NCBI GenBank assembly: GCA_003152015.1
Contig: PLZF01000066.1
Location: forward strand, 1 to 60,883
Source: Acidimicrobiaceae bacterium
Lineage (GTDB): Bacteria > Actinomycetota > Acidimicrobiia > Acidimicrobiales > RAAP-2
Reading direction: 5' to 3'
Length of the DNA: 60,883 nucleotides
Part shown: piece by piece, positions 1 to 60,883 of the stretch
Layout of the letters: each line of letters begins with the position of its first letter
Numbering within the stretch: the first letter of the stretch is position 1
Position numbers and translations under genes: made by a program
The notes under the pieces: model-generated
The model's input: the letters and a program-made list of their open reading frames with translations, nothing else
Told to the model about the DNA's origin: nothing
Database searches by the model: none

Positions 1-91
1 CGTCCACTTGGTGGGCGGTTTTTCAATTTCATATTCATCAACGGGCAGACAATGTCTGGGGACAGGCAACAGAGAAGGATTGGATAGAAGC

Positions 92-1111
92 GTGACTACG
101 TACAAGGTTGGCCTTATCGGGGGCGATGGAATCGGTCCCGAGGTGGTGGCGGAAGCGCTCAAGGTGGTCGAAGCGGCCGGGTTGTCACTGACCATCACCG
201 AGTACGACCTCGGTGCCGATCGATACCTCCGCACCGGAGAGGTGCTTCCTGACAGCGTTCTCGAGGAGTTGCGCGGGCAAGATGCCATCCTCCTTGGCGC
301 CGTTGGCCCCCCGGTGGGTTCCACCGATGTTCCCCTCGGTACCCTTGAGCGCGGTCTGCTTCTCCGTCTCCGATTCGATCTCGATCTCTACATCAACCTG
401 CGGCCGTTCACCGGTGTCCCGAATGCACTCGCACCCGACTGCGACTTTGTGGTCATCCGGGAGAACACCGAAGGGACCTATGCCGGGGAGGGTGGGTTTC
501 TGCGCAAAGGAACACCCTTCGAAGTGGCCACCCAGGGTTCGGTCAATACCCGGCACGGTGTCGAGAGATGCGCCCGATTCGCATTCGAGTTGGCGGCCAA
601 GCGACCTCGGCATCGCCTGACCCTCGTGCACAAGACGAACGTGCTTACGTTTGCCGGGGATCTGTGGAACCGGACGGTGAACGAGGTGGCCTCCGACTAC
701 CCCGACGTTTCCCGCGATTACAACCACGTCGACGCCACCTGCATCTATCTGGTGGAGAACCCCGGGCGCTACGACGTGATCGTCACCGACAATCTCTTCG
801 GAGACATCATCACTGACCTGGCTGGCGCTATCGCCGGTGGTATCGGATATGCCGCATCGGCAAACCTGAATCCCGCTCGCACCGGACCGTCGTTGTTCGA
901 ACCCGTTCACGGAGCCGCTCACGACATCGCCGGCACCGGCAAGGCCAACCCGGCTGCCGCTATCCGATCGGCTGCGCTTATGCTTGACCATCTGGGGGAG
1001 GTGGCTGCCGCCGAACGGGTAACCAAGGCGGTGCAGGAGTTCATTGCTTCAACCCCCGACCCTCAACTCTCGACCGCCGCCATCGGCGACGCCATCGCAG
1101 AAAGGCTGTAA
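92..1111 (+). CDS. leuB: 3-isopropylmalate dehydrogenase
   Basis: Catalyses NAD-dependent oxidative decarboxylation of 3-isopropylmalate in leucine biosynthesis (cytosolic). The N-terminal [16 protein letters not shown] motif, the VIRENTEG substrate loop and the late [12 protein letters not shown] metal-binding segment identify the isopropylmalate/isocitrate dehydrogenase family, and a C-terminal [12 protein letters not shown] motif supports NAD use. The open frame extends upstream to base 8, but I chose GTG at 92: the family motif begins a few residues later and an AGAAGGA ribosome-binding site lies about 12 nt upstream. This gives 339 residues, normal for LeuB. ilvE follows after 3 nt and cimA overlaps ilvE, so the three probably form one operon. 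A related tartrate or homoisocitrate dehydrogenase is possible but less likely in this context. Confidence 0.93.
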
Positions 1112-1114
1112 GCC

Positions 1115-2044
1115 GTGCCTATCACCCCCACTGACAAGATCTGGATGGACGGAGACCTCGTGGACTGGGCCGATGCCACGGTCCATGTGCTCACCCACAC
1201 CATGCACTACGGCTCTGGCGTCTTCGAGGGCATCCGGGCCTATCCGACGCCGAACGGCGTTGCCGTCTTCCGGCTCCGGGACCACATCAAGCGACTCTTC
1301 ACCTCGGCCAAGGTCTTCATGATCGACATTCCCTATACCGTCGATGAGTTGGTCGACGCCACCACTGCGCTGGTCCGGGTGAACGGTCTCGATGATGGTT
1401 GCTACATTCGGCCACTGGTGTACCTCGGGTACGGCGAAATGGGGTTGAACCCCATCCCGTGCCCGGTCAACGTGTCCATCGCCGCCTGGCCATGGGGTAC
1501 CTACCTTGGCGACGAAGGAGTGGCCAACGGGGTCTCGACGAAAATCAGCTCGTGGCGTCGTCATGACCCGAACGCAGTGCCGACCGCCGCCAAGGGGACA
1601 GGTATGTACGTGAACTCCTCGCTGGCCAAGGTGGAGGCGCTCCGTGGCGGTTACGACGAGGCCATTCTTCTCTCTCCCGACGGAAACGTCAGCGAGTGCA
1701 CAGGAGAGAACATCTTCATTGTCCGCAATGGCCAATTGGTCACGCCACCCACCTCAGATTCAGGGGCGTTGGCCGGCATCACCCAGCGGTCGGTGGAGAC
1801 AATCGCGCGCGATCTTGGCTATGAGGTTGTCTACGAACAGATGATCCGGACCGACCTCTATGCCGCTGACGAAGCGTTCCTCACGGGAACCGCTGCTGAA
1901 GTTGTGCCGATCCGGTCGGTGGACGATCGCGAAGTGGGTACCGGCAAGCCGGGTCCCATCACCAAGCAGTTGCAACAGACGTACTTTGCCACCGTGCGGG
2001 GCGAAATCGACCGCTACAAGGACTGGTTGGACTATGTCGAGTGA
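1115..2044 (+). CDS. ilvE: Branched-chain amino-acid aminotransferase
   Basis: PLP-dependent class IV aminotransferase that makes or degrades leucine, isoleucine and valine using glutamate/2-oxoglutarate. The start region WMDGDLVDW, the THTMHYGSGVFEGIRAY segment, the PLP-lysine region (AKVEALRGGYDEAILLSPDG) and the ECTGENIFIV motif are all typical of IlvE. The 309-residue length is normal for this fold. The GTG start lies 3 nt after the leuB stop, with a GCAGAAAGG ribosome-binding site inside the leuB end. The 3' end overlaps the likely cimA start by 11 nt, indicating translational coupling. Confidence 0.94.
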   Translation: MPITPTDKIWMDGDLVDWADATVHVLTHTMHYGSGVFEGIRAYPTPNGVAVFRLRDHIKRLFTSAKVFMIDIPYTVDELVDATTALVRVNGLDDGCYIRPLVYLGYGEMGLNPIPCPVNVSIAAWPWGTYLGDEGVANGVSTKISSWRRHDPNAVPTAAKGTGMYVNSSLAKVEALRGGYDEAILLSPDGNVSECTGENIFIVRNGQLVTPPTSDSGALAGITQRSVETIARDLGYEVVYEQMIRTDLYAADEAFLTGTAAEVVPIRSVDDREVGTGKPGPITKQLQQTYFATVRGEIDRYKDWLDYVE

Positions 2045-3818
2045 TGGTCCCACCCTGAACGACGGACCCGGTCACAACCGCGGTCATAACCATGGTCACG
2101 GCCATGCTCACTCACACCCACGGACGGCGGGTCAACAGGCACACGCCCACGAAAAGGGGCAGTCGGCCAAAAGAAAGCAGCCAACCGTAGAAGACCACCT
2201 CGACTCGCCGACGGAGGGAGCCGGTCACCTGTTCGACCTCCCGGTGATGCCCAGTGCCGTCGACGTATTCGATACCACCCTGCGAGACGGCTCCCAGCAG
2301 GAGGGCCTTTCTCTCACCGTCGATGACAAGCTACGGGTGGCGGAGCAACTCGACCACCTGGGTGTGACCTTCATCGAGGGCGGATGGCCGGGTGCCAATC
2401 CGAAAGACGAGGAGTTCTTCGCCCGGGCCCCGTCGGAACTCGCGCTCTCCACCGCCACCTTGGTTGCCTTCGGATCGACCCGTCGCGCCGGGGTGAAGGC
2501 CGAGGATGATGACAACCTGAGGCACCTCGTGAAGGCCCAGACTCCGGCGGTCTGCATCGTGGCCAAGTCATCCGAGATGCATGTGGTCGATGCTCTGCGG
2601 ACCTCACTCGATGAAGCAGTGGCCATGGTGGCAGATTCGGTGGAGTTCCTCCGGTCCAACGACCTTCGGGTCTTCCTCGACGCCGAGCACTTCTTCGACG
2701 GCTACAAGGCCAATCCCGAGTTCACCATGCGGATCCTTCGCGCCGCCGAAGAGGCGGGTGCCGAGACTCTCGTCTTGTGTGACACCAACGGGGGCACGTT
2801 GCCTCATGAAGTGGAACGCATCGTGGCCACCGTGTTCAGTGGATTTGACACCCAACTCGGTGTCCATTTCCATAACGACAGCGGATGTGCAGTGGCCAAC
2901 TCATTGGCCGCCGTCGGTGTGGGTGCCACCCACGTCCAAGGCTGTGTCAATGGATACGGGGAGCGTGCCGGCAATACCGATCTGTCGGCCACCATCCCGA
3001 ACTTGTCGCTGAAACTGCGGGTGAAGACCATTCCGGAGGACCGCCTCGAGCGACTCACGCCGGTGGCCCATCACATCGCCGAACTGGTGAACATCGCGCC
3101 GAACCCACAACAGCCGTTTGTGGGCGCATCGGTCTTTGCCCACAAGGCGGGGCTCCACACCTCGGCCATCGCCCGGCGTTCCGATGCCTACGAGCACATC
3201 TCGCCCGAGCTGGTGGGCAATGGCACCCGCTTCGTGGTCTCGGAATTGGCCGGCCGTTCCACCTTGGCCTTCAAGGCGGCGGAACTGGGTCTCGAACTCG
3301 ATTCAGATGCAATGGGGTCCGTCCTCGACTCGCTGAAGCGACTCGAACACGAGGGCTATCACTTCGAGGTGGCGGATGCTTCGCTCGAGTTGCTGCTCCG
3401 CAATTCGACTGGATGGGAACAGAGGTTCTTTGACCTCGAGTCGTACCGGGTCATCGCCGACCACACGCTGGTTCGATCGACGGAAGCCACTGTCAAAGTG
3501 TTCGTAGAAGATGAGCGCATCGTGGCCAGTGCCGAGGGCAATGGACCGGTGAACGCCCTCGACGCTGCGCTGCGCGGCGCGATCGGATCTCGCTACCCCG
3601 CGTTGGCGGACATCCACCTGGTTGACTACCGGGTACGTGTGCTCAATTCATCCAAGGGCACCGGGTCGGTGACCCGGGTACTCATCGATTCGACCGACGG
3701 CGACAGGACATGGACCACCATCGGGGTCTCCGAGGACATCATCGAGGCATCCTGGCAGGCCCTCTCCGACTCCATCGTCTACGGTCTGCTGCGAGCCACG
3801 GCCGCCGTCAAGGAATAG
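2034..3818 (+). CDS. cimA: (R)-citramalate synthase with His-rich N-terminal extension
   Basis: Condenses pyruvate and acetyl-CoA to citramalate, the threonine-independent entry to isoleucine synthesis (alternatively an isopropylmalate-synthase-type reaction). The HMGL-like barrel starts with VFDTTLRDGSQQEG; later come the metal-binding HFHNDSGCAVANS motif, the GYGERAGN motif and a C-terminal LeuA allosteric domain (roughly the last 130 residues), which suggests feedback control. The catalytic domain begins near base 2247, where an in-frame ATG would give about 523 residues, the usual CimA length. The frame stays open back to ATG 2034, inside ilvE. The resulting 71-residue extension is unusually rich in His (HNRGHNHGHGHAHSH) and polar residues. 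The 2034 start is preferred for the operon overlap, but the 2244/2247 start cannot be excluded. Confidence 0.88.
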   Translation: MSSDGPTLNDGPGHNRGHNHGHGHAHSHPRTAGQQAHAHEKGQSAKRKQPTVEDHLDSPTEGAGHLFDLPVMPSAVDVFDTTLRDGSQQEGLSLTVDDKLRVAEQLDHLGVTFIEGGWPGANPKDEEFFARAPSELALSTATLVAFGSTRRAGVKAEDDDNLRHLVKAQTPAVCIVAKSSEMHVVDALRTSLDEAVAMVADSVEFLRSNDLRVFLDAEHFFDGYKANPEFTMRILRAAEEAGAETLVLCDTNGGTLPHEVERIVATVFSGFDTQLGVHFHNDSGCAVANSLAAVGVGATHVQGCVNGYGERAGNTDLSATIPNLSLKLRVKTIPEDRLERLTPVAHHIAELVNIAPNPQQPFVGASVFAHKAGLHTSAIARRSDAYEHISPELVGNGTRFVVSELAGRSTLAFKAAELGLELDSDAMGSVLDSLKRLEHEGYHFEVADASLELLLRNSTGWEQRFFDLESYRVIADHTLVRSTEATVKVFVEDERIVASAEGNGPVNALDAALRGAIGSRYPALADIHLVDYRVRVLNSSKGTGSVTRVLIDSTDGDRTWTTIGVSEDIIEASWQALSDSIVYGLLRATAAVKE

Positions 3819-3875
3819 GGCGACCCGGGTCCGGCGTCGTAGGATCAGCCTGAGAAGGATCGGAAGTTCACAGCA

Positions 3876-4412
3876 ATGACCCAACCCAGTTTCGTACCCA
3901 TCGTCGAGGCCGACCAGGTCCGTTCGACGTACCGCTTACGCGTACCCGGAATATGGACTCAGTCGCGGCCTTCCGAATTGCGGGGGACAGCCGCTCCGGC
4001 GGGTCCGTCGTTCGGCACCCCTGGGCCTGATCAGGGTTTTGCCCTCAAGCTGGCGCGGCGATTCGAGGATCGGTTGGAGGTGTCGCCGGGAGAGCCTGTG
4101 GAGGATGTCATTTCCGGCTGCACCGCGGTGGCCATGCGCCGGGCCGCCCGATTTGGGCGAGCGCCTCTCATCCACGATCTCGAGTTCGCCCTCACCTTGT
4201 GGGGTTTCCTTGGTGGTGCGCCTGACGATCTGGTGGTCGAACGGGCTCCGCTCTTCCGCTCGGCGGCCCACCACTACAGCGCCCGACGGGCCATTGCCGA
4301 CGCGGTAGTCGCAGATACGCTCCGGATGAGCCCGGAAGCTGTGGCCGCCCGCCTGGGCCAGTGGCGTGACTTGTTGGTCATCCCAGTTGCCGCTGGTCCT
4401 TCCATTCCCTGA
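3876..4412 (+). CDS. Conserved hypothetical actinobacterial protein
   Basis: A 178-residue protein that I recognise only as an uncharacterised actinobacterial type. It opens with PSFVPIVEADQVR, has a middle stretch DQGFALKLARRFEDRL, and a helical second half (DLEFALTLWGFLG; SAAHHYSARRAIADAV). I see no signal peptide, membrane segment or catalytic motif, so it is probably a small cytosolic protein. The ATG has a GAGAAGGA ribosome-binding site about 20 nt upstream. It lies 57 nt after cimA and 150 nt before the acyl-CoA dehydrogenase, on the same strand; no function can be inferred from that. Confidence 0.75.
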   Translation: MTQPSFVPIVEADQVRSTYRLRVPGIWTQSRPSELRGTAAPAGPSFGTPGPDQGFALKLARRFEDRLEVSPGEPVEDVISGCTAVAMRRAARFGRAPLIHDLEFALTLWGFLGGAPDDLVVERAPLFRSAAHHYSARRAIADAVVADTLRMSPEAVAARLGQWRDLLVIPVAAGPSIP

Positions 4413-4422
4413 GTGGTCGAAC

Positions 4423-4461
4423 TCTCCCAAGCCTCTCCCAAGCCTCTCCCAAGCCTCTCCC
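4423..4461. repeat. 11-bp tandem repeat, about 3.5 copies
   Basis: The unit TCTCCCAAGCC is repeated three times without change and starts a fourth copy. It sits just after the stop of the preceding gene, in the intergenic stretch before the acyl-CoA dehydrogenase. It is a simple direct repeat with no self-complementarity, so it is not an intrinsic terminator. Confidence 0.9.
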
Positions 4462-4563
4462 GGACCGGTTGCCACTCCGGCGGTCTTCGCATAGGCGATG
4501 ACCGAAAGTGGGGCGACCGCTCTCCGGTTTTGGTTGCTCGCCGGCAGTGAGTAACGTGAATCG

Positions 4564-5715
4564 GTGACTTCTCCACTCTTTACCCTGTCCGACACCCATC
4601 AGCAGTTCCGGGACACCTTGCGCCAGTTCTCCGAGGCCCGGATCGCCCCGCATGCCGCCGCCGTCGATCGTGATTCGGCCTATCCGCGAGCCTCGTTCGA
4701 CGCCTGTGTGGAACTCGAGCTGCCATCGTTGGGCATCCCCACCGAGTACGGAGGGGCCGGTGCCGACTTGGTCACTCAGGCGATCATGGCCGAAGAGCTG
4801 GCTCGAGTGTGTGCCTCCACCTCATTGACGATGTTGATCTCAAAATTGGGGATGCTGCCGGTCATGAACTGGGCATCAGAGGATCTGAAGCGTAAATATC
4901 TTCCTCGAGTGGCTTCAGGTGAGTCCCAGGCCAGTTACTGCCTGTCGGAAGCCGACGCCGGCAGCGACGTGGCCTCCATGCGCACCCGGGCGGTGCGAGA
5001 CGGTGACGACTTCGTCATCACCGGAACAAAGTATTGGATCACCAATGCCGGCGTGTCCGACGTCTACACCGTGTTCGCCGTCACCGATCCCGAAGCCGGT
5101 CGGCGTGGGATCAGCTGCTTCGTGGTCGAGGCCGATTGGGGGGTGAAGGTGGCCAAGCTGGAGGACAAGCTCGGCGTGCGCGGCAGCCCCACCGGCGAGG
5201 TGGTGTTCGACGAGGTGCGGGTACCGTCGGCCAATCTCGTGGGCGAGGAAGGGAAAGGCTTCACCATCGCCATGCATACCCTCGATCGCAGCCGGCCCAC
5301 CATCGGTGCCCAGGCGGTAGGTATCGCTCAGGGTGCCATCGACTATGCCGCCGGGTACATGAAAGAGCGCAAGGCATTCGGCAAGCCCATTGCCGATCTG
5401 CAGGGTCTGCGCTTCATGTTGGCCGACATGGCCATGCGCACCGAGGCGGCCCGGACGCTGGTCTACCGGGCGTGCTCATTGGTCGACAGTGGCGATCCGG
5501 AGGGCGAACTGACCAAGATAGGGGCGATGGCCAAGTGCTTCGCCTCGGATACCGCCATGTCGGTGACCACCGATGCGGTGCAGCTTCTGGGCGGCTACGG
5601 ATTCACCAAGGACTTTCCGGTGGAGCGCTTCATGCGCGACGCCAAGATCACCCAGATCTACGAGGGCACCAACCAGGTGCAGCGGGTCGTGATCGCAAAG
5701 AAGCTGTTGGGCTAG
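4564..5715 (+). CDS. Acyl-CoA dehydrogenase
   Basis: FAD-dependent acyl-CoA dehydrogenase that forms the trans-2-enoyl-CoA in beta-oxidation or branched-chain acyl-CoA catabolism and passes electrons to ETF. All three domains are present: the N-terminal helical domain, the middle domain with SYCLSEADAGSDVASM and the KYWITNAG motif, and the C-terminal domain ending QIYEGTNQVQRVVIAKKLL, whose Glu is the catalytic base in short/medium-chain members. The 383-residue length is typical. GTG 4564 is the start because the protein opens normally with LFTLSDTHQQFRDTLRQF. It appears to be a single gene. The acyl specificity cannot be read from the sequence. Confidence 0.93.
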   Translation: MTSPLFTLSDTHQQFRDTLRQFSEARIAPHAAAVDRDSAYPRASFDACVELELPSLGIPTEYGGAGADLVTQAIMAEELARVCASTSLTMLISKLGMLPVMNWASEDLKRKYLPRVASGESQASYCLSEADAGSDVASMRTRAVRDGDDFVITGTKYWITNAGVSDVYTVFAVTDPEAGRRGISCFVVEADWGVKVAKLEDKLGVRGSPTGEVVFDEVRVPSANLVGEEGKGFTIAMHTLDRSRPTIGAQAVGIAQGAIDYAAGYMKERKAFGKPIADLQGLRFMLADMAMRTEAARTLVYRACSLVDSGDPEGELTKIGAMAKCFASDTAMSVTTDAVQLLGGYGFTKDFPVERFMRDAKITQIYEGTNQVQRVVIAKKLLG

Positions 5716-5929
5716 GAGTTACTGGTCTGTGGGTTGGCCGGCGAAGGCTGTGGATTTTGGTCTTCAATCCCTACTTCTTCAGTGATGGGACGGCGATTTC
5801 AACCGGTCACGCCACTGAACGGACCTTGACCCATCTCCTCCATCCCTCCAACGGGCGGAACGCCGTGGGCGGGCCGTCACCAGCAACTGAATGCACCCGG
5901 TTCAGCTCCCTGAAAGGGACGTCCGTGGA

Positions 5930-6027
5930 CGGCCAGGCCAGATCACCCATACGAGGGTACCAACCAGGTTCGGCGGGTGATGATCGCCAAGGCGATCAAG
6001 AATCTGACGAAGTGGTGTCCTTTCTGA
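5930..6027 (+). pseudogene. Decayed C-terminal tail of a second acyl-CoA dehydrogenase
   Basis: The frame beginning at 5950 reads YEGTNQVRRVMIAKAIKNL and stops at 6025, matching the end of the intact neighbour (IYEGTNQVQRVVIAKKLL). The nucleotide similarity extends upstream to about 5930 (GCCAGATCACCCA against GCCAAGATCACCCAGATC), interrupted by a small deletion. The rest of the gene is missing. The 5716-5929 interval between the intact gene and this tail shows no other coding signal. The remnant overlaps the last codons of the convergent secreted-protein gene by about 32 nt, so that gene's stop may lie in captured sequence. Confidence 0.75.
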
Positions 6028-7363
6028 CCGCGCCGTGGGCGTGGGATCGAGAGATCGTGACCCCGATCAACGCTGCCACTCCCAGAAGGGCCGCACCTAT
6101 TCCGATACCAGCGGATCCGCCCAGCCAGAAGGATGATGACACTACGGTGGGGACCGGCGGTGTCTTTGGAATCGGGAACAAGGAGAGCGGCACAATGGGG
6201 AAGTGGTAGACGCAGGTACCCGCGGCCTGGTGAATCGAGACGGCGGTGGTGACAAAACCACCGGGTTGAACGAGTGGCTGACCGGTGGCATCGGCCAAGG
6301 TGATGGAGACCAAATTATCGGTCACCGTGGCGTTCTCCGGTATGACCGGTAGTGGCACCAGAGGCTGATTATTGGTCTCGACCCCGATCGAAGACACACT
6401 GGTGCCGCCTCGTGGGGTGGGCGACGTCTGGATTACCACTGTGTTGAAGTTGGCGAGCTCGGCACTGGAGTCGGGCCCGCCACCCTCCACCGTCACTCCG
6501 GACCCCACCGACTGGGAGAACACGACGTTCTCCTGGTGCGATGTCGGGTTGTAGGTGAACCAGAGCGGAATGCTCCCGGAGCATGGAATGGCTGACAGGC
6601 CCTGTGACCCCAGGAGGCGGCCCTGCCACGGCCCGATGACCTGCTGGCCGCTTCGCAGACCGGTCAATGAACCGATGGCATAAGGATTTGAGACGTCTTC
6701 CTCACCGCTGCCATCTGCGGCGCGGGTGATGAAGCCGGCCTGCACGTCGGTGGTCGGGTCGGCCATGACCCGTTTCCCCTCCGGGGTGAGGGCCGAGGTG
6801 TCAACTGTGACAGTTACCACATCGCCGTGGACGGCGACCGTGGCCGGACCGGCCGCCGTCACCAGCCCACCATTTACGAACTCGTCGAGCTCCCAACCGG
6901 ATGGAACCTGACTCAAATTGAAGGTGCAATTGGCAGTGCAGGTGTCGGCTGCGGATACCGGCGCCAGAGCCGGGTTCTTGACCAGCTCGAGTGCTGGCGC
7001 AAAGCTGGTGCCGTAGGGCTGAAAGATGGACAGCCCGGGGACGTTGGCCGCCCCGATGATCGTCAGCGAAAAGACATCGGCGGTGCCCCGGGTGCTCATC
7101 CCGATTCGCTGTAGTTGATACTGCGATGCCGACGGACTCGCAGCGGAGACGGGAACTCGGCCCGGTCCGTAGTACGACGGTTGGGCGTACGACTGGGCGT
7201 AGATGCCGATCGGGGTGACAGCACCGGCTGATGATGCCGGGATGATCCACATCTGCAACCCGGCCAGGAGGGCTCCGGCCCCTAGTGCACAGGCGCCAAT
7301 GCGGGTGGTGACGGCCCGGAGATGCGCCGGTTGTCCAGCTGTCACGAGAAGGTGGTGGCGCAA
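5996..7363 (-). CDS. Secreted, C-terminally membrane-anchored protein of unknown function
   Basis: An exported protein I cannot assign to a family. It has an N-terminal signal sequence (hydrophobic IGACALGAGALLAGLQMWIIPASSAGA), a long extracellular region rich in Ser, Thr, Pro, Gly and Val with a beta-sheet look and a few Cys (TCTANCTF), and a C-terminal membrane helix (SAGIGIGAALLGVAALIGVTI) followed by a short basic cytosolic tail. This suggests a surface-anchored or sortase-independent wall protein. The start is uncertain: TTG 7363 has a good AGAAGG ribosome-binding site 8 nt upstream, but GTG 7345 is also possible. Both start choices lie in or at the edge of a strong hairpin. It is divergent from the methyltransferase. 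Confidence 0.72.
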   Translation of the reverse strand: MRHHLLVTAGQPAHLRAVTTRIGACALGAGALLAGLQMWIIPASSAGAVTPIGIYAQSYAQPSYYGPGRVPVSAASPSASQYQLQRIGMSTRGTADVFSLTIIGAANVPGLSIFQPYGTSFAPALELVKNPALAPVSAADTCTANCTFNLSQVPSGWELDEFVNGGLVTAAGPATVAVHGDVVTVTVDTSALTPEGKRVMADPTTDVQAGFITRAADGSGEEDVSNPYAIGSLTGLRSGQQVIGPWQGRLLGSQGLSAIPCSGSIPLWFTYNPTSHQENVVFSQSVGSGVTVEGGGPDSSAELANFNTVVIQTSPTPRGGTSVSSIGVETNNQPLVPLPVIPENATVTDNLVSITLADATGQPLVQPGGFVTTAVSIHQAAGTCVYHFPIVPLSLFPIPKTPPVPTVVSSSFWLGGSAGIGIGAALLGVAALIGVTISRSHAHGAVRKDTTSSDS

Positions 7364-7378
7364 CCCACCACCTTCTCG
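7345..7378. promoter_or_regulatory. 14-bp stem-loop overlapping the translation start of the secreted-protein gene
   Basis: A perfect inverted repeat, CGAGAAGGTGGTGG / CCACCACCTTCTCG, with a 6-nt loop. On the minus strand the 5' arm contains the AGAAGG ribosome-binding site and the loop contains the TTG start codon, so the folded transcript would hide both. No U-run follows on either strand, so a translational control hairpin or a protein operator is more likely than a terminator. Confidence 0.6.
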
Positions 7379-7613
7379 AGCAGGGACCGGGCAGCGACCA
7401 TCACGGTGGGCCCGACCTGATCGACGCAGCCTCTCGCGCTACCGATGACCCATGCCTCGAATAACGGGGCTCTGTGCTTTACTTTCCTCGAGCTATCCAT
7501 CGGCAGAGAAAGTGTAACCAGATCGACGCCATGAGCAATTTCTGCGTATTCCTTGAATTTTTGCCACGGCGTAGTTCGGTGCGACGCGAATACTCACTCA
7601 GGGAGAGCCGACC

Positions 7614-8306
7614 ATGAGAACTACCCTCTTCCCGCTCGTGGACAGTCTGGAGACGGCACTCGATCTTCCTCAACCCATCGTGGAGTTCGGCTCGATGCGG
7701 GTACCCGAGCAATCCCATCACCCCCTCCTGAGGAACCGGTTCTCGGGAAAGAGCTACATAGGTACCGATTTTCGCCCTGGGTTGGGTGTTGACCAGGTTC
7801 AGGATCTCCACTCTCTCGGTTTGGCCGATGAATCGGTTGGCACCGCCCTGATGTTGGACACCATCGAGCATGTCCGCGAGCCCTGGGCGGCGATGCGAGA
7901 GATCCACCGCTGCCTCAAGCCCGGCGGGCTGGTGCTGATGACCTCGGTGTTCTTCTTTCCCATCCACGCATTTCCGGACGATTACTGGCGTTTCACGGCT
8001 TCGGCCATGGACGTCCTGTTGCAAGAGTTCGACCTTGTCCACAGTGGCATGGCCGGACTGGCCGACTTTCCTCATACGGTGATGGGGATCGGGGCCAAGG
8101 AGCCGTTCGACGCGGAGAGATGGACCCGGGCGGTCACCGCCGCCGATGGGTGGCTCAAGTCTGGTGCCACCTCATGGAAGGAACGGGCTTTGGTGGCCTT
8201 CCCTCCGCTGATTCTGGCGGCCGGCTATGACGGATTCCGCGCCGCGACGTCGGCCTACAGCCGCCTCCGGAAGCGTGACCGCACCTCACGGCTCAATGGT
8301 CGGTAG
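7614..8306 (+). CDS. SAM-dependent class I methyltransferase
   Basis: A 230-residue Methyltransf_11-like protein. It has a shortened motif I (IVEFGSMRVPEQ), an acidic motif II region (GTDFRPGLGVD), the MLDTIEHVREPWAAMREIHRCLKPGGLVLM segment typical of motifs III-IV, and a post-motif FHAFPDDYWRFT stretch seen in methyltransferases of surface-polysaccharide loci. The ATG has a GGGAGAG ribosome-binding site. Its stop overlaps the start of the YfhO-type gene by 11 nt, so the two are translationally coupled. The substrate is unknown; a glycolipid or polysaccharide precursor fits the neighbours. Confidence 0.82.
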   Translation: MRTTLFPLVDSLETALDLPQPIVEFGSMRVPEQSHHPLLRNRFSGKSYIGTDFRPGLGVDQVQDLHSLGLADESVGTALMLDTIEHVREPWAAMREIHRCLKPGGLVLMTSVFFFPIHAFPDDYWRFTASAMDVLLQEFDLVHSGMAGLADFPHTVMGIGAKEPFDAERWTRAVTAADGWLKSGATSWKERALVAFPPLILAAGYDGFRAATSAYSRLRKRDRTSRLNGR

Positions 8307-10677
8307 GGATGCGATCACCAGCAACGGATCGGGTCGACAGCATCTCGTCGCATTTGCGTTACTGCTGATAGCCACCGGTGCGTTTTTCTTCCCCGTTCTC
8401 TTCCAGGGCCAGAGCTTCACCGCCGTCCGAAACAACGAGACGATCGTGCATCCGTGGACCCCGTTGCTCCCGACTCTCGGCCCGGGTCCGGTCCAGAGTG
8501 ACCAGGCAGACCTCAGCTATCCGTGGCAGGCCGACCTTACCCAGGCTGTCCATCAGGGAACCATCCCGTTCTGGAACCCCAACGCCTTCATCGGGGGCTA
8601 CCCCCTCTATACGAATGGCGGCAGTGCTCAACTTTTCCCGCTCCACCTGATCCCAGCCCTTCTTCTCTCACCCACCCAGGCCCACGATGCGCTCTGTTTC
8701 ATCGAGGTGCTGCTGGCTGGCTTCTTCACCTATCTGCTGCTGCGAGAACTCAAGATCGGTATGGCGGGCGCCATGCTGGCCGGTATCGCTTGGATGTTCT
8801 GCACCTTCAACATGGCGTGGCTCGATTTCGAGGTCGTCACGCCGGTCCAATTCCTCCTTCCGCTCGGGCTTCTCCTCGTTCACCGGGCATGGCGAAAATC
8901 GACCTGGACAGCCGCCCTGATGGCCGGCCTTTGCCTGGGAGCCACCATGCTTTCAGGTCATGTGCTGTGGATGGCGATCACCTGCGTGGTCGCCGGCGCC
9001 TACTCGGTTGCATTGGCTGTGCCACCGGCGTGGGCAGCGTGGCACTCCAACGACCGAGACATGTTCCGCCGTGCGGTGGCGATTCCCGCTGTCATCATGG
9101 TCAGCGCAGTCGGCGTGGCCGCAGTGGAATTGCTGCCGTTGATGGCCAATCTTGGCAATTCGCAGCGTCACTCGTTCTCCTTTGCCGATCTCTCCAAGTT
9201 CATACCTGGTGAGGGGGCAAATGCCCTTTCGACGCCGTCCACGCTGGCGCACATCTTCTATCCGATAGCGGACCCCCTGTCTGTTGCCAACATCAACACC
9301 AGCATGATCTTCGCCGGAACCCTGACGGCGATATTCGCCATCGTGGGCATCTTCACTCGACGGCCCGGGTCGGGGTTGGGCAAGTGGATGCTCTTCGTGT
9401 TTGCCCTTGTCGCCGTGGGTAGTTCGTGGACCTGGCTGGCGTATCACTTCATACCTATTTTTCGGGTCTTCTGGCCATATGGCCGACTGTTCCAATGGTC
9501 GACGTTCGGACTGGCCATTCTGGCCGGTATCGGGCTCGATGAATCGATCAAGGCGCTGACCCGCCGTCATGGGAAGATCGACTACCGGAAGGCGACAGTC
9601 ATCGGTCTCGGCTTGGCCGGGCTGACCGCAGCCCAGCTGATCCCCATCGGTCGCAGCCTCAACCCGCCGTTCGCCACCATCAACTCCGCGACCAATTTTC
9701 CGACCACCGGGCTGATCACCGCCATCGATGCCTATCAGAAGCAATCCACCTGGCCGGCTCGGGTTGTTCCGGTGTCGTCCACGTCCGCCCAGCTTGAATC
9801 CGGACTACTCCTCAACCCAGGAAATTACGACCTGTTGTACAACCTCGACCTGGTCTCTGGCTATGACAGTGTGATCCCCGCGAGGACAGTGGTGGTCGCC
9901 AAGTTCATCGAAGGTCAGCCGCTCCAATCACTGACCTCGGATCAGTCGCAAGCGTTCTGGATTCTGCCAAACGACTCGAGCCTCCGCTATGGGGAACTGG
10001 CACGGTTTGGCATCTCGGCCATGGCCACGCTGCCCAAATTCACAGTGCAGGCCGACTGGGGTGGAGCCGCCCGAGAGAACCTTCCCCAGTCCTCGCTCTA
10101 CGCCGGCAGTGACGGGAACCTCATCGGCCTCGATGGAACCTCGGTCGGCCCCCGGGTCGTCACCCAGGTGGCGTTGGCCGACAGTGCCTCATCGGCGTTC
10201 CAGAAGTTCGTTGCCCCCAGCTTCCCGTGGCAACAACAGGTGGTCCTCGAGAGCAGTCAACTGAACTCACTCCCGGCCGCAACGAAGGCAGCGATCGAAG
10301 CAACAGCGTCTGGCCAGCCCGTGACCGCCACCACGTCTTCGATCAAGCCCGGGATCAACTCGCTCAGCATGACTGTACACAGCACCCGGCCCGGGCTGTT
10401 GGTCGTTCCGGAGAATTGGGACCAGGGATGGTCAGCAGAGGTCAATGGTCATGCCGTTCCCCTGCTGGAGGGAAACTATGTACAGCAAGTGGTGCCGGTA
10501 CCCACCGGTACGTCAGACGTTGTCCTTCGCTTTCGGCCGCCCAGCTTCGATTCCGGGGCCACCATCACCGTTGTCTCGTTGTTGGCCATCGGCTTTGTTG
10601 CCATCAAGGGCTACACCCGGCGCCGCTCCCTTTCCGTTGCTCCCCGCGTCCCCACCGTTTCCACGGGTGGAGAATGA
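8296..10677 (+). CDS. YfhO-family polytopic membrane protein
   Basis: About 793 residues with a dozen or more membrane helices in the first two thirds, starting LVAFALLLIATGAFFFPVLF. They include the GT-C-like loop motif after helix 1 (PWQADLTQAVHQGTIPFWNP) and the ANGGSAQLFPLHLIPALLL region, followed by a periplasmic C-terminal domain (PENWDQGWSAEVNGHAVPLLEGNYVQQVVPVP) and a last helix. This is the architecture of YfhO proteins, which glycosylate cell-wall polymers such as lipoteichoic acid in Firmicutes. I chose ATG 8296 over the longer frame because it gives the 11-nt overlap with the methyltransferase stop and starts close to helix 1. The last 165 nt overlap the convergent glycosyltransferase gene. 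Confidence 0.82.
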   Translation: MVGRDAITSNGSGRQHLVAFALLLIATGAFFFPVLFQGQSFTAVRNNETIVHPWTPLLPTLGPGPVQSDQADLSYPWQADLTQAVHQGTIPFWNPNAFIGGYPLYTNGGSAQLFPLHLIPALLLSPTQAHDALCFIEVLLAGFFTYLLLRELKIGMAGAMLAGIAWMFCTFNMAWLDFEVVTPVQFLLPLGLLLVHRAWRKSTWTAALMAGLCLGATMLSGHVLWMAITCVVAGAYSVALAVPPAWAAWHSNDRDMFRRAVAIPAVIMVSAVGVAAVELLPLMANLGNSQRHSFSFADLSKFIPGEGANALSTPSTLAHIFYPIADPLSVANINTSMIFAGTLTAIFAIVGIFTRRPGSGLGKWMLFVFALVAVGSSWTWLAYHFIPIFRVFWPYGRLFQWSTFGLAILAGIGLDESIKALTRRHGKIDYRKATVIGLGLAGLTAAQLIPIGRSLNPPFATINSATNFPTTGLITAIDAYQKQSTWPARVVPVSSTSAQLESGLLLNPGNYDLLYNLDLVSGYDSVIPARTVVVAKFIEGQPLQSLTSDQSQAFWILPNDSSLRYGELARFGISAMATLPKFTVQADWGGAARENLPQSSLYAGSDGNLIGLDGTSVGPRVVTQVALADSASSAFQKFVAPSFPWQQQVVLESSQLNSLPAATKAAIEATASGQPVTATTSSIKPGINSLSMTVHSTRPGLLVVPENWDQGWSAEVNGHAVPLLEGNYVQQVVPVPTGTSDVVLRFRPPSFDSGATITVVSLLAIGFVAIKGYTRRRSLSVAPRVPTVSTGGE

Positions 10678-12234
10678 GTCCGGATTGAGCTGAGTGCTTC
10701 CCGCGAGGCCAGGTTCGGGCCTGTCGACCACGGTCACCACCTCGGAGCTCACCGGCGGTACCAGCTCACAGAGAAACTGATAGGCAAAGAGGGTCGGGAA
10801 CACCTTCAGACCGAGCTTCTCGAACTTCTGGAAGAGGCGCACCACCAAAGGGGGGTGATCGTTCATCCCGGGCCCCAGGGCTTCGGCCGGAAATCCGAGG
10901 GGAGTCTCCAAAGCGAGGTGATATCCGCCAATCCGAAGGAGGCGCCGGAAGCTGCGCCGGTTGTAGAACCGGAGGTGAGTCCTGTCGAGTATGCCCCGCT
11001 GGTCGTAGTCGAAGGTGCCGATGACTGCCCGAAGTCTCGGATACCAATGCCCGACGTTCGGCACACTCACCAGCATGAACCCGTCTGGTTTCATGACGCT
11101 CTTCAGTTCGGAGAGCAGATGCTCGGGAGTGGCCAGGTGTTCCAAGATGTCGGCCGCCACCACCACGTCGTACCCGCCGCCAACCTGGCTCGGAATCCCC
11201 CCTTCGAGGTCGGTTTGGATGAACTGCGACATCCGATCCGCCACTCCGTCGTAGGTGGACTGATCGACACCTACCACCGTGTGTTGAGCTTCCGAGAGTG
11301 CCTCGGCCATCCACCCCGCCGCACATCCGACATCGAGGATGCGGGACGGCGGCTCTTTCGAAAGGCGGGCAATGATGGCCTGGTGTGAGCTGGTCACCGC
11401 GTCCCTCATGGCGTAGTCGGGCCCGACGGAGGCCAGATGCCCCGAGCCGAAGCCCTTCTGCTGTAAGCGCCAAGCGAGCGAGTCAATGACGACGTCCTTG
11501 GCGTACTTCATGCCATTCACATAGGAGACTTCGTCGCCATAGTAGGTGGGAATGGGAACTTCGCCGATGTGTCCTCCGGCGGAGAGAACCTGCAGGAGTA
11601 TCTCGGTGTCAAAGTCGAATGCGTCACTGTTCCCGTCAAAGTCGATGCTCTTGAGAATGTCGACCGCGTAGGCGCGATACCCCGAATGCCATTCGCTGAG
11701 CTCAACACCGGTGACCCAATTCTGAAACGTGGTGAGGATGCGGTTTCCCCAGTATTTATAGAGGGGCATGCCACCGCGGAGAGCTCCGCCCCTGGTCGAC
11801 ATGCGTGAGCCGAGGACTGCTTTTGCCTCACCGCGCTCGATCGGGGCGATGATCTCTTCGATGAGCTCGGGTGCATACTGGCCGTCACCGTGCAACAGCA
11901 CCACGCAGTCGAGATCATTGTCGATGGCCCAGTGGTACCCCGCTTTCTGATTCCCCCCGTATCCGAGGTTCACCGGCTGGCACACGAGGGTGAGTGGCAG
12001 TTTCGGGTGGAGCAGACGCCAGTCGCTAGCCAATTTGTAGGTGGCATCACCTGATCCATCGTCGCTGAGCCACACCCCGGCGCACCGATCCCAGAACGTC
12101 TCGGGAATGCGGTCCAGGACGGCATTGATGGTGCGTTCCGCGTTGTACGCAACCAGAATGATGCCGACCCGGAAATCGGTCCCCGGGTCGCGGCCCGGTG
12201 CCGCCGGTGCCGATTTCTTCCTGGCGATGGTCAT
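10513..12234 (-). CDS. Fusion of a GT2 glycosyltransferase and a SAM methyltransferase
   Basis: The first ~240 residues are a DPM1-like family 2 glycosyltransferase: GIILVAYNAERTI, DDGSGD, NLGYGGNQKAGY, a nucleotide-sugar/metal motif HGDGQY, and SGYRAYAVDILK. After a linker, residues ~290-460 are a class I methyltransferase with ILDVGCAAGWMAEAL (SAM motif), VVGVDQS, and DVVVAADILEHLATPEHLL. The tail is a long, disordered Gly/Asn-rich stretch. ATG 12234 is preferred because the motif-bearing region starts 20 residues later; upstream sequence in the same frame has no family similarity. The tail overlaps the convergent YfhO gene by 165 nt. It probably transfers and methylates a sugar on a polyprenyl-linked surface glycan. 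Confidence 0.85.
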   Translation of the reverse strand: MTIARKKSAPAAPGRDPGTDFRVGIILVAYNAERTINAVLDRIPETFWDRCAGVWLSDDGSGDATYKLASDWRLLHPKLPLTLVCQPVNLGYGGNQKAGYHWAIDNDLDCVVLLHGDGQYAPELIEEIIAPIERGEAKAVLGSRMSTRGGALRGGMPLYKYWGNRILTTFQNWVTGVELSEWHSGYRAYAVDILKSIDFDGNSDAFDFDTEILLQVLSAGGHIGEVPIPTYYGDEVSYVNGMKYAKDVVIDSLAWRLQQKGFGSGHLASVGPDYAMRDAVTSSHQAIIARLSKEPPSRILDVGCAAGWMAEALSEAQHTVVGVDQSTYDGVADRMSQFIQTDLEGGIPSQVGGGYDVVVAADILEHLATPEHLLSELKSVMKPDGFMLVSVPNVGHWYPRLRAVIGTFDYDQRGILDRTHLRFYNRRSFRRLLRIGGYHLALETPLGFPAEALGPGMNDHPPLVVRLFQKFEKLGLKVFPTLFAYQFLCELVPPVSSEVVTVVDRPEPGLAGSTQLNPDSFSTRGNGGDAGSNGKGAAPGVALDGNKADGQQRDNGDGGPGIEAGRPKAKDNV

Positions 12235-12506
12235 ACCGACTCCATGGAAATCACCATTCCGGTGCCGTTGTCCAGTGCCGCGCCGGGTTTGCCACTCCCG
12301 AGTCCGGCTGGCGACGGTACGCCGATCACCTGACGACTTCCCTCGTTCACGAACGGCAAGAGTGCTCCTTCTGCTTCGGGCAAACCGGGACAACTTCCGA
12401 TGGCCCTGGGACTTGTGGAGGAATAGGTGCAGGTCAGAGTGGCGGTGGACCTGCCCTCCCAGCTGGGAGGGACCCCATAAATCTACACTGTTAGCGTTCG
12501 CTCCCT

Positions 12507-13808
12507 GTGGGGACCGCCGTGCGCACAACGTCGAGCGGATCGGTCAGCCCTTCGGGGGAGCCGGACCGGCCGGTTGGGTCGGGACGACCTATCACGACTT
12601 GGTGGCCGCCAGCATGGGTTGCGATGTCCCGAATCGCGATCGGGGTGATCGGGGGTCATTTGGTGGTGGTGCTGTTCCCCGGCGCCATGCAGCACAGCCG
12701 GCTCGGCACCCTGAGCAGTGGCACGTGGTTCGGGGTCTTCGATCGCTGGGATGCCGGCTATTACACGACGATTGCCGCCCATGGCTACCCAAACGCACCT
12801 GCACCTCTGCGGGTCTTCTTTCCGGGTTACCCGCTGGTGGTGCGGGTGGCCCACGACCTCACAGGTGGAGGCCTGGCCTACAGCCAGGCAGGGTGCATCG
12901 TGTCGTGGTCGGCAATGGTGGCCGCCTCCATCCTGCTCTACGGGTTGGTGGACCGCCGGTTCGGGAGCCGGGCCGCCCTTGTCTCGGTGGTGCTGGTCTG
13001 CTGGTTCCCCACTTCGTGCTTTCTGCTCGCCCCCGACAGCGAGGCCCTCTTCATCCTCGAGATCCTCATCGTCGTCACCCTCGTCGAACGGGGCGGTTGG
13101 TGGCCGGCCGCCTTGGTCGGTGGCTTCGCCTCGGCAACATCTCCCGAGGGGGTGCTCTTGGCCATCGTCATCGCCATCGCCGCACTGATCGGGTGCCGGG
13201 GCCTGTGGCGAACGGTGGGTTACGGGTTGGTCAGTGTATGGGGACTGGCGGCATAGCGGTGTTTCTGGGTGTGCGCTTCGGTGATCCGCTGGCCTATGTC
13301 ACCGAGGAAGGGAACTGGCACCGGTTGACCCGGTTCCCCTTCACCGGGATTGTCCACAACATCGGATCCATTCGTCACGTGATGGACGAGCGGGGGCCGG
13401 TCCCCGCCGAGTACCGCTTCGTGAGGACCAACATCGCCTGGGCCTGGATCGTCAACGACGCCATGGTGGTGGTGGCCGTTGCCGCCCTCGTCTATCTGGT
13501 GGTGATCACGGTGCGGGTTCGGAGGGCAGACACCGGGCCGCGAGCCGGAGTGCGGGTTCCCATCCCCTGGATCGTGATCCTGGCCGGGGTGGTAGGGATC
13601 GTGTCGGTGACCTCCATCCGGTTTGCCGGCACCCTCACGTCGACCGAAGGCGATGCCCGGTTGATCAGTGTGGCCTTCCCCCCTCTACCCGGCGCTGTAT
13701 CTGATGACCCGCCGATGGCAGGTTGCGGTTGTCATCCTGATGACCGCCTCGATCGGCGCCGCGCTGTTCGTCCAGGCCATGTTCAACCTCGGGTACTGGG
13801 TGGTCTGA
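12507..13808 (+). pseudogene. PIG-V/GT-C-type mannosyltransferase, two frameshifts
   Basis: Three consecutive reading frames together make one polytopic membrane protein. Frame one (12507-13256) has FDRWDAGYYTTIAAHGYP and FFPGYPLVVR, typical of the PIG-V GT-C family. Frame two resumes at about 13252 (IAVFLGVRFGDPLAYVTEEGNWHR) and runs to about 13680. Frame three (LYPALYLMTRRWQVAVVILM) stops at 13806. The second shift coincides with a run of six C, where one extra base would explain it; the first needs a one-base loss near GGGGACTGGCGGCAT. Either the gene is decayed or the consensus has errors. An intact enzyme would move mannose from polyprenyl-phosphate-mannose to an extracytoplasmic lipid or glycan. 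It is divergent from the GT2 fusion. Confidence 0.75.
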
Positions 13809-13851
13809 GATGCCCCGAGGCACGTCACACGCAGGGGTCGGGCCAGCTCAG

Positions 13852-15105
<1,254 letters not shown>

Positions 15106-15135
15106 ATCGTTGAACCCGGCACCAGGAGACACACA

Positions 15136-15930
15136 GTGAGTGGCACCGAGCATCTGAACTTCGAGATTCAGGGGTCGACCGCTATCGTCACCATGAACCG
15201 ACCGGAGGCGAAGAACGCCTTATCGGGTCCCATGCTGGTGGGCATGGTGGACGCCTGGTACGAGATCGATTCCAATGACGACATCCGATGCGCCATTCTC
15301 ACCGGTGCCGGTGGCACCTTCTGTGCGGGGATGGATCTCAAGTCGATGTCGGGTCCCGGCATGGAGTCGGTCCAGCACCGGATGACCGAAGATCCCGATC
15401 TTCACTGGAAGGCCCTGCTTCGGCACTACTCGCTGAAGAAGCCGCTCATCGCCGCGGTGGAAGGGTGGGCCGTGGCCGGCGGCACCGAGATCCTGCAGGC
15501 CACCGACATCCGGGTGGCCGGTGAAAGCGCCAAGTTCGGTGTCTTCGAGGCTCGTCGGGGCTTGTTCCCGCTCGGCGGTTCGACAGTGCGCCTGCGGCGT
15601 CAGATCCCGTTCACGGTGGCCATGGACCTGTTGCTCACCGCCCGGGAGGTTTCTGCCCAGGAGGCCAAGGAGGTCGGCCTGATCGGCCGGGTGGTACCCG
15701 ATGGGACAGCACTCGACACCGCGTTGGAGATCGCGGAGGTGATCGTGGCCAACGGGCCGCTGGCCGTGGAGGCGATCAAGGCCTCGGTCAAGGCCACCGA
15801 AGGTATTCCCGAGGAAGAGGCGCTTAAAATGGAGCTTGAGTTCGGCTGGCCGATCTTCGCCACCGAGGATGCCAAAGAGGGACAGAAGGCGTTCGCCGAA
15901 AAGCGTCCGGCCAACTTCCAGCGTCGATGA
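15136..15930 (+). CDS. EchA19-like enoyl-CoA hydratase (crotonase family)
   Basis: A 264-residue crotonase-fold protein that hydrates enoyl-CoA thioesters. Motifs: [12 protein letters not shown] at the start, the oxyanion-hole segments CAGMDLK and [13 protein letters not shown], then [18 protein letters not shown], and an [13 protein letters not shown] end. It is most like my memory of mycobacterial EchA19, which acts on a cholesterol side-chain enoyl-CoA (shared [17 protein letters not shown] and the GGS..RL.RQIP stretch). The GTG start has a CAGGAGA ribosome-binding site. The last codons overlap the thioesterase-like gene by 4 nt (ATGA), so all three genes from the thiolase onward are probably co-transcribed. 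Confidence 0.85.
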
Positions 15931-16703
15931 GCCTTCTCGATCCCGACCGGGACCCCCGCACCGAAACCGGTAGCCCCCGGCGCCGATTGGCGGCGGCCCT
16001 ACGACAGATGATCACCGCCACGGTGGCCGCTGACCTTGACGACGCCGCCATCAGCGAAGCGGCCGAAGTGGTCGAAGGCCTCCATGCCACACTTTCGGCC
16101 GCCGCCGGCCCGGTGAAGCGACCGAGGGGACAACCCGACATCGCCTCGGCCGCCCAGGAGTTCTTTCCGACCAGTCCGGTGATGGGCCTGGCCAATCCGA
16201 TTGCCCCTCCGGTGGTGGTGAGGGTAGTCGATGGGGCTGACGGCGGGCCCAGGGAGATACGGGCGGTGGCCACCTTCGACTACGCCTACGAGGGCCCTCC
16301 CACCTGTGTCCACGGAGGAGTGATCGCCGAGACCTTCGACGAGGTGCTCGGAGCCGCCAACATGGTGGCCGGCAATCACGGCATGACCGGCACCCTCACC
16401 GTGCGGTACCGGAAGCCGACCCCACTCCGCACCGAACTACGGATCGAGGCGCGCTACTTGGGCCGCGACGGCCGCAAGATCCGATCGTGGGCCGGGATGT
16501 ACCACGGAGACGTCCTCACCGCCGAGGCCGACGGGCTGTTCATCGATGTGGCTCCGGCACAGTTCCTGGCCATCGCCGAGGGAAATATCGACAGTGCCGA
16601 CCCGGTGATGGTGGCGGCCATCCGGGCCGAGGCGGCCCGGGAAGGGGCGGCCTCCGACGTACAGGTGGTCGACCTGACAGGTTCGTTGCCCACCCCAGGC
16701 TGA
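15927..16703 (+). CDS. Hotdog-fold (PaaI-like) acyl-CoA thioesterase
   Basis: The second half of this 258-residue protein is a hotdog domain: a central-helix motif [21 protein letters not shown] and strands [31 protein letters not shown], as in PaaI-type thioesterases. The N-terminal ~100 residues are Ala/Asp-rich and helical, longer than in a minimal thioesterase. The ATG overlaps the hydratase stop by 4 nt, so it is the third gene of the thiolase operon. It would hydrolyse a CoA thioester intermediate or recover free CoA; the substrate cannot be deduced. Confidence 0.78.
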
Positions 16704-16744
16704 CTCATGGGGTGTCACGGCTGATCGGTGGGGTCTCCTCGGCC

Positions 16745-16894
16745 AACTCGGGTGAGCCTCACGCCCTCCTGCGGCTCGACTGCCTCCATCACCCCTTCGC
16801 CCCATTCGTCGTGGGGAACAGCGAAGACGGCGACGTCGCCGATCTTCGGGAAGCCGAGGAGCACGTTTTCGATTTCGGTCGGACAGGATGGCGA
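16745..16894 (-). pseudogene. C-terminal scrap of an acyl-CoA ligase
   Basis: The minus strand reads SCPTEIENVLLGFPKIGDVA followed by VFAVPHDEWGEGVMEAVEP, a clear match to the C-terminal domain of AMP-forming acyl-CoA synthetases (PxEIExxLxxHPxVxDVAVxGxPDxxWGE). The adenylation core and the usual catalytic-lysine end are absent, and the frame stops at 16715. It sits in the gap between the thioesterase-like gene and the SDR, on the opposite strand, so it is a relic of a rearranged ligase gene. Confidence 0.75.
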
Positions 16895-16938
16895 CGCCAG
16901 CGCCCCGCGGCCGGGTGGCGCCGAACCTGGGCAGACGC

Positions 16939-16952
16939 GAGAACATGTTCTA
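16939..16952. promoter_or_regulatory. Second KstR-like palindrome
   Basis: GAGAACATGTTCTA contains the perfect 12-bp palindrome AGAACATGTTCT and matches TnnAACnnGTTnnA at all fixed positions except the first T. It lies 51 nt before the SDR start. Together with the 13852 box it suggests one regulator for both transcription units. Confidence 0.55.
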
Positions 16953-17003
16953 GTCTTTGGGAGACCTACCTGAACCCCACTGGAACCATGAGGAGTAGCA
17001 CGC

Positions 17004-17924
17004 ATGAGCGGATTTCTGAGCGGCAAGGTCGTAGCCATCACCGGTGCCGGCGGTGGGATCGGTCGGGCCGTGGCGCTGGCGGCGGCGGCCGAGGGGGCCA
17101 GGATCGTGGTCGCGGACATCGGTGTGTCCCTCGATGGTGGGGACCCACAGAGCCAGGTGGCCGAGGCGGTGGTGGCCGAAATCGAAGCTGCCGGAGGCGA
17201 GGCCGTGGCCGTGGCCGAGAGCGTCACCACGTTGGCCGGTGGCGAGAAGATCATCGGGGCCGGCGTGGAGAAGTGGGGCCATATCGATGGGGTGGTAGCG
17301 GTGGCCGGCATCCTGCGGGAGCGCATGCTCTTCAACATGGCCGAGGATGAGTGGGATGCGGTGATCGAGACTCACCTGAAGGGGCATTTCACGGTATTTC
17401 GGGCCGCGTCGGCCATCATGCGTAAGCAGGAAGGTGGCGGTTCGTTGGTCGCCTTCACCTCTGGTGCTTTCGCCGGCAGCGTGGCCCAGGCAAACTACGC
17501 GTCGGCCAAGGGTGGCATCGTCTCGCTGGTGCGCTCGGCCGCGGCCGGGCTCCACCGCTACGGCATCACCGCCAATGCGGTGGCCCCGGTGGCCCGCACC
17601 CGGATGTCGGCCAACGTCCCGATGGACCTGGCGGAGATGGGGGACCCCGAGGATGTCGCCCCGTTGGTCGTCTACTTGTTGTCGGACAAGGCCAAGCACG
17701 TGACCGGACAGGTGTACACCTCGGTGGGCCCGAAGATCGCGGTGTGGAACCAACCTCGCGAGGTCCGGGCCGTCTACGCCGAGGGTCGCTGGACCCCCGA
17801 GCAGATCGCCGCCCGACTGGACTCGACGGTTGGGCAGGAGCGCATGCCCCTGCTCGACCAGCTCGAGGCGTACCGCAAGGCGGCCGAGGAGAAGGCCGCG
17901 GCTGAGAAGGGTGCCGCTCGGTAG
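17004..17924 (+). CDS. Short-chain dehydrogenase, MFE-2/17beta-HSD4-like
   Basis: A 306-residue SDR. The cofactor motif TGAGGGIG is near the start, followed by DIGVSLDGG and a EIEAAGGEAVAVAESVTT segment typical of the (3R)-hydroxyacyl-CoA dehydrogenase domain of MFE-2-type proteins, and the catalytic Ser plus YASAK (SGAFAGSVAQANYASAK). The tail is a long charged helix (YRKAAEEKAAAEKGAAR) not needed for the fold. The likely role is oxidation of a 3-hydroxyacyl-CoA, possibly a sterol derivative, given the KstR-like box upstream and the nearby thiolase and hydratase. Substrate assignment is inference. Confidence 0.83.
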   Translation: MSGFLSGKVVAITGAGGGIGRAVALAAAAEGARIVVADIGVSLDGGDPQSQVAEAVVAEIEAAGGEAVAVAESVTTLAGGEKIIGAGVEKWGHIDGVVAVAGILRERMLFNMAEDEWDAVIETHLKGHFTVFRAASAIMRKQEGGGSLVAFTSGAFAGSVAQANYASAKGGIVSLVRSAAAGLHRYGITANAVAPVARTRMSANVPMDLAEMGDPEDVAPLVVYLLSDKAKHVTGQVYTSVGPKIAVWNQPREVRAVYAEGRWTPEQIAARLDSTVGQERMPLLDQLEAYRKAAEEKAAAEKGAAR

Positions 17925-17942
17925 GTTGCCGCTTCCCGGCGG

Positions 17943-20900
17943 TTACCGGCCCGTGGGCACCGAGGTGTCGACCTCATCGGTGACATCGGTGGATTCACTG
18001 TCGAGATCACCGAACGATGCGGCGATGAACTCGCGGGTTTCCTGTTGCGCCGCCAGCATTCGTTTCTCGGCCCCGACCGCCAACAGCCGGCCGAGGACCG
18101 GAATCTCCCACAGCGACTCGGCCCGGAGTATGGCCATCACCACGGGCACTAAGTGCTCGGCGGTATCGAACACCACATATCGGGGTAGCCATTCGGGGTC
18201 GTACTTGGCGTTGAACAGCCAGAGTGACTCGATTTGGGCGAAACTGGACAGCCGCTTGAGGAACCACCGTTCCGCCCGCTGCATGGCTCCGTCGCCCTTT
18301 TCTCCGGCCAGCGTGGAGCGAAGGGTGGCGAAGTTGAGACTGAGCCCGCTGAAGTTCCCGGCCTGAAGGCGCTCGATGGTGGAACAGAGGGCGAAATCGA
18401 GCAGCCCATTGGGGTGCTCCCCGGGATCACGTCTCATCAGGTCGAGGGAGTAGCCATTGATGCCGGTGGCCGGTACGAACTGGCACATGGCCGCGGCTTT
18501 GCCGTCGGGGCTCCGGACCACCGTCATCAACAGACCGGTGTCACGGGGATCGAACACCCGTCCCAGCATCATGGAGAACCCGCGCTCGTGCTCTCCTTGT
18601 CGGCTGAGTCCCATGAGGGCGGTCAACTCCTTGGAGAGCTCGGGGGCTATGCGGGCCGGATCATGGAACGAAACCGAATAGCCCTTCTTCTTGATGCGGT
18701 TATGAGCCTGGCGTAGCCCCTTCTTGTTGCCACCGGCCAACGAAAAGTGCTGGATATCCACCACTGCTTCGTCGCCGAGGTAGATGTTGTGCATTCCCGA
18801 GTCGCGGTAGATGGGCAGCCAGTCCTCGCCGGACCCCATGACCGCCGGGACCCAGCCATGGCTGTCGGCGAACTGCCGGAATGCCACCCACACCAGCTCG
18901 CGTTCGTTCGCCGGTCCGATCGGGTCGGGGGAGATGAGGCAGATGCCCCCGTAGATGGCATAGGCCACCAGCGAGTCGCGATGGAAGAACCACTGCTTGT
19001 CGGTGCGGAGGGCGAAGTAGTCGAGTGTCGACGCCCCGTGTCGGCGGACGATGTCCCGGGCACGGAATTCGGCGGCGCGTCCGGTGGTCAATCGACGGTC
19101 CACCACCGGGCGGGACACCAAAAACAGTGTCACCCCCACCAGGGCGATCCCGAGCACCAACAGTGCCGGGGCCAGTACCCGGTCCAAACGCGGGGCCACG
19201 TTCACCGTGTGGATGCCGACCAGGCGTTCCGCCGCTGCCCACAGGGCGGTCCACCAGGGGACCGAGTAGTGGAGGCGATGGCGGCCGACGTGAGCGAAGA
19301 TCTCGATCGATGCCGCGGCCAGCACGCATATCCCGATGATCCCCAGCACCAGGGCAAGTACCGCCGATCGTAGGGACGGCCAGTCAGAGCCAGCCTGGAA
19401 ATCACGGCGATTGACCACCAGCACCACCAGGACGAGCAATGCCAACAACGACTCCTCGATGTCTCCGCCGGCAAAGAGGTGGAGGACCAACGTTCCGGCC
19501 AAGAGGACCATCGCTACCTGCCAGGCCAGGCGTTGCCCCCGCAGGATGCCGCGGCCCAAGGCGATGAGAGCCAAACCGGCCAGGGCCACGAGGGTGCCGG
19601 CGGCGACGGTGGCTTGTAGTGGGAGGAACTCGAGCAGCACGTTCAGTCGGCCGCGCAATGGGGGGGTGATGGCGTCGAGGACGTCGACGAGCCCGGCAAA
19701 GAGGATGGCCATCGACGCCACTCGTCGGACCCGGCGGGTGCGACGGTGGGCCTGGCGGAGATTGGGGGCGGGTGGCCACGAGTCGCCCTTGGGATAGGAG
19801 GCCACCATGACAGGGTGAAGAGCGCGCACCGTTCGCCGGATGCTGACCAACCGCTCGAGCAGGCTGGGGGACCGGAGCTCGGTTTCAGCCAGAAGCAGTC
19901 GAACGTGGAGATCGGCACCGGTTTCGAGCTCGATCCAGCTGATCCGCTGGAGATGGAGGAAGATCGGCGGCAGCCCGAGCTTCACCGGATGCTCCTCGAC
20001 GACTTCGGTGGTTGCTCCCACGTTGGCGTAGAAGCCGACCCCGAGGTTGGTGAGTTCGGACTGGAAGGTGGCCCCGGTGATGAGCCCGGCGTATCCGAGA
20101 CCGACCAACCGTCGCCCGGCGTCACGGGCGGTGTCGTTCGCCACTCCCTCGGAGGTCACCGACTTGAGAGCGCCGCCTCCGAGCATCGACCACATCCGTC
20201 GGCTCAACAGTCCGAGCATCAGGGCCAGGACGATGAGCACCACCAGGGCAAAGAGGCTGGCCACCATCACTTGATCGATCAAGTCGGCGAAGTGGGCGTG
20301 ACGCAGGACCCGTCCGGGGACGCCGGTACCAATGTGCTGGAGCACCCACGGGGTCAAGCCCACCCGCAGCAGTCCTGCCACCGCGAACGGCACCAGGATC
20401 CACCACGTGTATCGCCCGAGTCGCCGGTACAGGGTTCGGGACGTGACAAATCGGGTCAGGGCGGAGGGGTCGCTGAGACGATGAAGTCCCTCGAGCCAGG
20501 GAGCGTCGTCCTTGGACTGGTCGGCCAGATGTCGCCAACGGCCACCGGCCAGGGCCCGATCGACGGCGCCGGGCTTGGCATCGGCGGCCGGATCGAATCG
20601 GGTCTCGGAGACAGTTCCTTCCGAGTCGTAGGCGTGCTCACCGGGTTCGACCCGCACCACCCGGAGGCCGGTGGCGGTATGCAGATGGAGATCGACCTCG
20701 GAGAACTGCTCGACCCCGATGGCCGTCAATGCCACCGCCACGTCGGGATCGGTGGCATATCCGGGCTCGTGGGTGCCGACCTGGCGGATGATCCGGCGTT
20801 CGGGCTCTTGGAGAAATGCACCGAACGATTCTCGAAGTCGTGGATGGGCGGCCATGGACCGTTCGGCGTCCGCCGACGGGGAGTCGGTGCCGGTGAGGTC

Positions 20901-21170
20901 GAAGAGATTGCCGGCGATGATCAACATACCGGGGCCGTCCCAGGCGTCCAGTGCCCGAGCCAACTCGACGGTGAGGGTCTTCGACGACGGCGTGGCCTCG
21001 GGGGTGAGCAGGAGGTCGCTCACCACCATGACCCGCCGGCCAATGGGGACGCCCACGGCCGGCACACCTGGCTCGGGTGAAACCGCCAGGTTCTCGTTGG
21101 GGTGGTCAGCCACAGGCATTTGCTCGTCGACCTGGTGGCTGCCGGCCTCGGGTGGTGTGGATGTCGTCAC
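17943..21170 (-). CDS. MprF-like DUF2156 membrane protein with phosphoesterase-like head
   Basis: A 1075-residue protein in three parts. Residues ~25-190 resemble a calcineurin-type phosphoesterase (VMVVSDLLLTP, LIIAGNLFDL, VGTHEPG), but the His of the DxH motif is replaced and GNHD reads GTHE, so the metal site looks degenerate. Two helices (WWILVPFAVAGLLRVGL; VASLFALVVLIVLALMLGL), a soluble stretch and more helices to ~700 follow. Residues ~720-1060 form the DUF2156/aminoacyl-lipid transferase domain (LRTDKQWFFHRDSLVAYA, GSGEDWLPIYRDSG, NKKGLRQAHNR, LDLMRRDPGEHPNGLLDF), as in MprF. It may modify a membrane phospholipid with an amino acid. The GTG start has GAGG upstream. Confidence 0.82.
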   Translation of the reverse strand: MTTSTPPEAGSHQVDEQMPVADHPNENLAVSPEPGVPAVGVPIGRRVMVVSDLLLTPEATPSSKTLTVELARALDAWDGPGMLIIAGNLFDLTGTDSPSADAERSMAAHPRLRESFGAFLQEPERRIIRQVGTHEPGYATDPDVAVALTAIGVEQFSEVDLHLHTATGLRVVRVEPGEHAYDSEGTVSETRFDPAADAKPGAVDRALAGGRWRHLADQSKDDAPWLEGLHRLSDPSALTRFVTSRTLYRRLGRYTWWILVPFAVAGLLRVGLTPWVLQHIGTGVPGRVLRHAHFADLIDQVMVASLFALVVLIVLALMLGLLSRRMWSMLGGGALKSVTSEGVANDTARDAGRRLVGLGYAGLITGATFQSELTNLGVGFYANVGATTEVVEEHPVKLGLPPIFLHLQRISWIELETGADLHVRLLLAETELRSPSLLERLVSIRRTVRALHPVMVASYPKGDSWPPAPNLRQAHRRTRRVRRVASMAILFAGLVDVLDAITPPLRGRLNVLLEFLPLQATVAAGTLVALAGLALIALGRGILRGQRLAWQVAMVLLAGTLVLHLFAGGDIEESLLALLVLVVLVVNRRDFQAGSDWPSLRSAVLALVLGIIGICVLAAASIEIFAHVGRHRLHYSVPWWTALWAAAERLVGIHTVNVAPRLDRVLAPALLVLGIALVGVTLFLVSRPVVDRRLTTGRAAEFRARDIVRRHGASTLDYFALRTDKQWFFHRDSLVAYAIYGGICLISPDPIGPANERELVWVAFRQFADSHGWVPAVMGSGEDWLPIYRDSGMHNIYLGDEAVVDIQHFSLAGGNKKGLRQAHNRIKKKGYSVSFHDPARIAPELSKELTALMGLSRQGEHERGFSMMLGRVFDPRDTGLLMTVVRSPDGKAAAMCQFVPATGINGYSLDLMRRDPGEHPNGLLDFALCSTIERLQAGNFSGLSLNFATLRSTLAGEKGDGAMQRAERWFLKRLSSFAQIESLWLFNAKYDPEWLPRYVVFDTAEHLVPVVMAILRAESLWEIPVLGRLLAVGAEKRMLAAQQETREFIAASFGDLDSESTDVTDEVDTSVPTGR

Positions 21171-21258
21171 GAAACCTCAATCGTAGAGTCCCGGCGGCGT
21201 TAGGCTTGGTCGTGACGTGTCCCGGCAGTCTCGAATGCCGATAAAGAGGGGAAGACCG

Positions 21259-21387
21259 ATGTTCGACAACGTGACCGACACCTGGGGCGAAACGGTCATC
21301 GGCACGTCGGGGGAGGCGCTCGGGGCCTTGTGGGTGGCATCGCCTGGGTCAACCATGGCGGCGACGCTTCGCCGCTCACCCGAGTGA
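21259..21387 (+). CDS. Possible 42-residue leader ORF coupled to the HAD gene
   Basis: A short frame starting ATG (MFDNVTDTWGETVIG...) with an AGAGGGG ribosome-binding site 9 nt upstream. It ends in TGA overlapping the GTG start of the next gene (GTGA). No known family, signal or membrane segment. The overlap and ribosome-binding site favour real translation, but the codons alone cannot prove it; it could also be a regulatory leader. Confidence 0.42.
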   Translation: MFDNVTDTWGETVIGTSGEALGALWVASPGSTMAATLRRSPE

Positions 21388-21881
21388 GCCCGGGGGCGGG
21401 CCCCGACAACTGGGCGTGGCGACAGGGGCCGCTGCACGAGCCCGGGGAGGCGGTGGTCTTCGACGTGGACGGCGTGCTGTCCGACGCGGTCGGCCGTCAA
21501 CACTTCCTCGAGCACGGGAGGAGGGACTGGGACCGTTTCTTCGCTGCCTGTGGGGATGATCCGGTCATCGAAGAGTTGACGCGACTGATGGAACTCCTGG
21601 ATCCGCGGCTACAGGTGATACTCCTCACCGGGCGCCCATTCAGTGTGCAACCTCAGACATTGGCCTGGCTCGAGCGCTATGGACTCCGGTGGGACCTGTT
21701 GGTGATGCGGGCCCGGGGAGACTACGCCCACGTGACCCGGTTCAAGAGGGACGAAGTAGAGGAGTTGCGGTCATTCGGATTCGATCTCCGGCTGGCTTTC
21801 GAAGATGACCCCAACAATTTCGCCATGTTTCATGCCGAGGGAATCCCGTGCGTCTACATCCACTCGGGGTACTACGAATAG
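21384..21881 (+). CDS. HAD-superfamily hydrolase
   Basis: A 165-residue HAD protein: motif I VVFDVDGVLSD with the nucleophile and general-acid Asp pair, motif II VILLTGRPFS, and motif IV near the end, AFEDDPNNFAMFHAEGIPCVYI. The cap domain is minimal. It hydrolyses a phosphate ester; the closest feel is the swiss-army-knife or polynucleotide-kinase-like small HADs, and the substrate is unknown. The frame is open to 21330, but GTG 21384 is chosen for its 4-nt overlap with the small upstream ORF. Confidence 0.78.
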   Translation: MSPGAGPDNWAWRQGPLHEPGEAVVFDVDGVLSDAVGRQHFLEHGRRDWDRFFAACGDDPVIEELTRLMELLDPRLQVILLTGRPFSVQPQTLAWLERYGLRWDLLVMRARGDYAHVTRFKRDEVEELRSFGFDLRLAFEDDPNNFAMFHAEGIPCVYIHSGYYE

Positions 21882-21893
21882 CTTGCGGAGAGT

Positions 21894-23612
21894 TCAGGAC
21901 CAATCGGATCCCGACAGACGGGTGGAGGGTTCGCGGCCGGCGATGAACCAACCGGCAACCAGGGCCAGGCCGGCCAGCAGAAGAGGTGGCACGTCGCCAT
22001 AGCGGGCATAGACGGTCCATCCCGACCGCCGGGACAGGTCGGCGAACACGATCTGCCGGGCACCGAGGGCGGAGCGGGACATGAGTCGGCCCCGATTGGT
22101 GAAGGCGGCACTGTAGCCGGTGGGAGCGGCCTGAAGCAGGTCCCGGCCCTCTTCTGTGGCCTGGACTTCCGAGGCGGCGATCTCTTGGGTGGGCACCTGT
22201 GAACCGGCGTACGAGGAGGTATTGGTGGGCACGATCAGAAGTTGTGCCCCGTTGCGCACCGACGGCCGACCCCGGTTGGCATAGAACACCTCAAACGAGA
22301 TCATGGTTCCCAGACGGGCCGCCGGTGTGGTCAACAGACCCGACCCGGTACCGGGGATGGCGTCGAGGGGAACGGCTGACAGGTTGCCCAAGTGGGCGAA
22401 GAGACCCCGCCAGGGCACGTACTCCCCGAACGGCACCCGGTGCACCTTTTCGAACCGGTCCACCAATTTCCCGTCCGGGCCCCATGCCACCACCTCATTG
22501 CGAAAGGCGGTGGAGGACACCGACTCGGTGACGCCCACCACCAAGGTGGTGTGGAGCCGGTCGGCCAGGGCGGAGAGACGTGCCTCTTGGATGGTCCCAT
22601 CGATGTTGGTGTCGAGAGACACCACGTCTTCGGGCCACAGCACCAACTGCGGGGCGTGGCCGCCATCGAGTTGCTGCATCCTTTCGGTGGCTGCCTGTTG
22701 AGCTGCCAGGACGGTGGCCGGGTCCACCTGCGACTTTCGGAACCCCCGGACCCCGCCCCCTTGGACCGCAGCGGTGGATACGGTGCCCAGGGAAGGACCA
22801 CCGTCGGGGGCGTAGGTGGCGATGATCACCGTGGATGCCAGAGTGACGATTGCCACCAGTCCGATCAGTGCCAAGGCGCCACTGCCGGCAATGGCGTTCC
22901 TGACCGACACGTCTCCGGCCAACCCTGTGCGGGCAAAGGTTCTGGCGCGTCGCTGGTCACGGACAGCAAGGTGAACAGCCACGAGGGCGGCGGCCGTCGC
23001 CACGCCGCCCAGATAGACAGTGCCGGTCAAGGCCAGGGGGCCGCCCAGTCGAGCCACGGCCAGTACCGGCCCATCGGCCTGGCCCAAGAAGACTCCCCCG
23101 ATCGGCAGTCCTCCGAACGGCCATGTCATCCGGACGGCTTCGGCCAAAGTGAGCGCGGCAGGGAAGGCCAGGGCCCGGGACAGCGCAGGACCCGCCGGGA
23201 CCATCAGGCAGGCCACCGCGGGAAACAGGGCTTCGAGGGCGATGAGGGCGATGGCCCCGGGCAACGTGAACGACCGGAACAGGGCCAAGCCGGGCACAAA
23301 GCAGCCGAGGCCGGCCAGCCACCCGGCCCACAGCCGGGTCCGGGGGCGGAGACCACCGAGGCGCCACCAGAGCAGACCGGCCGACGGAAAGGCCAGGATC
23401 CAGAATCCCCACGGAGGCAGGGAGAGCGCCAACCCCACTCCCGCGACGATGGCTGGCAGCGCCACCGCTCCCCGGCGCGGAACCACCCGATCGTGTAGAT
23501 GATGCACGAACCTCAGCCGGGATGACCTCCAGGGGGGGGGATCGGATGGGTCGACCCTGGCCACCGGTGACGGTGGCCAGGGCGACGGTGGCACGGGTGG
23601 CTCCGTGTTCAT
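21894..23612 (-). CDS. lnt: Apolipoprotein N-acyltransferase, active-site Cys replaced by Ser
   Basis: Transfers an acyl chain from phospholipid to the N-terminal diacylglyceryl-Cys of lipoproteins. The N-terminal half has about six membrane helices (PWGFWILAFPSAGLLWW; FGGLPIGGVFLGQADGP), and the second half is a nitrilase-fold domain. The catalytic Glu (LVLWPEDVV) and Lys (EKVHRVPFGEYVPWRG) are present. At the nucleophile position, where the family has ICYE or ICFE, the sequence reads ISFEVF with TCG at 22296-22298 (residue ~439). Last gene of the heme operon, overlapping hemY by 4 nt. The N-terminus carries a Pro-rich lead and a run of nine G/C bases. Confidence 0.85.
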   Translation of the reverse strand: MNTEPPVPPSPWPPSPVARVDPSDPPPWRSSRLRFVHHLHDRVVPRRGAVALPAIVAGVGLALSLPPWGFWILAFPSAGLLWWRLGGLRPRTRLWAGWLAGLGCFVPGLALFRSFTLPGAIALIALEALFPAVACLMVPAGPALSRALAFPAALTLAEAVRMTWPFGGLPIGGVFLGQADGPVLAVARLGGPLALTGTVYLGGVATAAALVAVHLAVRDQRRARTFARTGLAGDVSVRNAIAGSGALALIGLVAIVTLASTVIIATYAPDGGPSLGTVSTAAVQGGGVRGFRKSQVDPATVLAAQQAATERMQQLDGGHAPQLVLWPEDVVSLDTNIDGTIQEARLSALADRLHTTLVVGVTESVSSTAFRNEVVAWGPDGKLVDRFEKVHRVPFGEYVPWRGLFAHLGNLSAVPLDAIPGTGSGLLTTPAARLGTMISFEVFYANRGRPSVRNGAQLLIVPTNTSSYAGSQVPTQEIAASEVQATEEGRDLLQAAPTGYSAAFTNRGRLMSRSALGARQIVFADLSRRSGWTVYARYGDVPPLLLAGLALVAGWFIAGREPSTRLSGSDWS

Positions 23613-25171
23613 CGACTGGACTCTCCCAGTGAAGCGAGCACTGTACGTGCCGCACTCCGTCCGCTACCCACACACGCAGGAATGCCGACCCCGCGGTAGG
23701 CGCTTCCGGCCACGGCCATGCCGGGGAGGGCGGCCACGGCTTCCTCGATCTTTGCCACCCGAATGAGATGGCCGACCCGGTACTGAGGGAAGGCTCCCGA
23801 CCAGCGGGTGACCCGAGAATCGGAGAAGCCACCGTGGATATCGAGCACCTGTGCCAACTCCCCGAAGGCGGCGGCCGTCAACTCGTCATCGTCGAGTTGG
23901 GTGTGCCGTTCGTCGCCGTACCGGCCCACCGAGACCCGGATGAGCTCGGTGCCGGCCGAGGCCAGGTGGGGCCACTTCCTGGACAAGTAGGTGCATCCGG
24001 TCATGAGGGCCGGTCGCCCGCCGATGGGGGAGGTCCGCGGCACCAGAAATCCGGTTCCGTCCAGACGGCGATTGATGGCGTCGGGTTGCACCGCCAGTGT
24101 CACCACGCCCACCGACGAGTAGTCGATGGCACTGAGCAAGCCGGCCGCCATGGGGGAGTGAACGGCCAACAGCACCGAGGCCGGTTGGGCGGGAAGGGCC
24201 AAGACGATGCCGTCAACGGCGAGGGCTCCTTCGCCGTTGCCGGTGATACCTGCTGCATTGATCCCGCCCAGGGTCAGTCTCCAGGTTCCCCCGCCGGAGG
24301 GATTGTCGCCGGACGGATTGCCGCCGGAGGGATTGCCGCCGGAGGGATTGCCGCCGGACGGATTGCCCGACGCCTGGGTGATGGCGTCCACCGACACCCC
24401 GGTATGGATGGACACATCCCAGGCGGAGCGCGGGTTGACGAGCTTGTCGACCAACCGATCGACAAGGCTCGCGGTTCCTTGGCGGAGTGACCAGAAAACC
24501 GGCGCCGACCCCGCCGGGCGAGGTAGGCGACCGAGACTGCGCATGAGGCTGCCGGTCTGGTGGGAGGCGGCGATGAGGGCGGGGAAGGTGGCGGCGGCGC
24601 TGAGTTCGTCGACGCCTCCGGCGTTGATCCCACCGATGAGCGGGTCCACCAACCGTTCCACCACCGGGCGGCCGAGGCGTTCGCCGATGATGTCGGCCAC
24701 CGATCGGTCACCACTCACCGGGGCAGCGCCAAGATGGGGCATCACCAGATCCTTGGTCACCCGAAGTGACTCGCCCGGGCTCAGGAGACCCGACCGGGCT
24801 AGCGGCCACCACCTGGTCGGGACACCGAGATTGAGAGCGGCGGGCATTGGGCGGAGCCGACCCCGGGCCAGGATCGACGCCCCGGTCGTGCCCACCGGGA
24901 CGAGTTCGTCGCGCACCCCGATCTGTTCGCAGAGTTCGGTGGCTTCGGGTCGACGGGCCAGGAAGGCGTCGGCGGCCAGGTCGACGGTTCGTCCTGCGAA
25001 CTCGGCGGAATCCAGCTTGCCTCCGACCCGGTTGCCAGCTTCGAGGACATGCACGATGGGAGGACCGGCCCCGGTGGCTATGTCGGACGAGGTCACCAAC
25101 TCCCAGGCGGCCGAGAGGCCGGCAATGCCTCCGCCCACCACGGCGATGACCGGGCGGCGGGGAGCGGTCAC
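23609..25171 (-). CDS. hemY: Protoporphyrinogen/coproporphyrinogen oxidase
   Basis: FAD-dependent oxidase of heme synthesis; in actinobacteria it usually acts on coproporphyrinogen III (coproporphyrin-dependent route). The N-terminus has the FAD-binding VVGGGIAGLSAAW and the VGGKLDS motif, the middle VADIIGERLGRPVVERLVDPLIGGINAG, and the end the typical ALPGMAVAGSAYRGVGIPACVGSGRSAA. A tandem GNPSG repeat (24290-24366) interrupts the middle of the protein, in what is presumably a surface loop. GTG 25171 overlaps the hemH stop by 4 nt, and the stop overlaps lnt by 4 nt. The 520-residue length is slightly long because of the repeat. Confidence 0.9.
   Translation of the reverse strand: MTAPRRPVIAVVGGGIAGLSAAWELVTSSDIATGAGPPIVHVLEAGNRVGGKLDSAEFAGRTVDLAADAFLARRPEATELCEQIGVRDELVPVGTTGASILARGRLRPMPAALNLGVPTRWWPLARSGLLSPGESLRVTKDLVMPHLGAAPVSGDRSVADIIGERLGRPVVERLVDPLIGGINAGGVDELSAAATFPALIAASHQTGSLMRSLGRLPRPAGSAPVFWSLRQGTASLVDRLVDKLVNPRSAWDVSIHTGVSVDAITQASGNPSGGNPSGGNPSGGNPSGDNPSGGGTWRLTLGGINAAGITGNGEGALAVDGIVLALPAQPASVLLAVHSPMAAGLLSAIDYSSVGVVTLAVQPDAINRRLDGTGFLVPRTSPIGGRPALMTGCTYLSRKWPHLASAGTELIRVSVGRYGDERHTQLDDDELTAAAFGELAQVLDIHGGFSDSRVTRWSGAFPQYRVGHLIRVAKIEEAVAALPGMAVAGSAYRGVGIPACVGSGRSAARTVLASLGESSR
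24290..24366. repeat. 15-bp in-frame tandem repeat inside hemY
   Basis: About five copies of a 15-bp unit (plus-strand core GGATTGCCGCCGGAG) encode GNPSG repeats on the minus strand with minor variants (GDNPSG). The length keeps the frame intact, so copy-number change would alter only a loop. Confidence 0.9.
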
Positions 25172-26154
25172 CTGAGTGTCGACGCGGGAGTGGCGCGGAT
25201 CACGTTGGCGAGGATGTCGAGGAACTCGGGGTCATCGTTGAGCGAAGGCGTGCGGGCGAACGTCACCCCCAACGACCGGGCCACACCGGCGGCTTCGACA
25301 TCGAGATCAAAGAGGACTTCGAGATGGTCGGAGACGAACCCAACCGGACAGACCACTACCGACGTGGCCCCGTCGGCGGCCACCCGTCGGATTTCGGCCA
25401 AGAGGTCGGGACCCATCCAAGGATCCGCCGTTCGTCCTGCACTCTGCCACGCCACTCCCCAATCGAGATCGTCGATGATGTCGAGACCGAGGAGGCAGGC
25501 GATGTCGGTGGCTGACTCGTGGACTTGTTCGGGGTACGGGTCGCCTTCGGCGGTCACTCTGGCCGGGAGGCTGTGGGCGGTGAAGAAGACCGACGTCTTC
25601 TGGCGCTGGGACGGTGTCAGTGCGGCTAGGACGGTGCTGGTCCTGGAGGCCAACAGATCGGCGAACCCCGGTGCCCGGTGCCACGACGGGATGCCCACGA
25701 ACTGCGAGGGAGGAGCGGTTGCCGCTGCCGCTTGGCCCGCCCGGCGCAGGTACTCGCCGGAGCCGAGGGACGACTGGTGCGGAGTGAGGACGACTCCGAT
25801 GATCTGTTCCACGTGAGCGGCAGCAAGGGCCGCTATGCCGTCCTCAATGTGGGGTGAGGTGTGTTTGGCGCCGTAGCCGACGACGTACTCACCGGGGGCC
25901 ATCGCTTCGAGAGCGACGGCCAATCCATCCACCTGGCGTTGGGTGCGATGGGCCAACGGCGATATCCCGCCCAAGGCGTCATAGCGCTTCACGAGATCGG
26001 CGAGGAGCTCGGGGGTCGGGTGCCGGCCTCTTCGGATAGAGGTGTAAAAGGGTTCGATCTCCTCGGGCGTGCCGGGGGTACCGTGAGCCATGACCAGCAC
26101 GCCGGTGAGTGGGGCGTGCCCTTCTGGCGGTCTGGACGGCTGGGACGGGTTCAT
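25168..26154 (-). CDS. hemH: Ferrochelatase (coproporphyrin ferrochelatase type)
   Basis: Inserts ferrous iron into a porphyrin. Family signs include GVLVMAHGTPGTPEEIEPFY at the start, GGISPLAHRTQRQ, VGYGAKHTSPHIEDGI, FFTAHSLPARV and the VVCPVGFVSDHLEVLFDLD motif with its conserved His and Glu. At 328 residues it fits the monofunctional soluble type. It overlaps hemE upstream by 4 nt and hemY downstream by 4 nt, so it is translated as part of the heme operon. In actinobacteria the substrate is normally coproporphyrin III; the final HemQ decarboxylase is not in this window. Confidence 0.93.
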   Translation of the reverse strand: MNPSQPSRPPEGHAPLTGVLVMAHGTPGTPEEIEPFYTSIRRGRHPTPELLADLVKRYDALGGISPLAHRTQRQVDGLAVALEAMAPGEYVVGYGAKHTSPHIEDGIAALAAAHVEQIIGVVLTPHQSSLGSGEYLRRAGQAAAATAPPSQFVGIPSWHRAPGFADLLASRTSTVLAALTPSQRQKTSVFFTAHSLPARVTAEGDPYPEQVHESATDIACLLGLDIIDDLDWGVAWQSAGRTADPWMGPDLLAEIRRVAADGATSVVVCPVGFVSDHLEVLFDLDVEAAGVARSLGVTFARTPSLNDDPEFLDILANVIRATPASTLR

Positions 26155-27227
26155 GTCGGCGTTTCCACCCCAGCGAGGCCTTCGGTGTGGACCAGCCTGA
26201 CCACCTCTTCGAGGATGGCCGGGTCGGTTTCGGGCAACACGCCATGGCCCAGGTTGAAGATGTACCCGGGTGTCGTTCCGGCCCGAAGCAGTACCTCCCG
26301 GGTTTCTGCCGCGGCCACCGGCCAGGTGGACAGACAGAGGGCCGGGTCGAGGTTTCCCTGGAGTGCGATGCCGGGCCCGACCCGACGACGGGCGTCGTCG
26401 AGTGGCACCCGCCAGTCCACACCCACCACGCCGCTGCCGGCGGTGGCCATGAGGGGGAGGAGCTCTCCTGTTCCCACACCGAAAAGGATGGTCGGGGTTC
26501 CGGGATGGGAGACCGCCAACTCGGCGAAGAGCCGACGGGTGGCGGGCAGTACCAACTCCTCATAGTGGCGAGGAGTGAGGATCCCAGCCCAGCTGTCGAA
26601 GACCTGGACGGCATCCGCCCCGGCATCGAGCTGCGAACGCAATGAGGCCAGGGCCAGGTCGGTCAACCGGTCGATCAGTGTGTGCCAGAGCCCGGGCTCC
26701 CCATGCATGAGTGCCTTGACCCGGGTGAAGTTTCGGGAAGGACCGCCCTCCACCAGATAGCTGGCCACCGTAAAGGGACCGCCAGCGAATCCGATCAGCG
26801 GAACCGGCAGCTCTTCGGCCAGGATGCGGACGGCCTCGATGACGTACGGCGTATCGATCTCGGGTTCGAGGGGTCGAAGCCGTTGCAAGTCGTCTTTGGA
26901 GGTGAACGGTCGGGACACCACCGGGCCGACACCCGGGACCACGTCGACGCCGAACCCGATGGCGGCGGCGGGAACCACGATGTCGGAGAAGAAGATGGCG
27001 GCATCGGTGTTGTAGCGGGTGACCGGTTGCCGGGTCAGCTTGGCTACCAGTTCGGGTTGGGCAATGGCATCGAGGATGCTGCCCGCGCCCCGCTCTGCCC
27101 GATACTCGGGAAGCGAACGACCGGCCTGACGCATGAACCAGACGGGTACATGGGGGACGCTCTGGCTCCGACACGCCCGGATGAATGCCGAGCCGTCATG
27201 GCGGCCGGAACGAGGTGGAGGCACCAT
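26151..27227 (-). CDS. hemE: Uroporphyrinogen decarboxylase
   Basis: Converts uroporphyrinogen III to coproporphyrinogen III. The N-terminal VPVWFMRQAGRSLPEYR motif and the ITRYNTDAAIFFSDIVVPAAAIGFGVD stretch are diagnostic, followed by GFAGGPFTVASYLVEGG, QVFDSWAGIL, and HGVLPETDP near the end. At 358 residues it is of normal size. It starts 18 nt after the Cdd1-like gene and overlaps hemH by 4 nt. Confidence 0.95.
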   Translation of the reverse strand: MVPPPRSGRHDGSAFIRACRSQSVPHVPVWFMRQAGRSLPEYRAERGAGSILDAIAQPELVAKLTRQPVTRYNTDAAIFFSDIVVPAAAIGFGVDVVPGVGPVVSRPFTSKDDLQRLRPLEPEIDTPYVIEAVRILAEELPVPLIGFAGGPFTVASYLVEGGPSRNFTRVKALMHGEPGLWHTLIDRLTDLALASLRSQLDAGADAVQVFDSWAGILTPRHYEELVLPATRRLFAELAVSHPGTPTILFGVGTGELLPLMATAGSGVVGVDWRVPLDDARRRVGPGIALQGNLDPALCLSTWPVAAAETREVLLRAGTTPGYIFNLGHGVLPETDPAILEEVVRLVHTEGLAGVETPT

Positions 27228-27245
27228 CGGACGCTACTGCCGAGC

Positions 27246-27590
27246 CTACGGTGCGAACGAGTCGGGTTTGGTACGTGCGGCGTCACGTGCCTTGCGGGCC
27301 GGGGTGACGGCCCACCAGGGTTGTGACGGCCCACCCTCTGCGAAGTCGATGATGGCGGCGAACACGTCCCGGACGCACGGGTCATGGCGTACCCCGCCGA
27401 GCTGGCACAGCTCTTCGTAGAGCTGGTCGCCATCCAGGCCGATGGGGTTGTGCGCCTGGTTGATGCCCAATCTGAGCAGGTCCCCGGCGGTGGCCGGACC
27501 GACATTTGGAATTGTCTGAAGCAACGCAGCCGGGTCGATACAGCCTGCAGCCTTGCCTGCAGCCTTGGAGGTATTGCCGGTTGACGCCAT
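27246..27590 (-). CDS. Cdd1-like helix-hairpin-helix protein
   Basis: A 114-residue protein. The core LLQTIPNVGPATAGDLLRLGI is a helix-hairpin-helix DNA-binding motif; the following NPIGLDGDQLYEELCQLGG and HDPCVRDVFAAIIDFAEGG match the pathogenicity-locus Cdd1 family (usual ending DPCVxDVFRxAVYxA). I chose ATG 27590 because the longer frame reads through the divergent helD leader without family similarity. It is the first gene of the heme operon and lies back to back with helD. The role is unknown; a nucleic-acid-binding function is inferred from the HhH. Confidence 0.75.
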   Translation of the reverse strand: MASTGNTSKAAGKAAGCIDPAALLQTIPNVGPATAGDLLRLGINQAHNPIGLDGDQLYEELCQLGGVRHDPCVRDVFAAIIDFAEGGPSQPWWAVTPARKARDAARTKPDSFAP

Positions 27591-27717
27591 GGTCGCAAGT
27601 CTAGGTTCCCGGGCAGTCCGACCCTGATGGAGATGTTGCCGGTCGCGCCGGTTGGAACGGGCGCATACAATCAAGGGTTCCCCTGAGCCGGATGGGGAGG
27701 GCAGAACGGAGGTGCCG

Positions 27718-30123
27718 GTGGGGGTCAAACGCGAGCTACACGCCGAACAGGAGTTCGTCGATATGGCCTACGCGCGTCTCGACGCCATGCGGGATGACGC
27801 CAATTCCATGCTTGGAGGGGTTCTCGACCTGGGGAAGGGTGGAACCTTCCAGTCCCGGACTGAGCGGGACGTGATTGTCCGCACCAGCATGGCCCGACTG
27901 GAACAACTTGACATCGGTGATCAGGCGCTCACCTTCGGGCGGATCGACCGGGTCCTGCCGGACGGGTCAGGCGATGCGGGGATGGCCAACGGCGGTGCCG
28001 ACAGTGGTGCCAACGGCGGTGGCAGTGGCTCTGGCCGCGGGTCAACGGCTGCAGGCTCTTCCAATGGGAACGGCAACGGGACCATCCTTACCGGGGCGGT
28101 ACACAACGGGGCAGTGAACACCGAGGTGTTCCACATTGGGCGGTTGGCGATTCACAGCGCCGACCTCGATCCTCTGGTGGTGGACTGGCGCGCCCCGGTC
28201 GCCGAGCCCTTCTACCGGGCCACCGGGCGCGATCCGCAAGGTCTGGTCCTTCGCCGGCACCTGGCTCTCGACGGCCGTCGGGTGGTCGGTGTCGAAGACG
28301 AACGGTTCCCGATCGGGGGTCTGAACGGAGAGCCGTCGCTACCCAACTTGGGCTCTTCCGACGAAAACGCTGGCGAGTTGATTTTGGGTGATGTCCCGAT
28401 CGGGGGGCCCGCCGCCCTGCTGGCCGCGCTCGACCGAGCCCGTTCTGGTCAAATGACGGACATCGTCTCCACCATCCAGCGCGAACAGGACGAAATCATC
28501 CGCTCACCCCTGTCAGGGGTAATGGTCGTCCAGGGTGGTCCCGGCACCGGGAAGACAGCCGTCGCCCTCCACCGGGCGGCCTATCTCCTCTACACCCACC
28601 GGTTTCCGTTGGAGCGACAGGGGGTGCTGGTCGTTGGGCCCAATCCTCTGTTCCTCCGCTACATCGAACAGGTACTTCCATCTCTAGGGGAGACGGGAGT
28701 GACGCTCTCCACCATCTCGGGTCTGGTCCCGGAGATTCGGGTCAGAGGCAGCGAACCCACCGCGGTGGCTCTCTTGAAGGGCGAAGCCCGAATGGCCAAG
28801 GTCGTAAGGAGGGCGGTTCGGACCCGACAACGACCGCTGGCGGCCGACCTGACCATTCCCTACGGCGCTCTGTTGCTCCGACTGTCCGTCGCCGACACCA
28901 GGGAAATCGTCATCATGGCCCGCCGGCGGCCGGGAACCCACAATGCGCGGCGGCGCCTGGTGTCACGGGCCCTGGTACAGATTTTGGCCGATCGCGCCCG
29001 CCAGACCCAACAGACATTGGGGGCGGGCACGTCGGCGGCGATCACGGCGTTTCCCGGTTACGAAGACCCCTCCGAGCTGTCCGAGGAGGAGTTCGACCTC
29101 GATGACTTCTCGCGCAAGGTCCACCGCGTCCCGGAGTTCGTGGCGGCACTCGACCGGATCTGGCCTCGGCTCTCACCCAACGAACTCCTCCATGATCTGT
29201 TCGGGGCTCCACCCCTGGTGGCGACGGCAGGGAAAAACATCCTGTCCGCCGAAGAACAGGCGCTGCTTCGGCGTCCCCGCTCTGCCTCCTTCGAGGCGGT
29301 GACCTGGACGGCCGCCGATGCCGCGCTGGTCGATGAGGCCCGGCATCTGCTCGGTCCCCGCAACGGCTCGGTGGACGACAGTGGCCATAGCTACGGCCAC
29401 ATCGTGGTGGACGAAGTACAGGATCTGTCGCCGATGCAGTTGCGTATGGTCGCCCGACGATCCTTGTCGGGCTCGATGACCGTCGTGGGCGACATCGCCC
29501 AGGCCACCGCGCCGTGGGCGCCGCGCAACTGGACGGATATCACCGAGCACCTCCCCAGCCGCCGTCAGGCCCGGATGGTCGAGTTGACGGTCAGCTACCG
29601 GACCCCGGCGGAAGTGCTCGAGGTTGCCTCCCGGGTGCTGGCTGTCGCCGCGCCTGAACTGCAGCCGCCCCGGCCCGTGCGTCGAACGGGGAAGCCGCCC
29701 CGGATGGTCCCGGTCGTCGGACCCGACGGAACCACCAGTGGCGTGACCGAGCTCATGTTGGCCGAGCGGGTGGCCACAGAAGCCGCCGCCGAGGTGGCGT
29801 CAATAGCTCCCGGACGGGCGGCGGTCATTGCTCCCGAAGCTTTGATTCCGGCCTTGGCCTCGGCGCTGGTAGACGTTGGTTTTCCGACAGTCGATCCACA
29901 GAACATGCGGAAAGGCGGCCTCTCTGAGCCCCTGGTGCTGCTGGCCGCCGACGCCGTGAACGGTCTCGAGTTCGACTCGGTGGTGGTGGTCGAGCCGGGC
30001 ATCATCGCCGGCGAGACGGCCAGGGGCCTGCGCACCTTGTATGTGGCCCTGACCCGTCCGACCCAGAAATTGATGGTGATCCACCGGACCCCTCTACCTG
30101 CGGCGTTGACCAGCACCAGCTGA
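27718..30123 (+). CDS. helD: HelD, RNA-polymerase-recycling UvrD-like ATPase
   Basis: About 801 residues. HelD releases stalled RNA polymerase from DNA and in mycobacteria may confer rifamycin tolerance. An N-terminal charged region (EQEFVDMAYARLD) leads to the family signature DPLVVDWRAPVAEPFYRATG, the Walker A motif GGPGTGKTAVALHR (about residue 274), the DEAD-box-like VDEVQDLSPMQLRM (about 563), GDIAQATAPWAPRNW, VSYRTPAEVLE, and the C-terminal YVALTRPTQKLMVIHR helicase motif VI. A Gly/Ser/Asn-rich insert sits at about residues 85-125. GTG 27718 is chosen because GGAGG lies 5 nt upstream; GTG 27712 is possible. Divergent from the heme operon. Confidence 0.9.
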   Translation: MGVKRELHAEQEFVDMAYARLDAMRDDANSMLGGVLDLGKGGTFQSRTERDVIVRTSMARLEQLDIGDQALTFGRIDRVLPDGSGDAGMANGGADSGANGGGSGSGRGSTAAGSSNGNGNGTILTGAVHNGAVNTEVFHIGRLAIHSADLDPLVVDWRAPVAEPFYRATGRDPQGLVLRRHLALDGRRVVGVEDERFPIGGLNGEPSLPNLGSSDENAGELILGDVPIGGPAALLAALDRARSGQMTDIVSTIQREQDEIIRSPLSGVMVVQGGPGTGKTAVALHRAAYLLYTHRFPLERQGVLVVGPNPLFLRYIEQVLPSLGETGVTLSTISGLVPEIRVRGSEPTAVALLKGEARMAKVVRRAVRTRQRPLAADLTIPYGALLLRLSVADTREIVIMARRRPGTHNARRRLVSRALVQILADRARQTQQTLGAGTSAAITAFPGYEDPSELSEEEFDLDDFSRKVHRVPEFVAALDRIWPRLSPNELLHDLFGAPPLVATAGKNILSAEEQALLRRPRSASFEAVTWTAADAALVDEARHLLGPRNGSVDDSGHSYGHIVVDEVQDLSPMQLRMVARRSLSGSMTVVGDIAQATAPWAPRNWTDITEHLPSRRQARMVELTVSYRTPAEVLEVASRVLAVAAPELQPPRPVRRTGKPPRMVPVVGPDGTTSGVTELMLAERVATEAAAEVASIAPGRAAVIAPEALIPALASALVDVGFPTVDPQNMRKGGLSEPLVLLAADAVNGLEFDSVVVVEPGIIAGETARGLRTLYVALTRPTQKLMVIHRTPLPAALTSTS

Positions 30124-30228
30124 CACATAATCGACATGGGGTCGTAACCGGACCGTGCCTGAACCGTGCCTGGCTAGGTGAAATGGGCTGGTTCGCCTTT
30201 GGCGCCTGCCATCGACTAGAAATACGCC

Positions 30229-30840
30229 GTGACTCAGGCCCTCGCCATCGAGCCGGCGACCAATCCACGCCAACGCCACCGTCCCGATCGGCCACCGATG
30301 TTGGCCATCGGGGTCATGATCTGGCTCGGCTCAGAAGTGATGTTTTTCAGTGGTCTGTTCGCGGCGTTCTTCACCATCCGAGCCCATGCCTCGGTGTGGC
30401 CGCCGGCCGGGACCAAGCTTGACACGATCCAAGCCGGGATCTTCACGGTCGTTCTGGTGGCGTCGAGCTTTACCATGCAGAAGTCGGTCTGGGACCAGGA
30501 GCGGGGCAATCGGCGGAGCGCCAAGAAGTTCATCGTGGTCACACTGATCATGGGAACCCTGTTTGTGGCCAACCAGTTTTATGAGTGGATCACCCTGTCG
30601 CATGACGCCGCTACCAACCCGACCCACACCGCCTTCGCCTCGCTCTTTTACATCATGAGCGGCCTCCACGGACTCCATGTGACCCTGGGTCTGGTGGCCA
30701 TGATCTTCCTCCTCGGTCGCCTGAAGGGTCCCAAGGGTGACCCGGGCGAGACGGCGGTGTTCCAGGGAGTCAGTTACTACTGGCACTTCGTGGACATTGT
30801 CTGGGTCGGCCTCTTCGTCTGTCTCTTCCTCCTCAAATAG
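30229..30840 (+). CDS. ctaE: Cytochrome c oxidase subunit III
   Basis: A 203-residue membrane protein with five helices, part of the aa3-type oxidase. Motifs include LGSEVMFFSGLFAAFFTIRAH, FYEWITLSHDAATNPTHTAFASLFY, GLHGLHVTLGLVAMIFLL and a final VSYYWHFVDIVWVGLFVCLFLLK. The start is GTG. It is directly followed by qcrC (no spacer), the standard actinobacterial order, which reflects the bcc:aa3 supercomplex. Confidence 0.95.
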   Translation: MTQALAIEPATNPRQRHRPDRPPMLAIGVMIWLGSEVMFFSGLFAAFFTIRAHASVWPPAGTKLDTIQAGIFTVVLVASSFTMQKSVWDQERGNRRSAKKFIVVTLIMGTLFVANQFYEWITLSHDAATNPTHTAFASLFYIMSGLHGLHVTLGLVAMIFLLGRLKGPKGDPGETAVFQGVSYYWHFVDIVWVGLFVCLFLLK

Positions 30841-31740
30841 GTGTCAAGCGGAATGGGTCGAATGTTCAGGGGTCGATATGCCATACCGGCTGCGCTACTG
30901 GCCAGCGTCGGTATTTTCGGGTTGATGGCGTTCTCGCCGTCGGCGGCCCAGGCTGATTCGACCACTCCAACTACTGTGGCGTCCGCCGACGGGGGCTACC
31001 CCTACCCCACACAGACATCGCCCACATCGACGACATCGCCCACATCGTCGGCTCCATCCGGCTACGGCACTGCCAACATCACTCTTCCGGAATCGTTCAT
31101 TGCGCCCGGCCAGGCGCTCTTTGATGCCAGTTGCGCTTCCTGCCACGGTGCAGATGCTGCCGGTACCTCGCGGGCCCCGAACCTGCAGGGGCTGGGCGCC
31201 GGGACTGTAGATTTTTGGGTGTCCACCGGCCGCATGCCCCTGGCCATCTCCAGTGTCCAGGCCGCCCAGAAGCCGTCCCGCTTCAATCGGTCGCAGACCC
31301 TCCAGATCGCCGCCTTTGTGCAGTCGAGAGCGCCTGGAACCGGGATGCCGGTCCCGATCGTCAACCTGAGCGCCGCCAATCTCGAGGCCGGCGGCAGTCT
31401 CTTCACCCTTAACTGCGCGGCATGCCACACCATCACCGGTGCCGGCGACGCCTTGGCCGGCGGGGCCTCCGCCCCGAGCCTCCACCTGGCCACCCCCACC
31501 CAGATCATCGAGGCCATCCGGTCAGGCCCGGGCAACATGCCCCGGTTCAGCGAGGGCAATCTCACCCCCACCGAAGTTCATGACATCGCCGCCTACGTGC
31601 ACGGGGTTATTCAGCATCCCGATGACCGGGGCGGTTTTGGACTCGGAGGGATCGGTCCGGTGGGCGAAGGGTTTGTCGGCCTGCTTGTTGGGGTCGGCCT
31701 GTTGATGCTGGTCTGCTTTTGGATTGGAGAACGTACGTGA
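30841..31740 (+). CDS. qcrC: Cytochrome bc1 complex diheme cytochrome c
   Basis: A 299-residue diheme cytochrome c of the bc1 complex that replaces a soluble cytochrome c. It has an N-terminal signal/anchor helix (AIPAALLASVGIFGLMAFSPSAAQA), a Thr/Ser-rich linker, two heme sites CASCHG and CAACHT, and a C-terminal anchor (GFVGLLVGVGLLMLVCFWIG). GTG is immediately after the ctaE stop. The qcrA gene overlaps its end by 4 nt (GTGA). Confidence 0.95.
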   Translation: MSSGMGRMFRGRYAIPAALLASVGIFGLMAFSPSAAQADSTTPTTVASADGGYPYPTQTSPTSTTSPTSSAPSGYGTANITLPESFIAPGQALFDASCASCHGADAAGTSRAPNLQGLGAGTVDFWVSTGRMPLAISSVQAAQKPSRFNRSQTLQIAAFVQSRAPGTGMPVPIVNLSAANLEAGGSLFTLNCAACHTITGAGDALAGGASAPSLHLATPTQIIEAIRSGPGNMPRFSEGNLTPTEVHDIAAYVHGVIQHPDDRGGFGLGGIGPVGEGFVGLLVGVGLLMLVCFWIGERT

Positions 31741-32702
31741 GCGACGAGTCGCCCAAGGCACCTTCACTTACGTCGGTCTCCCTCGAAGACCCTCACCTGC
31801 AGCCCTACGCCAAGCATCCGGGCCGGGCCGAGGCGCTTGCTGCCGCGGCCATGGTCATCGGCTTCCTCGGTTTCATCGGCTTTGGCATCACCTATTGGAT
31901 AAGCGATCAGACCCAGTGGCAAGCGGCCACTCTCGGTGGCGGCATGCTGGCCTTGGGCGCCGGCGTCATTGCCTGGGGTAAGTACCTGATGGCTCAGGGG
32001 CCGTTCGTCGAGGAGCGTCACGAATTCCACTCCACCGAGGCTGAGCGCGATGCCATGACCGCCGCCATCGTCGAGCGAGGTGGCATGGTGGTCCAGCGCC
32101 GCAAGGTGCTCGGTGGATTGTTTGCTCTGGGCTCCACCGCCATGGGTGTGGTGATTGCCTTTCCGCTCATACGATCGCTGGGTCCGAAACCGGCCGCCTC
32201 CCGTCAGGTCACCAATACCGACGCCTCCCTCTTCGCTACGAACTGGAAGAAGAATTCGCAGTTGGTGACGGCCGAAGGTCGGATCGTCAAGGTGGCCGAC
32301 CTCGATGTTGGTGGCGTATTGACGGTGTTCCCCAAGGGCCACGAAGGATCCTCCCCGGATCAGACGATCCTCATCCGCCTGGCCCAGATCGGTCCCAACG
32401 ACCCCCCGTTCCAACTCGAATCGCCGGGGCGGACTGATTGGGGCGTGCAGGGGTACGTGGCGTATTCAAAGATGTGCACGCACCTCGGGTGCCCTGTCGG
32501 TCTCTACCAAAAGCTGACTCAACAGTTGGTCTGCCCCTGTCATCAGTCGATCTTCAATGTTGCCTCGGGATGCGTTCCCGAGTTCGGCCCCGCCCCCCGA
32601 CCGTTGCCGCAGTTGCCGCTGAAGGTTGACGCTTTCGGCAATCTGCAGTCCCAGAGCGGATACCACCAGGCCATCGGCCCTGGTTTTTGGGAGCGTCCAT
32701 GA
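31737..32702 (+). CDS. qcrA: Cytochrome bc1 complex Rieske iron-sulfur subunit
   Basis: About 321 residues. It has three membrane helices, as in actinobacterial QcrA (MVIGFLGFIGFGITYWI; ATLGGGMLALGAGVIAWG; GGLFALGSTAMGVVIAFPL), then the Rieske domain with both cluster motifs CTHLGCPVG and CPCHQSIF. GTG 31737 overlaps the qcrC stop as GTGA and is preferred to the upstream in-frame ATG at 31719, which lies inside qcrC. The stop overlaps the qcrB start by 4 nt. Confidence 0.95.
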   Translation: MSDESPKAPSLTSVSLEDPHLQPYAKHPGRAEALAAAAMVIGFLGFIGFGITYWISDQTQWQAATLGGGMLALGAGVIAWGKYLMAQGPFVEERHEFHSTEAERDAMTAAIVERGGMVVQRRKVLGGLFALGSTAMGVVIAFPLIRSLGPKPAASRQVTNTDASLFATNWKKNSQLVTAEGRIVKVADLDVGGVLTVFPKGHEGSSPDQTILIRLAQIGPNDPPFQLESPGRTDWGVQGYVAYSKMCTHLGCPVGLYQKLTQQLVCPCHQSIFNVASGCVPEFGPAPRPLPQLPLKVDAFGNLQSQSGYHQAIGPGFWERP

Positions 32703-34183
32703 TCGATAGCTCACTCCGATGGGTCGACGACCGCCTGGGTATCGCCAAGGGCGGCCGGACATTCCTCGACAAGATCTTCCCCGACCACTGGTCTTTCATG
32801 TTGGGGGAAATCGCCCTGTATTCGTTTGTGGTGCTGCTCGGAACCGGTGTGTTCCTGTCGCTGTACTACATTCCCTCCGCCCACGAGATCGTCTATCACG
32901 GCGGCTATCTCCCGCTCCAGGGCCAAAAGGTATCCGAGGCCTATGCCACGTCGGTCGGGCTTTCCTTCGATGTGAAGTCCGGCCTGTTGATGCGCCAGGC
33001 CCACCATTGGTCCGCCGACATCTTCTTGGGCTCGATCGCGGTGCATATGGCTCGGGTGTTCTTCACCGGTGCGTTCCGCAAGCCTCGCGAGTTCAACTGG
33101 ATCGTGGGCGTGACCATGCTGTTGCTGGGCATCGTCAATGGGTTCCTGGGCTACTCCCTCCCCGACGACCTGGTATCCGGTACCGGTATCCGGATCGCCT
33201 ATTCGATCATCGAGTCGGTACCATTGGTCGGCTCCTACCTGGGCTTCTTCCTGTTTGGAGGCAACTATCCGGGCAATGGAATCATCATTCCCAGGTTCTA
33301 CCTCCTGCATGTCCTCATCGTCCCGGCGCTCATCGTCGGGCTCCTGGCTGCCCATCTCGGCCTCCTGGTCAAACAGAAGCACACCCAGTTCAAGGGCAGA
33401 GGGAAGACTGAGCACAACGTGGTCGGGTCGCCGATGTTCCCGACGTTCATGGCCAAGACCACCGGCTTTCTCTTTATGACGACAGCGGTCACCTTCATAT
33501 TGGCCGGTTTCGCCCAGATCAACCCGATCTGGCAGTTCGGGCAGTACGAGCCGTTCCAGATCTCCTACGCCGTCCAACCCGACTGGTACATGGGTTGGCT
33601 CGACGGAACACTGCGAATCATGCCGAGTTGGGAGTTCGTCGGTTGGGGCCACACCATCCCATTAGAGGTTCTGCTTCCCGCGGTGATCTTCCCCGGCATC
33701 ATCTTCAATATCTTCTTCGCCTGGCCGTTCATCGAGTCGAGGCATACCAGGGACCTCGCCTATCACAACCTTCTCGATCGGCCTCGAGATCGTCCAAAGC
33801 GGACTGGCGCCGGCGCCATGATGCTGATGCTGATGTTCATGATCTTCGCCGCATCGTCCACCGACGTGATGGCCAACTTCTTCCAGATCCGACTGAACTC
33901 TGTGTTGTGGTTCTTCCGGATTGCGGTGCCGTTGATACCGGTTATCACCTACTTCGTTACCGTCAAGATCTGCGAAGAGATGGGTGGGGCTGAGGGCATC
34001 GGAAAGCGAAAGCGTCCCAATGTGGTCCATCGGTCCGCCAGCGGTGAGTTCTCGACCGTGCCCGCCGAGGCTCGCCCGGGGGACGGTCACGAGGAGCTCG
34101 AAGCGGTTCCGGTCCCGACCTTCATCGATATGGTGCCGGCCGACCTGGCCACTGGGCCGGGCATACGCCGGGTCATGCGCTGA
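32699..34183 (+). CDS. qcrB: Cytochrome bc1 complex cytochrome b subunit
   Basis: A 494-residue cytochrome b with about eight helices. Heme-ligand histidines are visible in HHWSADIFLGSIAVHMARVFFTG and RFYLLHVLIVPALIVGLLAAHL. The actinobacterial C-terminal extension (FPEWEG-like part replaced by a 60-residue charged tail ending RRVMR) is present. It is the catalytic quinol site of the complex and the target of bc1 inhibitors in mycobacteria. ATG 32699 overlaps qcrA as ATGA. The stop codon is also the first TGA of a TGATC tandem repeat. Confidence 0.95.
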   Translation: MIDSSLRWVDDRLGIAKGGRTFLDKIFPDHWSFMLGEIALYSFVVLLGTGVFLSLYYIPSAHEIVYHGGYLPLQGQKVSEAYATSVGLSFDVKSGLLMRQAHHWSADIFLGSIAVHMARVFFTGAFRKPREFNWIVGVTMLLLGIVNGFLGYSLPDDLVSGTGIRIAYSIIESVPLVGSYLGFFLFGGNYPGNGIIIPRFYLLHVLIVPALIVGLLAAHLGLLVKQKHTQFKGRGKTEHNVVGSPMFPTFMAKTTGFLFMTTAVTFILAGFAQINPIWQFGQYEPFQISYAVQPDWYMGWLDGTLRIMPSWEFVGWGHTIPLEVLLPAVIFPGIIFNIFFAWPFIESRHTRDLAYHNLLDRPRDRPKRTGAGAMMLMLMFMIFAASSTDVMANFFQIRLNSVLWFFRIAVPLIPVITYFVTVKICEEMGGAEGIGKRKRPNVVHRSASGEFSTVPAEARPGDGHEELEAVPVPTFIDMVPADLATGPGIRRVMR

Positions 34184-34210
34184 TCTGATCTGATCTGATC
34201 TGATCTGATC
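34181..34210. repeat. Six copies of TGATC, starting at the qcrB stop codon
   Basis: A perfect pentanucleotide tandem repeat whose first unit begins with the TGA stop of qcrB. Since 5 is not a multiple of 3, the repeats carry a stop in all three frames, making a very tight translation end. Confidence 0.95.
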
Positions 34211-34567
34211 TGGAGTCGGGCCCAACGGCGGCCGATGGTTTCTGTATGGTCGGAGTTGTCATCACCGGGATCGCTGGCACTCTTAGTTCGCTCCACGTCG
34301 CGGCGTATTGGATTTGTCCCGACCACCTCAATTCGGAACATGACCGACACACAGAGTGGCATCTTGCAAGATAGAGAAGCCCCATTCGCTGAGACGTGGA
34401 GCGGAACAGGTATGCGACCTCTCGGCGACGTCACTGAGAGTGACGGTCACCGGAGACGACTTCGACCCCACCTGCCCACCCACCCGCTTGGCGAACAAAC
34501 CCGGCGCCCGCAAAGAATTTAGGGCGGTACCCGTCGGAGAGCGGGTGGCTCGGGCGATGATAGGGGT
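34211..34567. other. Gene-free interval between qcrB and the sigma-factor relic
   Basis: About 357 bases with no recognisable coding signal on either strand. The base composition is less GC-rich than the flanks in places (for example CACAGAGTGGCATCTTGC), and no clear promoter, hairpin or terminator was found. Confidence 0.5.
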
Positions 34568-35091
34568 ATGAGTGGCTCGCCAGCTGTCGTGCCCGATCGG
34601 GGCTCGGAGTTGTTGGCCCTCTACGACCGAGGCTTGTCCCAGGTCATGGCTATCTGTTGCGCCGGTGCAGCGACCCGGCCACGGCTGAGGATCTCATCGC
34701 CGAAACCTTCCTGGCCGCTGTCGCGGTGGTTCACAACGAGGTCCAGACCGAACTGAGTATCCCATGGCTGATCGGGGTGGCCCGTCACAAACTCGTCGAC
34801 CACTGGCGGCGACAAGAACGCCAACAGCGCATGTTGGTACTTATCACCGACGGGATGGAGACGGTCGATGATCCTTGCGGCGTTGAACTCGATGCGACCC
34901 GCGCCCACATGGTGCTGGCTGAACTGGGACCACATCACCAGTCTGTGTTGACGCTCCGCTATCTCGACGGGCTCGGTGTCCCTTAAATCGCCGCGGTCCT
35001 CAAGCGCACAGTGCACGCCACCGAGGCCTTCCTGGTCCGAGCCAGACGGGCCTATCGCCAGGCCTATGAGAGGAGCGACGGCGATGACTGA
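34568..35091 (+). pseudogene. ECF sigma factor, frameshift and nonsense mutation
   Basis: The first frame (from ATG 34568) has GSELLALYDRGLSQV, matching an ECF sigma2 start, and then shifts. The second frame carries LLRRCSDPATAEDLIAETFLAAVAVVHNEVQ and PWLIGVARHKLVDHWRR, both typical of sigma2. A TAA at 34984 interrupts sigma4 inside GLGVP-stop-IAAVLKRTVHATEAFLVRARRAYRQAY, where Glu would be expected. The frame then runs to 35091. An intact gene would be a 170-residue RpoE-like regulator. Two independent lesions argue for decay rather than sequencing error. Confidence 0.82.
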
Positions 35092-35973
35092 CCCCCTCGA
35101 GACTCTTCGCCTCCCTGACGGACCGATCGATCCGTCCCCCGCCTTTGTCACCCAGCTCAGGGGCCGTTTAGTCGACGCGCTGTCCACGCCTTTTCATCCC
35201 CCGCTCACCCCCAGAGGAGGACCTATGACCCGTGCAGTTCAATTCCGGAATGGACATCGCCAAGGCGACATCTCCCACATCTCCCTAGGGCTACCCGATC
35301 CGGCCGTGATGAAGTGTTCTACGTGGCGTTGTTGAGCTGGTCGTTCTCTTCCGGGCAGATGGGTCGGGAACAGGGCGGAGAGGTCACGCCCGAGGTCGGG
35401 CTGTGGAACGGCGCTCGATCCGACGGCACGGTGGCCCACGGGGCAATCCTGGGCTACCGGGTCAACGACGTGGCAGCTGTAGCCGTGCGGGTGAGAAGTG
35501 CCGGCGGGGCCACCAAAGATCCCCAAGAGCGCCCCTACGGGCTCGAGTCCGACTGTGTCGATAACGAGGGGGTGTCGTTCTACCTCCACCAGCTCCTCGA
35601 CACCCCGACTGATGACGATGGGGATCTGGCCAACGGCCGTCAGCACGGCGATGTCGGCTACATGTCGTTGGGTGTGCCGGAGTTGGCCTTAGCCGAGGGG
35701 TTCTATGGCGAGGTGTTGGGGTGGACCTTTACCCCTGGTTCGCATGCGCAGGGCCGACAAATCGGCGGTGTCACCCCGATGTCAGGTCTATGGCAGACGG
35801 ACGCTCCGGGTGTGGTGCTGGCCTACCGGGTGGATGACATTCAACCAGCGGTTGCACAGGTCGGCACCTTGGGGGGCACGGCCAGTTCCGTCGAAGAACG
35901 CCCGTATGGGCTTGCCGCTGACAACTGCGTCGATGACCAGGGCACCATATTCCACCTGCTTCAGCTGCGGTAG
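35084..35973 (+). pseudogene. Two-domain VOC (glyoxalase-fold) protein with a frameshift
   Basis: The N-terminal part, MTDPLETLRLPDGPIDPSP... and GDISHISLGLPDPA, overlaps the sigma relic by ATGA and then shifts near 35308 (PARDEVFYVALLSW would restore it by one added base). The rest contains two VOC modules, with GDVGYMSLGVPELALAEGFYGEVLGW and AYRVDDIQPAVAQVGTLGGTASS among them. This pairing with an upstream ECF sigma factor is one I recognise from actinobacteria. Both genes of the pair are broken. Confidence 0.78.
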
Positions 35974-36092
35974 CGACACCCGCATGTCCCGCATGTCCCG
36001 CACATTTTGGACACTTCGGACACGGGCCCCTACGGGCCGAGGCGCCTGAGCCACCCGATCAGACGTAGCGCCTGGTCAGAGAGTGCTGCAGA

Positions 36093-36485
36093 TCAGACGG
36101 CGCCCCCACGGCGGCTCTCGACGGTGACGCCGATCAGGGCCGAGAGGATCAGTGCACCGGCAATGGGGGCCAACCAAAGGCCGAAGACGAAGGTCAACAG
36201 GGCGAACATGGCACCCATGCCCAAAATGAAAGGCCAGATGCTCGAGCCCGGAAACGAGTCGACAGTCCCGGCGCTGTCCTCCATGGCGGCATCGGGGTCC
36301 TCTTCGGGCTGAAGCTTCATGTGGTAGGTCCACCACAGGTAGTAGCTCCCGGGCAGCAGACCGAGCAGCGCCGCCCCGATGAGCATCAAGAACCCGGCAT
36401 CTTCGTAGCTGGTGAACCAGTAGATGACCCCGATGATGCCAAAGAAGACAGCGACACCAAGGAGGAACAGCGACATGACCTTCAT
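36093..36485 (-). CDS. ctaF: Cytochrome c oxidase subunit IV
   Basis: A 130-residue membrane protein with four helices ([68 protein letters not shown]). This is the actinobacterial CtaF, the small aa3 subunit. ATG 36485 overlaps the ctaD stop by 4 nt (ATGA); the longer open frame to 37280 is an antisense-side shadow over ctaD. Third gene of the ctaC-ctaD-ctaF unit on the minus strand. Confidence 0.88.
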
Positions 36486-38257
36486 GATGGCGCTCCAACC
36501 GTCTCTTTGTCGCCTTTGTTGGGTGCGGCGAATTTCTTGCCTTTGGGCTTGTGGACCACCGTGCGATGCTCGGGATGGTTGTAATCCCACGTCGGGCGTT
36601 CCGAGCGGATGGGCGGCAGGTGGGTGTAGTTGTGGTGTGGCGGAGGTGAGCTGGTGAACCACTCGAGCCCGTGGCCGTCCCATGGGTTGGGTCCGGACGG
36701 TACCGGCTTGCGCCACGAGACCATCAGGTTGATGAGGAAGAACAGGAACGAGAATCCGATGACGTAGGTACCGAGGGTCGAGATCACGTTCAGGGTTGTC
36801 CAGCCGGTATCCGGGGCATAGCTGGCGACACGCCTGGGCATACCGTGCAGGCCCAGCAGGTACTGGGGCATGAACGTCACCCAAAAACCGATGAACAGGA
36901 ACCAGAAGTGGAGCTTGCCCAGCCCCTCGCGCAGCATGCGCCCGAACATCTTCGGATACCAGAAGTAGAAGCCGGCGAAGCCGCCGAACACCGCGGTCCC
37001 GATGAGCACATTGTGGAAGTGGGCCACCACAAAGTACGTGTCGTGGGTCATGAAGTCGACAGGGGGTGACGCCAGTAGCACCCCGGTCACGCCGCCCACC
37101 AAAAAGATCAGCAGAAATCCGATCGAGAACAACATCGGGGATTGGAAGCTCAGCTGCCCCCGCCACATGGTGCCGATCCAGTTGAAGAACTTGATACCGG
37201 TCGGCACCGCGATCAGATACGAGAGGAGTGAGAAGAATGGCAGCAGCACCACCCCGGTGGTGAACATGTGGTGGGCCCACACGCCCGTGGACAAAGCGGC
37301 AATGGACATGGTGGCGAAGACCATGCCCTTGTATCCGAATACCGGCTTGCGTGAGAAGACCGGAAGGATGTCAGTGACCATGCCGAAGTAGGGCAAGGCG
37401 AGGATGTAGACCTCCGGGTGCCCGAAGAACCAGAAGAGGTGCTGCCACAAGACCGGCGAACCTCCTCCCTCCACGGAGAAGATGTGGGTTCCGAAGTGCC
37501 GGTCGCAGAAGAGCATCACCACCGCGGCAAAGAGAACCGGGAAGGCGATGAGAATCAGAATGGCGGTGACCAGCATGTTCCACGAGAAGATGGGCACACG
37601 GAACATCGTCATTCCTGGCGCTCGGAGATAGAGGATGGTGGCCACCAGGTTCACGCCGGTGAAAATGGCGGAGAAGCCGGTGAGGGCCAGCGCCATGAGC
37701 CACAGGTCGGCGCCGGCGCCGGGGGAGTTGGTGGCGTTGGACAGCGGGGCATACGACACCCATCCGAAACTGGCCGCCCCGCCCGCCACCAGAAAGCCCG
37801 AGAGCATGGTGATCACCCCGCCCAGGTACAGCCAGTAGGAGAGGGCATTCAGCCGGGGAAATGCCATATCCGGGGCGCCCACCTGCAGGGGAACTATGTA
37901 GTTGGCCAAGCCTCCGAACGCGAATGGCCCGGCGAACAGGTACAACATCAGGCTGCCGTGCATGGTGAAGAGTTCGTTGTAGGTCTGGTAGGAGACCAGT
38001 GATGTGTGCGGGTCGAGGAGTTGAGCCCTTATCACTACGGCCATGATGCCGGCGATAAAGAACGTCACCAGCGAGGTGATCATGTAGGACTTGCCGATGA
38101 CCTTGTGGTCGGTCGACGTCAACCAATTGAGGATCCCACTCGGCCCCTCGTGATGGCCGTGATCGGCGTCACCGTGGAGGGCATCGGGATGGTGACCCTC
38201 GGGTCCACCCAGTTCTTCGGGAGTGATGACTTCCGGGCGTTCAATGGTTGTCGTCAT
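36482..38257 (-). CDS. ctaD: Cytochrome c oxidase subunit I
   Basis: A 591-residue, twelve-helix heme-copper oxidase core subunit that reduces O2 and pumps protons. Motifs include the low-spin heme ligand region in [19 protein letters not shown], the CuB-His/Tyr stretch [17 protein letters not shown], and the heme region [29 protein letters not shown] 38257 overlaps ctaC by 4 nt and the stop overlaps ctaF by 4 nt. Confidence 0.96.
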
Positions 38258-39222
38258 GCCGATGCCTTTTGCTTGGGAGTGGCCGAAGATGCGACGGAAG
38301 GACCGGCATTAGCCGGAGTCGTCCTGGTGTTGGGTGGTGGGATGTTGCCCGCGCCGGAAGGCGATCCCTGCAGTGTGTGACCTGCGGTTACCTCGGCGCT
38401 GGCCCAACTCTCGAAGGCCGACGGCGTCACCGAACGGATACTGAAGAGCATCTCGGAGTGGTACAACCCGCAGAATTGAGTGCATTGGCCGTCGTAGGTG
38501 CCGGTGTGCAGCACATTGAGATCGAAGATATTGGTGACACCAGGCTGGGCGTAGCGGCTGAAGTTGAAGTCCCGGAGGTAGAACCCGTGAACGGTGTCGT
38601 TGGATACCAGAGTGATCTGGATGGTCTCGCCGGCGGGCACGACCATCTGGGGCCCCTTGTTGTTCGGGCCATTGGTGGTTTCGCCGACCACTCCGACGTT
38701 GAGACCGGTGTAGTCGAATCGCCAACCCCACTGGAAGGCGGTCACGGTGATGTCCACCACCGGGCGCCCGGTGGAGGTGACAGTGGCGTTGACCGGCTGG
38801 GTGGCGTCGACGTTGTTCTCGGTGAGAACCGTAAAGAAGAACAGGAATCCGACGATGATGACCGGCACTGCCGTGTAGAGGATTTCGATGGGGAGGTTCT
38901 CGTGGAACTGTTTGGGCATCTCATCGGAGCGCCTGCGGTAGCGGACCACCGTCCAGAGGATCAACACGGCGACGAACCCGCCGATGACAATTCCGGTGGT
39001 CATCATCCCCGAGTAGAGCTTGAAGGTGTCGCTACCTTGCTTGGTGGCTCCGGGGTCGGCGCCGTAGCTGGGATACGCATTGCATCCGGCCAGGACCAGG
39101 GGAGCACCGACGATCAGCGCGGTGATCCAGCCGCGGCGCATCCCGCTGACCCGGTGTTGGGACGGGTCGGTGGGGTCGGTGGAGGGGGCGTTCACAGCGA
39201 TGACACTAGCGGGGGATGACAT
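38254..39222 (-). CDS. ctaC: Cytochrome c oxidase subunit II (lipoprotein)
   Basis: Contains the binuclear CuA site [11 protein letters not shown] (with GQC just before) in a cupredoxin domain, preceded by two helices. The N-terminal segment [19 protein letters not shown] has a lipobox, so the mature protein is a lipoprotein that would be a substrate for the neighbouring lipoprotein pathway. ATG 39222 gives a 27-residue lead before MRRGWI; ATG 39141 gives a canonical 20-residue lipoprotein signal. Neither start has a clear ribosome-binding site. The last 40 residues ([14 protein letters not shown]) are a low-complexity tail. Overlaps ctaD by 4 nt. Confidence 0.92.
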
Positions 39223-39314
39223 GTAATTAGAAGTTGAGAGGAGTGGGCGGTGGGCGGTGGCATCAACCCAGGTCAGAGCGGTGGCCATGCCTGGGGGAGG
39301 CCGGCGCCTCACGC

Positions 39315-40634
39315 CTACCCGTGGTGATGGCTGTCGGACTCCCGGGCCGCCCACGAGAACACCCCTTGGGCCATTGTCGAGGTGGCAGCCTCGGCCCGGG
39401 CCTCGAAGATCCGTCGCCGGATCCGCTGGATACCCGGGTCTGCCGGCTCCACCTGCCATGCCAGTTCGGCCAGATGCCCGGCCAACCGCAGGGCGGCGTC
39501 GTCGGGCCCACCGTCTTCGGCGTCCGTGGATGACTCCAGCAGGGCAAGCGCCCGGTCGGCCAGGGCGGAGGCCCCGCCGGCCAACCCAGCCAATTCGCCG
39601 GCCAGGGCCCTCTCGGGTGCCGGTTGCAAGGTGGCCGGGTTCCCGTCCCACCAGCCCCCATACAGCCTCCAGACGGTGCGCACGATAAACTCGGGCTCGT
39701 CGTAGACGGGCTGCAGGTACGGCCGCTCCATGAGCCGGGGTGGAGGAGTCACCGCGTGGATGATCTCGTCGAGCCTGGCTCCCTGATTCATCAGGGCGAG
39801 GGTCTGATCCACCAATGAGTCGAGGAGATCGGCGGTGTCGCCGAGGGCCTGACGGATCCGGTCCGCACCCATCACCGGAAACCCGTGGCCGGGGAGGAGG
39901 ACGTCGGGGCCTCCGTCGGGGCCGTCGTAGAGGGCGAGCATCTCCCGCAGCGCCTCCGCCCATTCGCGTGGGTAGCGCTGTACCTTCTGCGGATTGCCGG
40001 CATTGGGCGATGCCCAGATGAACAGGTCTCCGCAACACAGCACGTTCCGATCAGGGAACCATGTCCAGGTGTGATCGTCTGTCTCACCCTTGGCATGGTG
40101 GAGTTCGGCCCGCATGCCCCCCACCTCGAGGTTGAGGTGATCGCTATAGGTGCGGTCGGGGTAGCGGTACTCGGTCGGCCATTCGAGATCCTTGATGTTG
40201 AACTGCCGACGGTTGATGATCCCGTTGTATCCGGCGGTCAGGATGTACCTGTCGAAACGCGCCGGTAGGGCATCGTGGGCGATCACGGTGGGCTGGGACC
40301 AGCCGTTGGCTTCGGACTCCGCCTCCCACACCGGAACGCCGAAGACATGATCGATATGACCGTGGGAGTAGACGGCGGTGTTGAGTCGGCTGTCCGACCA
40401 CTCTCGCAGCGTCCGATGGATCTCACCGGCCATCAGTGAGCTTCCGGTATCGACCAGAAACAGGCCCTCGTCGGTATCCAGTGCCGACACGTTGGCAAAC
40501 GACGGGGTAAATGCCACCCCGTCGGCTACTTCGGCCAGCCCACCCCAGGTCCGCATGGGGTGGGTCTCCGACGTGGATGTCTCACCTGTCCACAGGCGCT
40601 CGGCGATGTCGAGTACGTCAGGCTGTTTGGACAT
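39315..40634 (-). CDS. Metallo-beta-lactamase-fold hydrolase, alkyl-sulfatase-like
   Basis: A 439-residue protein whose HGHIDHVFG motif is the zinc-binding HxHxDH of the metallo-beta-lactamase fold; a second metal region is LHHAKGETDDHTWTWFP, with DLFIWA and PGHGFPV further on. The helical C-terminus (ALALLESSTDAEDGG, LAGHLAELAWQVEPADPGIQRI) resembles the dimerisation part of SdsA1-type alkyl sulfatases. Cytosolic, no signal peptide. ATG 40634 is preferred to the longer frame (40652) because AGGGGGG is 5-6 nt upstream. The substrate is uncertain: alkyl sulfate or another ester. Confidence 0.8.
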   Translation of the reverse strand: MSKQPDVLDIAERLWTGETSTSETHPMRTWGGLAEVADGVAFTPSFANVSALDTDEGLFLVDTGSSLMAGEIHRTLREWSDSRLNTAVYSHGHIDHVFGVPVWEAESEANGWSQPTVIAHDALPARFDRYILTAGYNGIINRRQFNIKDLEWPTEYRYPDRTYSDHLNLEVGGMRAELHHAKGETDDHTWTWFPDRNVLCCGDLFIWASPNAGNPQKVQRYPREWAEALREMLALYDGPDGGPDVLLPGHGFPVMGADRIRQALGDTADLLDSLVDQTLALMNQGARLDEIIHAVTPPPRLMERPYLQPVYDEPEFIVRTVWRLYGGWWDGNPATLQPAPERALAGELAGLAGGASALADRALALLESSTDAEDGGPDDAALRLAGHLAELAWQVEPADPGIQRIRRRIFEARAEAATSTMAQGVFSWAARESDSHHHG

Positions 40635-40700
40635 TGCATCCCCCCTTTTCACTTCGGGTGCAATGTACCGGTCGAAGCCGGGGTTGGCGAGATCCGGGGA

Positions 40701-41417
40701 TCAGCCTGGTTTGGATGGGGGTCCATCGGGTCGGGATGCGGCCTTACCCACCAGGCGCCCGGCACTGCGGATGGTCCGCTTCACCTGAGCTTTGGCGGTG
40801 GGACCGTGTTTGGCCGTCGACCTGGCTGCCGCCGATGTGGCTGCACCTGCAGCCCGCCCCGCCCACCGGGCGGCGGAGCCGACACCCTCCTCGGTGGGAA
40901 AGCGGGACCTGCCGGTCGAGGGGGACGCAGTCCGACCGGGCCGTTCGGGCGCCGACGGGGGGGCCACCCTCGCCCTGGCGTTGATCACCGTGCCGGACCC
41001 TCCGACGCCTTTCGGGCTGACCGGTCGTGGATCGGTGTTGACCAGGGTGGCCAGGCGGATGATCCCGATGGCGGCGACCTCGAGGATGATGATCCCCTCG
41101 ATGTCGGGACGGAGCGCGGACACCACCGGGGACACGGCCACGATGACCGCGACGGCCGAGACCAGGATCACGTGGAGTTTGCGACCACAGATCCGGAGGA
41201 TGCCGAGCGGACCGTCGGTGGCCAGTGCCAGGGCGGCGAAGACGCCACCGGCGACCGCCAGCACGCCACCGCGACTGACGTGGAGGGAGAGATCGGCCAG
41301 ACCTACCACCGAGAGGATCTCGGTGGCCTGAAGGACCCAGAACGGAGCCAACCGCTGGGAGCGCCGGTCCGCCACACCGACACCACGGCCGACACGGTTC
41401 CCGCCGTGAGCGCTCAT
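40701..41417 (-). CDS. Hypothetical membrane protein with a basic C-terminal tail
   Basis: A 238-residue protein I cannot place in a family. About three membrane helices are evident (GGVLAVAGGVFAALALATDG; LHVILVSAVAVIVAVSPVVSAL; GIIILEVAAIGIIRLATLV), followed by a 90-residue, Ala/Arg/Lys-rich hydrophilic tail (AARWAGRAAGAATSAAARS and AKAQVKRTIRSAGRLVGKA). The tail may bind nucleic acid or membrane lipids, but that is speculation. It lies 19 nt downstream of tatA on the same strand. Confidence 0.6.
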   Translation of the reverse strand: MSAHGGNRVGRGVGVADRRSQRLAPFWVLQATEILSVVGLADLSLHVSRGGVLAVAGGVFAALALATDGPLGILRICGRKLHVILVSAVAVIVAVSPVVSALRPDIEGIIILEVAAIGIIRLATLVNTDPRPVSPKGVGGSGTVINARARVAPPSAPERPGRTASPSTGRSRFPTEEGVGSAARWAGRAAGAATSAAARSTAKHGPTAKAQVKRTIRSAGRLVGKAASRPDGPPSKPG

Positions 41418-41436
41418 CCCCGCAGTGTTGCCAGCG

Positions 41437-41763
41437 TTACGACGGGGTCCCGGAGGAACCGTCGCCCGGGGGCTGTGCCGGCTGGGCCACCGGAGTCACC
41501 ACCGGCGCTGGAGCCGGGGCCACCGGGGCTGGAGCCGGGGCCACCGGGGCTGGAGCCGGGGCCGGGATAGCCGCCGCGGCCTGCACACCTTTGTCATCGG
41601 CCGAGGCACCATCATCGAGGCCCTTCTTGAATTCCTTTTGGGCGGAGCCCAGCGACCGGGCCAGCTTGGGAATCTGGGTGCTCCCAAAGAGAACGACCAC
41701 GACGACAATCAAGATGATGATGCCGTCAACACCAAAAATTTCTGCGGATGGAGCGAAATGCAT
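41437..41763 (-). CDS. tatA: Sec-independent protein translocase TatA
   Basis: Starts with a short N-terminal stretch, a single membrane helix (DGIIILIVVVVVLFGSTQIPKLARSLGSA), and the amphipathic helix SLGSAQKEFKKGL, which together are typical of TatA/E. The extended C-terminal tail is a repetitive Ala/Pro-rich stretch (APAPAPVAPAP). The tail is longer than usual and comes from an in-frame repeat at about 41510-41565. It works with TatB/TatC, not seen here, to export folded proteins such as the Rieske subunit. Confidence 0.85.
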   Translation of the reverse strand: MHFAPSAEIFGVDGIIILIVVVVVLFGSTQIPKLARSLGSAQKEFKKGLDDGASADDKGVQAAAAIPAPAPAPVAPAPAPVAPAPAPVVTPVAQPAQPPGDGSSGTPS

Positions 41764-41861
41764 GGTTACGCCTCCTACGTCGGCCTTTACACAGGTTAGA
41801 CCCGTCTACGAACAATCCGTACTTCGTGGCCGACGACCAGGTCGGATGACTGTGGGAACTA

Positions 41862-42302
41862 TCAACCGGCCAAGAACACCCCCAGGACGAGCGCCGCGAC
41901 CGAGGCAATCCCCCCAATTGATCCCCACACGGCCAGTCCCCGCGTCGAGGTGGCCCGTTGGTGGAGGAACACTCCCAGCCCGGCAATGACCACCACGGTG
42001 ATTTTGATCATGAGGACCGACTTCCAGGCGGCCGGAGCATCTTTGAAGGTGAACGAGGCGATGTTCCAGAATCCCGTGATGACCAGTACGGCATACGCCG
42101 GCCACAGCAGCCGGCTCAGGGCCCGGGCCACTTTCTTCGGGGCGTCCTCCCCCAAGCCCCGCACCGTCGGGAGCAGCCCGGCCACGGCGAACTGACCACC
42201 CACCCATACAGTGGCGGCCAGGACATGGAGAGTCAGCCGGATGCCGTTGACGCTGGGTCTGAGCGCCGGTACGTCGCCGACCAGGTGGGTCATCACGTCC
42301 AT
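41862..42302 (-). CDS. CopD-like four-helix membrane protein
   Basis: A 146-residue protein with four helices (IRLTLHVLAATVWVGGQFAVAGLLP; LWPAYAVLVITGFWNIASF; VLMIKITVVVIAGLGVFLHQR; GSIGGIASVAALVLGVFLAG). The first helix has the His/Trp/Gly pattern of the CopD/YcnJ copper-resistance fold, which may be a heme or copper site. The gene ends 9 nt before the enoyl-CoA hydratase start on the same strand. Function unproven. Confidence 0.6.
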   Translation of the reverse strand: MDVMTHLVGDVPALRPSVNGIRLTLHVLAATVWVGGQFAVAGLLPTVRGLGEDAPKKVARALSRLLWPAYAVLVITGFWNIASFTFKDAPAAWKSVLMIKITVVVIAGLGVFLHQRATSTRGLAVWGSIGGIASVAALVLGVFLAG

Positions 42303-42311
42303 TGACCTTCT

Positions 42312-43085
42312 CTACCTACCGGACCAGTTGGGCTTCCGTTTTTCGGCGAAGGCCACCGGCCCCTCCATGGCATCGGCGGAGCCGAAGACCTCGGGTACCG
42401 CGGCGTTGTTGATCTCCCAACCCTGCACCTCGGGAAGTTCACCGGCTTGCTTCATCACCCGCTTGGACGCCCGTACCGCCAACGGAGCGTTCTCCGCGAT
42501 GGTGGCGGCCAGTGCCAACGCCTCCTCCATCAGCTTGTCGGCCGGGACCACCCGGTTGATGAGGCCCAGGGCGAGGGCCCGTTGGGCGTCGATGGGCTCG
42601 CCGGTCATGGCGAGCTCGAGGGCGACGGCCGGCGGGATCCGCTTGGGCAGGCGGATCAGGCCACCGCCGGCGGCCATGAGGCCTCGCTTGACCTCGGGGA
42701 TACCGAACTTCGCCTCTTCGACGGCCACCACCAGGTCGCACGACAGCATGATTTCGCACCCACCGGCCAGAGCCGATCCATTGACGGCGGCGATGAGCGG
42801 CTTGGCGAAGTCACGTTGGGTAATGCCGGCGAAGCCGCCCTTGGCGCCCATGATGTCCCCCGCCTCTCCGGCGGCGAAGGCCTTGAGGTCCATGCCGGCG
42901 CTGAACGCCTTGTCGCCGCTCCCGGTCACGATGACCACCCAACAGTCATCGTCGGCCTCGAGCTCGTCGAAGGCGGCAGCAAATCCCCGGGACACCGCAC
43001 CATTGATGGCGTTTCGGGCCTCGGGCCGGTTGATCGTCAGGATTTCGATGTGACCCTGTCGTTCACGGAGCAGTTCATCAGACAT
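42312..43085 (-). CDS. Enoyl-CoA hydratase/isomerase (crotonase family)
   Basis: A 257-residue crotonase-fold protein. Motifs include INRPEARNAIN, the oxyanion-hole region SAGMDLKAF, ALAGGCEIMLSCDLVVA and the catalytic-Glu region KFGIPEVKRGLMAAGGGL. The tail GPVAFAEKRKPNWSGR matches the EchA types. It stands 22 nt downstream of the thiolase-like gene, so a two-gene beta-oxidation unit is likely. The substrate chain length cannot be read. Confidence 0.85.
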   Translation of the reverse strand: MSDELLRERQGHIEILTINRPEARNAINGAVSRGFAAAFDELEADDDCWVVIVTGSGDKAFSAGMDLKAFAAGEAGDIMGAKGGFAGITQRDFAKPLIAAVNGSALAGGCEIMLSCDLVVAVEEAKFGIPEVKRGLMAAGGGLIRLPKRIPPAVALELAMTGEPIDAQRALALGLINRVVPADKLMEEALALAATIAENAPLAVRASKRVMKQAGELPEVQGWEINNAAVPEVFGSADAMEGPVAFAEKRKPNWSGR

Positions 43086-43107
43086 GTTGTTGTCCCTTCC
43101 TCAGATC

Positions 43108-44667
43108 TCAGCGTTCGGGCAGACGGTAGCGCGGCGGCTCGCCCTCCACGAAAATTGCGGTACCAACCATCCCCGGGGTGTCGCCCCGACCGACCTCGGC
43201 GATGACCTCGTCGTCGGCCGGCGAGGCCGCTACGTGGCGTCCGTCGGGAAGCCGGGCGATGACCGGCGCCCCGGTTGAGGTTCCCTTGTGGTCACGGACC
43301 ACCGTCACGGCCACCACCGTGGCGGCTGTCATATCGGGAACCTGAAGGGCCATCTCCATGGCGCTGGCGTCGATGCGCTCCTGGTCTGCTTTGGTGTTTC
43401 CCAGGTGGAACCCGCCTGGGGGCGGGGTGGCGCCGTAGAGCCCGAGAGCGTGTTTGGTGATGAACCAGCCCAGTCCGGTGGCCAGTCCCAGCCGGGGTTG
43501 GTCAGTGGTGGCTCCCGGACCAACCTGGCGGAGGAGGCTGGTGACCGAGGCAATTCCGTGGGTGGTGTAGTTGTTCCCGGGCCCACCGAAGTAGGGGAGA
43601 CCACCGGTGGAGGTGAGGCTTCGACCGTCGTCGAGGTTGAGTCCGAGGGCCTCGGCGGCCAGCTCTACTGCTGACGGGAAGCACGAGTAGATGTCGAGGA
43701 CCTCGATGTCGTCGATCCCGATCCGGCCCAATCCGTTGGCGGCGCCGGCGCCGAGGTTGACCGCTTCGAACAGCGCGCGACCGGCGGCGGCGATGGCCGG
43801 GGACTTCCCGGGGTCGGGCCGGGAGGCGGGGAACCGGACATCGACCGCGCCGGAGCCAGACCAGATGAACACCGACCGGTCGGCCACCCCGGCTTGTCGG
43901 GCCGCCGCCAGTGAGCACACCACCAGCGCTGCACCCTGATCTGAACCGAGGAAGGCGGTCATCCGTTTGGTATAGGGCTCGCACACGATGCGGTTGCCCG
44001 GTGACGGTGTGGCGATGTCCTCGGCCGTGCACTCGGTGGGAAACCACGCGAACGGATTGGTCGACGCCACCCGGGTGAAGGGGGCGAACAACTCGCCGAT
44101 GGCCTGGCGATGTTGATCGGCGGTATGACCTGCCCGGGCCGCCACCACGCTTTCGAACAGCGGGTAGACGTGGAGCGGCGCCAGGAGCCCAATGGCGGAT
44201 TCCGCCGGCCCTACGCCCGGCAGGTCATCGCCCACTGCCGGGTCGGGGGCCAAGCTGGTGTCCCCATTGTCCCGTGGTTGACCCAGCTTGTGGCGCAGGC
44301 GCGACGACCGGATGGCTTCCGCCCCGGCGATCACTGTCACCGACAACCTTCCGGCGGTGATCTCGGCCGCCGCTCGGTTCACCAGCCATTGGGGCGAGTT
44401 GCCTCCGATGGTGGTCACCTCGCACACCGGGGGCGACACTCCCAGGGCGCGGGCCAGTTCGGACGCCGGTGCCGGACCGGTGTGCGTCATGATGTCGACC
44501 ACCGAGAGCCTGTCGATCCGATGGCGGAGATCGGGCACGTCAGCGAACGCCGCCTCGCAGGCCCGGGCCATCAGGTCGATGGGGGTGACCGGGTCGCCGC
44601 GTTCGATGGACTCACCCGATGCGATGACCACCGGAATCCGTTCGGCATCCTGCTCGGAGATGCTCAT
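43108..44667 (-). CDS. Thiolase-like protein (type 1) lacking the usual nucleophilic Cys
   Basis: A 519-residue thiolase-fold protein. The segment at the usual Cys loop reads CEVTTIGGNSPQWLVNRAA with no cysteine, as in the non-catalytic SCP-type or TLP1-type thiolase-like proteins. VIAGAEAI, IDDIEVLDIYSCFPSAVELA and the TSTGGLPYFGGPGNNYTTHGI stretch fit the family. The C-terminal ~90 residues form an extra beta domain (VVAVTVVRDHKGTSTGAPVIARL). I chose ATG 44667 because the fold begins there; the open frame continues far upstream over the divergent glycosidase gene. Paired with the enoyl-CoA hydratase downstream; lipid or sterol CoA handling is inferred. Confidence 0.8.
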   Translation of the reverse strand: MSISEQDAERIPVVIASGESIERGDPVTPIDLMARACEAAFADVPDLRHRIDRLSVVDIMTHTGPAPASELARALGVSPPVCEVTTIGGNSPQWLVNRAAAEITAGRLSVTVIAGAEAIRSSRLRHKLGQPRDNGDTSLAPDPAVGDDLPGVGPAESAIGLLAPLHVYPLFESVVAARAGHTADQHRQAIGELFAPFTRVASTNPFAWFPTECTAEDIATPSPGNRIVCEPYTKRMTAFLGSDQGAALVVCSLAAARQAGVADRSVFIWSGSGAVDVRFPASRPDPGKSPAIAAAGRALFEAVNLGAGAANGLGRIGIDDIEVLDIYSCFPSAVELAAEALGLNLDDGRSLTSTGGLPYFGGPGNNYTTHGIASVTSLLRQVGPGATTDQPRLGLATGLGWFITKHALGLYGATPPPGGFHLGNTKADQERIDASAMEMALQVPDMTAATVVAVTVVRDHKGTSTGAPVIARLPDGRHVAASPADDEVIAEVGRGDTPGMVGTAIFVEGEPPRYRLPER

Positions 44668-44817
44668 CGGCTCGATCCGTAACCGGTAGGAATGATGCGG
44701 TGCGTGCGTGTCATGGTCGGACGCGGAAGTTATCACTGTGGCCGGACCACCGGCTTCTCGGCCTTTTGTGCCAGCGGCTTTGTGCGGACCGGGACGAGAA
44801 GCTGAGAGGCTGGGTCG

Positions 44818-46335
44818 GTGACTGTGGACCTCGTACCCCCATCTCCTCGCAACGGCACGCCCTCCGGCGGGATCCTTCCCGACGGCTTTCTCTTTGGGGT
44901 GGCCACTGCGGGTTTTCAGATCGAGGGTGGCTTCAACGGTCCCGGCGAGCCCGCCAACAACTGGCTTCGATGGGAGCAGGTTGGCCGGGTGGAGCCCTCG
45001 GGGAACGCCGTCGGGTTCTGGGAGCGACCCGAAGAGGCGCTCGATCGGACGGCCGATCTCGGGTGCGACAGCTTTCGGCTCGGCCTCGAGTGGGCCCGGG
45101 TGGAGCCAAGGGAGGGAGAGATCGACGAAGGAGCTTTGGCCAAGTATGGCGAGATCATCGACGGGTGCATCGAACGCGGGTTGAAGCCATTGGTGACACT
45201 TCATCACTTCACCCACCCGTCGTGGCTGGGAGAAAACTTCTGGCTCCGGCCAGATTCGCCGGAGCGTTACCTGGCCTGGGTGGAATTGGCACTGTCCCGG
45301 CTGGCGACCAAGGTTCAACTGTGGGTGACGATCAACGAGATCAATGTGCTGGCGTTCGAATCGTGGCTACTCGGAATGTTCCCGCCCGGGCGCCTGATGG
45401 CGTTCGGCGATGCCGCAATCGCCACTGACAATTTGTTGACCGCGCACGTGCTCGCCTACCAAGCCATCCACCGTGCATCTCCTGACGCCGTGGTGACCAC
45501 CAACAATGCCTGCGTCAGCGGCTATGAGTTTGATCGGCTATTGACTGACGTATTGATGGCGCGAAGCTTGGGGGTCAACCGAGACGAGCTCGATGACTGG
45601 ATCGACGAACGGCGGGCTGAGCATTATGCGCGGCTCCCAGTATCGGGCCCGGGGGAACGCGCCCTCCGTCGCCTGGGTGCCATGACGTCGGCCTTTGGCT
45701 CGGCGGCGCGGCGTCGTCCGTTGCGAGGGCGCAACGGAGCTCGCGCTGGGACCCCACGCCGGGCGGTCAATGCGGTCTACGCCAGCCCGTATGAGCGGAC
45801 CCTCGACGTGGTCGGTCTCGACTACTACGACCCCATGGTGGCCCGCCACTTCCGCGCCCCCGGTCACCGAACCGCCGGTGGCCGAGGATGGCAGCCGACT
45901 CGCGCGCTCTGGGACGACATACCCGATCCGGCCGGTCTCACCCGATGGCTCGGCGCTCAACAATCGGTGACCCCTGAGACGCCCCTTTGGGTGGTGGAGA
46001 CAGGACTGTGCAACCGGGTCCGGAACGGGCGTTCCTATCCGCGCCTCGACGGGTGGACTCGCTCCCGTTACCTCAAGGAGAATCTCAACGCGGTGGTGTC
46101 CGCCATCGAAGGAGGCGTGCCGGTGGCCGGATACTGGCACTGGTCGTTGGTCGACAACTATGAGTGGGGTTCCTATCAGCCACGGTTCGGTCTCTACGGG
46201 GTGGACCGACACCGGGGAGCGCGTGGCTTCCGCTGGCTCGACACCGACTCTTTGGGAGACGACGCCGGTGCCACCTATCGGCGAATCATGTCGGGTCTCC
46301 GAGCCGGTGACAGGTCAGTACTCGACGTCGTATGA
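44818..46335 (+). CDS. GH1-family glycoside hydrolase
   Basis: A 505-residue family 1 glycosidase of beta-glucosidase type: FLFGVATAGFQIEG at the start, FRLGLEWARVEP, LVTLHHFTHPSW, the acid/base motif TINEIN (usually TxNEP), and the nucleophile region WVVETGLC (usually TENG), with GYWHWSLVDNYEWGSYQPRFGLY at the end. The GTG start is 150 nt from the divergent thiolase-like gene. No signal peptide is seen, so it is likely cytosolic. The altered NEP motif (NEI) may change specificity; beta-glycosides are the general substrate. Confidence 0.88.
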   Translation: MTVDLVPPSPRNGTPSGGILPDGFLFGVATAGFQIEGGFNGPGEPANNWLRWEQVGRVEPSGNAVGFWERPEEALDRTADLGCDSFRLGLEWARVEPREGEIDEGALAKYGEIIDGCIERGLKPLVTLHHFTHPSWLGENFWLRPDSPERYLAWVELALSRLATKVQLWVTINEINVLAFESWLLGMFPPGRLMAFGDAAIATDNLLTAHVLAYQAIHRASPDAVVTTNNACVSGYEFDRLLTDVLMARSLGVNRDELDDWIDERRAEHYARLPVSGPGERALRRLGAMTSAFGSAARRRPLRGRNGARAGTPRRAVNAVYASPYERTLDVVGLDYYDPMVARHFRAPGHRTAGGRGWQPTRALWDDIPDPAGLTRWLGAQQSVTPETPLWVVETGLCNRVRNGRSYPRLDGWTRSRYLKENLNAVVSAIEGGVPVAGYWHWSLVDNYEWGSYQPRFGLYGVDRHRGARGFRWLDTDSLGDDAGATYRRIMSGLRAGDRSVLDVV

Positions 46336-46583
46336 ACCGAGTAACGCCGACGACCTGCACTAACGTGACACCAGCACCCTCGAACAGGGTTGCCGTCATC
46401 CGTTCCCGATCCAATAGGGGACGGAGGGGGTCGCGAGAAGGATCGGTCCTCGTCGGAGCGGCTCGAATGGGGGAAACGTGGCAGAGCGCGGATCGTGGGG
46501 ACGTCGCCGTTGCTGGCGCCGGCGATGCCATCGGAGTCCCCGTTGACCGGTGAACCCGCGCGTTGCGATACGGCGTTGCTTCG

Positions 46584-49500
46584 ATGGTGACCGTCTCCGA
46601 ACCCCGTATCGGTGCATCGCACCTCCTCCATAGTTGGGAGAACTTCCCGAGCAGGGCGGCGTTTGGTGTCGTTGGTGCTTTGGTGCTGGTGGCCTCGTAT
46701 GTGGGAGTGAACGCCCTTCATCCTTTGGGCCCCGGTGTGGTGCTGAAGGGAATCGTGACCGGTGGCCTCAACTCGATGGTGGCCATGGGCCTGGTGCTGA
46801 TCTATCGGTCAGCGCGCATCATCAACTTCTCCCAACAGGTGATCGGTGGTGTGGCAGCCACTCTGGCGGTGCTTCTGGTGTCCGCCCAGGGCTACCCGTA
46901 CCTGGTGGCGATGGCCATTGGAGTTGCCGTGGCCATCTTCATCGGATGGTTCGCGGAGTTGACGATCATCCAGCGGTTCGCCACCGCGCCTCGATTGGTC
47001 CTGACCGCCGTGACCATCGGCATCTATCAGCTTCTCGGCGCCGCCGAGTTGGGTCTTCCCAAGCTGTTCACAACCAGTTCGAACACCACCGGCATCCATG
47101 CGCCGTTCACGTTGACCTTTCACCTCCGTCCGTTCACGTTCACCGGAGATGACGTGGTGGCGCTGGTGGTGGTTCCGATCGTGTTGATCGCTCTCTATCT
47201 TTTCTTCGCCCGCACCGACTACGGCGTGGCCATCCGAGGTGCGGCGGACTTCCCGGAACGAACGCGTTTGCTGGGGATTCCGGTTCGTCAGCTCAGCCGG
47301 ATCACCTGGATGGTGGCCGCCGGCCTGTCGGGGATCGGGGTGATTTTGGCCGCACCCAAAGGGATTGGGGGCCTCACCCTCGGCAACGTCTCCACTCCGG
47401 CGACACTGCTGCTCCCGTTGGCGGCGGCGGTACTGGCGGGCATGGATTCCTTCCCGATGGCGGTGGCCTGGTCGGTGGTACTCGGGGTGGTCAACCAAGC
47501 GGTGTTCTCGATCTGGCAACGGGCCAGTTACGAGGACGTGGCCCAGTTCATCGTGATCATCATCGGGTTGCTGGTCATTCGTTCCCGGACCACCGGTGTC
47601 GATGAGCAGGGCTCTGGTGAGTTCATCTCGGTTCGAGAGATTGTGGGGCTCCCTGCCCACCTGGCCAAACTTCGTGGAATACAGGTCGCCAAGGGGACCT
47701 GGTACACGGCGCTGTTGCTGGGAGCCGTGTTGATCCCTCTGACGTTTGTGCAGTCCAAGCAGCTACTGGCGGCCAACGTGGCCATCTATGCGGTGATCGG
47801 AATTTCCATCGTGGTGCTGACCGGCTGGGCCGGACAGATCAGCTTGGGGCAGTTCGCCTTCGTCGGGGTCGGGGCCGCCACTTCGGGAGCGCTACTCGTC
47901 CATCAGCACGTTGGATTTCTGGTGGCCACGCTGGCTGCCGCAGCAATCGGTGCCGTGGCGGCGGCGGTGATCGGCCTGCCGGCGCTGCGGGTCCCGGGCC
48001 TCTACCTGGCCGTTGCCACCTTGGCGTTCGCGGTGCCGGTGTCCTCCTATCTGCTGTCATCCTCGACATTTAACTCAGAGGACCCGGCGTTCGTGGCGCG
48101 GCCGTTCCTGATCGGTCACGTTGACCTCGCATCTCAGGCGACGTTCTATGAAGTTTGTTTGGCTTTCTTGGTGGTGACGGCGGTGGTCACCCGGATCCTT
48201 CGCAAGGGGCGTATCGGCCGGAGTGCCATCGCTGTTCGCGAGAACCCGAAGACCGCCTCCGCCTACGGCATCAGCCCATTGAGAAACAAACTTGTGGTGT
48301 TCGTCATCTCGGGTGCCATCGCCGGGGTGGCCGGCAGTCTCTACGAGGTCGGCATGGGGGGGATCAGATCGGGAGGCATATCCGCCGACCTTTCCATCAC
48401 TGTGTTCGTCATGGTGGTGATAGGCGGTCTCGGTTCGATCACCGGTGCTGTATTGGGTGCCGTCTACGTTCAGGCGGCCCAGTACTTTCTGCCCGAGAGC
48501 CTTCAGTTCGTGGCCATGGGAGCCGGTCTGATCATTCTGCTTATGGTGTTTCCGGACGGTCTGGGCGGTCTGGTATTCCGCCTCCGCGACATGGCGCTGA
48601 CAGGGATCGAGGTCCGGCAGGCTCGGCGGATCACGGCGGGGATCCGAGGGCCCGGTTCCGATGGAGCCGATGCGGCTGATGGAGCCGATGTGGCTGATGG
48701 AGCCGATGCGGCTGATGGAGCCGATGCGGCTGATGGAGCCGATGCGGGTGATGGAGCGTTGGCCCAGGATGGCGTCGATCCCACCGTCCACGCCGCCGCT
48801 CTTCGCATCAAGGCAATCGAGAGACGTGAAGACGAACATCCATTGGTCTTCCCTGGTGGTCCCGCGCCCGACGCCGGGCCGCCTGACAATAAACGCGCCA
48901 TCATCGAGCTCAATTCCGTCGATGCCGGCTATTCGCGGCATGCCAAGGTGCTCCAGGACGTGGACATCGGTATTGCCCAGGGTGAGATCGTGGCGCTCCT
49001 CGGCACCAATGGGGCCGGCAAGACGACGGTATTGCGCGCCGTTGCCGGTTTCTTGCCACCGACCAAGGGAACTATCTGCTTCATCGACAGGGATGTTGAG
49101 GACCTGGGCGTACGCGACCGGGTGCAGGCCGGATTGGTGACACTGCTCGGTGGCCGAGGGGCATTTCATTCCCTGACCGTCAAAGAGAATCTGCGGCTGG
49201 CCACATGGATGGCCCGACGCCACCACAAAGATCCCGTCTTTGCCACCGCCGCCACGGAGCGGGTGTTGACCCTTTTCCCGGTGCTGGGGGAGCGGCTCGA
49301 ACAACTGGCAGGTTCGCTCTCGGTCGGTGAACAACAGATGCTGGTTCTGGCCCAGGCTCTCCTGTGTCGTCCCAAGTTGTTGATGATCGACGAGCTCTCA
49401 CTGGGCCTGGCTCCATCAGTGGTGGTGCAGATGCTCGACGTGATCCGGGCACTGGCCGCCAGCGGTGTCACGGTGGTGATCGTCGAACAGTCGGTGAACG

Positions 49501-50495
49501 TGGCTACCGCAATATCGGGCCGCGCCATCTTCATGGAGCGAGGAAGGGTCCGATTCTCAGGCCCCACTCCCGACCTGTCCCAGCAACCTCATCTCTTGCG
49601 CTCGGTGTTCGTCCATGCGGCCCAGCGGGCGGAGAGGCGAACGCCCGGGACCACTTCGGTAGCCTCCGCTGCTGACCAGGTGGCTCCGGCATTTGCCGTG
49701 ACGGATGTGTCCAAGCGCTTCGGCAAACTCGCCGCCCTGCGGAATCTCAGTCTCCAGATTGGTGGCGGCGAGATTCTCGGCATCATCGGAGCGAACGGCG
49801 CGGGCAAGACCACGCTGTTTGACGTGTGTTCGGGTTTCGTTGCCCCTGACCGGGGCACGGTGGCCATGCATGGCCACGACATCACCGGTCTTTCGCCGGC
49901 CCGCCGGGCCGACCGTGGCCTCGGACGGGTATTCCAGAACGGGCGGCTGTTTCCGTCGCTGACGGTGATCGAGGCGTTGACCACGTCGCTCGAGCAGTCA
50001 GCACGGGTTCGAGATCCACGGCCAATGGAAACCGGCCGTACCTCGCCTCCCACATCGCAGAAGGAGTTGCTCTCACGCGTCGAAGAGGTGATCGTCGAAA
50101 TGGGCCTGGAAAGGTTCCGGAACACGTTGATCTTCGAACTGTCATCGGGGACCCGTCGCGTGGTGGAACTGGCATGCGCGGTGGCCCATCGCCCCAAGGT
50201 GCTGCTCTTAGATGAACCGACGGCCGGGATATCCCAGTACGAAGGAGAAGCCCTGGGCGAACTCCTGCTCGGGATCCGCGATCAGACGGGTGCCACCTTT
50301 GTCATCATTGAGCACGACGTTCCCCTGGTGTCGTCAATCGCCGATCGACTGGTCTGCATCCACCTGGGCGAGGTGATCTCAGAAGGCAGTACGACGGAGG
50401 TATTGAACGACTCGGCGGTGGTCACCGCATACATGGGAACAGATGAGGCGGTCGCGCGTCTTACTGGGGGAGTCCACCCGACACCCTCGTCGTAG
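46584..50495 (+). CDS. LIV-type ABC importer with both permeases and both ATPases in one polypeptide
   Basis: About 1303 residues. Residues ~20-320 are a LivH-like permease (GGLNSMVAMGLVLIYRSARIINFSQQ); ~370-650 a LivM-like permease (GWAGQISLGQFAFVGVGAATSG, ending in TGAVLGAVYVQAAQYF). A linker carries an 18-bp coding repeat (~692-725). Residues ~770-1010 form a LivF-like ATPase (GTNGAGKTT, GGRGAFHSLTVKENL, MIDELSLGLAP) and ~1034-1290 a LivG-like ATPase (GANGAGKTT, VFQNGRLFPSLTV, LLDEPTAGIS). No stop or frameshift interrupts it. A substrate-binding protein is not visible in the window. ATG 46584 is chosen over 46563, which has a weak lead; neither has a strong ribosome-binding site. Substrates are likely branched amino acids or short amides/urea. 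Confidence 0.9.
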   Translation: MVTVSEPRIGASHLLHSWENFPSRAAFGVVGALVLVASYVGVNALHPLGPGVVLKGIVTGGLNSMVAMGLVLIYRSARIINFSQQVIGGVAATLAVLLVSAQGYPYLVAMAIGVAVAIFIGWFAELTIIQRFATAPRLVLTAVTIGIYQLLGAAELGLPKLFTTSSNTTGIHAPFTLTFHLRPFTFTGDDVVALVVVPIVLIALYLFFARTDYGVAIRGAADFPERTRLLGIPVRQLSRITWMVAAGLSGIGVILAAPKGIGGLTLGNVSTPATLLLPLAAAVLAGMDSFPMAVAWSVVLGVVNQAVFSIWQRASYEDVAQFIVIIIGLLVIRSRTTGVDEQGSGEFISVREIVGLPAHLAKLRGIQVAKGTWYTALLLGAVLIPLTFVQSKQLLAANVAIYAVIGISIVVLTGWAGQISLGQFAFVGVGAATSGALLVHQHVGFLVATLAAAAIGAVAAAVIGLPALRVPGLYLAVATLAFAVPVSSYLLSSSTFNSEDPAFVARPFLIGHVDLASQATFYEVCLAFLVVTAVVTRILRKGRIGRSAIAVRENPKTASAYGISPLRNKLVVFVISGAIAGVAGSLYEVGMGGIRSGGISADLSITVFVMVVIGGLGSITGAVLGAVYVQAAQYFLPESLQFVAMGAGLIILLMVFPDGLGGLVFRLRDMALTGIEVRQARRITAGIRGPGSDGADAADGADVADGADAADGADAADGADAGDGALAQDGVDPTVHAAALRIKAIERREDEHPLVFPGGPAPDAGPPDNKRAIIELNSVDAGYSRHAKVLQDVDIGIAQGEIVALLGTNGAGKTTVLRAVAGFLPPTKGTICFIDRDVEDLGVRDRVQAGLVTLLGGRGAFHSLTVKENLRLATWMARRHHKDPVFATAATERVLTLFPVLGERLEQLAGSLSVGEQQMLVLAQALLCRPKLLMIDELSLGLAPSVVVQMLDVIRALAASGVTVVIVEQSVNVATAISGRAIFMERGRVRFSGPTPDLSQQPHLLRSVFVHAAQRAERRTPGTTSVASAADQVAPAFAVTDVSKRFGKLAALRNLSLQIGGGEILGIIGANGAGKTTLFDVCSGFVAPDRGTVAMHGHDITGLSPARRADRGLGRVFQNGRLFPSLTVIEALTTSLEQSARVRDPRPMETGRTSPPTSQKELLSRVEEVIVEMGLERFRNTLIFELSSGTRRVVELACAVAHRPKVLLLDEPTAGISQYEGEALGELLLGIRDQTGATFVIIEHDVPLVSSIADRLVCIHLGEVISEGSTTEVLNDSAVVTAYMGTDEAVARLTGGVHPTPSS
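48661..48757. repeat. 18-bp in-frame tandem repeat in the LIV-fusion linker
   Basis: Five nearly identical copies of ATGGAGCCGATGCGGCTG, plus a partial sixth, encode an acidic, Ala-rich linker (repeating GADAAD). They join the permease half to the ATPase half. The period is a multiple of three, so gain or loss keeps the frame. Confidence 0.92.
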
Positions 50496-51081
50496 AGGCA
50501 TGGCGCTTCAGGTCTCGAAACCGAGATTGGCACCAAAAAAAGGGGGACGCAATCTCTCCGCTCCAATGCCGTGAGCGGTGCTTCACGTGGGGCGGTGGCT
50601 ACAGCGATCATTCCCGGTCTTTCATTCTCTACCGGACCCACCGCTGGAATCGCGGTGACACGGCGATTGCACAGAGATCCGGGGGGGGAGGTGGGGCGAG
50701 CGACTGGGAAAAACTCGACTGCGATTTGCCAACCTTCCGGTTGGCGGGACAACCGCCATCGCGCTGTCGATGGTTCTCCCGAGTCGCGTGGCCGTGCCAG
50801 TACGTGCGCTTGGAGTCGGGGCACTCGTGGGTGCGGTGGGTTGGGGAATCGCCGACCCGCTGCCACCACTGCCGGTTGCCTGAGAGGCCGAACCCCCACA
50901 AGCGAGCCCGTTTGTTGGCCACAACCGGTGCCCACGGTCGAGCACAGTTGGCTGTCAGATCGACTCGATGGGGTTCCCGCCGCCGGCCGGATTGCCCATC
51001 CTCGCCACAAGGCGTGCCGCGCAATTTCTATGATGACGTGATTCTGCTTCGCAATTCTCTCGTGATCGCCAGCCCAGCCGA
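50496..51081. other. Gene-free interval with several stable hairpins
   Basis: About 586 bases with no convincing gene. Features seen: an inverted repeat GAGATTG...CAATCTC at 50523-50556 enclosing A7G5, which could end the LIV-fusion transcript; a perfect hairpin GCCAACC-TTCC-GGTTGGC at 50728-50745; and a nearby CCATCG...CGATGG stem. Long open frames on both strands here have irregular, Arg/Gly-rich translations and look like shadows. Confidence 0.5.
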
Positions 51082-51626
51082 GTGAGCGAGCCGCGGACTC
51101 CGATATCGACCGCCGAGGCGCTGGCCGCGCTAGCGGCGATGGACCCGGACCGTCCGGCGGTCACCCATGGAGACCGGACGGTCATCCGGAGCGAACTCGA
51201 AGCCCGGACCAACCAACTGGCTCGCGCCTACATCGAACTCGGCGTCACGCCGGACAGCTCCGTGACGATCGGCCTTCGCAACGGCATTGAGTTCGTCGAG
51301 GCGACGATCGCCGTCTGGAAGGCCCGAGCTACTCCGCAGCCGGTCTCCGCTCGGCTCCCGACCATCGAACGCGGAGCCATTATCGAGCTGGCCGATCCCT
51401 CATTGGTGGTGGAATCGACGAGGTCGGGGCACATGGCCGGCCGTCGATCCCAGCGGGATTCCAACCCGGTTCGTCGATCTCGGATGCCCCTCTTCAACCG
51501 CAGTTCGTCGCGTCCTTGAAGGCCTTGACTACGGGAGGCAGTACCGGACGACCCAAGCTGATCGTGTCAGGACACTGGGCCATCTTGAGCAAGACGGGTG
51601 TTGCCCTGCACCCAGTATGGCGTTGA
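51082..51626 (+). pseudogene. Truncated, frameshifted acyl-CoA ligase
   Basis: The first frame (MSEPRTPISTAEALAALAAMD...) has the usual N-terminal pattern of AMP-forming acyl-CoA synthetases (DRPAVTHGDRTVIRSELEART, GLRNGIEFVEATIAVWKAR). Around 51410 the frame shifts; the continuing frame has FVASLKALTTGGSTGRPKLIVSG, the ATP-binding P-loop motif of the ANL superfamily, then ends at 51626. The catalytic centre and C-terminal domain are missing. No continuation of the family is detectable downstream. Confidence 0.8.
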
Positions 51627-52078
51627 CCTGCGGATTCGCCCTTTATGGTCACTTAGCGGAGACATCGGTTTACTGAATCTCCGCCACGGACAGCCCGATG
51701 CCCGGCTCGCATGGGGTCGTTGGCTACGCGGCCTCGGAGTCGTGGCCCGAGGTTCTGTTGGGCCATTCGGAACGCCAACATCACCGACGGGAGGGCACCG
51801 ATCACTCGTATAACGCCGAATACTTGTCGTGCGTCCTACTCGTGCAGCGACAGGCGGTTGCGCCCCGATCCGGATGTTAGGGGCGCTCAGGGAGGTGTCG
51901 CCGGATGTGCGGGTCGGACCGGAGGGCTGCCCTGTTCCAGGCTTGACTGCTCGCGATAGTGCCCAGGGAGCGTTAACTCGGTTCGAGGGCATCGCTCGAA
52001 GCTGGCCGCTCCGCCGTCCCTCAAGCGGAGCCTGTCTCGGGCTGCTAGCACTGTCGCTGACAAAGGGGGAACTTCCAG
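51627..52078. other. Gene-free interval between ligase relic and SDR
   Basis: About 450 bases with no coding family on either strand. A GCGGAGA...TCTCCGC inverted repeat lies at about 51657-51685. No transposon ends were recognised. The proximal sequence before 52079 carries the SDR ribosome-binding site. Confidence 0.45.
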
Positions 52079-52867
52079 ATGATTCTCGATCGCTTCGGAA
52101 TGACCGACAAGGTGGCCATCGTCACCGGTGCAGGCCGCGGCATTGGTGCCGCCTCTGCGGTGAGCTTGGCTGAGGCCGGCGCTGATGTAGTGATTTCAGC
52201 CCGCACCGCTGACCAGCTTGGCGAGGTGGCCAAGCGGATCGAGGCCGTCGGACGTAAGGCCGTGGCGGTCCCCGCCGATCTGAACGATCTCGAAGCGGTG
52301 GCGGCCCTGGTGGAGCACGCCCGTGAGGCGTTCGGCCGTCTCGACCTGGTAGTCAACAACGTGGGTGGGACCATGCCCCAAGCGTTCATGGACACTTCGG
52401 CGGACGTGATGGAGCAGGCCTTTCACTTCAATGTGGCCACCGCCCACGCGTTGCTGCGGCCAGCAGTGCCGCTGATGCTCGAAGGCGGCGGCGGATCGGC
52501 GGTCAACATCTCGTCGGCCATGGGCCGGTTGACCGGCCGGGGGTTTCTGGCCTACGGCACTGCCAAAGGGGCGCTGGCCCACTACACCCGGCTGGCCGCG
52601 ACCGACCTCGCCCCACACATCAGGGTCAATGCCATCGCGGTGGGATCGGTGGCCACCTCGGCGCTCGACATCGTCATGCAGTCCGACGAACTGCGGACGG
52701 CCATGGAGGCCGGCACGCCGCTCGGCCGTATCGGCGACCCCGAGGACATTGCCGCCGCGGTGATCTATCTGGCTTCGGAGGCCGGGTCCTACGTCACCGG
52801 CAAGGTCCTCGAGGTCGACGGGGGTACCGAAGCTCCCAACCTGGACATGGGCATACCCGACGTATGA
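52079..52867 (+). CDS. Short-chain dehydrogenase/reductase
   Basis: A 262-residue classical SDR: cofactor motif [23 protein letters not shown], catalytic YGTAK, and a C-terminal [32 protein letters not shown]. The start MILDRF with a short lead and the [11 protein letters not shown] stretch resemble a mycobacterial SDR group that I remember but whose substrate I cannot name. The GGGGGAAC ribosome-binding site is 7-8 nt upstream of the ATG. No KstR-like box precedes it. It stands alone in an otherwise gene-poor stretch. Confidence 0.88.
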
Positions 52868-53256
52868 GCACCACCTTCCCAATCATCCAACGGGCTACGG
52901 CACGCCGAATCCGGCGGCCACGGTTGACCCGACTCCACTGGGATGATCACCGTAAGGCGATCCCTTCACCGGACACGACTGTGGATCGCAGCGACCCCGG
53001 CCGAAGGTGGGAAAGGTCAGTGGGGGAGTGTTGACCAACCCGCCCGCTGCCTTTCACCTGCACGCAGCGACGGATCGTCGAATAGGGCGTACCGCGCATG
53101 AAGGTTGCTGCGATCTGCTGAAGGACGTTCTGTGTTGGCGATCGGTCACCGCGTCAGCCGCCGGCCCTCCTTGCACCCGATGCGTCACCGTCCTTGGGCG
53201 TACCGGGGGTGCCCACTCGATCCCGACGCGACCTGCGAACGCCGTCGTCGAAGGAG
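52868..53256. other. Gene-free interval between SDR and HEPN-type gene
   Basis: About 390 bases with no recognisable gene, RNA or repeat. Open frames here translate to Arg/Pro-rich sequences with no family motif. Confidence 0.45.
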
Positions 53257-54421
53257 TTATCCGTGGCAGGAACCCGATGTCGACCCTTTCGGTGCGTCAG
53301 CTTCCGGCGGTCCCTCCCCCCGTCTCCCGGCCGCGCTCACGGCCCGCTCCGGCACGGCGCCCGGCGAGAGCATGTGACTAATCATGTCGCGGACCTGTTC
53401 CTGTGTCGTCGTCAGCAGGCCCCTCGGGTCCTCGGTGGATCGGCCTCCGTGGACGAGCTGGCTCCGGCACTGGTAGATACGGCTCGCTAGTCCCCGCACC
53501 CCCGAGTCGTCGGGGCGCGACCGGACGGCGAGGTCACGGATAGACCACGAGATCGACTCTGACCGGAGGCCTGTCAGCCCGCTGAGAAGCGACGAATATC
53601 GACCCTCTTCGTCCGGTCCCGCTTCCGTCTGTGAGCGCTTCGCCTCCTCGATGAAGCGCTCGACCACGGTGCGGAACCCTCCAGCCCGTTCCGAGCGCTC
53701 GGCAAGGACCTCTATGGCAGTCACCAGGATCAGGAACCGTGCCCTGTCCGATCCCTCGTGTTCAGCCAGGGACACGAGATCGCAGGCCAAGGATTGCTCA
53801 TCGGTCAACGTAGAACCACTTGCAATCGCCAATACGTTCTCGAGCGCGATCGAGCTCTGCTGCACGACGATCGGAGCTGCGCTCAAAGCCGGTCGCACGG
53901 GTTCACCCTGCTCCTCATAGACGAGGAGACCGTGGACATCGTCCACGAGGAACTTTCCTTCCCGACGCAGCTTCGCCTCCAATGCGGCCTTCACCTCGTC
54001 ACCGAGCCAAGACATCTGTAAGTCTCTGCCGGCGTCGAACCCGAGGATGAACAGCGCGCTCGCCACCCGCACCCAGTCCCCGGAAGAACTTGCCGGCTGA
54101 TTGCGCAGCCCCTTCGGTGGCGTATCCACACCCTCGAAAGGTGAGCTCCCCAGCATCCTGCAACGTCTCGCCCGCAGCGGACAACACCACGTCGCCTACC
54201 GGCTCTGGTAATGACCAGGTCTGGCGCGTCTCGCCGCTCAACCGCCGATTCGCCGACAACAGGACCACCAGCTGGAATCCCCAAGTCACACTGACACACT
54301 TATACGGTGATACCTCGTTCGTGGTTCGTGAACGTGTTATTGGGGCACTTTCAGCCGCACCCAGCACCGCTCTGGTGACCGAAGGAACCCTGGCAGAATC
54401 CCTTCCATGCATACTTGACAT
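53257..54421 (-). pseudogene. HEPN-type protein interrupted by a single frameshift
   Basis: From 54421 the first frame reads MSSMHGRDSARVPSVTR... and reaches GELTFRGCGYATEGAAQSAGKFF near 54085; a one-base excess G in CCGGGGACTGG moves it to the second frame, DWVRVASALFILGFDAGRD..., which ends at 53257. The C-terminal region has IYQCRSQLVHGG, an Rx4H pair typical of HEPN nucleases and of ApeA-like antiphage proteins. Total about 388 residues if repaired. The frame may be broken in the genome or only in the consensus. No neighbouring toxin, kinase or defense gene was found. Confidence 0.6.
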
Positions 54422-54502
54422 GTAATTTCGTGCACGGCGGCCGGATGGTGGAAGTGGTGCTGGGGAGGCGTCGCCTCGGTCGCCATCGTCGGCGGAGTCA
54501 TC

Positions 54503-54862
54503 ATGCTCGCTTTAGCGGCCGTTGTTCATGATGCGGCATCAATCGCACTTCTGATCATTGGCGGATGGCGGGCACTCGTGGGTGTATTTGCCCTGATTCA
54601 GGGACGGAGTACGGCTCGCGAGGTGCGGCTTGAACAGGGTGTCGTCACCTTCGTTCTCGCCAGCAAGAACGTGGTGGTGCCCGCCACCGAGATTGAGGAA
54701 TTTCGAATAAGCCGGGGTGACTTGAGTCACTTCATGCCCATTCGGGTCCGCACTGCCCACGACGGAGTTGTAAAGGTAGCCCCCCGACTGTGCGGACTAT
54801 TTCAATTTCTCATTGAACTCCGTCGCTTCAATCCGATGGTTGAGATCGGGGAACCCTTTTGA
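54503..54862 (+). CDS. Small membrane protein of unknown function
   Basis: A 119-residue protein with two hydrophobic stretches at the N-terminus (MLALAAVVHDAASIALLIIGG; WRALVGVFALIQG) and a beta-rich, PH-like remainder (VVVPATEIEEFRISRGDLSHFMPIRVRT). The frame is open upstream of the ATG with a hydrophobic lead, so the start may be earlier and a non-ATG codon used. No known family. Stands alone between the HEPN-type gene and yccF. Confidence 0.5.
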   Translation: MLALAAVVHDAASIALLIIGGWRALVGVFALIQGRSTAREVRLEQGVVTFVLASKNVVVPATEIEEFRISRGDLSHFMPIRVRTAHDGVVKVAPRLCGLFQFLIELRRFNPMVEIGEPF

Positions 54863-55011
54863 ATCCGGGGTTCGACTGTCCCAGACCGGGTCAACGGCGT
54901 TGCCTCCGACGGAATTGCGATTTCAAAAAGCGCTGACCGTCTCGACGGTGTCCGCTTTCATCCCCGACCGCGCCATCCTCGTTGGGTTGCCCCCTATGGG
55001 AAACTGACCCC

Positions 55012-55419
55012 GTGCGCACCCTTCTCAATGTGCTTTGGCTCGTGTTGTCAGGGTTCTGGCTTGCTCTGGGCTACGCAGTGGCCGGCATCATCATGTGCTT
55101 ACTCATCATCACAATTCCCTTTGGCATCGCGTCGTTCCGCCTCGCCGCTTACGTATTGTGGCCTTTTGGCAGGACGGTGGTCCGGCGACCCGACGCCGGT
55201 GCTGCGTCCACGGTCGGGAATGTTCTCTGGTTCCTGCTCGTCGGATTGTGGATGGCTATCGCTCACCTGATTCTCGGATTCCTTCTCTGCTTGACCATCG
55301 TCGGAATCCCGCTCGGACTCGGGAACTTCAAGCTGGCCGCAGTGGCCGTCGCACCGCTCGGCAAGGAGATTGTCCCGACGAGCGACCCTCGCGCCTTGCT
55401 AGGAACGGTCTCGTTCTGA
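55012..55419 (+). CDS. YccF-domain inner-membrane protein
   Basis: A 135-residue protein containing two copies of the YccF domain, each with helices ending in a polar turn: LNVLWLVLSGFWLALGYAVAGIIMCLLIITIPFGIASFRLA and VLWFLLVGLWMAIAHLILGFLLCLTIVGIPLGLGNFKLA. The polar PFG and PLG boxes are typical. GTG 55012 starts just before the first helix. Function of the family is unknown; it is often a small membrane protein near transporters. Confidence 0.82.
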   Translation: MRTLLNVLWLVLSGFWLALGYAVAGIIMCLLIITIPFGIASFRLAAYVLWPFGRTVVRRPDAGAASTVGNVLWFLLVGLWMAIAHLILGFLLCLTIVGIPLGLGNFKLAAVAVAPLGKEIVPTSDPRALLGTVSF

Positions 55420-55565
55420 TCGCCTCGAAGCTGGGCCCGTCACGCTTTGCGCATACTCGAACATCGCCGCCGGGGTATCCGTCACCGGGTAGGCGGCGTC
55501 CCGACCGTCCGTACGGCATCATTCTGGCAATGCCACGTCCTGTCCGTTGCCCTGCATGCGGAGCC

Positions 55566-55811
55566 TCAGGTACGCCACTTGGTGGTTGGGTCGCTCTGGA
55601 GTTCATCCACGAGCAGCAGGCACGCTTCGTCCTCGTTCACATACAGGCGCTCCCAGGTGATCTTTCCTCTCTCCCCTGAGTAGTAGCCGTACCAAGTGTG
55701 TCCCCTTTGTTCAATCGAGTAGCGATTGTCAGGGAGACCACCATCGAGCGGATATGCGTCTGGGCGCACGCCGGCTTCATCCAGCAGTTGACGCATGGAG
55801 GCCAGATTCAC
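55566..55811 (-). CDS. Small immunity-type hypothetical protein
   Basis: An 81-residue protein, MNLASMRQLLDEAGVRPDAYPLDGG and WYGYYSGERGKITWERLYVNEDEACLLLVDEL. The tail, tryptophan/tyrosine-rich with an EDEAC segment, resembles small cognate immunity proteins that accompany secreted toxins in actinobacteria. No toxin gene was found near it, so it could be an orphan. ATG 55811 or ATG 55796 are both possible. Confidence 0.5.
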   Translation of the reverse strand: MNLASMRQLLDEAGVRPDAYPLDGGLPDNRYSIEQRGHTWYGYYSGERGKITWERLYVNEDEACLLLVDELQSDPTTKWRT

Positions 55812-56006
55812 CGGAGACGGTCCGAGTTAGCCCACGTGACGAGATCTGAAGCGCTCATTCCATCGGCTTTGCATCCGCCGAGTGGTTCGGCCCGGGAATA
55901 TTGCGCCGACGGTTACCAGGGGTGCCCCAACAACGCGGCCTCGAGCTCGGTGCTGTCCTGCCCGCGAACGCCGGCTCGGGTCCAGAGTTCCGCTGTCCGG
56001 CTCGGC
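55812..56006. other. Short interval before the DegV repeat unit
   Basis: No gene or RNA recognised. The next recognisable element is the first copy of the 45-bp repeat at 56007. Confidence 0.4.
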
Positions 56007-56051
56007 GAGCGCTTGCTACCGCGCCCCCTGTGATTGCGGTGAGATAAACTC
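56007..56051 (+). repeat. Repeat copy 1 (direct)
   Basis: Contains CCCCCTGTGATTGCGGTGAG followed by ATAAACTC (core 56024-56051). It aligns over about 45 bases with the copy at 57219-57263 in the same orientation, and over 28 bases (22 identities) with the inverted copy at 56099-56126. Confidence 0.7.
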
Positions 56052-56098
56052 GCTGGGCTGCGGCCCTCTGACCTGCGGTGATGCTCATGCCTCGGTTT

Positions 56099-56143
56099 GA
56101 GTTCTTCACACTGAAATTACAGGGGGGTTACCGCGAGCGTGGC
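56099..56143 (-). repeat. Repeat copy 2 (inverted)
   Basis: The reverse strand reads CCCCCTGTAATTTCAGTGTG then AAGAACTC. It faces copy 1 across 47 bases, forming an imperfect inverted pair, and is inverted relative to copy 3 beyond the DegV gene. Confidence 0.65.
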
Positions 56144-56249
56144 ATCGCGGCACATAGGCGCTCGAGCGCTCTTTCGCGGTGTCGGAATCGTGAAATCCGG
56201 GCCCATTTGGGGTGCCGGAGTGGGTGGCGACTACGAGGAGAATGCTCTC

Positions 56250-57092
56250 ATGCCCGGTGTCTACATAGTGAGCGACAGCTCGTGTGATCTCGCACAAGAT
56301 GAGATAGACCTGCTCAACATAGAGATCGTGCCTCTGAGCATCCGGTTTGGGAGCGAAGAGTTCACCGACCGTCGGGACCTGAGCGTCGAAGACTTCTACA
56401 ACAGAATGGCGAACTCCGACGTTCTCCCCCAAACAGCTTGCCCGTCGCCCGGTGCATTCGAACGGGCGTTACTCAACGCGGATGACAATGGTGCTGATGC
56501 AGTGGTCTGTCTCAACATCTCAAGCGCGTTGTCAAACACGTTGCAGTCAGCCCAAACCGCGGCCGCAGCGTGTGAGGGACGACTTCCGATACACGTGATC
56601 GACAGCAGGTCTGTGTCGAGCGGACTCGGCACCCTCGTACTTGAAGCCGCCAAGGCGGCCGGTAGTGGCGCCGGTGTCGACTCCGTGCTGCGCCGAGTCG
56701 ACGACCTCATCCCTCGGACGCACGTGTTCGCTGCCCTGAACACGCTCGAGAACTTGAAGAAGGGTGGGCGTATTGGGGGGGCCAAGGCGATGGTGGGGTC
56801 GATGCTGTCGATCAAGCCACTGATCGACATTAGCGGTGGTGTGGTCCAGGAGGCCGGCAAGGCTCGTACCCGCAAGAGGGCTATGCAAATGCTCTACGAA
56901 CGCATGATTGGCGCTGGGGCGATCGAGCATGTGGCGGTGATGCACGGTGGGGCACCCGACATCGACGAGTTCTTCGACCTCATCGCTCCCCACTTTCCCC
57001 GAAAGGCGCTTCGGGTTGGGAAACTAGGCGCCGTCATCGGCGCTCACGGCGGTCCCCAGATCATTGGCGTCAGCTGGATCGACGCCGCATAG
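56250..57092 (+). CDS. DegV-family fatty-acid-binding protein
   Basis: A 280-residue protein. DegV proteins bind fatty acids and in Gram-positive bacteria supply the FakB role with a kinase FakA. Visible motifs: YIVSDSSCDLAQDE at the start, LSIRFGSEEFTDRRDLS, TACPSPGAFERALL, VCLNISSALSNTLQSAQTAA, HVIDSRSVSSGLGTLVLEAA, and KKGGRIGGAKAMVGSMLSIKPLI. ATG 56250 is chosen with the GAGGAG ribosome-binding site 8-11 nt upstream; the frame is open further back without family similarity. It is flanked by repeat copies at 56007-56143 and 57219-57263. A FakA gene is not in the window. Confidence 0.88.
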   Translation: MPGVYIVSDSSCDLAQDEIDLLNIEIVPLSIRFGSEEFTDRRDLSVEDFYNRMANSDVLPQTACPSPGAFERALLNADDNGADAVVCLNISSALSNTLQSAQTAAAACEGRLPIHVIDSRSVSSGLGTLVLEAAKAAGSGAGVDSVLRRVDDLIPRTHVFAALNTLENLKKGGRIGGAKAMVGSMLSIKPLIDISGGVVQEAGKARTRKRAMQMLYERMIGAGAIEHVAVMHGGAPDIDEFFDLIAPHFPRKALRVGKLGAVIGAHGGPQIIGVSWIDAA

Positions 57093-57218
57093 GGGGAACA
57101 CCGTGACGGGATCTAGAGTCGCTTGACCGCAGACTTCGTCGTTCCCGACCCACGACTGCCAAAGTATGACCCCAAACGCTGCCGGCATCGGGTCGCGCTA
57201 TCCGCGGCCCAAACCCAG

Positions 57219-57263
57219 GAGTGTTTGCTGTCGCCCCCCCTGTGATCTTGGTGTGAATAACTG
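57219..57263 (+). repeat. Repeat copy 3 (direct)
   Basis: Reads GAGTGTTTGCTGTCGCCCCC then CCTGTGATCTTGGTGTGAAT, ending AACTGACAC. It matches copy 1 in order and orientation across about 45 bases. Copies 2 and 3 are inverted relative to each other and bracket the DegV gene. Confidence 0.7.
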
Positions 57264-57351
57264 ACACAGTCCGTCTTCACAACTGACCGTGAGTCGCCAC
57301 TGGTGGGCAGTGTGCCTGGGTATGACCGGACCCCAATGAATGGTCAGCCCG

Positions 57352-57505
57352 CTATACGAGTTGTTTTTGGTTTCTGATGGTCCATTCCTCGGCGAACTCG
57401 ACCGGAGTCAAGTGCTGCGAAGTGAACTGTATGGCCGGTTCAAGTTGTAGTCGATCCGCCAGTCCTCGGTGAACACTTGGGCTTCGAGCAAAGAGTCAAA
57501 CTGCA
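57352..57505 (-). pseudogene. C-terminal remnant of an IS3-type transposase
   Basis: The minus strand reads FDSLLEAQVFTEDWRIDYNL then NRPYSSLRS, the usual C-terminal segment of IS3-family OrfB. After a shift the next frame reads HLTPVEFAEEWTIRNQKQLV and stops at 57352, matching the LTPxEFAxxW tail of that family. The DDE domain and both ends are missing. Confidence 0.8.
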
Positions 57506-57761
57506 TTCCGTTGAGGTGACCCGTCGCTGGCTCAAGGCGCTCCGGCGCCGCAGCCAGCGTCATCGCTTGAACTGGGAGCGCATGGTACGCCTCGCTCAAC
57601 GATGGCTTCCACCTGCAGATATCCAGCACCCCTACCACCCTGAAGCACGCTTCTACGCTCGCACCTGAGGAAGGAGCCCAGTGCGGGAATTCCGCACGCT
57701 GGGATCTGTGCGGGGGGGCTGGCCGTAACCGGACTCGTCCGGCGAAGGCCAGTCCCTACCG

Positions 57762-57943
57762 CGACCGAGGCCTTCTACCGCTCCGAGTTGAGCTTCCTGC
57801 AAAGGCGCCTCAACGAACATCTCGTTCGCTGGGCGATGCGCAAGTTCAAACGATTGAAGGACAAGTGGGTGAGGGCCTGGGCGTGGCTCAACGCCATAAT
57901 CCAGCGGGAACCTCGCCTGTTCGCCCATTGGGGTTTGTTCTGA
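57762..57943 (+). pseudogene. C-terminal tail of a group II intron maturase/reverse transcriptase
   Basis: The frame reads FYRSELSFLQRRLNEHLVRW then AMRKFKRLKDKWVRAWAWLN and REPRLFAHWGLF before a stop at 57941, the typical YLVRWARRKYKRL...LFAHW end of LtrA-type maturases. The reverse-transcriptase domain is absent. It ends 22 nt before a domain V sequence, in the normal order. An upstream hairpin-rich stretch (57680-57760; GTGCGG...CCGCAC and CTGGCC...GGCCAG) may be another piece of intron RNA. Confidence 0.75.
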
Positions 57944-57964
57944 TCACCGGAGACCGACCTGTAG

Positions 57965-58032
57965 GAGCCGGATGACGGGAGACTGTCAAGTCCGGTACTG
58001 GGGACCGGGGGGTGCGATTCCCCCCGGCTACT
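57965..58032 (+). ncRNA. Group II intron domain V and VI (3' end remnant)
   Basis: Bases 57965-57998 form a 34-nt domain V: GAGCC at the start, an inner stem GACGG / CTGTC capped by GAGA, an AA bulge, and GTCCGGTAC closing. The only visible departure from a canonical lower stem is A-A where A-U is usual. Domain VI follows as CCGGGGGG...TCCCCCCGG, ending in CTAC near 58032, a usual group II 3' splice-type end. The rest of the intron RNA is not preserved upstream. Confidence 0.7.
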
Positions 58033-58456
58033 CGACTGAGCAACCTCGGGATGCAACCGGTGGCCGCAGAGGATGGCTCGGTGGCCGGTCCGTGCCCTCG
58101 GAATCAATGCCCGATCCTGGATGGCATTGCTCGCGATCGAGGCCTACCCCACTGCAACACTTCGGTGCGACCCCTGGCACTCCTCCTGGCGCCGGTTCGG
58201 TGTCGTTCAAACGATGAACACCAAGCAACTCGATTGATCGACGGACCAGACGGTAGATGAAAGGGCGCGCCACAACCGGAGAGGCTTGCCGAGGGATTCT
58301 GCCTGCTCGATCTGGCATTTGAGCTTTGCACCCCAACACCTTCAGCTTGAGCACTTCGGCCCTACCGGCAACAGGCGCCCACCGTTCATGCTGGCACTGC
58401 GATGTCACCCGGTGTGCGGCCGGCAGTGATAGCGGCGGCATAGCAGTGGAAGGAAC
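58033..58456. other. Gene-free interval before the site-2 protease
   Basis: About 420 bases with no recognisable gene, transposon end or RNA. It directly follows the group II intron end and may be the intron's former 3' exon or unrelated DNA. Confidence 0.4.
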
Positions 58457-59608
58457 ATGAACCAGAACATTCGGCTCGGCAGAATCTTCGGTATCCCGGT
58501 CGGCGTCAATTGGAGCGTCCTGGTCATCTTCTTCCTCTTGACCTGGGAGTTGGCTGAACTGGTCCTACCCGGCGACCATCCCCATGACGCCGCGGCGATC
58601 TACTGGGTCGTCGGGATCGTCACCACGGTCCTGTTCTTCGCGTCCCTGCTTGCCCATGAGGTGTCCCACGCCGTGGTGGCCAAGCGAAACGGGATCGGGG
58701 TCCGGCGCATTACCCTCTGGCTGTTCGGCGGGGTATCCGAGCTCGAGAGCGACGCTCTGACGCCCGGGGCCGACTTCCGCATCGCCGTGGTCGGGCCCGT
58801 CACCAGCTTCGTACTTGCCGGCGTCTACGGCGCGCTCGTGCTCCTCCTCCACCAATTTGGCGGTGGTGAGGGGGTACTGGTCTCCGCCCTTGGGTGGCTG
58901 GCGTGGATCAACCTCCTCCTCGGCGGGTTCAACCTGATGCCTGCTGCACCGCTGGACGGTGGTCGGGTACTCCGCGCCGCCCTGTGGCGGCGCAGCGGCG
59001 ACCGAGTCCGTGCCGCCACCTCGGCGGCGCACGCTGGCGAGGTGTTCGCCTACATCCTGGTGGTCCTGGGGATCCTGGAGTTCCTCACGGTGGGACTCAT
59101 CGGCCTGTGGTTCGTCTTCCTGGGGTGGTTCCTCCTGTCGGCGGCCCGCGCTGAGGAGAACGCCGTCGTCATGCGGTCCTCGCTGGCCGACGTCCACGTC
59201 CGCGACATCATGACCCAGGACCCGACCACGTTCGCCTCGACGACCACGCTCGCTGACCTGGTCGACAACCAGCTTCACCGCTACCGGTTCAGCTCCTACC
59301 CGCTGGTCGGGCCGGACGGGCAGCTCAAGGGCCTGACCACCATGGGCAGGATCCGCCACGTCCCCGCCAATCTCCGCCAGACGACCCGGTTGATCGACAC
59401 TGCCTGCCCGCTGTCCGATGTCCCCGTGGGGGCGCCCAGTGAGCCGATCCCCGACCTCCTCCAGCGCATGCAGGCGTCACCCGATGGCAGGGCGTTCGTC
59501 GTCGATGACACCGGCCGTCTCGTGGGCATCGTGTCGCCGAGCGACATTGCCCGGTTCGTGCAGCTCTCCATGCTGCGGTCCCAGGGACGTACGGCCCGGA
59601 GGAACTGA
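58457..59608 (+). CDS. Site-2 protease family protein with CBS domains
   Basis: A 383-residue M50 zinc metalloprotease. Helix 3 carries the active-site LLAHEVSHAVVAKRNG (HExxH), and NLMPAAPLDGGRVLRAALW gives the third metal ligand in the NPxDGG motif. At the C-terminus two CBS domains are visible (HVRDIMTQDPTTF; SSYPLVGPDGQLKGLTTMGRI; RAFVVDDTGRLVGIVSPSDIARF), which usually bind adenine nucleotides and gate the protease. It cuts membrane proteins such as anti-sigma factors; the substrate is unknown. It is intact, unlike its neighbours. Confidence 0.9.
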   Translation: MNQNIRLGRIFGIPVGVNWSVLVIFFLLTWELAELVLPGDHPHDAAAIYWVVGIVTTVLFFASLLAHEVSHAVVAKRNGIGVRRITLWLFGGVSELESDALTPGADFRIAVVGPVTSFVLAGVYGALVLLLHQFGGGEGVLVSALGWLAWINLLLGGFNLMPAAPLDGGRVLRAALWRRSGDRVRAATSAAHAGEVFAYILVVLGILEFLTVGLIGLWFVFLGWFLLSAARAEENAVVMRSSLADVHVRDIMTQDPTTFASTTTLADLVDNQLHRYRFSSYPLVGPDGQLKGLTTMGRIRHVPANLRQTTRLIDTACPLSDVPVGAPSEPIPDLLQRMQASPDGRAFVVDDTGRLVGIVSPSDIARFVQLSMLRSQGRTARRN

Positions 59609-59866
59609 CCCGACCGGAAGCGTGGGCTGCTAAGGCCCTAACTCCCGTCATTCCAGAGCCCACGGCTCATTCACGCGAAAACGTCCGTCCCACGAACTAA
59701 CGGGGATCGGGTGCTCCACTCAACTTCCAACTGCTGCGAGGGCCGATATGAGCGGAGAAACTGATCCGGCAGGGCTTTTAGATCCCTTGTCCTTGCAACG
59801 CTCCCTCTTCGATCACCGACATGCCACCTCCTACCCTGTGAGTGCCGAGAAACCCGTCCGAGCAGC

Positions 59867-60410
59867 TCACGCGACGAGTCGATATTCGTGAACAAGACCG
59901 CCGATCTTGTCGCGCCGTCGCAACTGGACTGGATCCGGATCGCCGATGCGCAGCGGCTTCTTCTCTGCTGCGAGCAGGCCCGTTGTCCAAGGGAGCGAGA
60001 AGGACGATGTTCGTTGTAGTGATCGAAGAATTAGCTGAGGACCGTTTCGAGCTGACGGCGATGGAACACCAACATCCGGCTGAGGCACTCCCGGCGGACG
60101 ATCCCGATGAACCGATCGGCGGACGCGTTCGCACGAGGAGACCGGATCGGCGTGGCGATGTTCCGGATGCCCTCAGGGGCGAACACCTCGTCGAAGCTGG
60201 CGGTGAACTTGGCATCTCGGTCCCGGATCAAGAACTTCGCCTGGCGACCCTGCTCGGCCAGGTCGAAGCTCAGATTAAGAGCCTGTTGGGTGACCCACTC
60301 CACCACCGGGTTGGTGGCGGTGCCGACAACGCCCGAAGGCTGGGCGCTCGAGAACCTCGATTTGGCAGGCGTCAACCGTGTCCGGATAGGTCACGCCGAA
60401 CGATTGACCC
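59867..60410 (-). pseudogene. Integrase-core transposase, stop codon and frameshift
   Basis: The best-preserved part, on the minus strand, is VVEWVTQQALNLSFDLAEQG then RQAKFLIRDRDAKFTASFDE and SPRANASADRFIGIVRRECL, a DDE integrase core (rve) of the type found in IS481/IS3-like transposases. A stop (TAA) follows LETVLS, after which the same frame continues FFDHYNEHRPSRSLGQR. The C-terminal end RRRDKIGGLVHEYRLVA is in another frame and stops at 59867. The N-terminal part beyond 60375 is degraded. No inverted repeats were found. Confidence 0.8.
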
Positions 60411-60485
60411 CTACTGGAGCGGGCTCAAGGGATTGTGGCCGTGACGGCACTGGTGACCAACAGCATCCCCAGACTTCCTGGCCCG

Positions 60486-60883
60486 TTAGCCGGTCTGGAG
60501 ATGCGTCGGAGTGGTGCCGTTGGCCAGGAGCAGATCGAAGCCGTCGGGAATGGAGATCAGCCCCGGTGCCGTGCCCGCCTTGTCGGTCAGGCCGTACTGC
60601 CACACGATCGAGTTGATGGCCGGGTCGATGGCGACGAGGCGATCCCGATAGTCGTCATTGACGAGGATGAGCCCGTTGGGGAGCCGCTCGGCCAGTGACG
60701 GCTTCTTCAGCATGCTGTCGCCTGCCGTGACATCGTATGACCAGGAGATCTTCCCCTCGCGGTCGAACTCGAGGACCCGTCCCTCTGCCGGCGGGTCGTA
60801 GTCGGTCATCAGGTACAGGTCGGGTCCCAGTTGTTGGGGGTCCGACGGGTAGTTCACAGTCGGGAATTGAACGCTCCACACCG
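60486..60883 (-). CDS. Beta-propeller protein, C-terminal part only (runs off the window)
   Basis: Only the last ~132 residues are visible; the start lies beyond the right edge. The repeats LYLMTDYDPPAEGRVLEFDREGKISWSY and LPNGLILVNDDYRDRLVAIDPAINSIVWQYG follow a PQQ-like or arylsulfotransferase-type beta-propeller pattern. The gene stops at 60486. Whether it carries a signal peptide, as such proteins often do, cannot be seen here. Confidence 0.65.
   Translation of the reverse strand, partial: VWSVQFPTVNYPSDPQQLGPDLYLMTDYDPPAEGRVLEFDREGKISWSYDVTAGDSMLKKPSLAERLPNGLILVNDDYRDRLVAIDPAINSIVWQYGLTDKAGTAPGLISIPDGFDLLLANGTTPTHLQTG

Follow-up and report, generated by a model that had tools for sequence, protein, structure and literature searches.

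A recurrent LivH-LivM-LivF-LivG fusion protein in Actinomycetota and the probable loss of its binding-protein gene in one clade

Described LIV-type importers and partial fusions

Importers of the LIV/HAAT type (LivHMGF, UrtBCDE) are built from four chains, depend on binding proteins, and usually have a binding-protein gene at their locus. Partial fusions occur among other importers: the double permease FhuB fuses only permeases, and RbsA and NupO fuse only ATPases. The available portion of one account (PMC11466899) describes fused ATPases as relatively rare among prokaryotic ABC transporters, with RbsA and NupO as cases, and the available portion of another (PMC2821768) gives the LIV subunits of Brucella as separate genes. 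The accessible parts of PMC10094684 and PMC13068155 contain nothing on a fusion of the kind reported here, and neither a LivHMFG nor an MFS-LivF-LivG fusion was described in the titles and abstracts searched, a literature mostly outside subscription journals. Databases already label such fused proteins as ABC or MFS proteins.

The locus analyzed here lies on contig C26 of a 3.57-Mb, 114-contig Acidimicrobiaceae genome (G000); the whole 60,883-nucleotide stretch of DNA is referred to as the window. One gene in the window encodes both permeases and both ATPases (HMFG). The protein shares with LIV/HAAT importers two PF02653 domains, a LivF/UrtE-type and a LivG/UrtD-type ATPase, and Gln versus His at the switch positions of the two ATPases, but it carries in one chain what those importers divide among four and what FhuB, RbsA, and NupO fuse only in part. 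Because permeases and ATPases are joined rather than made as separate polypeptides, we regard HMFG as a variant and not as a standard LIV system. The ATPase order also differs, with G before F in 6/6 ordinary LIV systems of the window's genome and F before G in HMFG. Fused LivHM permeases of the same genome (two on C52 and one each on C79 and C86) resemble the window's protein in having H and M in one frame; their ATPases, however, lie outside the chain, and they are 26 to 31% identical to the window's protein where scored over HM. Unlike the usual LIV locus, the window and two related loci, L067 and L068, have no binding-protein gene.

The fused gene and the recurrence of its layout

A single uninterrupted open reading frame encodes 1303 residues in the order LivH-LivM-LivF-LivG (Table 1). 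Translation could begin at TTG 46563 or ATG 46584, with the stop codon at 50493-50495; since ATG 46584 is conserved in L067 and L068, the protein is likely 1303 residues long. Pfam returned PF02653 in two stretches (176.3 bits; cut-off, 26.8) and PF00005 (ABC_tran) twice. By its best NCBIfam stretch, the first ATPase is closest to UrtE (residues 775-1000; also LivF) and the second to UrtD (residues 1038-1286; also LivG). A BCA_ABC_TP_C tail on the LivG domain scored 22.3 bits in Pfam (cut-off, 25.5), and the same database gave no match to the Major Facilitator domain PF07690 in the window's protein (P0001). Domain borders were taken from profiles built from the first 60 proteins of the homolog list, query included. 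An earlier note, made from the letters of the window, had described one chain uniting all four subunits in H-M-F-G order with no interruption, and had proposed a domain search of the protein. That search found the two permease and two ATPase domains in a single open frame, and the frame is kept in relatives at 92 to 94% identity.

Table 1. Positions of the fused gene, its parts, and the upstream gene in the window
Feature	Position	Strand	Evidence
Glycoside hydrolase family 1 gene, directly upstream of the HMFG gene	44818..46335	+	PF00232
HMFG gene, 1303 aa, likely single-chain LIV-type ABC importer core	46584..50495	+	open frame, Pfam, conserved ATG
LivH-type permease domain, residues 48-339	46725..47600	+	domain profile; PF02653 match 46743-47564
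LivM-type permease domain, residues 387-675	47742..48608	+	PF02653 at residues 396-656; profile
M-F linker, residues 676-770; both length and sequence vary	48609..48893	+	
18-bp tandem repeat inside the M-F linker, strain-specific expansion	48660..48757	+	absent in P0002, L067, L068
LivF-type ATPase domain, residues 771-1003	48894..49592	+	NCBIfam, profile; Walker A, Walker B, Gln at switch position
F-domain ABC signature, LSVGEQQ in place of LSGGEQQ	49317..49337	+	alignment of HMFG rows
LivG-type ATPase domain, residues 1035-1289	49686..50450	+	PF00005 at residues 1052-1214; NCBIfam, profile; His at switch position

The frame is open in L067 (Acidimicrobiales bacterium Chersky.4_46; 93.1% identity over the alignment) and L068 (Acidimicrobiaceae bacterium palsa_655; 92.7%), which we take to be records of G001 and G002, two genomes of the same genus as G000, and also in the proteins P0002 (98%) and P0003 (92%). 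The near-identical P0002 (1279 residues) has 24 fewer residues at the repeat site, and L067 and L068 lack the repeat array, with M-F linkers of 71 and 74 residues compared with 95 in the window. Across 31 HMFG proteins, this linker ranges from 32 to 114 residues, and the window's repeat was not seen by eye in the other linkers. The earlier note had counted the repeat-built acidic linker as an element of the design, which its absence from P0002, L067, and L068 contradicts; the acidic repeat is an expansion peculiar to this strain, in a linker that is itself variable, and lies outside the design.

HMFG is a real, recurrent architecture. The layout is present in 119 of the best 120 of 3,867 proteins matched at an E value of ≤0.001, a list that favors full-length similarity, the exception being P0048 (M-F-G). 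It was also found in 31/50 transporter loci, all within the window's phylum, to which the genome searches extended; the 50 loci were chosen from the best matches rather than at random, so this share does not represent a frequency. They are drawn from 55 loci, five of which (L081, L087, L088, L156, and L167) were set aside for lacking all four domains at more than 120 bits. When 198 genomes were drawn class-wide, 53 of them, including the window's, had a match at an E value of ≤1e-100, and HMFG frames were confirmed in at least 11 besides the window's own. One further HMFG locus, L158, belongs to another class of the phylum, and the window's genome holds a second HMFG gene on C31. The conserved fusions that the earlier note had proposed to look for are thus present in 119 of the best 120 matches and 31 of the 50 fetched loci. 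Its idea of what would speak against a fusion, a homology search returning the four parts as separate proteins, did not materialize among the best 120 matches, although partial splits do exist elsewhere in the family. As a side observation, the HMFG proteins of L040, L091, and L095 extend beyond the G domain in long, proline-rich C-terminal tails, which are absent in the window.

The partial splits take one characteristic form: in many relatives, a fused HM protein has as its neighbor a protein that joins a Major Facilitator domain (PF07690) to F and G. These loci (L070, L073, L078, and others) have the H, M, F, and G families in common with the window and share with HMFG systems both the F-before-G order and the binding-protein family; they differ in having two chains and an MFS domain ahead of F, which the window lacks. 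The MFS-F-G layout was found in all of the best 120 listed matches to one such protein; G000 has no match to the MFS part at an E value of ≤1e-10. The MFS-LivF-LivG proteins of about 1,000 residues at L070:7203-10214, L073:8730-11720, L078:5272-8208, and L085:7556-10834 are ABC-MFS hybrids beside fused LivHM, with many database copies, the named ones from Actinomycetota.

A tree was built from the 50 systems and six ordinary LIV systems, with L089 and L090 left out as copies of L067 and L068. The six ordinary systems are fully supported as separate from the rest, and the tree implies five transitions between HMFG and the other layouts, four of them forced by starred branches; it is of the quick kind, computed without bootstrap and with six long-branched outgroup rows. 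The AU test rejected one HMFG clade, and with it a single origin, both with the 31 rows (p = 1.2e-5) and with L101 counted in (p = 1.1e-4), the HMFG labels having been assigned from architecture and independently of the tree. The simplest reading of the tree is that a split ancestor gave rise to several HMFG fusions. We also considered whether an MFS domain, since lost, left a scar in the M-F linker. The 32 residues ahead of F in 120 MFS-F-G proteins were made into a profile, which scored no higher than 4.6 bits on the linkers of 121 HMFG proteins and up to 6.1 bits on shuffled linkers, and this reading was rejected; the order of fusion events is read from the tree only.

Binding-protein genes and change in the window's clade

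A binding-protein gene adjoins the transporter gene in 26/31 HMFG loci, either within approximately 420 bases or with overlapping stop-to-stop frames, and lies on the opposite strand in three of the 26. The five others are the window, L067, L068, L155, and L096, the last of which starts at a contig end. Among loci with HM plus MFS-F-G, 13/15 have such a gene, and the remaining two stop close to a contig edge. In the window, as the earlier note had remarked, no binding-protein match was found beside the HMFG gene, nor is there one elsewhere in the window. The glycoside hydrolase gene occupies the side labeled "up," where the binding-protein gene lies in 19/31 HMFG loci. A remnant of a binding-protein gene near the HMFG gene was sought by tblastn with the proteins of seven relatives and rejected, the best hit (E = 0.45) lying elsewhere in the window.

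The sole match to the sister clade's binding protein in each of the three genomes of the window's clade is 34 to 35% identical; it adjoins the second HMFG gene in G000 and G002 and, in G001, an HM match that reaches the contig end. The best matches in six sister genomes, the query's own excluded, are 48 to 64% identical. Given this difference, and with assemblies that are 94, 94, and 96% complete, the cognate binding-protein gene has most likely been lost in the window's clade (3/3 genomes) as a derived event. Orphan status, which the earlier note had raised as a question, next to service by several distant binding proteins, would accordingly be a property of this clade and not of the architecture, as most HMFG loci keep the gene.

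Two binding-protein candidates for the window's transporter can be named in G000, which has nine PF13458 matches, that is, LIV-type binding proteins. The C31 binding protein is the genome's only match to the cognate family. The HMFG binding proteins of L086 and L095 had no Pfam match (2/2), yet in a separate scan the same gene from C31 reached 39.1 bits. When HMFG binding proteins were compared by profile with eight of the genome's ordinary LIV binding proteins, the probability was 99.4% (E = 5e-21), and we therefore keep the name LIV-type binding protein. Several binding proteins of L040, L091-L095, L098, and other loci have a hydrophobic N-terminal stretch, as judged by eye.

The other candidate, P0242, is a solitary lipoprotein (lipobox by eye) with a Peripla_BP_6 domain at G000:C67:11566-12783 (L087). 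G001 and G002 have it at 93% identity, and no close copy was found in the seven other genomes compared, two of which are only 64 and 74% complete. Permease matches are absent from the surrounding 12 kb, as are strong matches to F or G; a weak ATPase-like match occurs in both G000 and G002 (35 bits and up to 76 bits). In a search of 150 genomes of the family, 10 more contain relatives of P0242 at 37 to 42% identity, and these do not overlap with the 10 genomes that have an HMFG-range match at an E value of ≤1e-160. In seven of the 10 genomes with such relatives (L187-L193), the LIV-type binding-protein gene had no H, M, F, or G gene in its flanks (7/7), several of which are short. The candidacy of P0242, which looked strong on ten genomes, is weaker on 150, and because its relatives occur in ten genomes without an HMFG-range match, we consider it only a weak partner candidate.

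The transporter gene itself remains constrained. A Nei-Gojobori script gave dN/dS values of 0.20 for the window versus L067 and 0.26 for the window versus L068; by domain, the values are 0.18-0.20 for H, 0.14 for M, 0.11-0.26 for F, and 0.15-0.23 for G. The three linkers gave 0.45-1.41, values that are rough because the linkers are short. These ratios indicate that purifying selection holds all four domains and that the joints drift. Of 505 columns without variation among nine outgroup sequences, 48 are altered in the window's clade, compared with 13 in its sister L040. We took the L040 value for comparison; P0005, which is 99.5% identical to L040, has 23 derived columns, a number due in part to gaps at its end. 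In the tree, the stem of the window's clade measures 0.27, versus 0.086 for the end branch of L040. The altered F signature, LSVGEQQ, in which the second Gly is replaced by Val, occurs in the window's clade only (3/31 HMFG rows), while Walker A, Walker B, and the switch residues are intact there. Since the derived columns are accompanied by a changed signature that would face the predicted consensus ATP site, the transporter of this clade may have changed in function or lost activity.

Proposed mechanism and alternative readings

A structure prediction for most of a relative's chain, 1,198 residues spanning H through G, gives a single folded unit (pTM, 0.85), in line with the proposal of a complete transporter unit in each chain. 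The type II importer membrane fold (BtuC/HmuU/FhuB-like) was found for the permeases, FhuB aligning over 492 residues of the HM model; this assignment comes from the HM-model comparison, as the search with the four-domain model listed ATPase-bearing chains, mostly by their ATPases. We think it likely that HMFG is a single-chain LIV-type importer core, predicted to fold by itself, that is fed by a binding protein whose gene lies at a different locus of the genome. In the predicted arrangement, H and M would form one type II-fold pathway with F and G paired beneath. The consensus ATP site would combine the G Walker motifs and switch His with the F signature, as in ordinary LivF/LivG pairs, and the nonconsensus site would combine the F Walker motifs and switch Gln with the G signature LSSGTRR. 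The fusion would hold the parts at one each per chain, with the linker serving as a tether only. The partner acting in trans would most likely be the C31 binding protein of the second HMFG system in the same genome.

The alternatives differ chiefly in what became of the partner. The HMFG chain could be a low-affinity, one-gene importer that binds substrate directly after losing its partner. The absence of the cognate gene from the locus and from three nearly complete genomes fits this idea, as does purifying selection on the chain after a burst of change, but a member of the cognate family remains in all three genomes, other LIV-type binding proteins are present, and LIV importers depend on such proteins; we consider it unlikely. 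A broader form, in which the dedicated binding protein was shed by a one-gene importer now working without any, within a lineage of repeated permease/ATPase fusions around a removable MFS module, appears equally improbable. A slightly lower chance is assigned to replacement of the lost partner by P0242. Its conservation in G001 and G002, the lack of a close copy in the other genomes compared, and a Peripla_BP_6 domain with no permease or strong F/G match nearby would suit a recruited partner, but its relatives occur in genomes outside the HMFG-range set, which makes the tie unspecific, the shared pattern amounts to one event, as the three genomes are close kin, and the weak ATPase-like match nearby also counts against it.

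Decay or repurposing of the HMFG gene after the loss, for example as a regulator or an exporter, seems less probable again. Accelerated substitutions, the changed F signature, and the lost partner would agree with it; the low overall dN/dS, a frame open in three genomes, and intact Walker and switch residues would not. That the fusion is an assembly artefact or hides a missed stop is hardly credible: the frame does run through a tandem repeat, where misassembly could occur, but L067, L068, and P0002 are separate records that have the same frame without the array, and the layout is found in 31 loci. The reading we prefer thus remains the single-chain core served in trans.

If that reading is true, a four-in-one bacterial importer would allow each ATP site, coupling contact, and permease half to be changed singly within one gene, which is hard where subunits assemble freely. 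The recurrent fusions, the MFS sister layout, and the clade without the binding-protein gene would provide natural experiments on what binding proteins and fusion each contribute, and the probable clade-specific loss is the point of most interest in the HMFG architecture.

The ten neighboring frames that were scanned held no clear hint of a substrate. Most of the glycoside hydrolase family 1 gene (window positions 44997-46169) is missing from L068. The main similarity of the window to L067 and L068 ends at 50539, just past the HMFG gene, and an AMP-binding enzyme frame at 51082-51519, covering profile positions 5-103 of 384, is apparently a truncated acyl-CoA synthetase gene.
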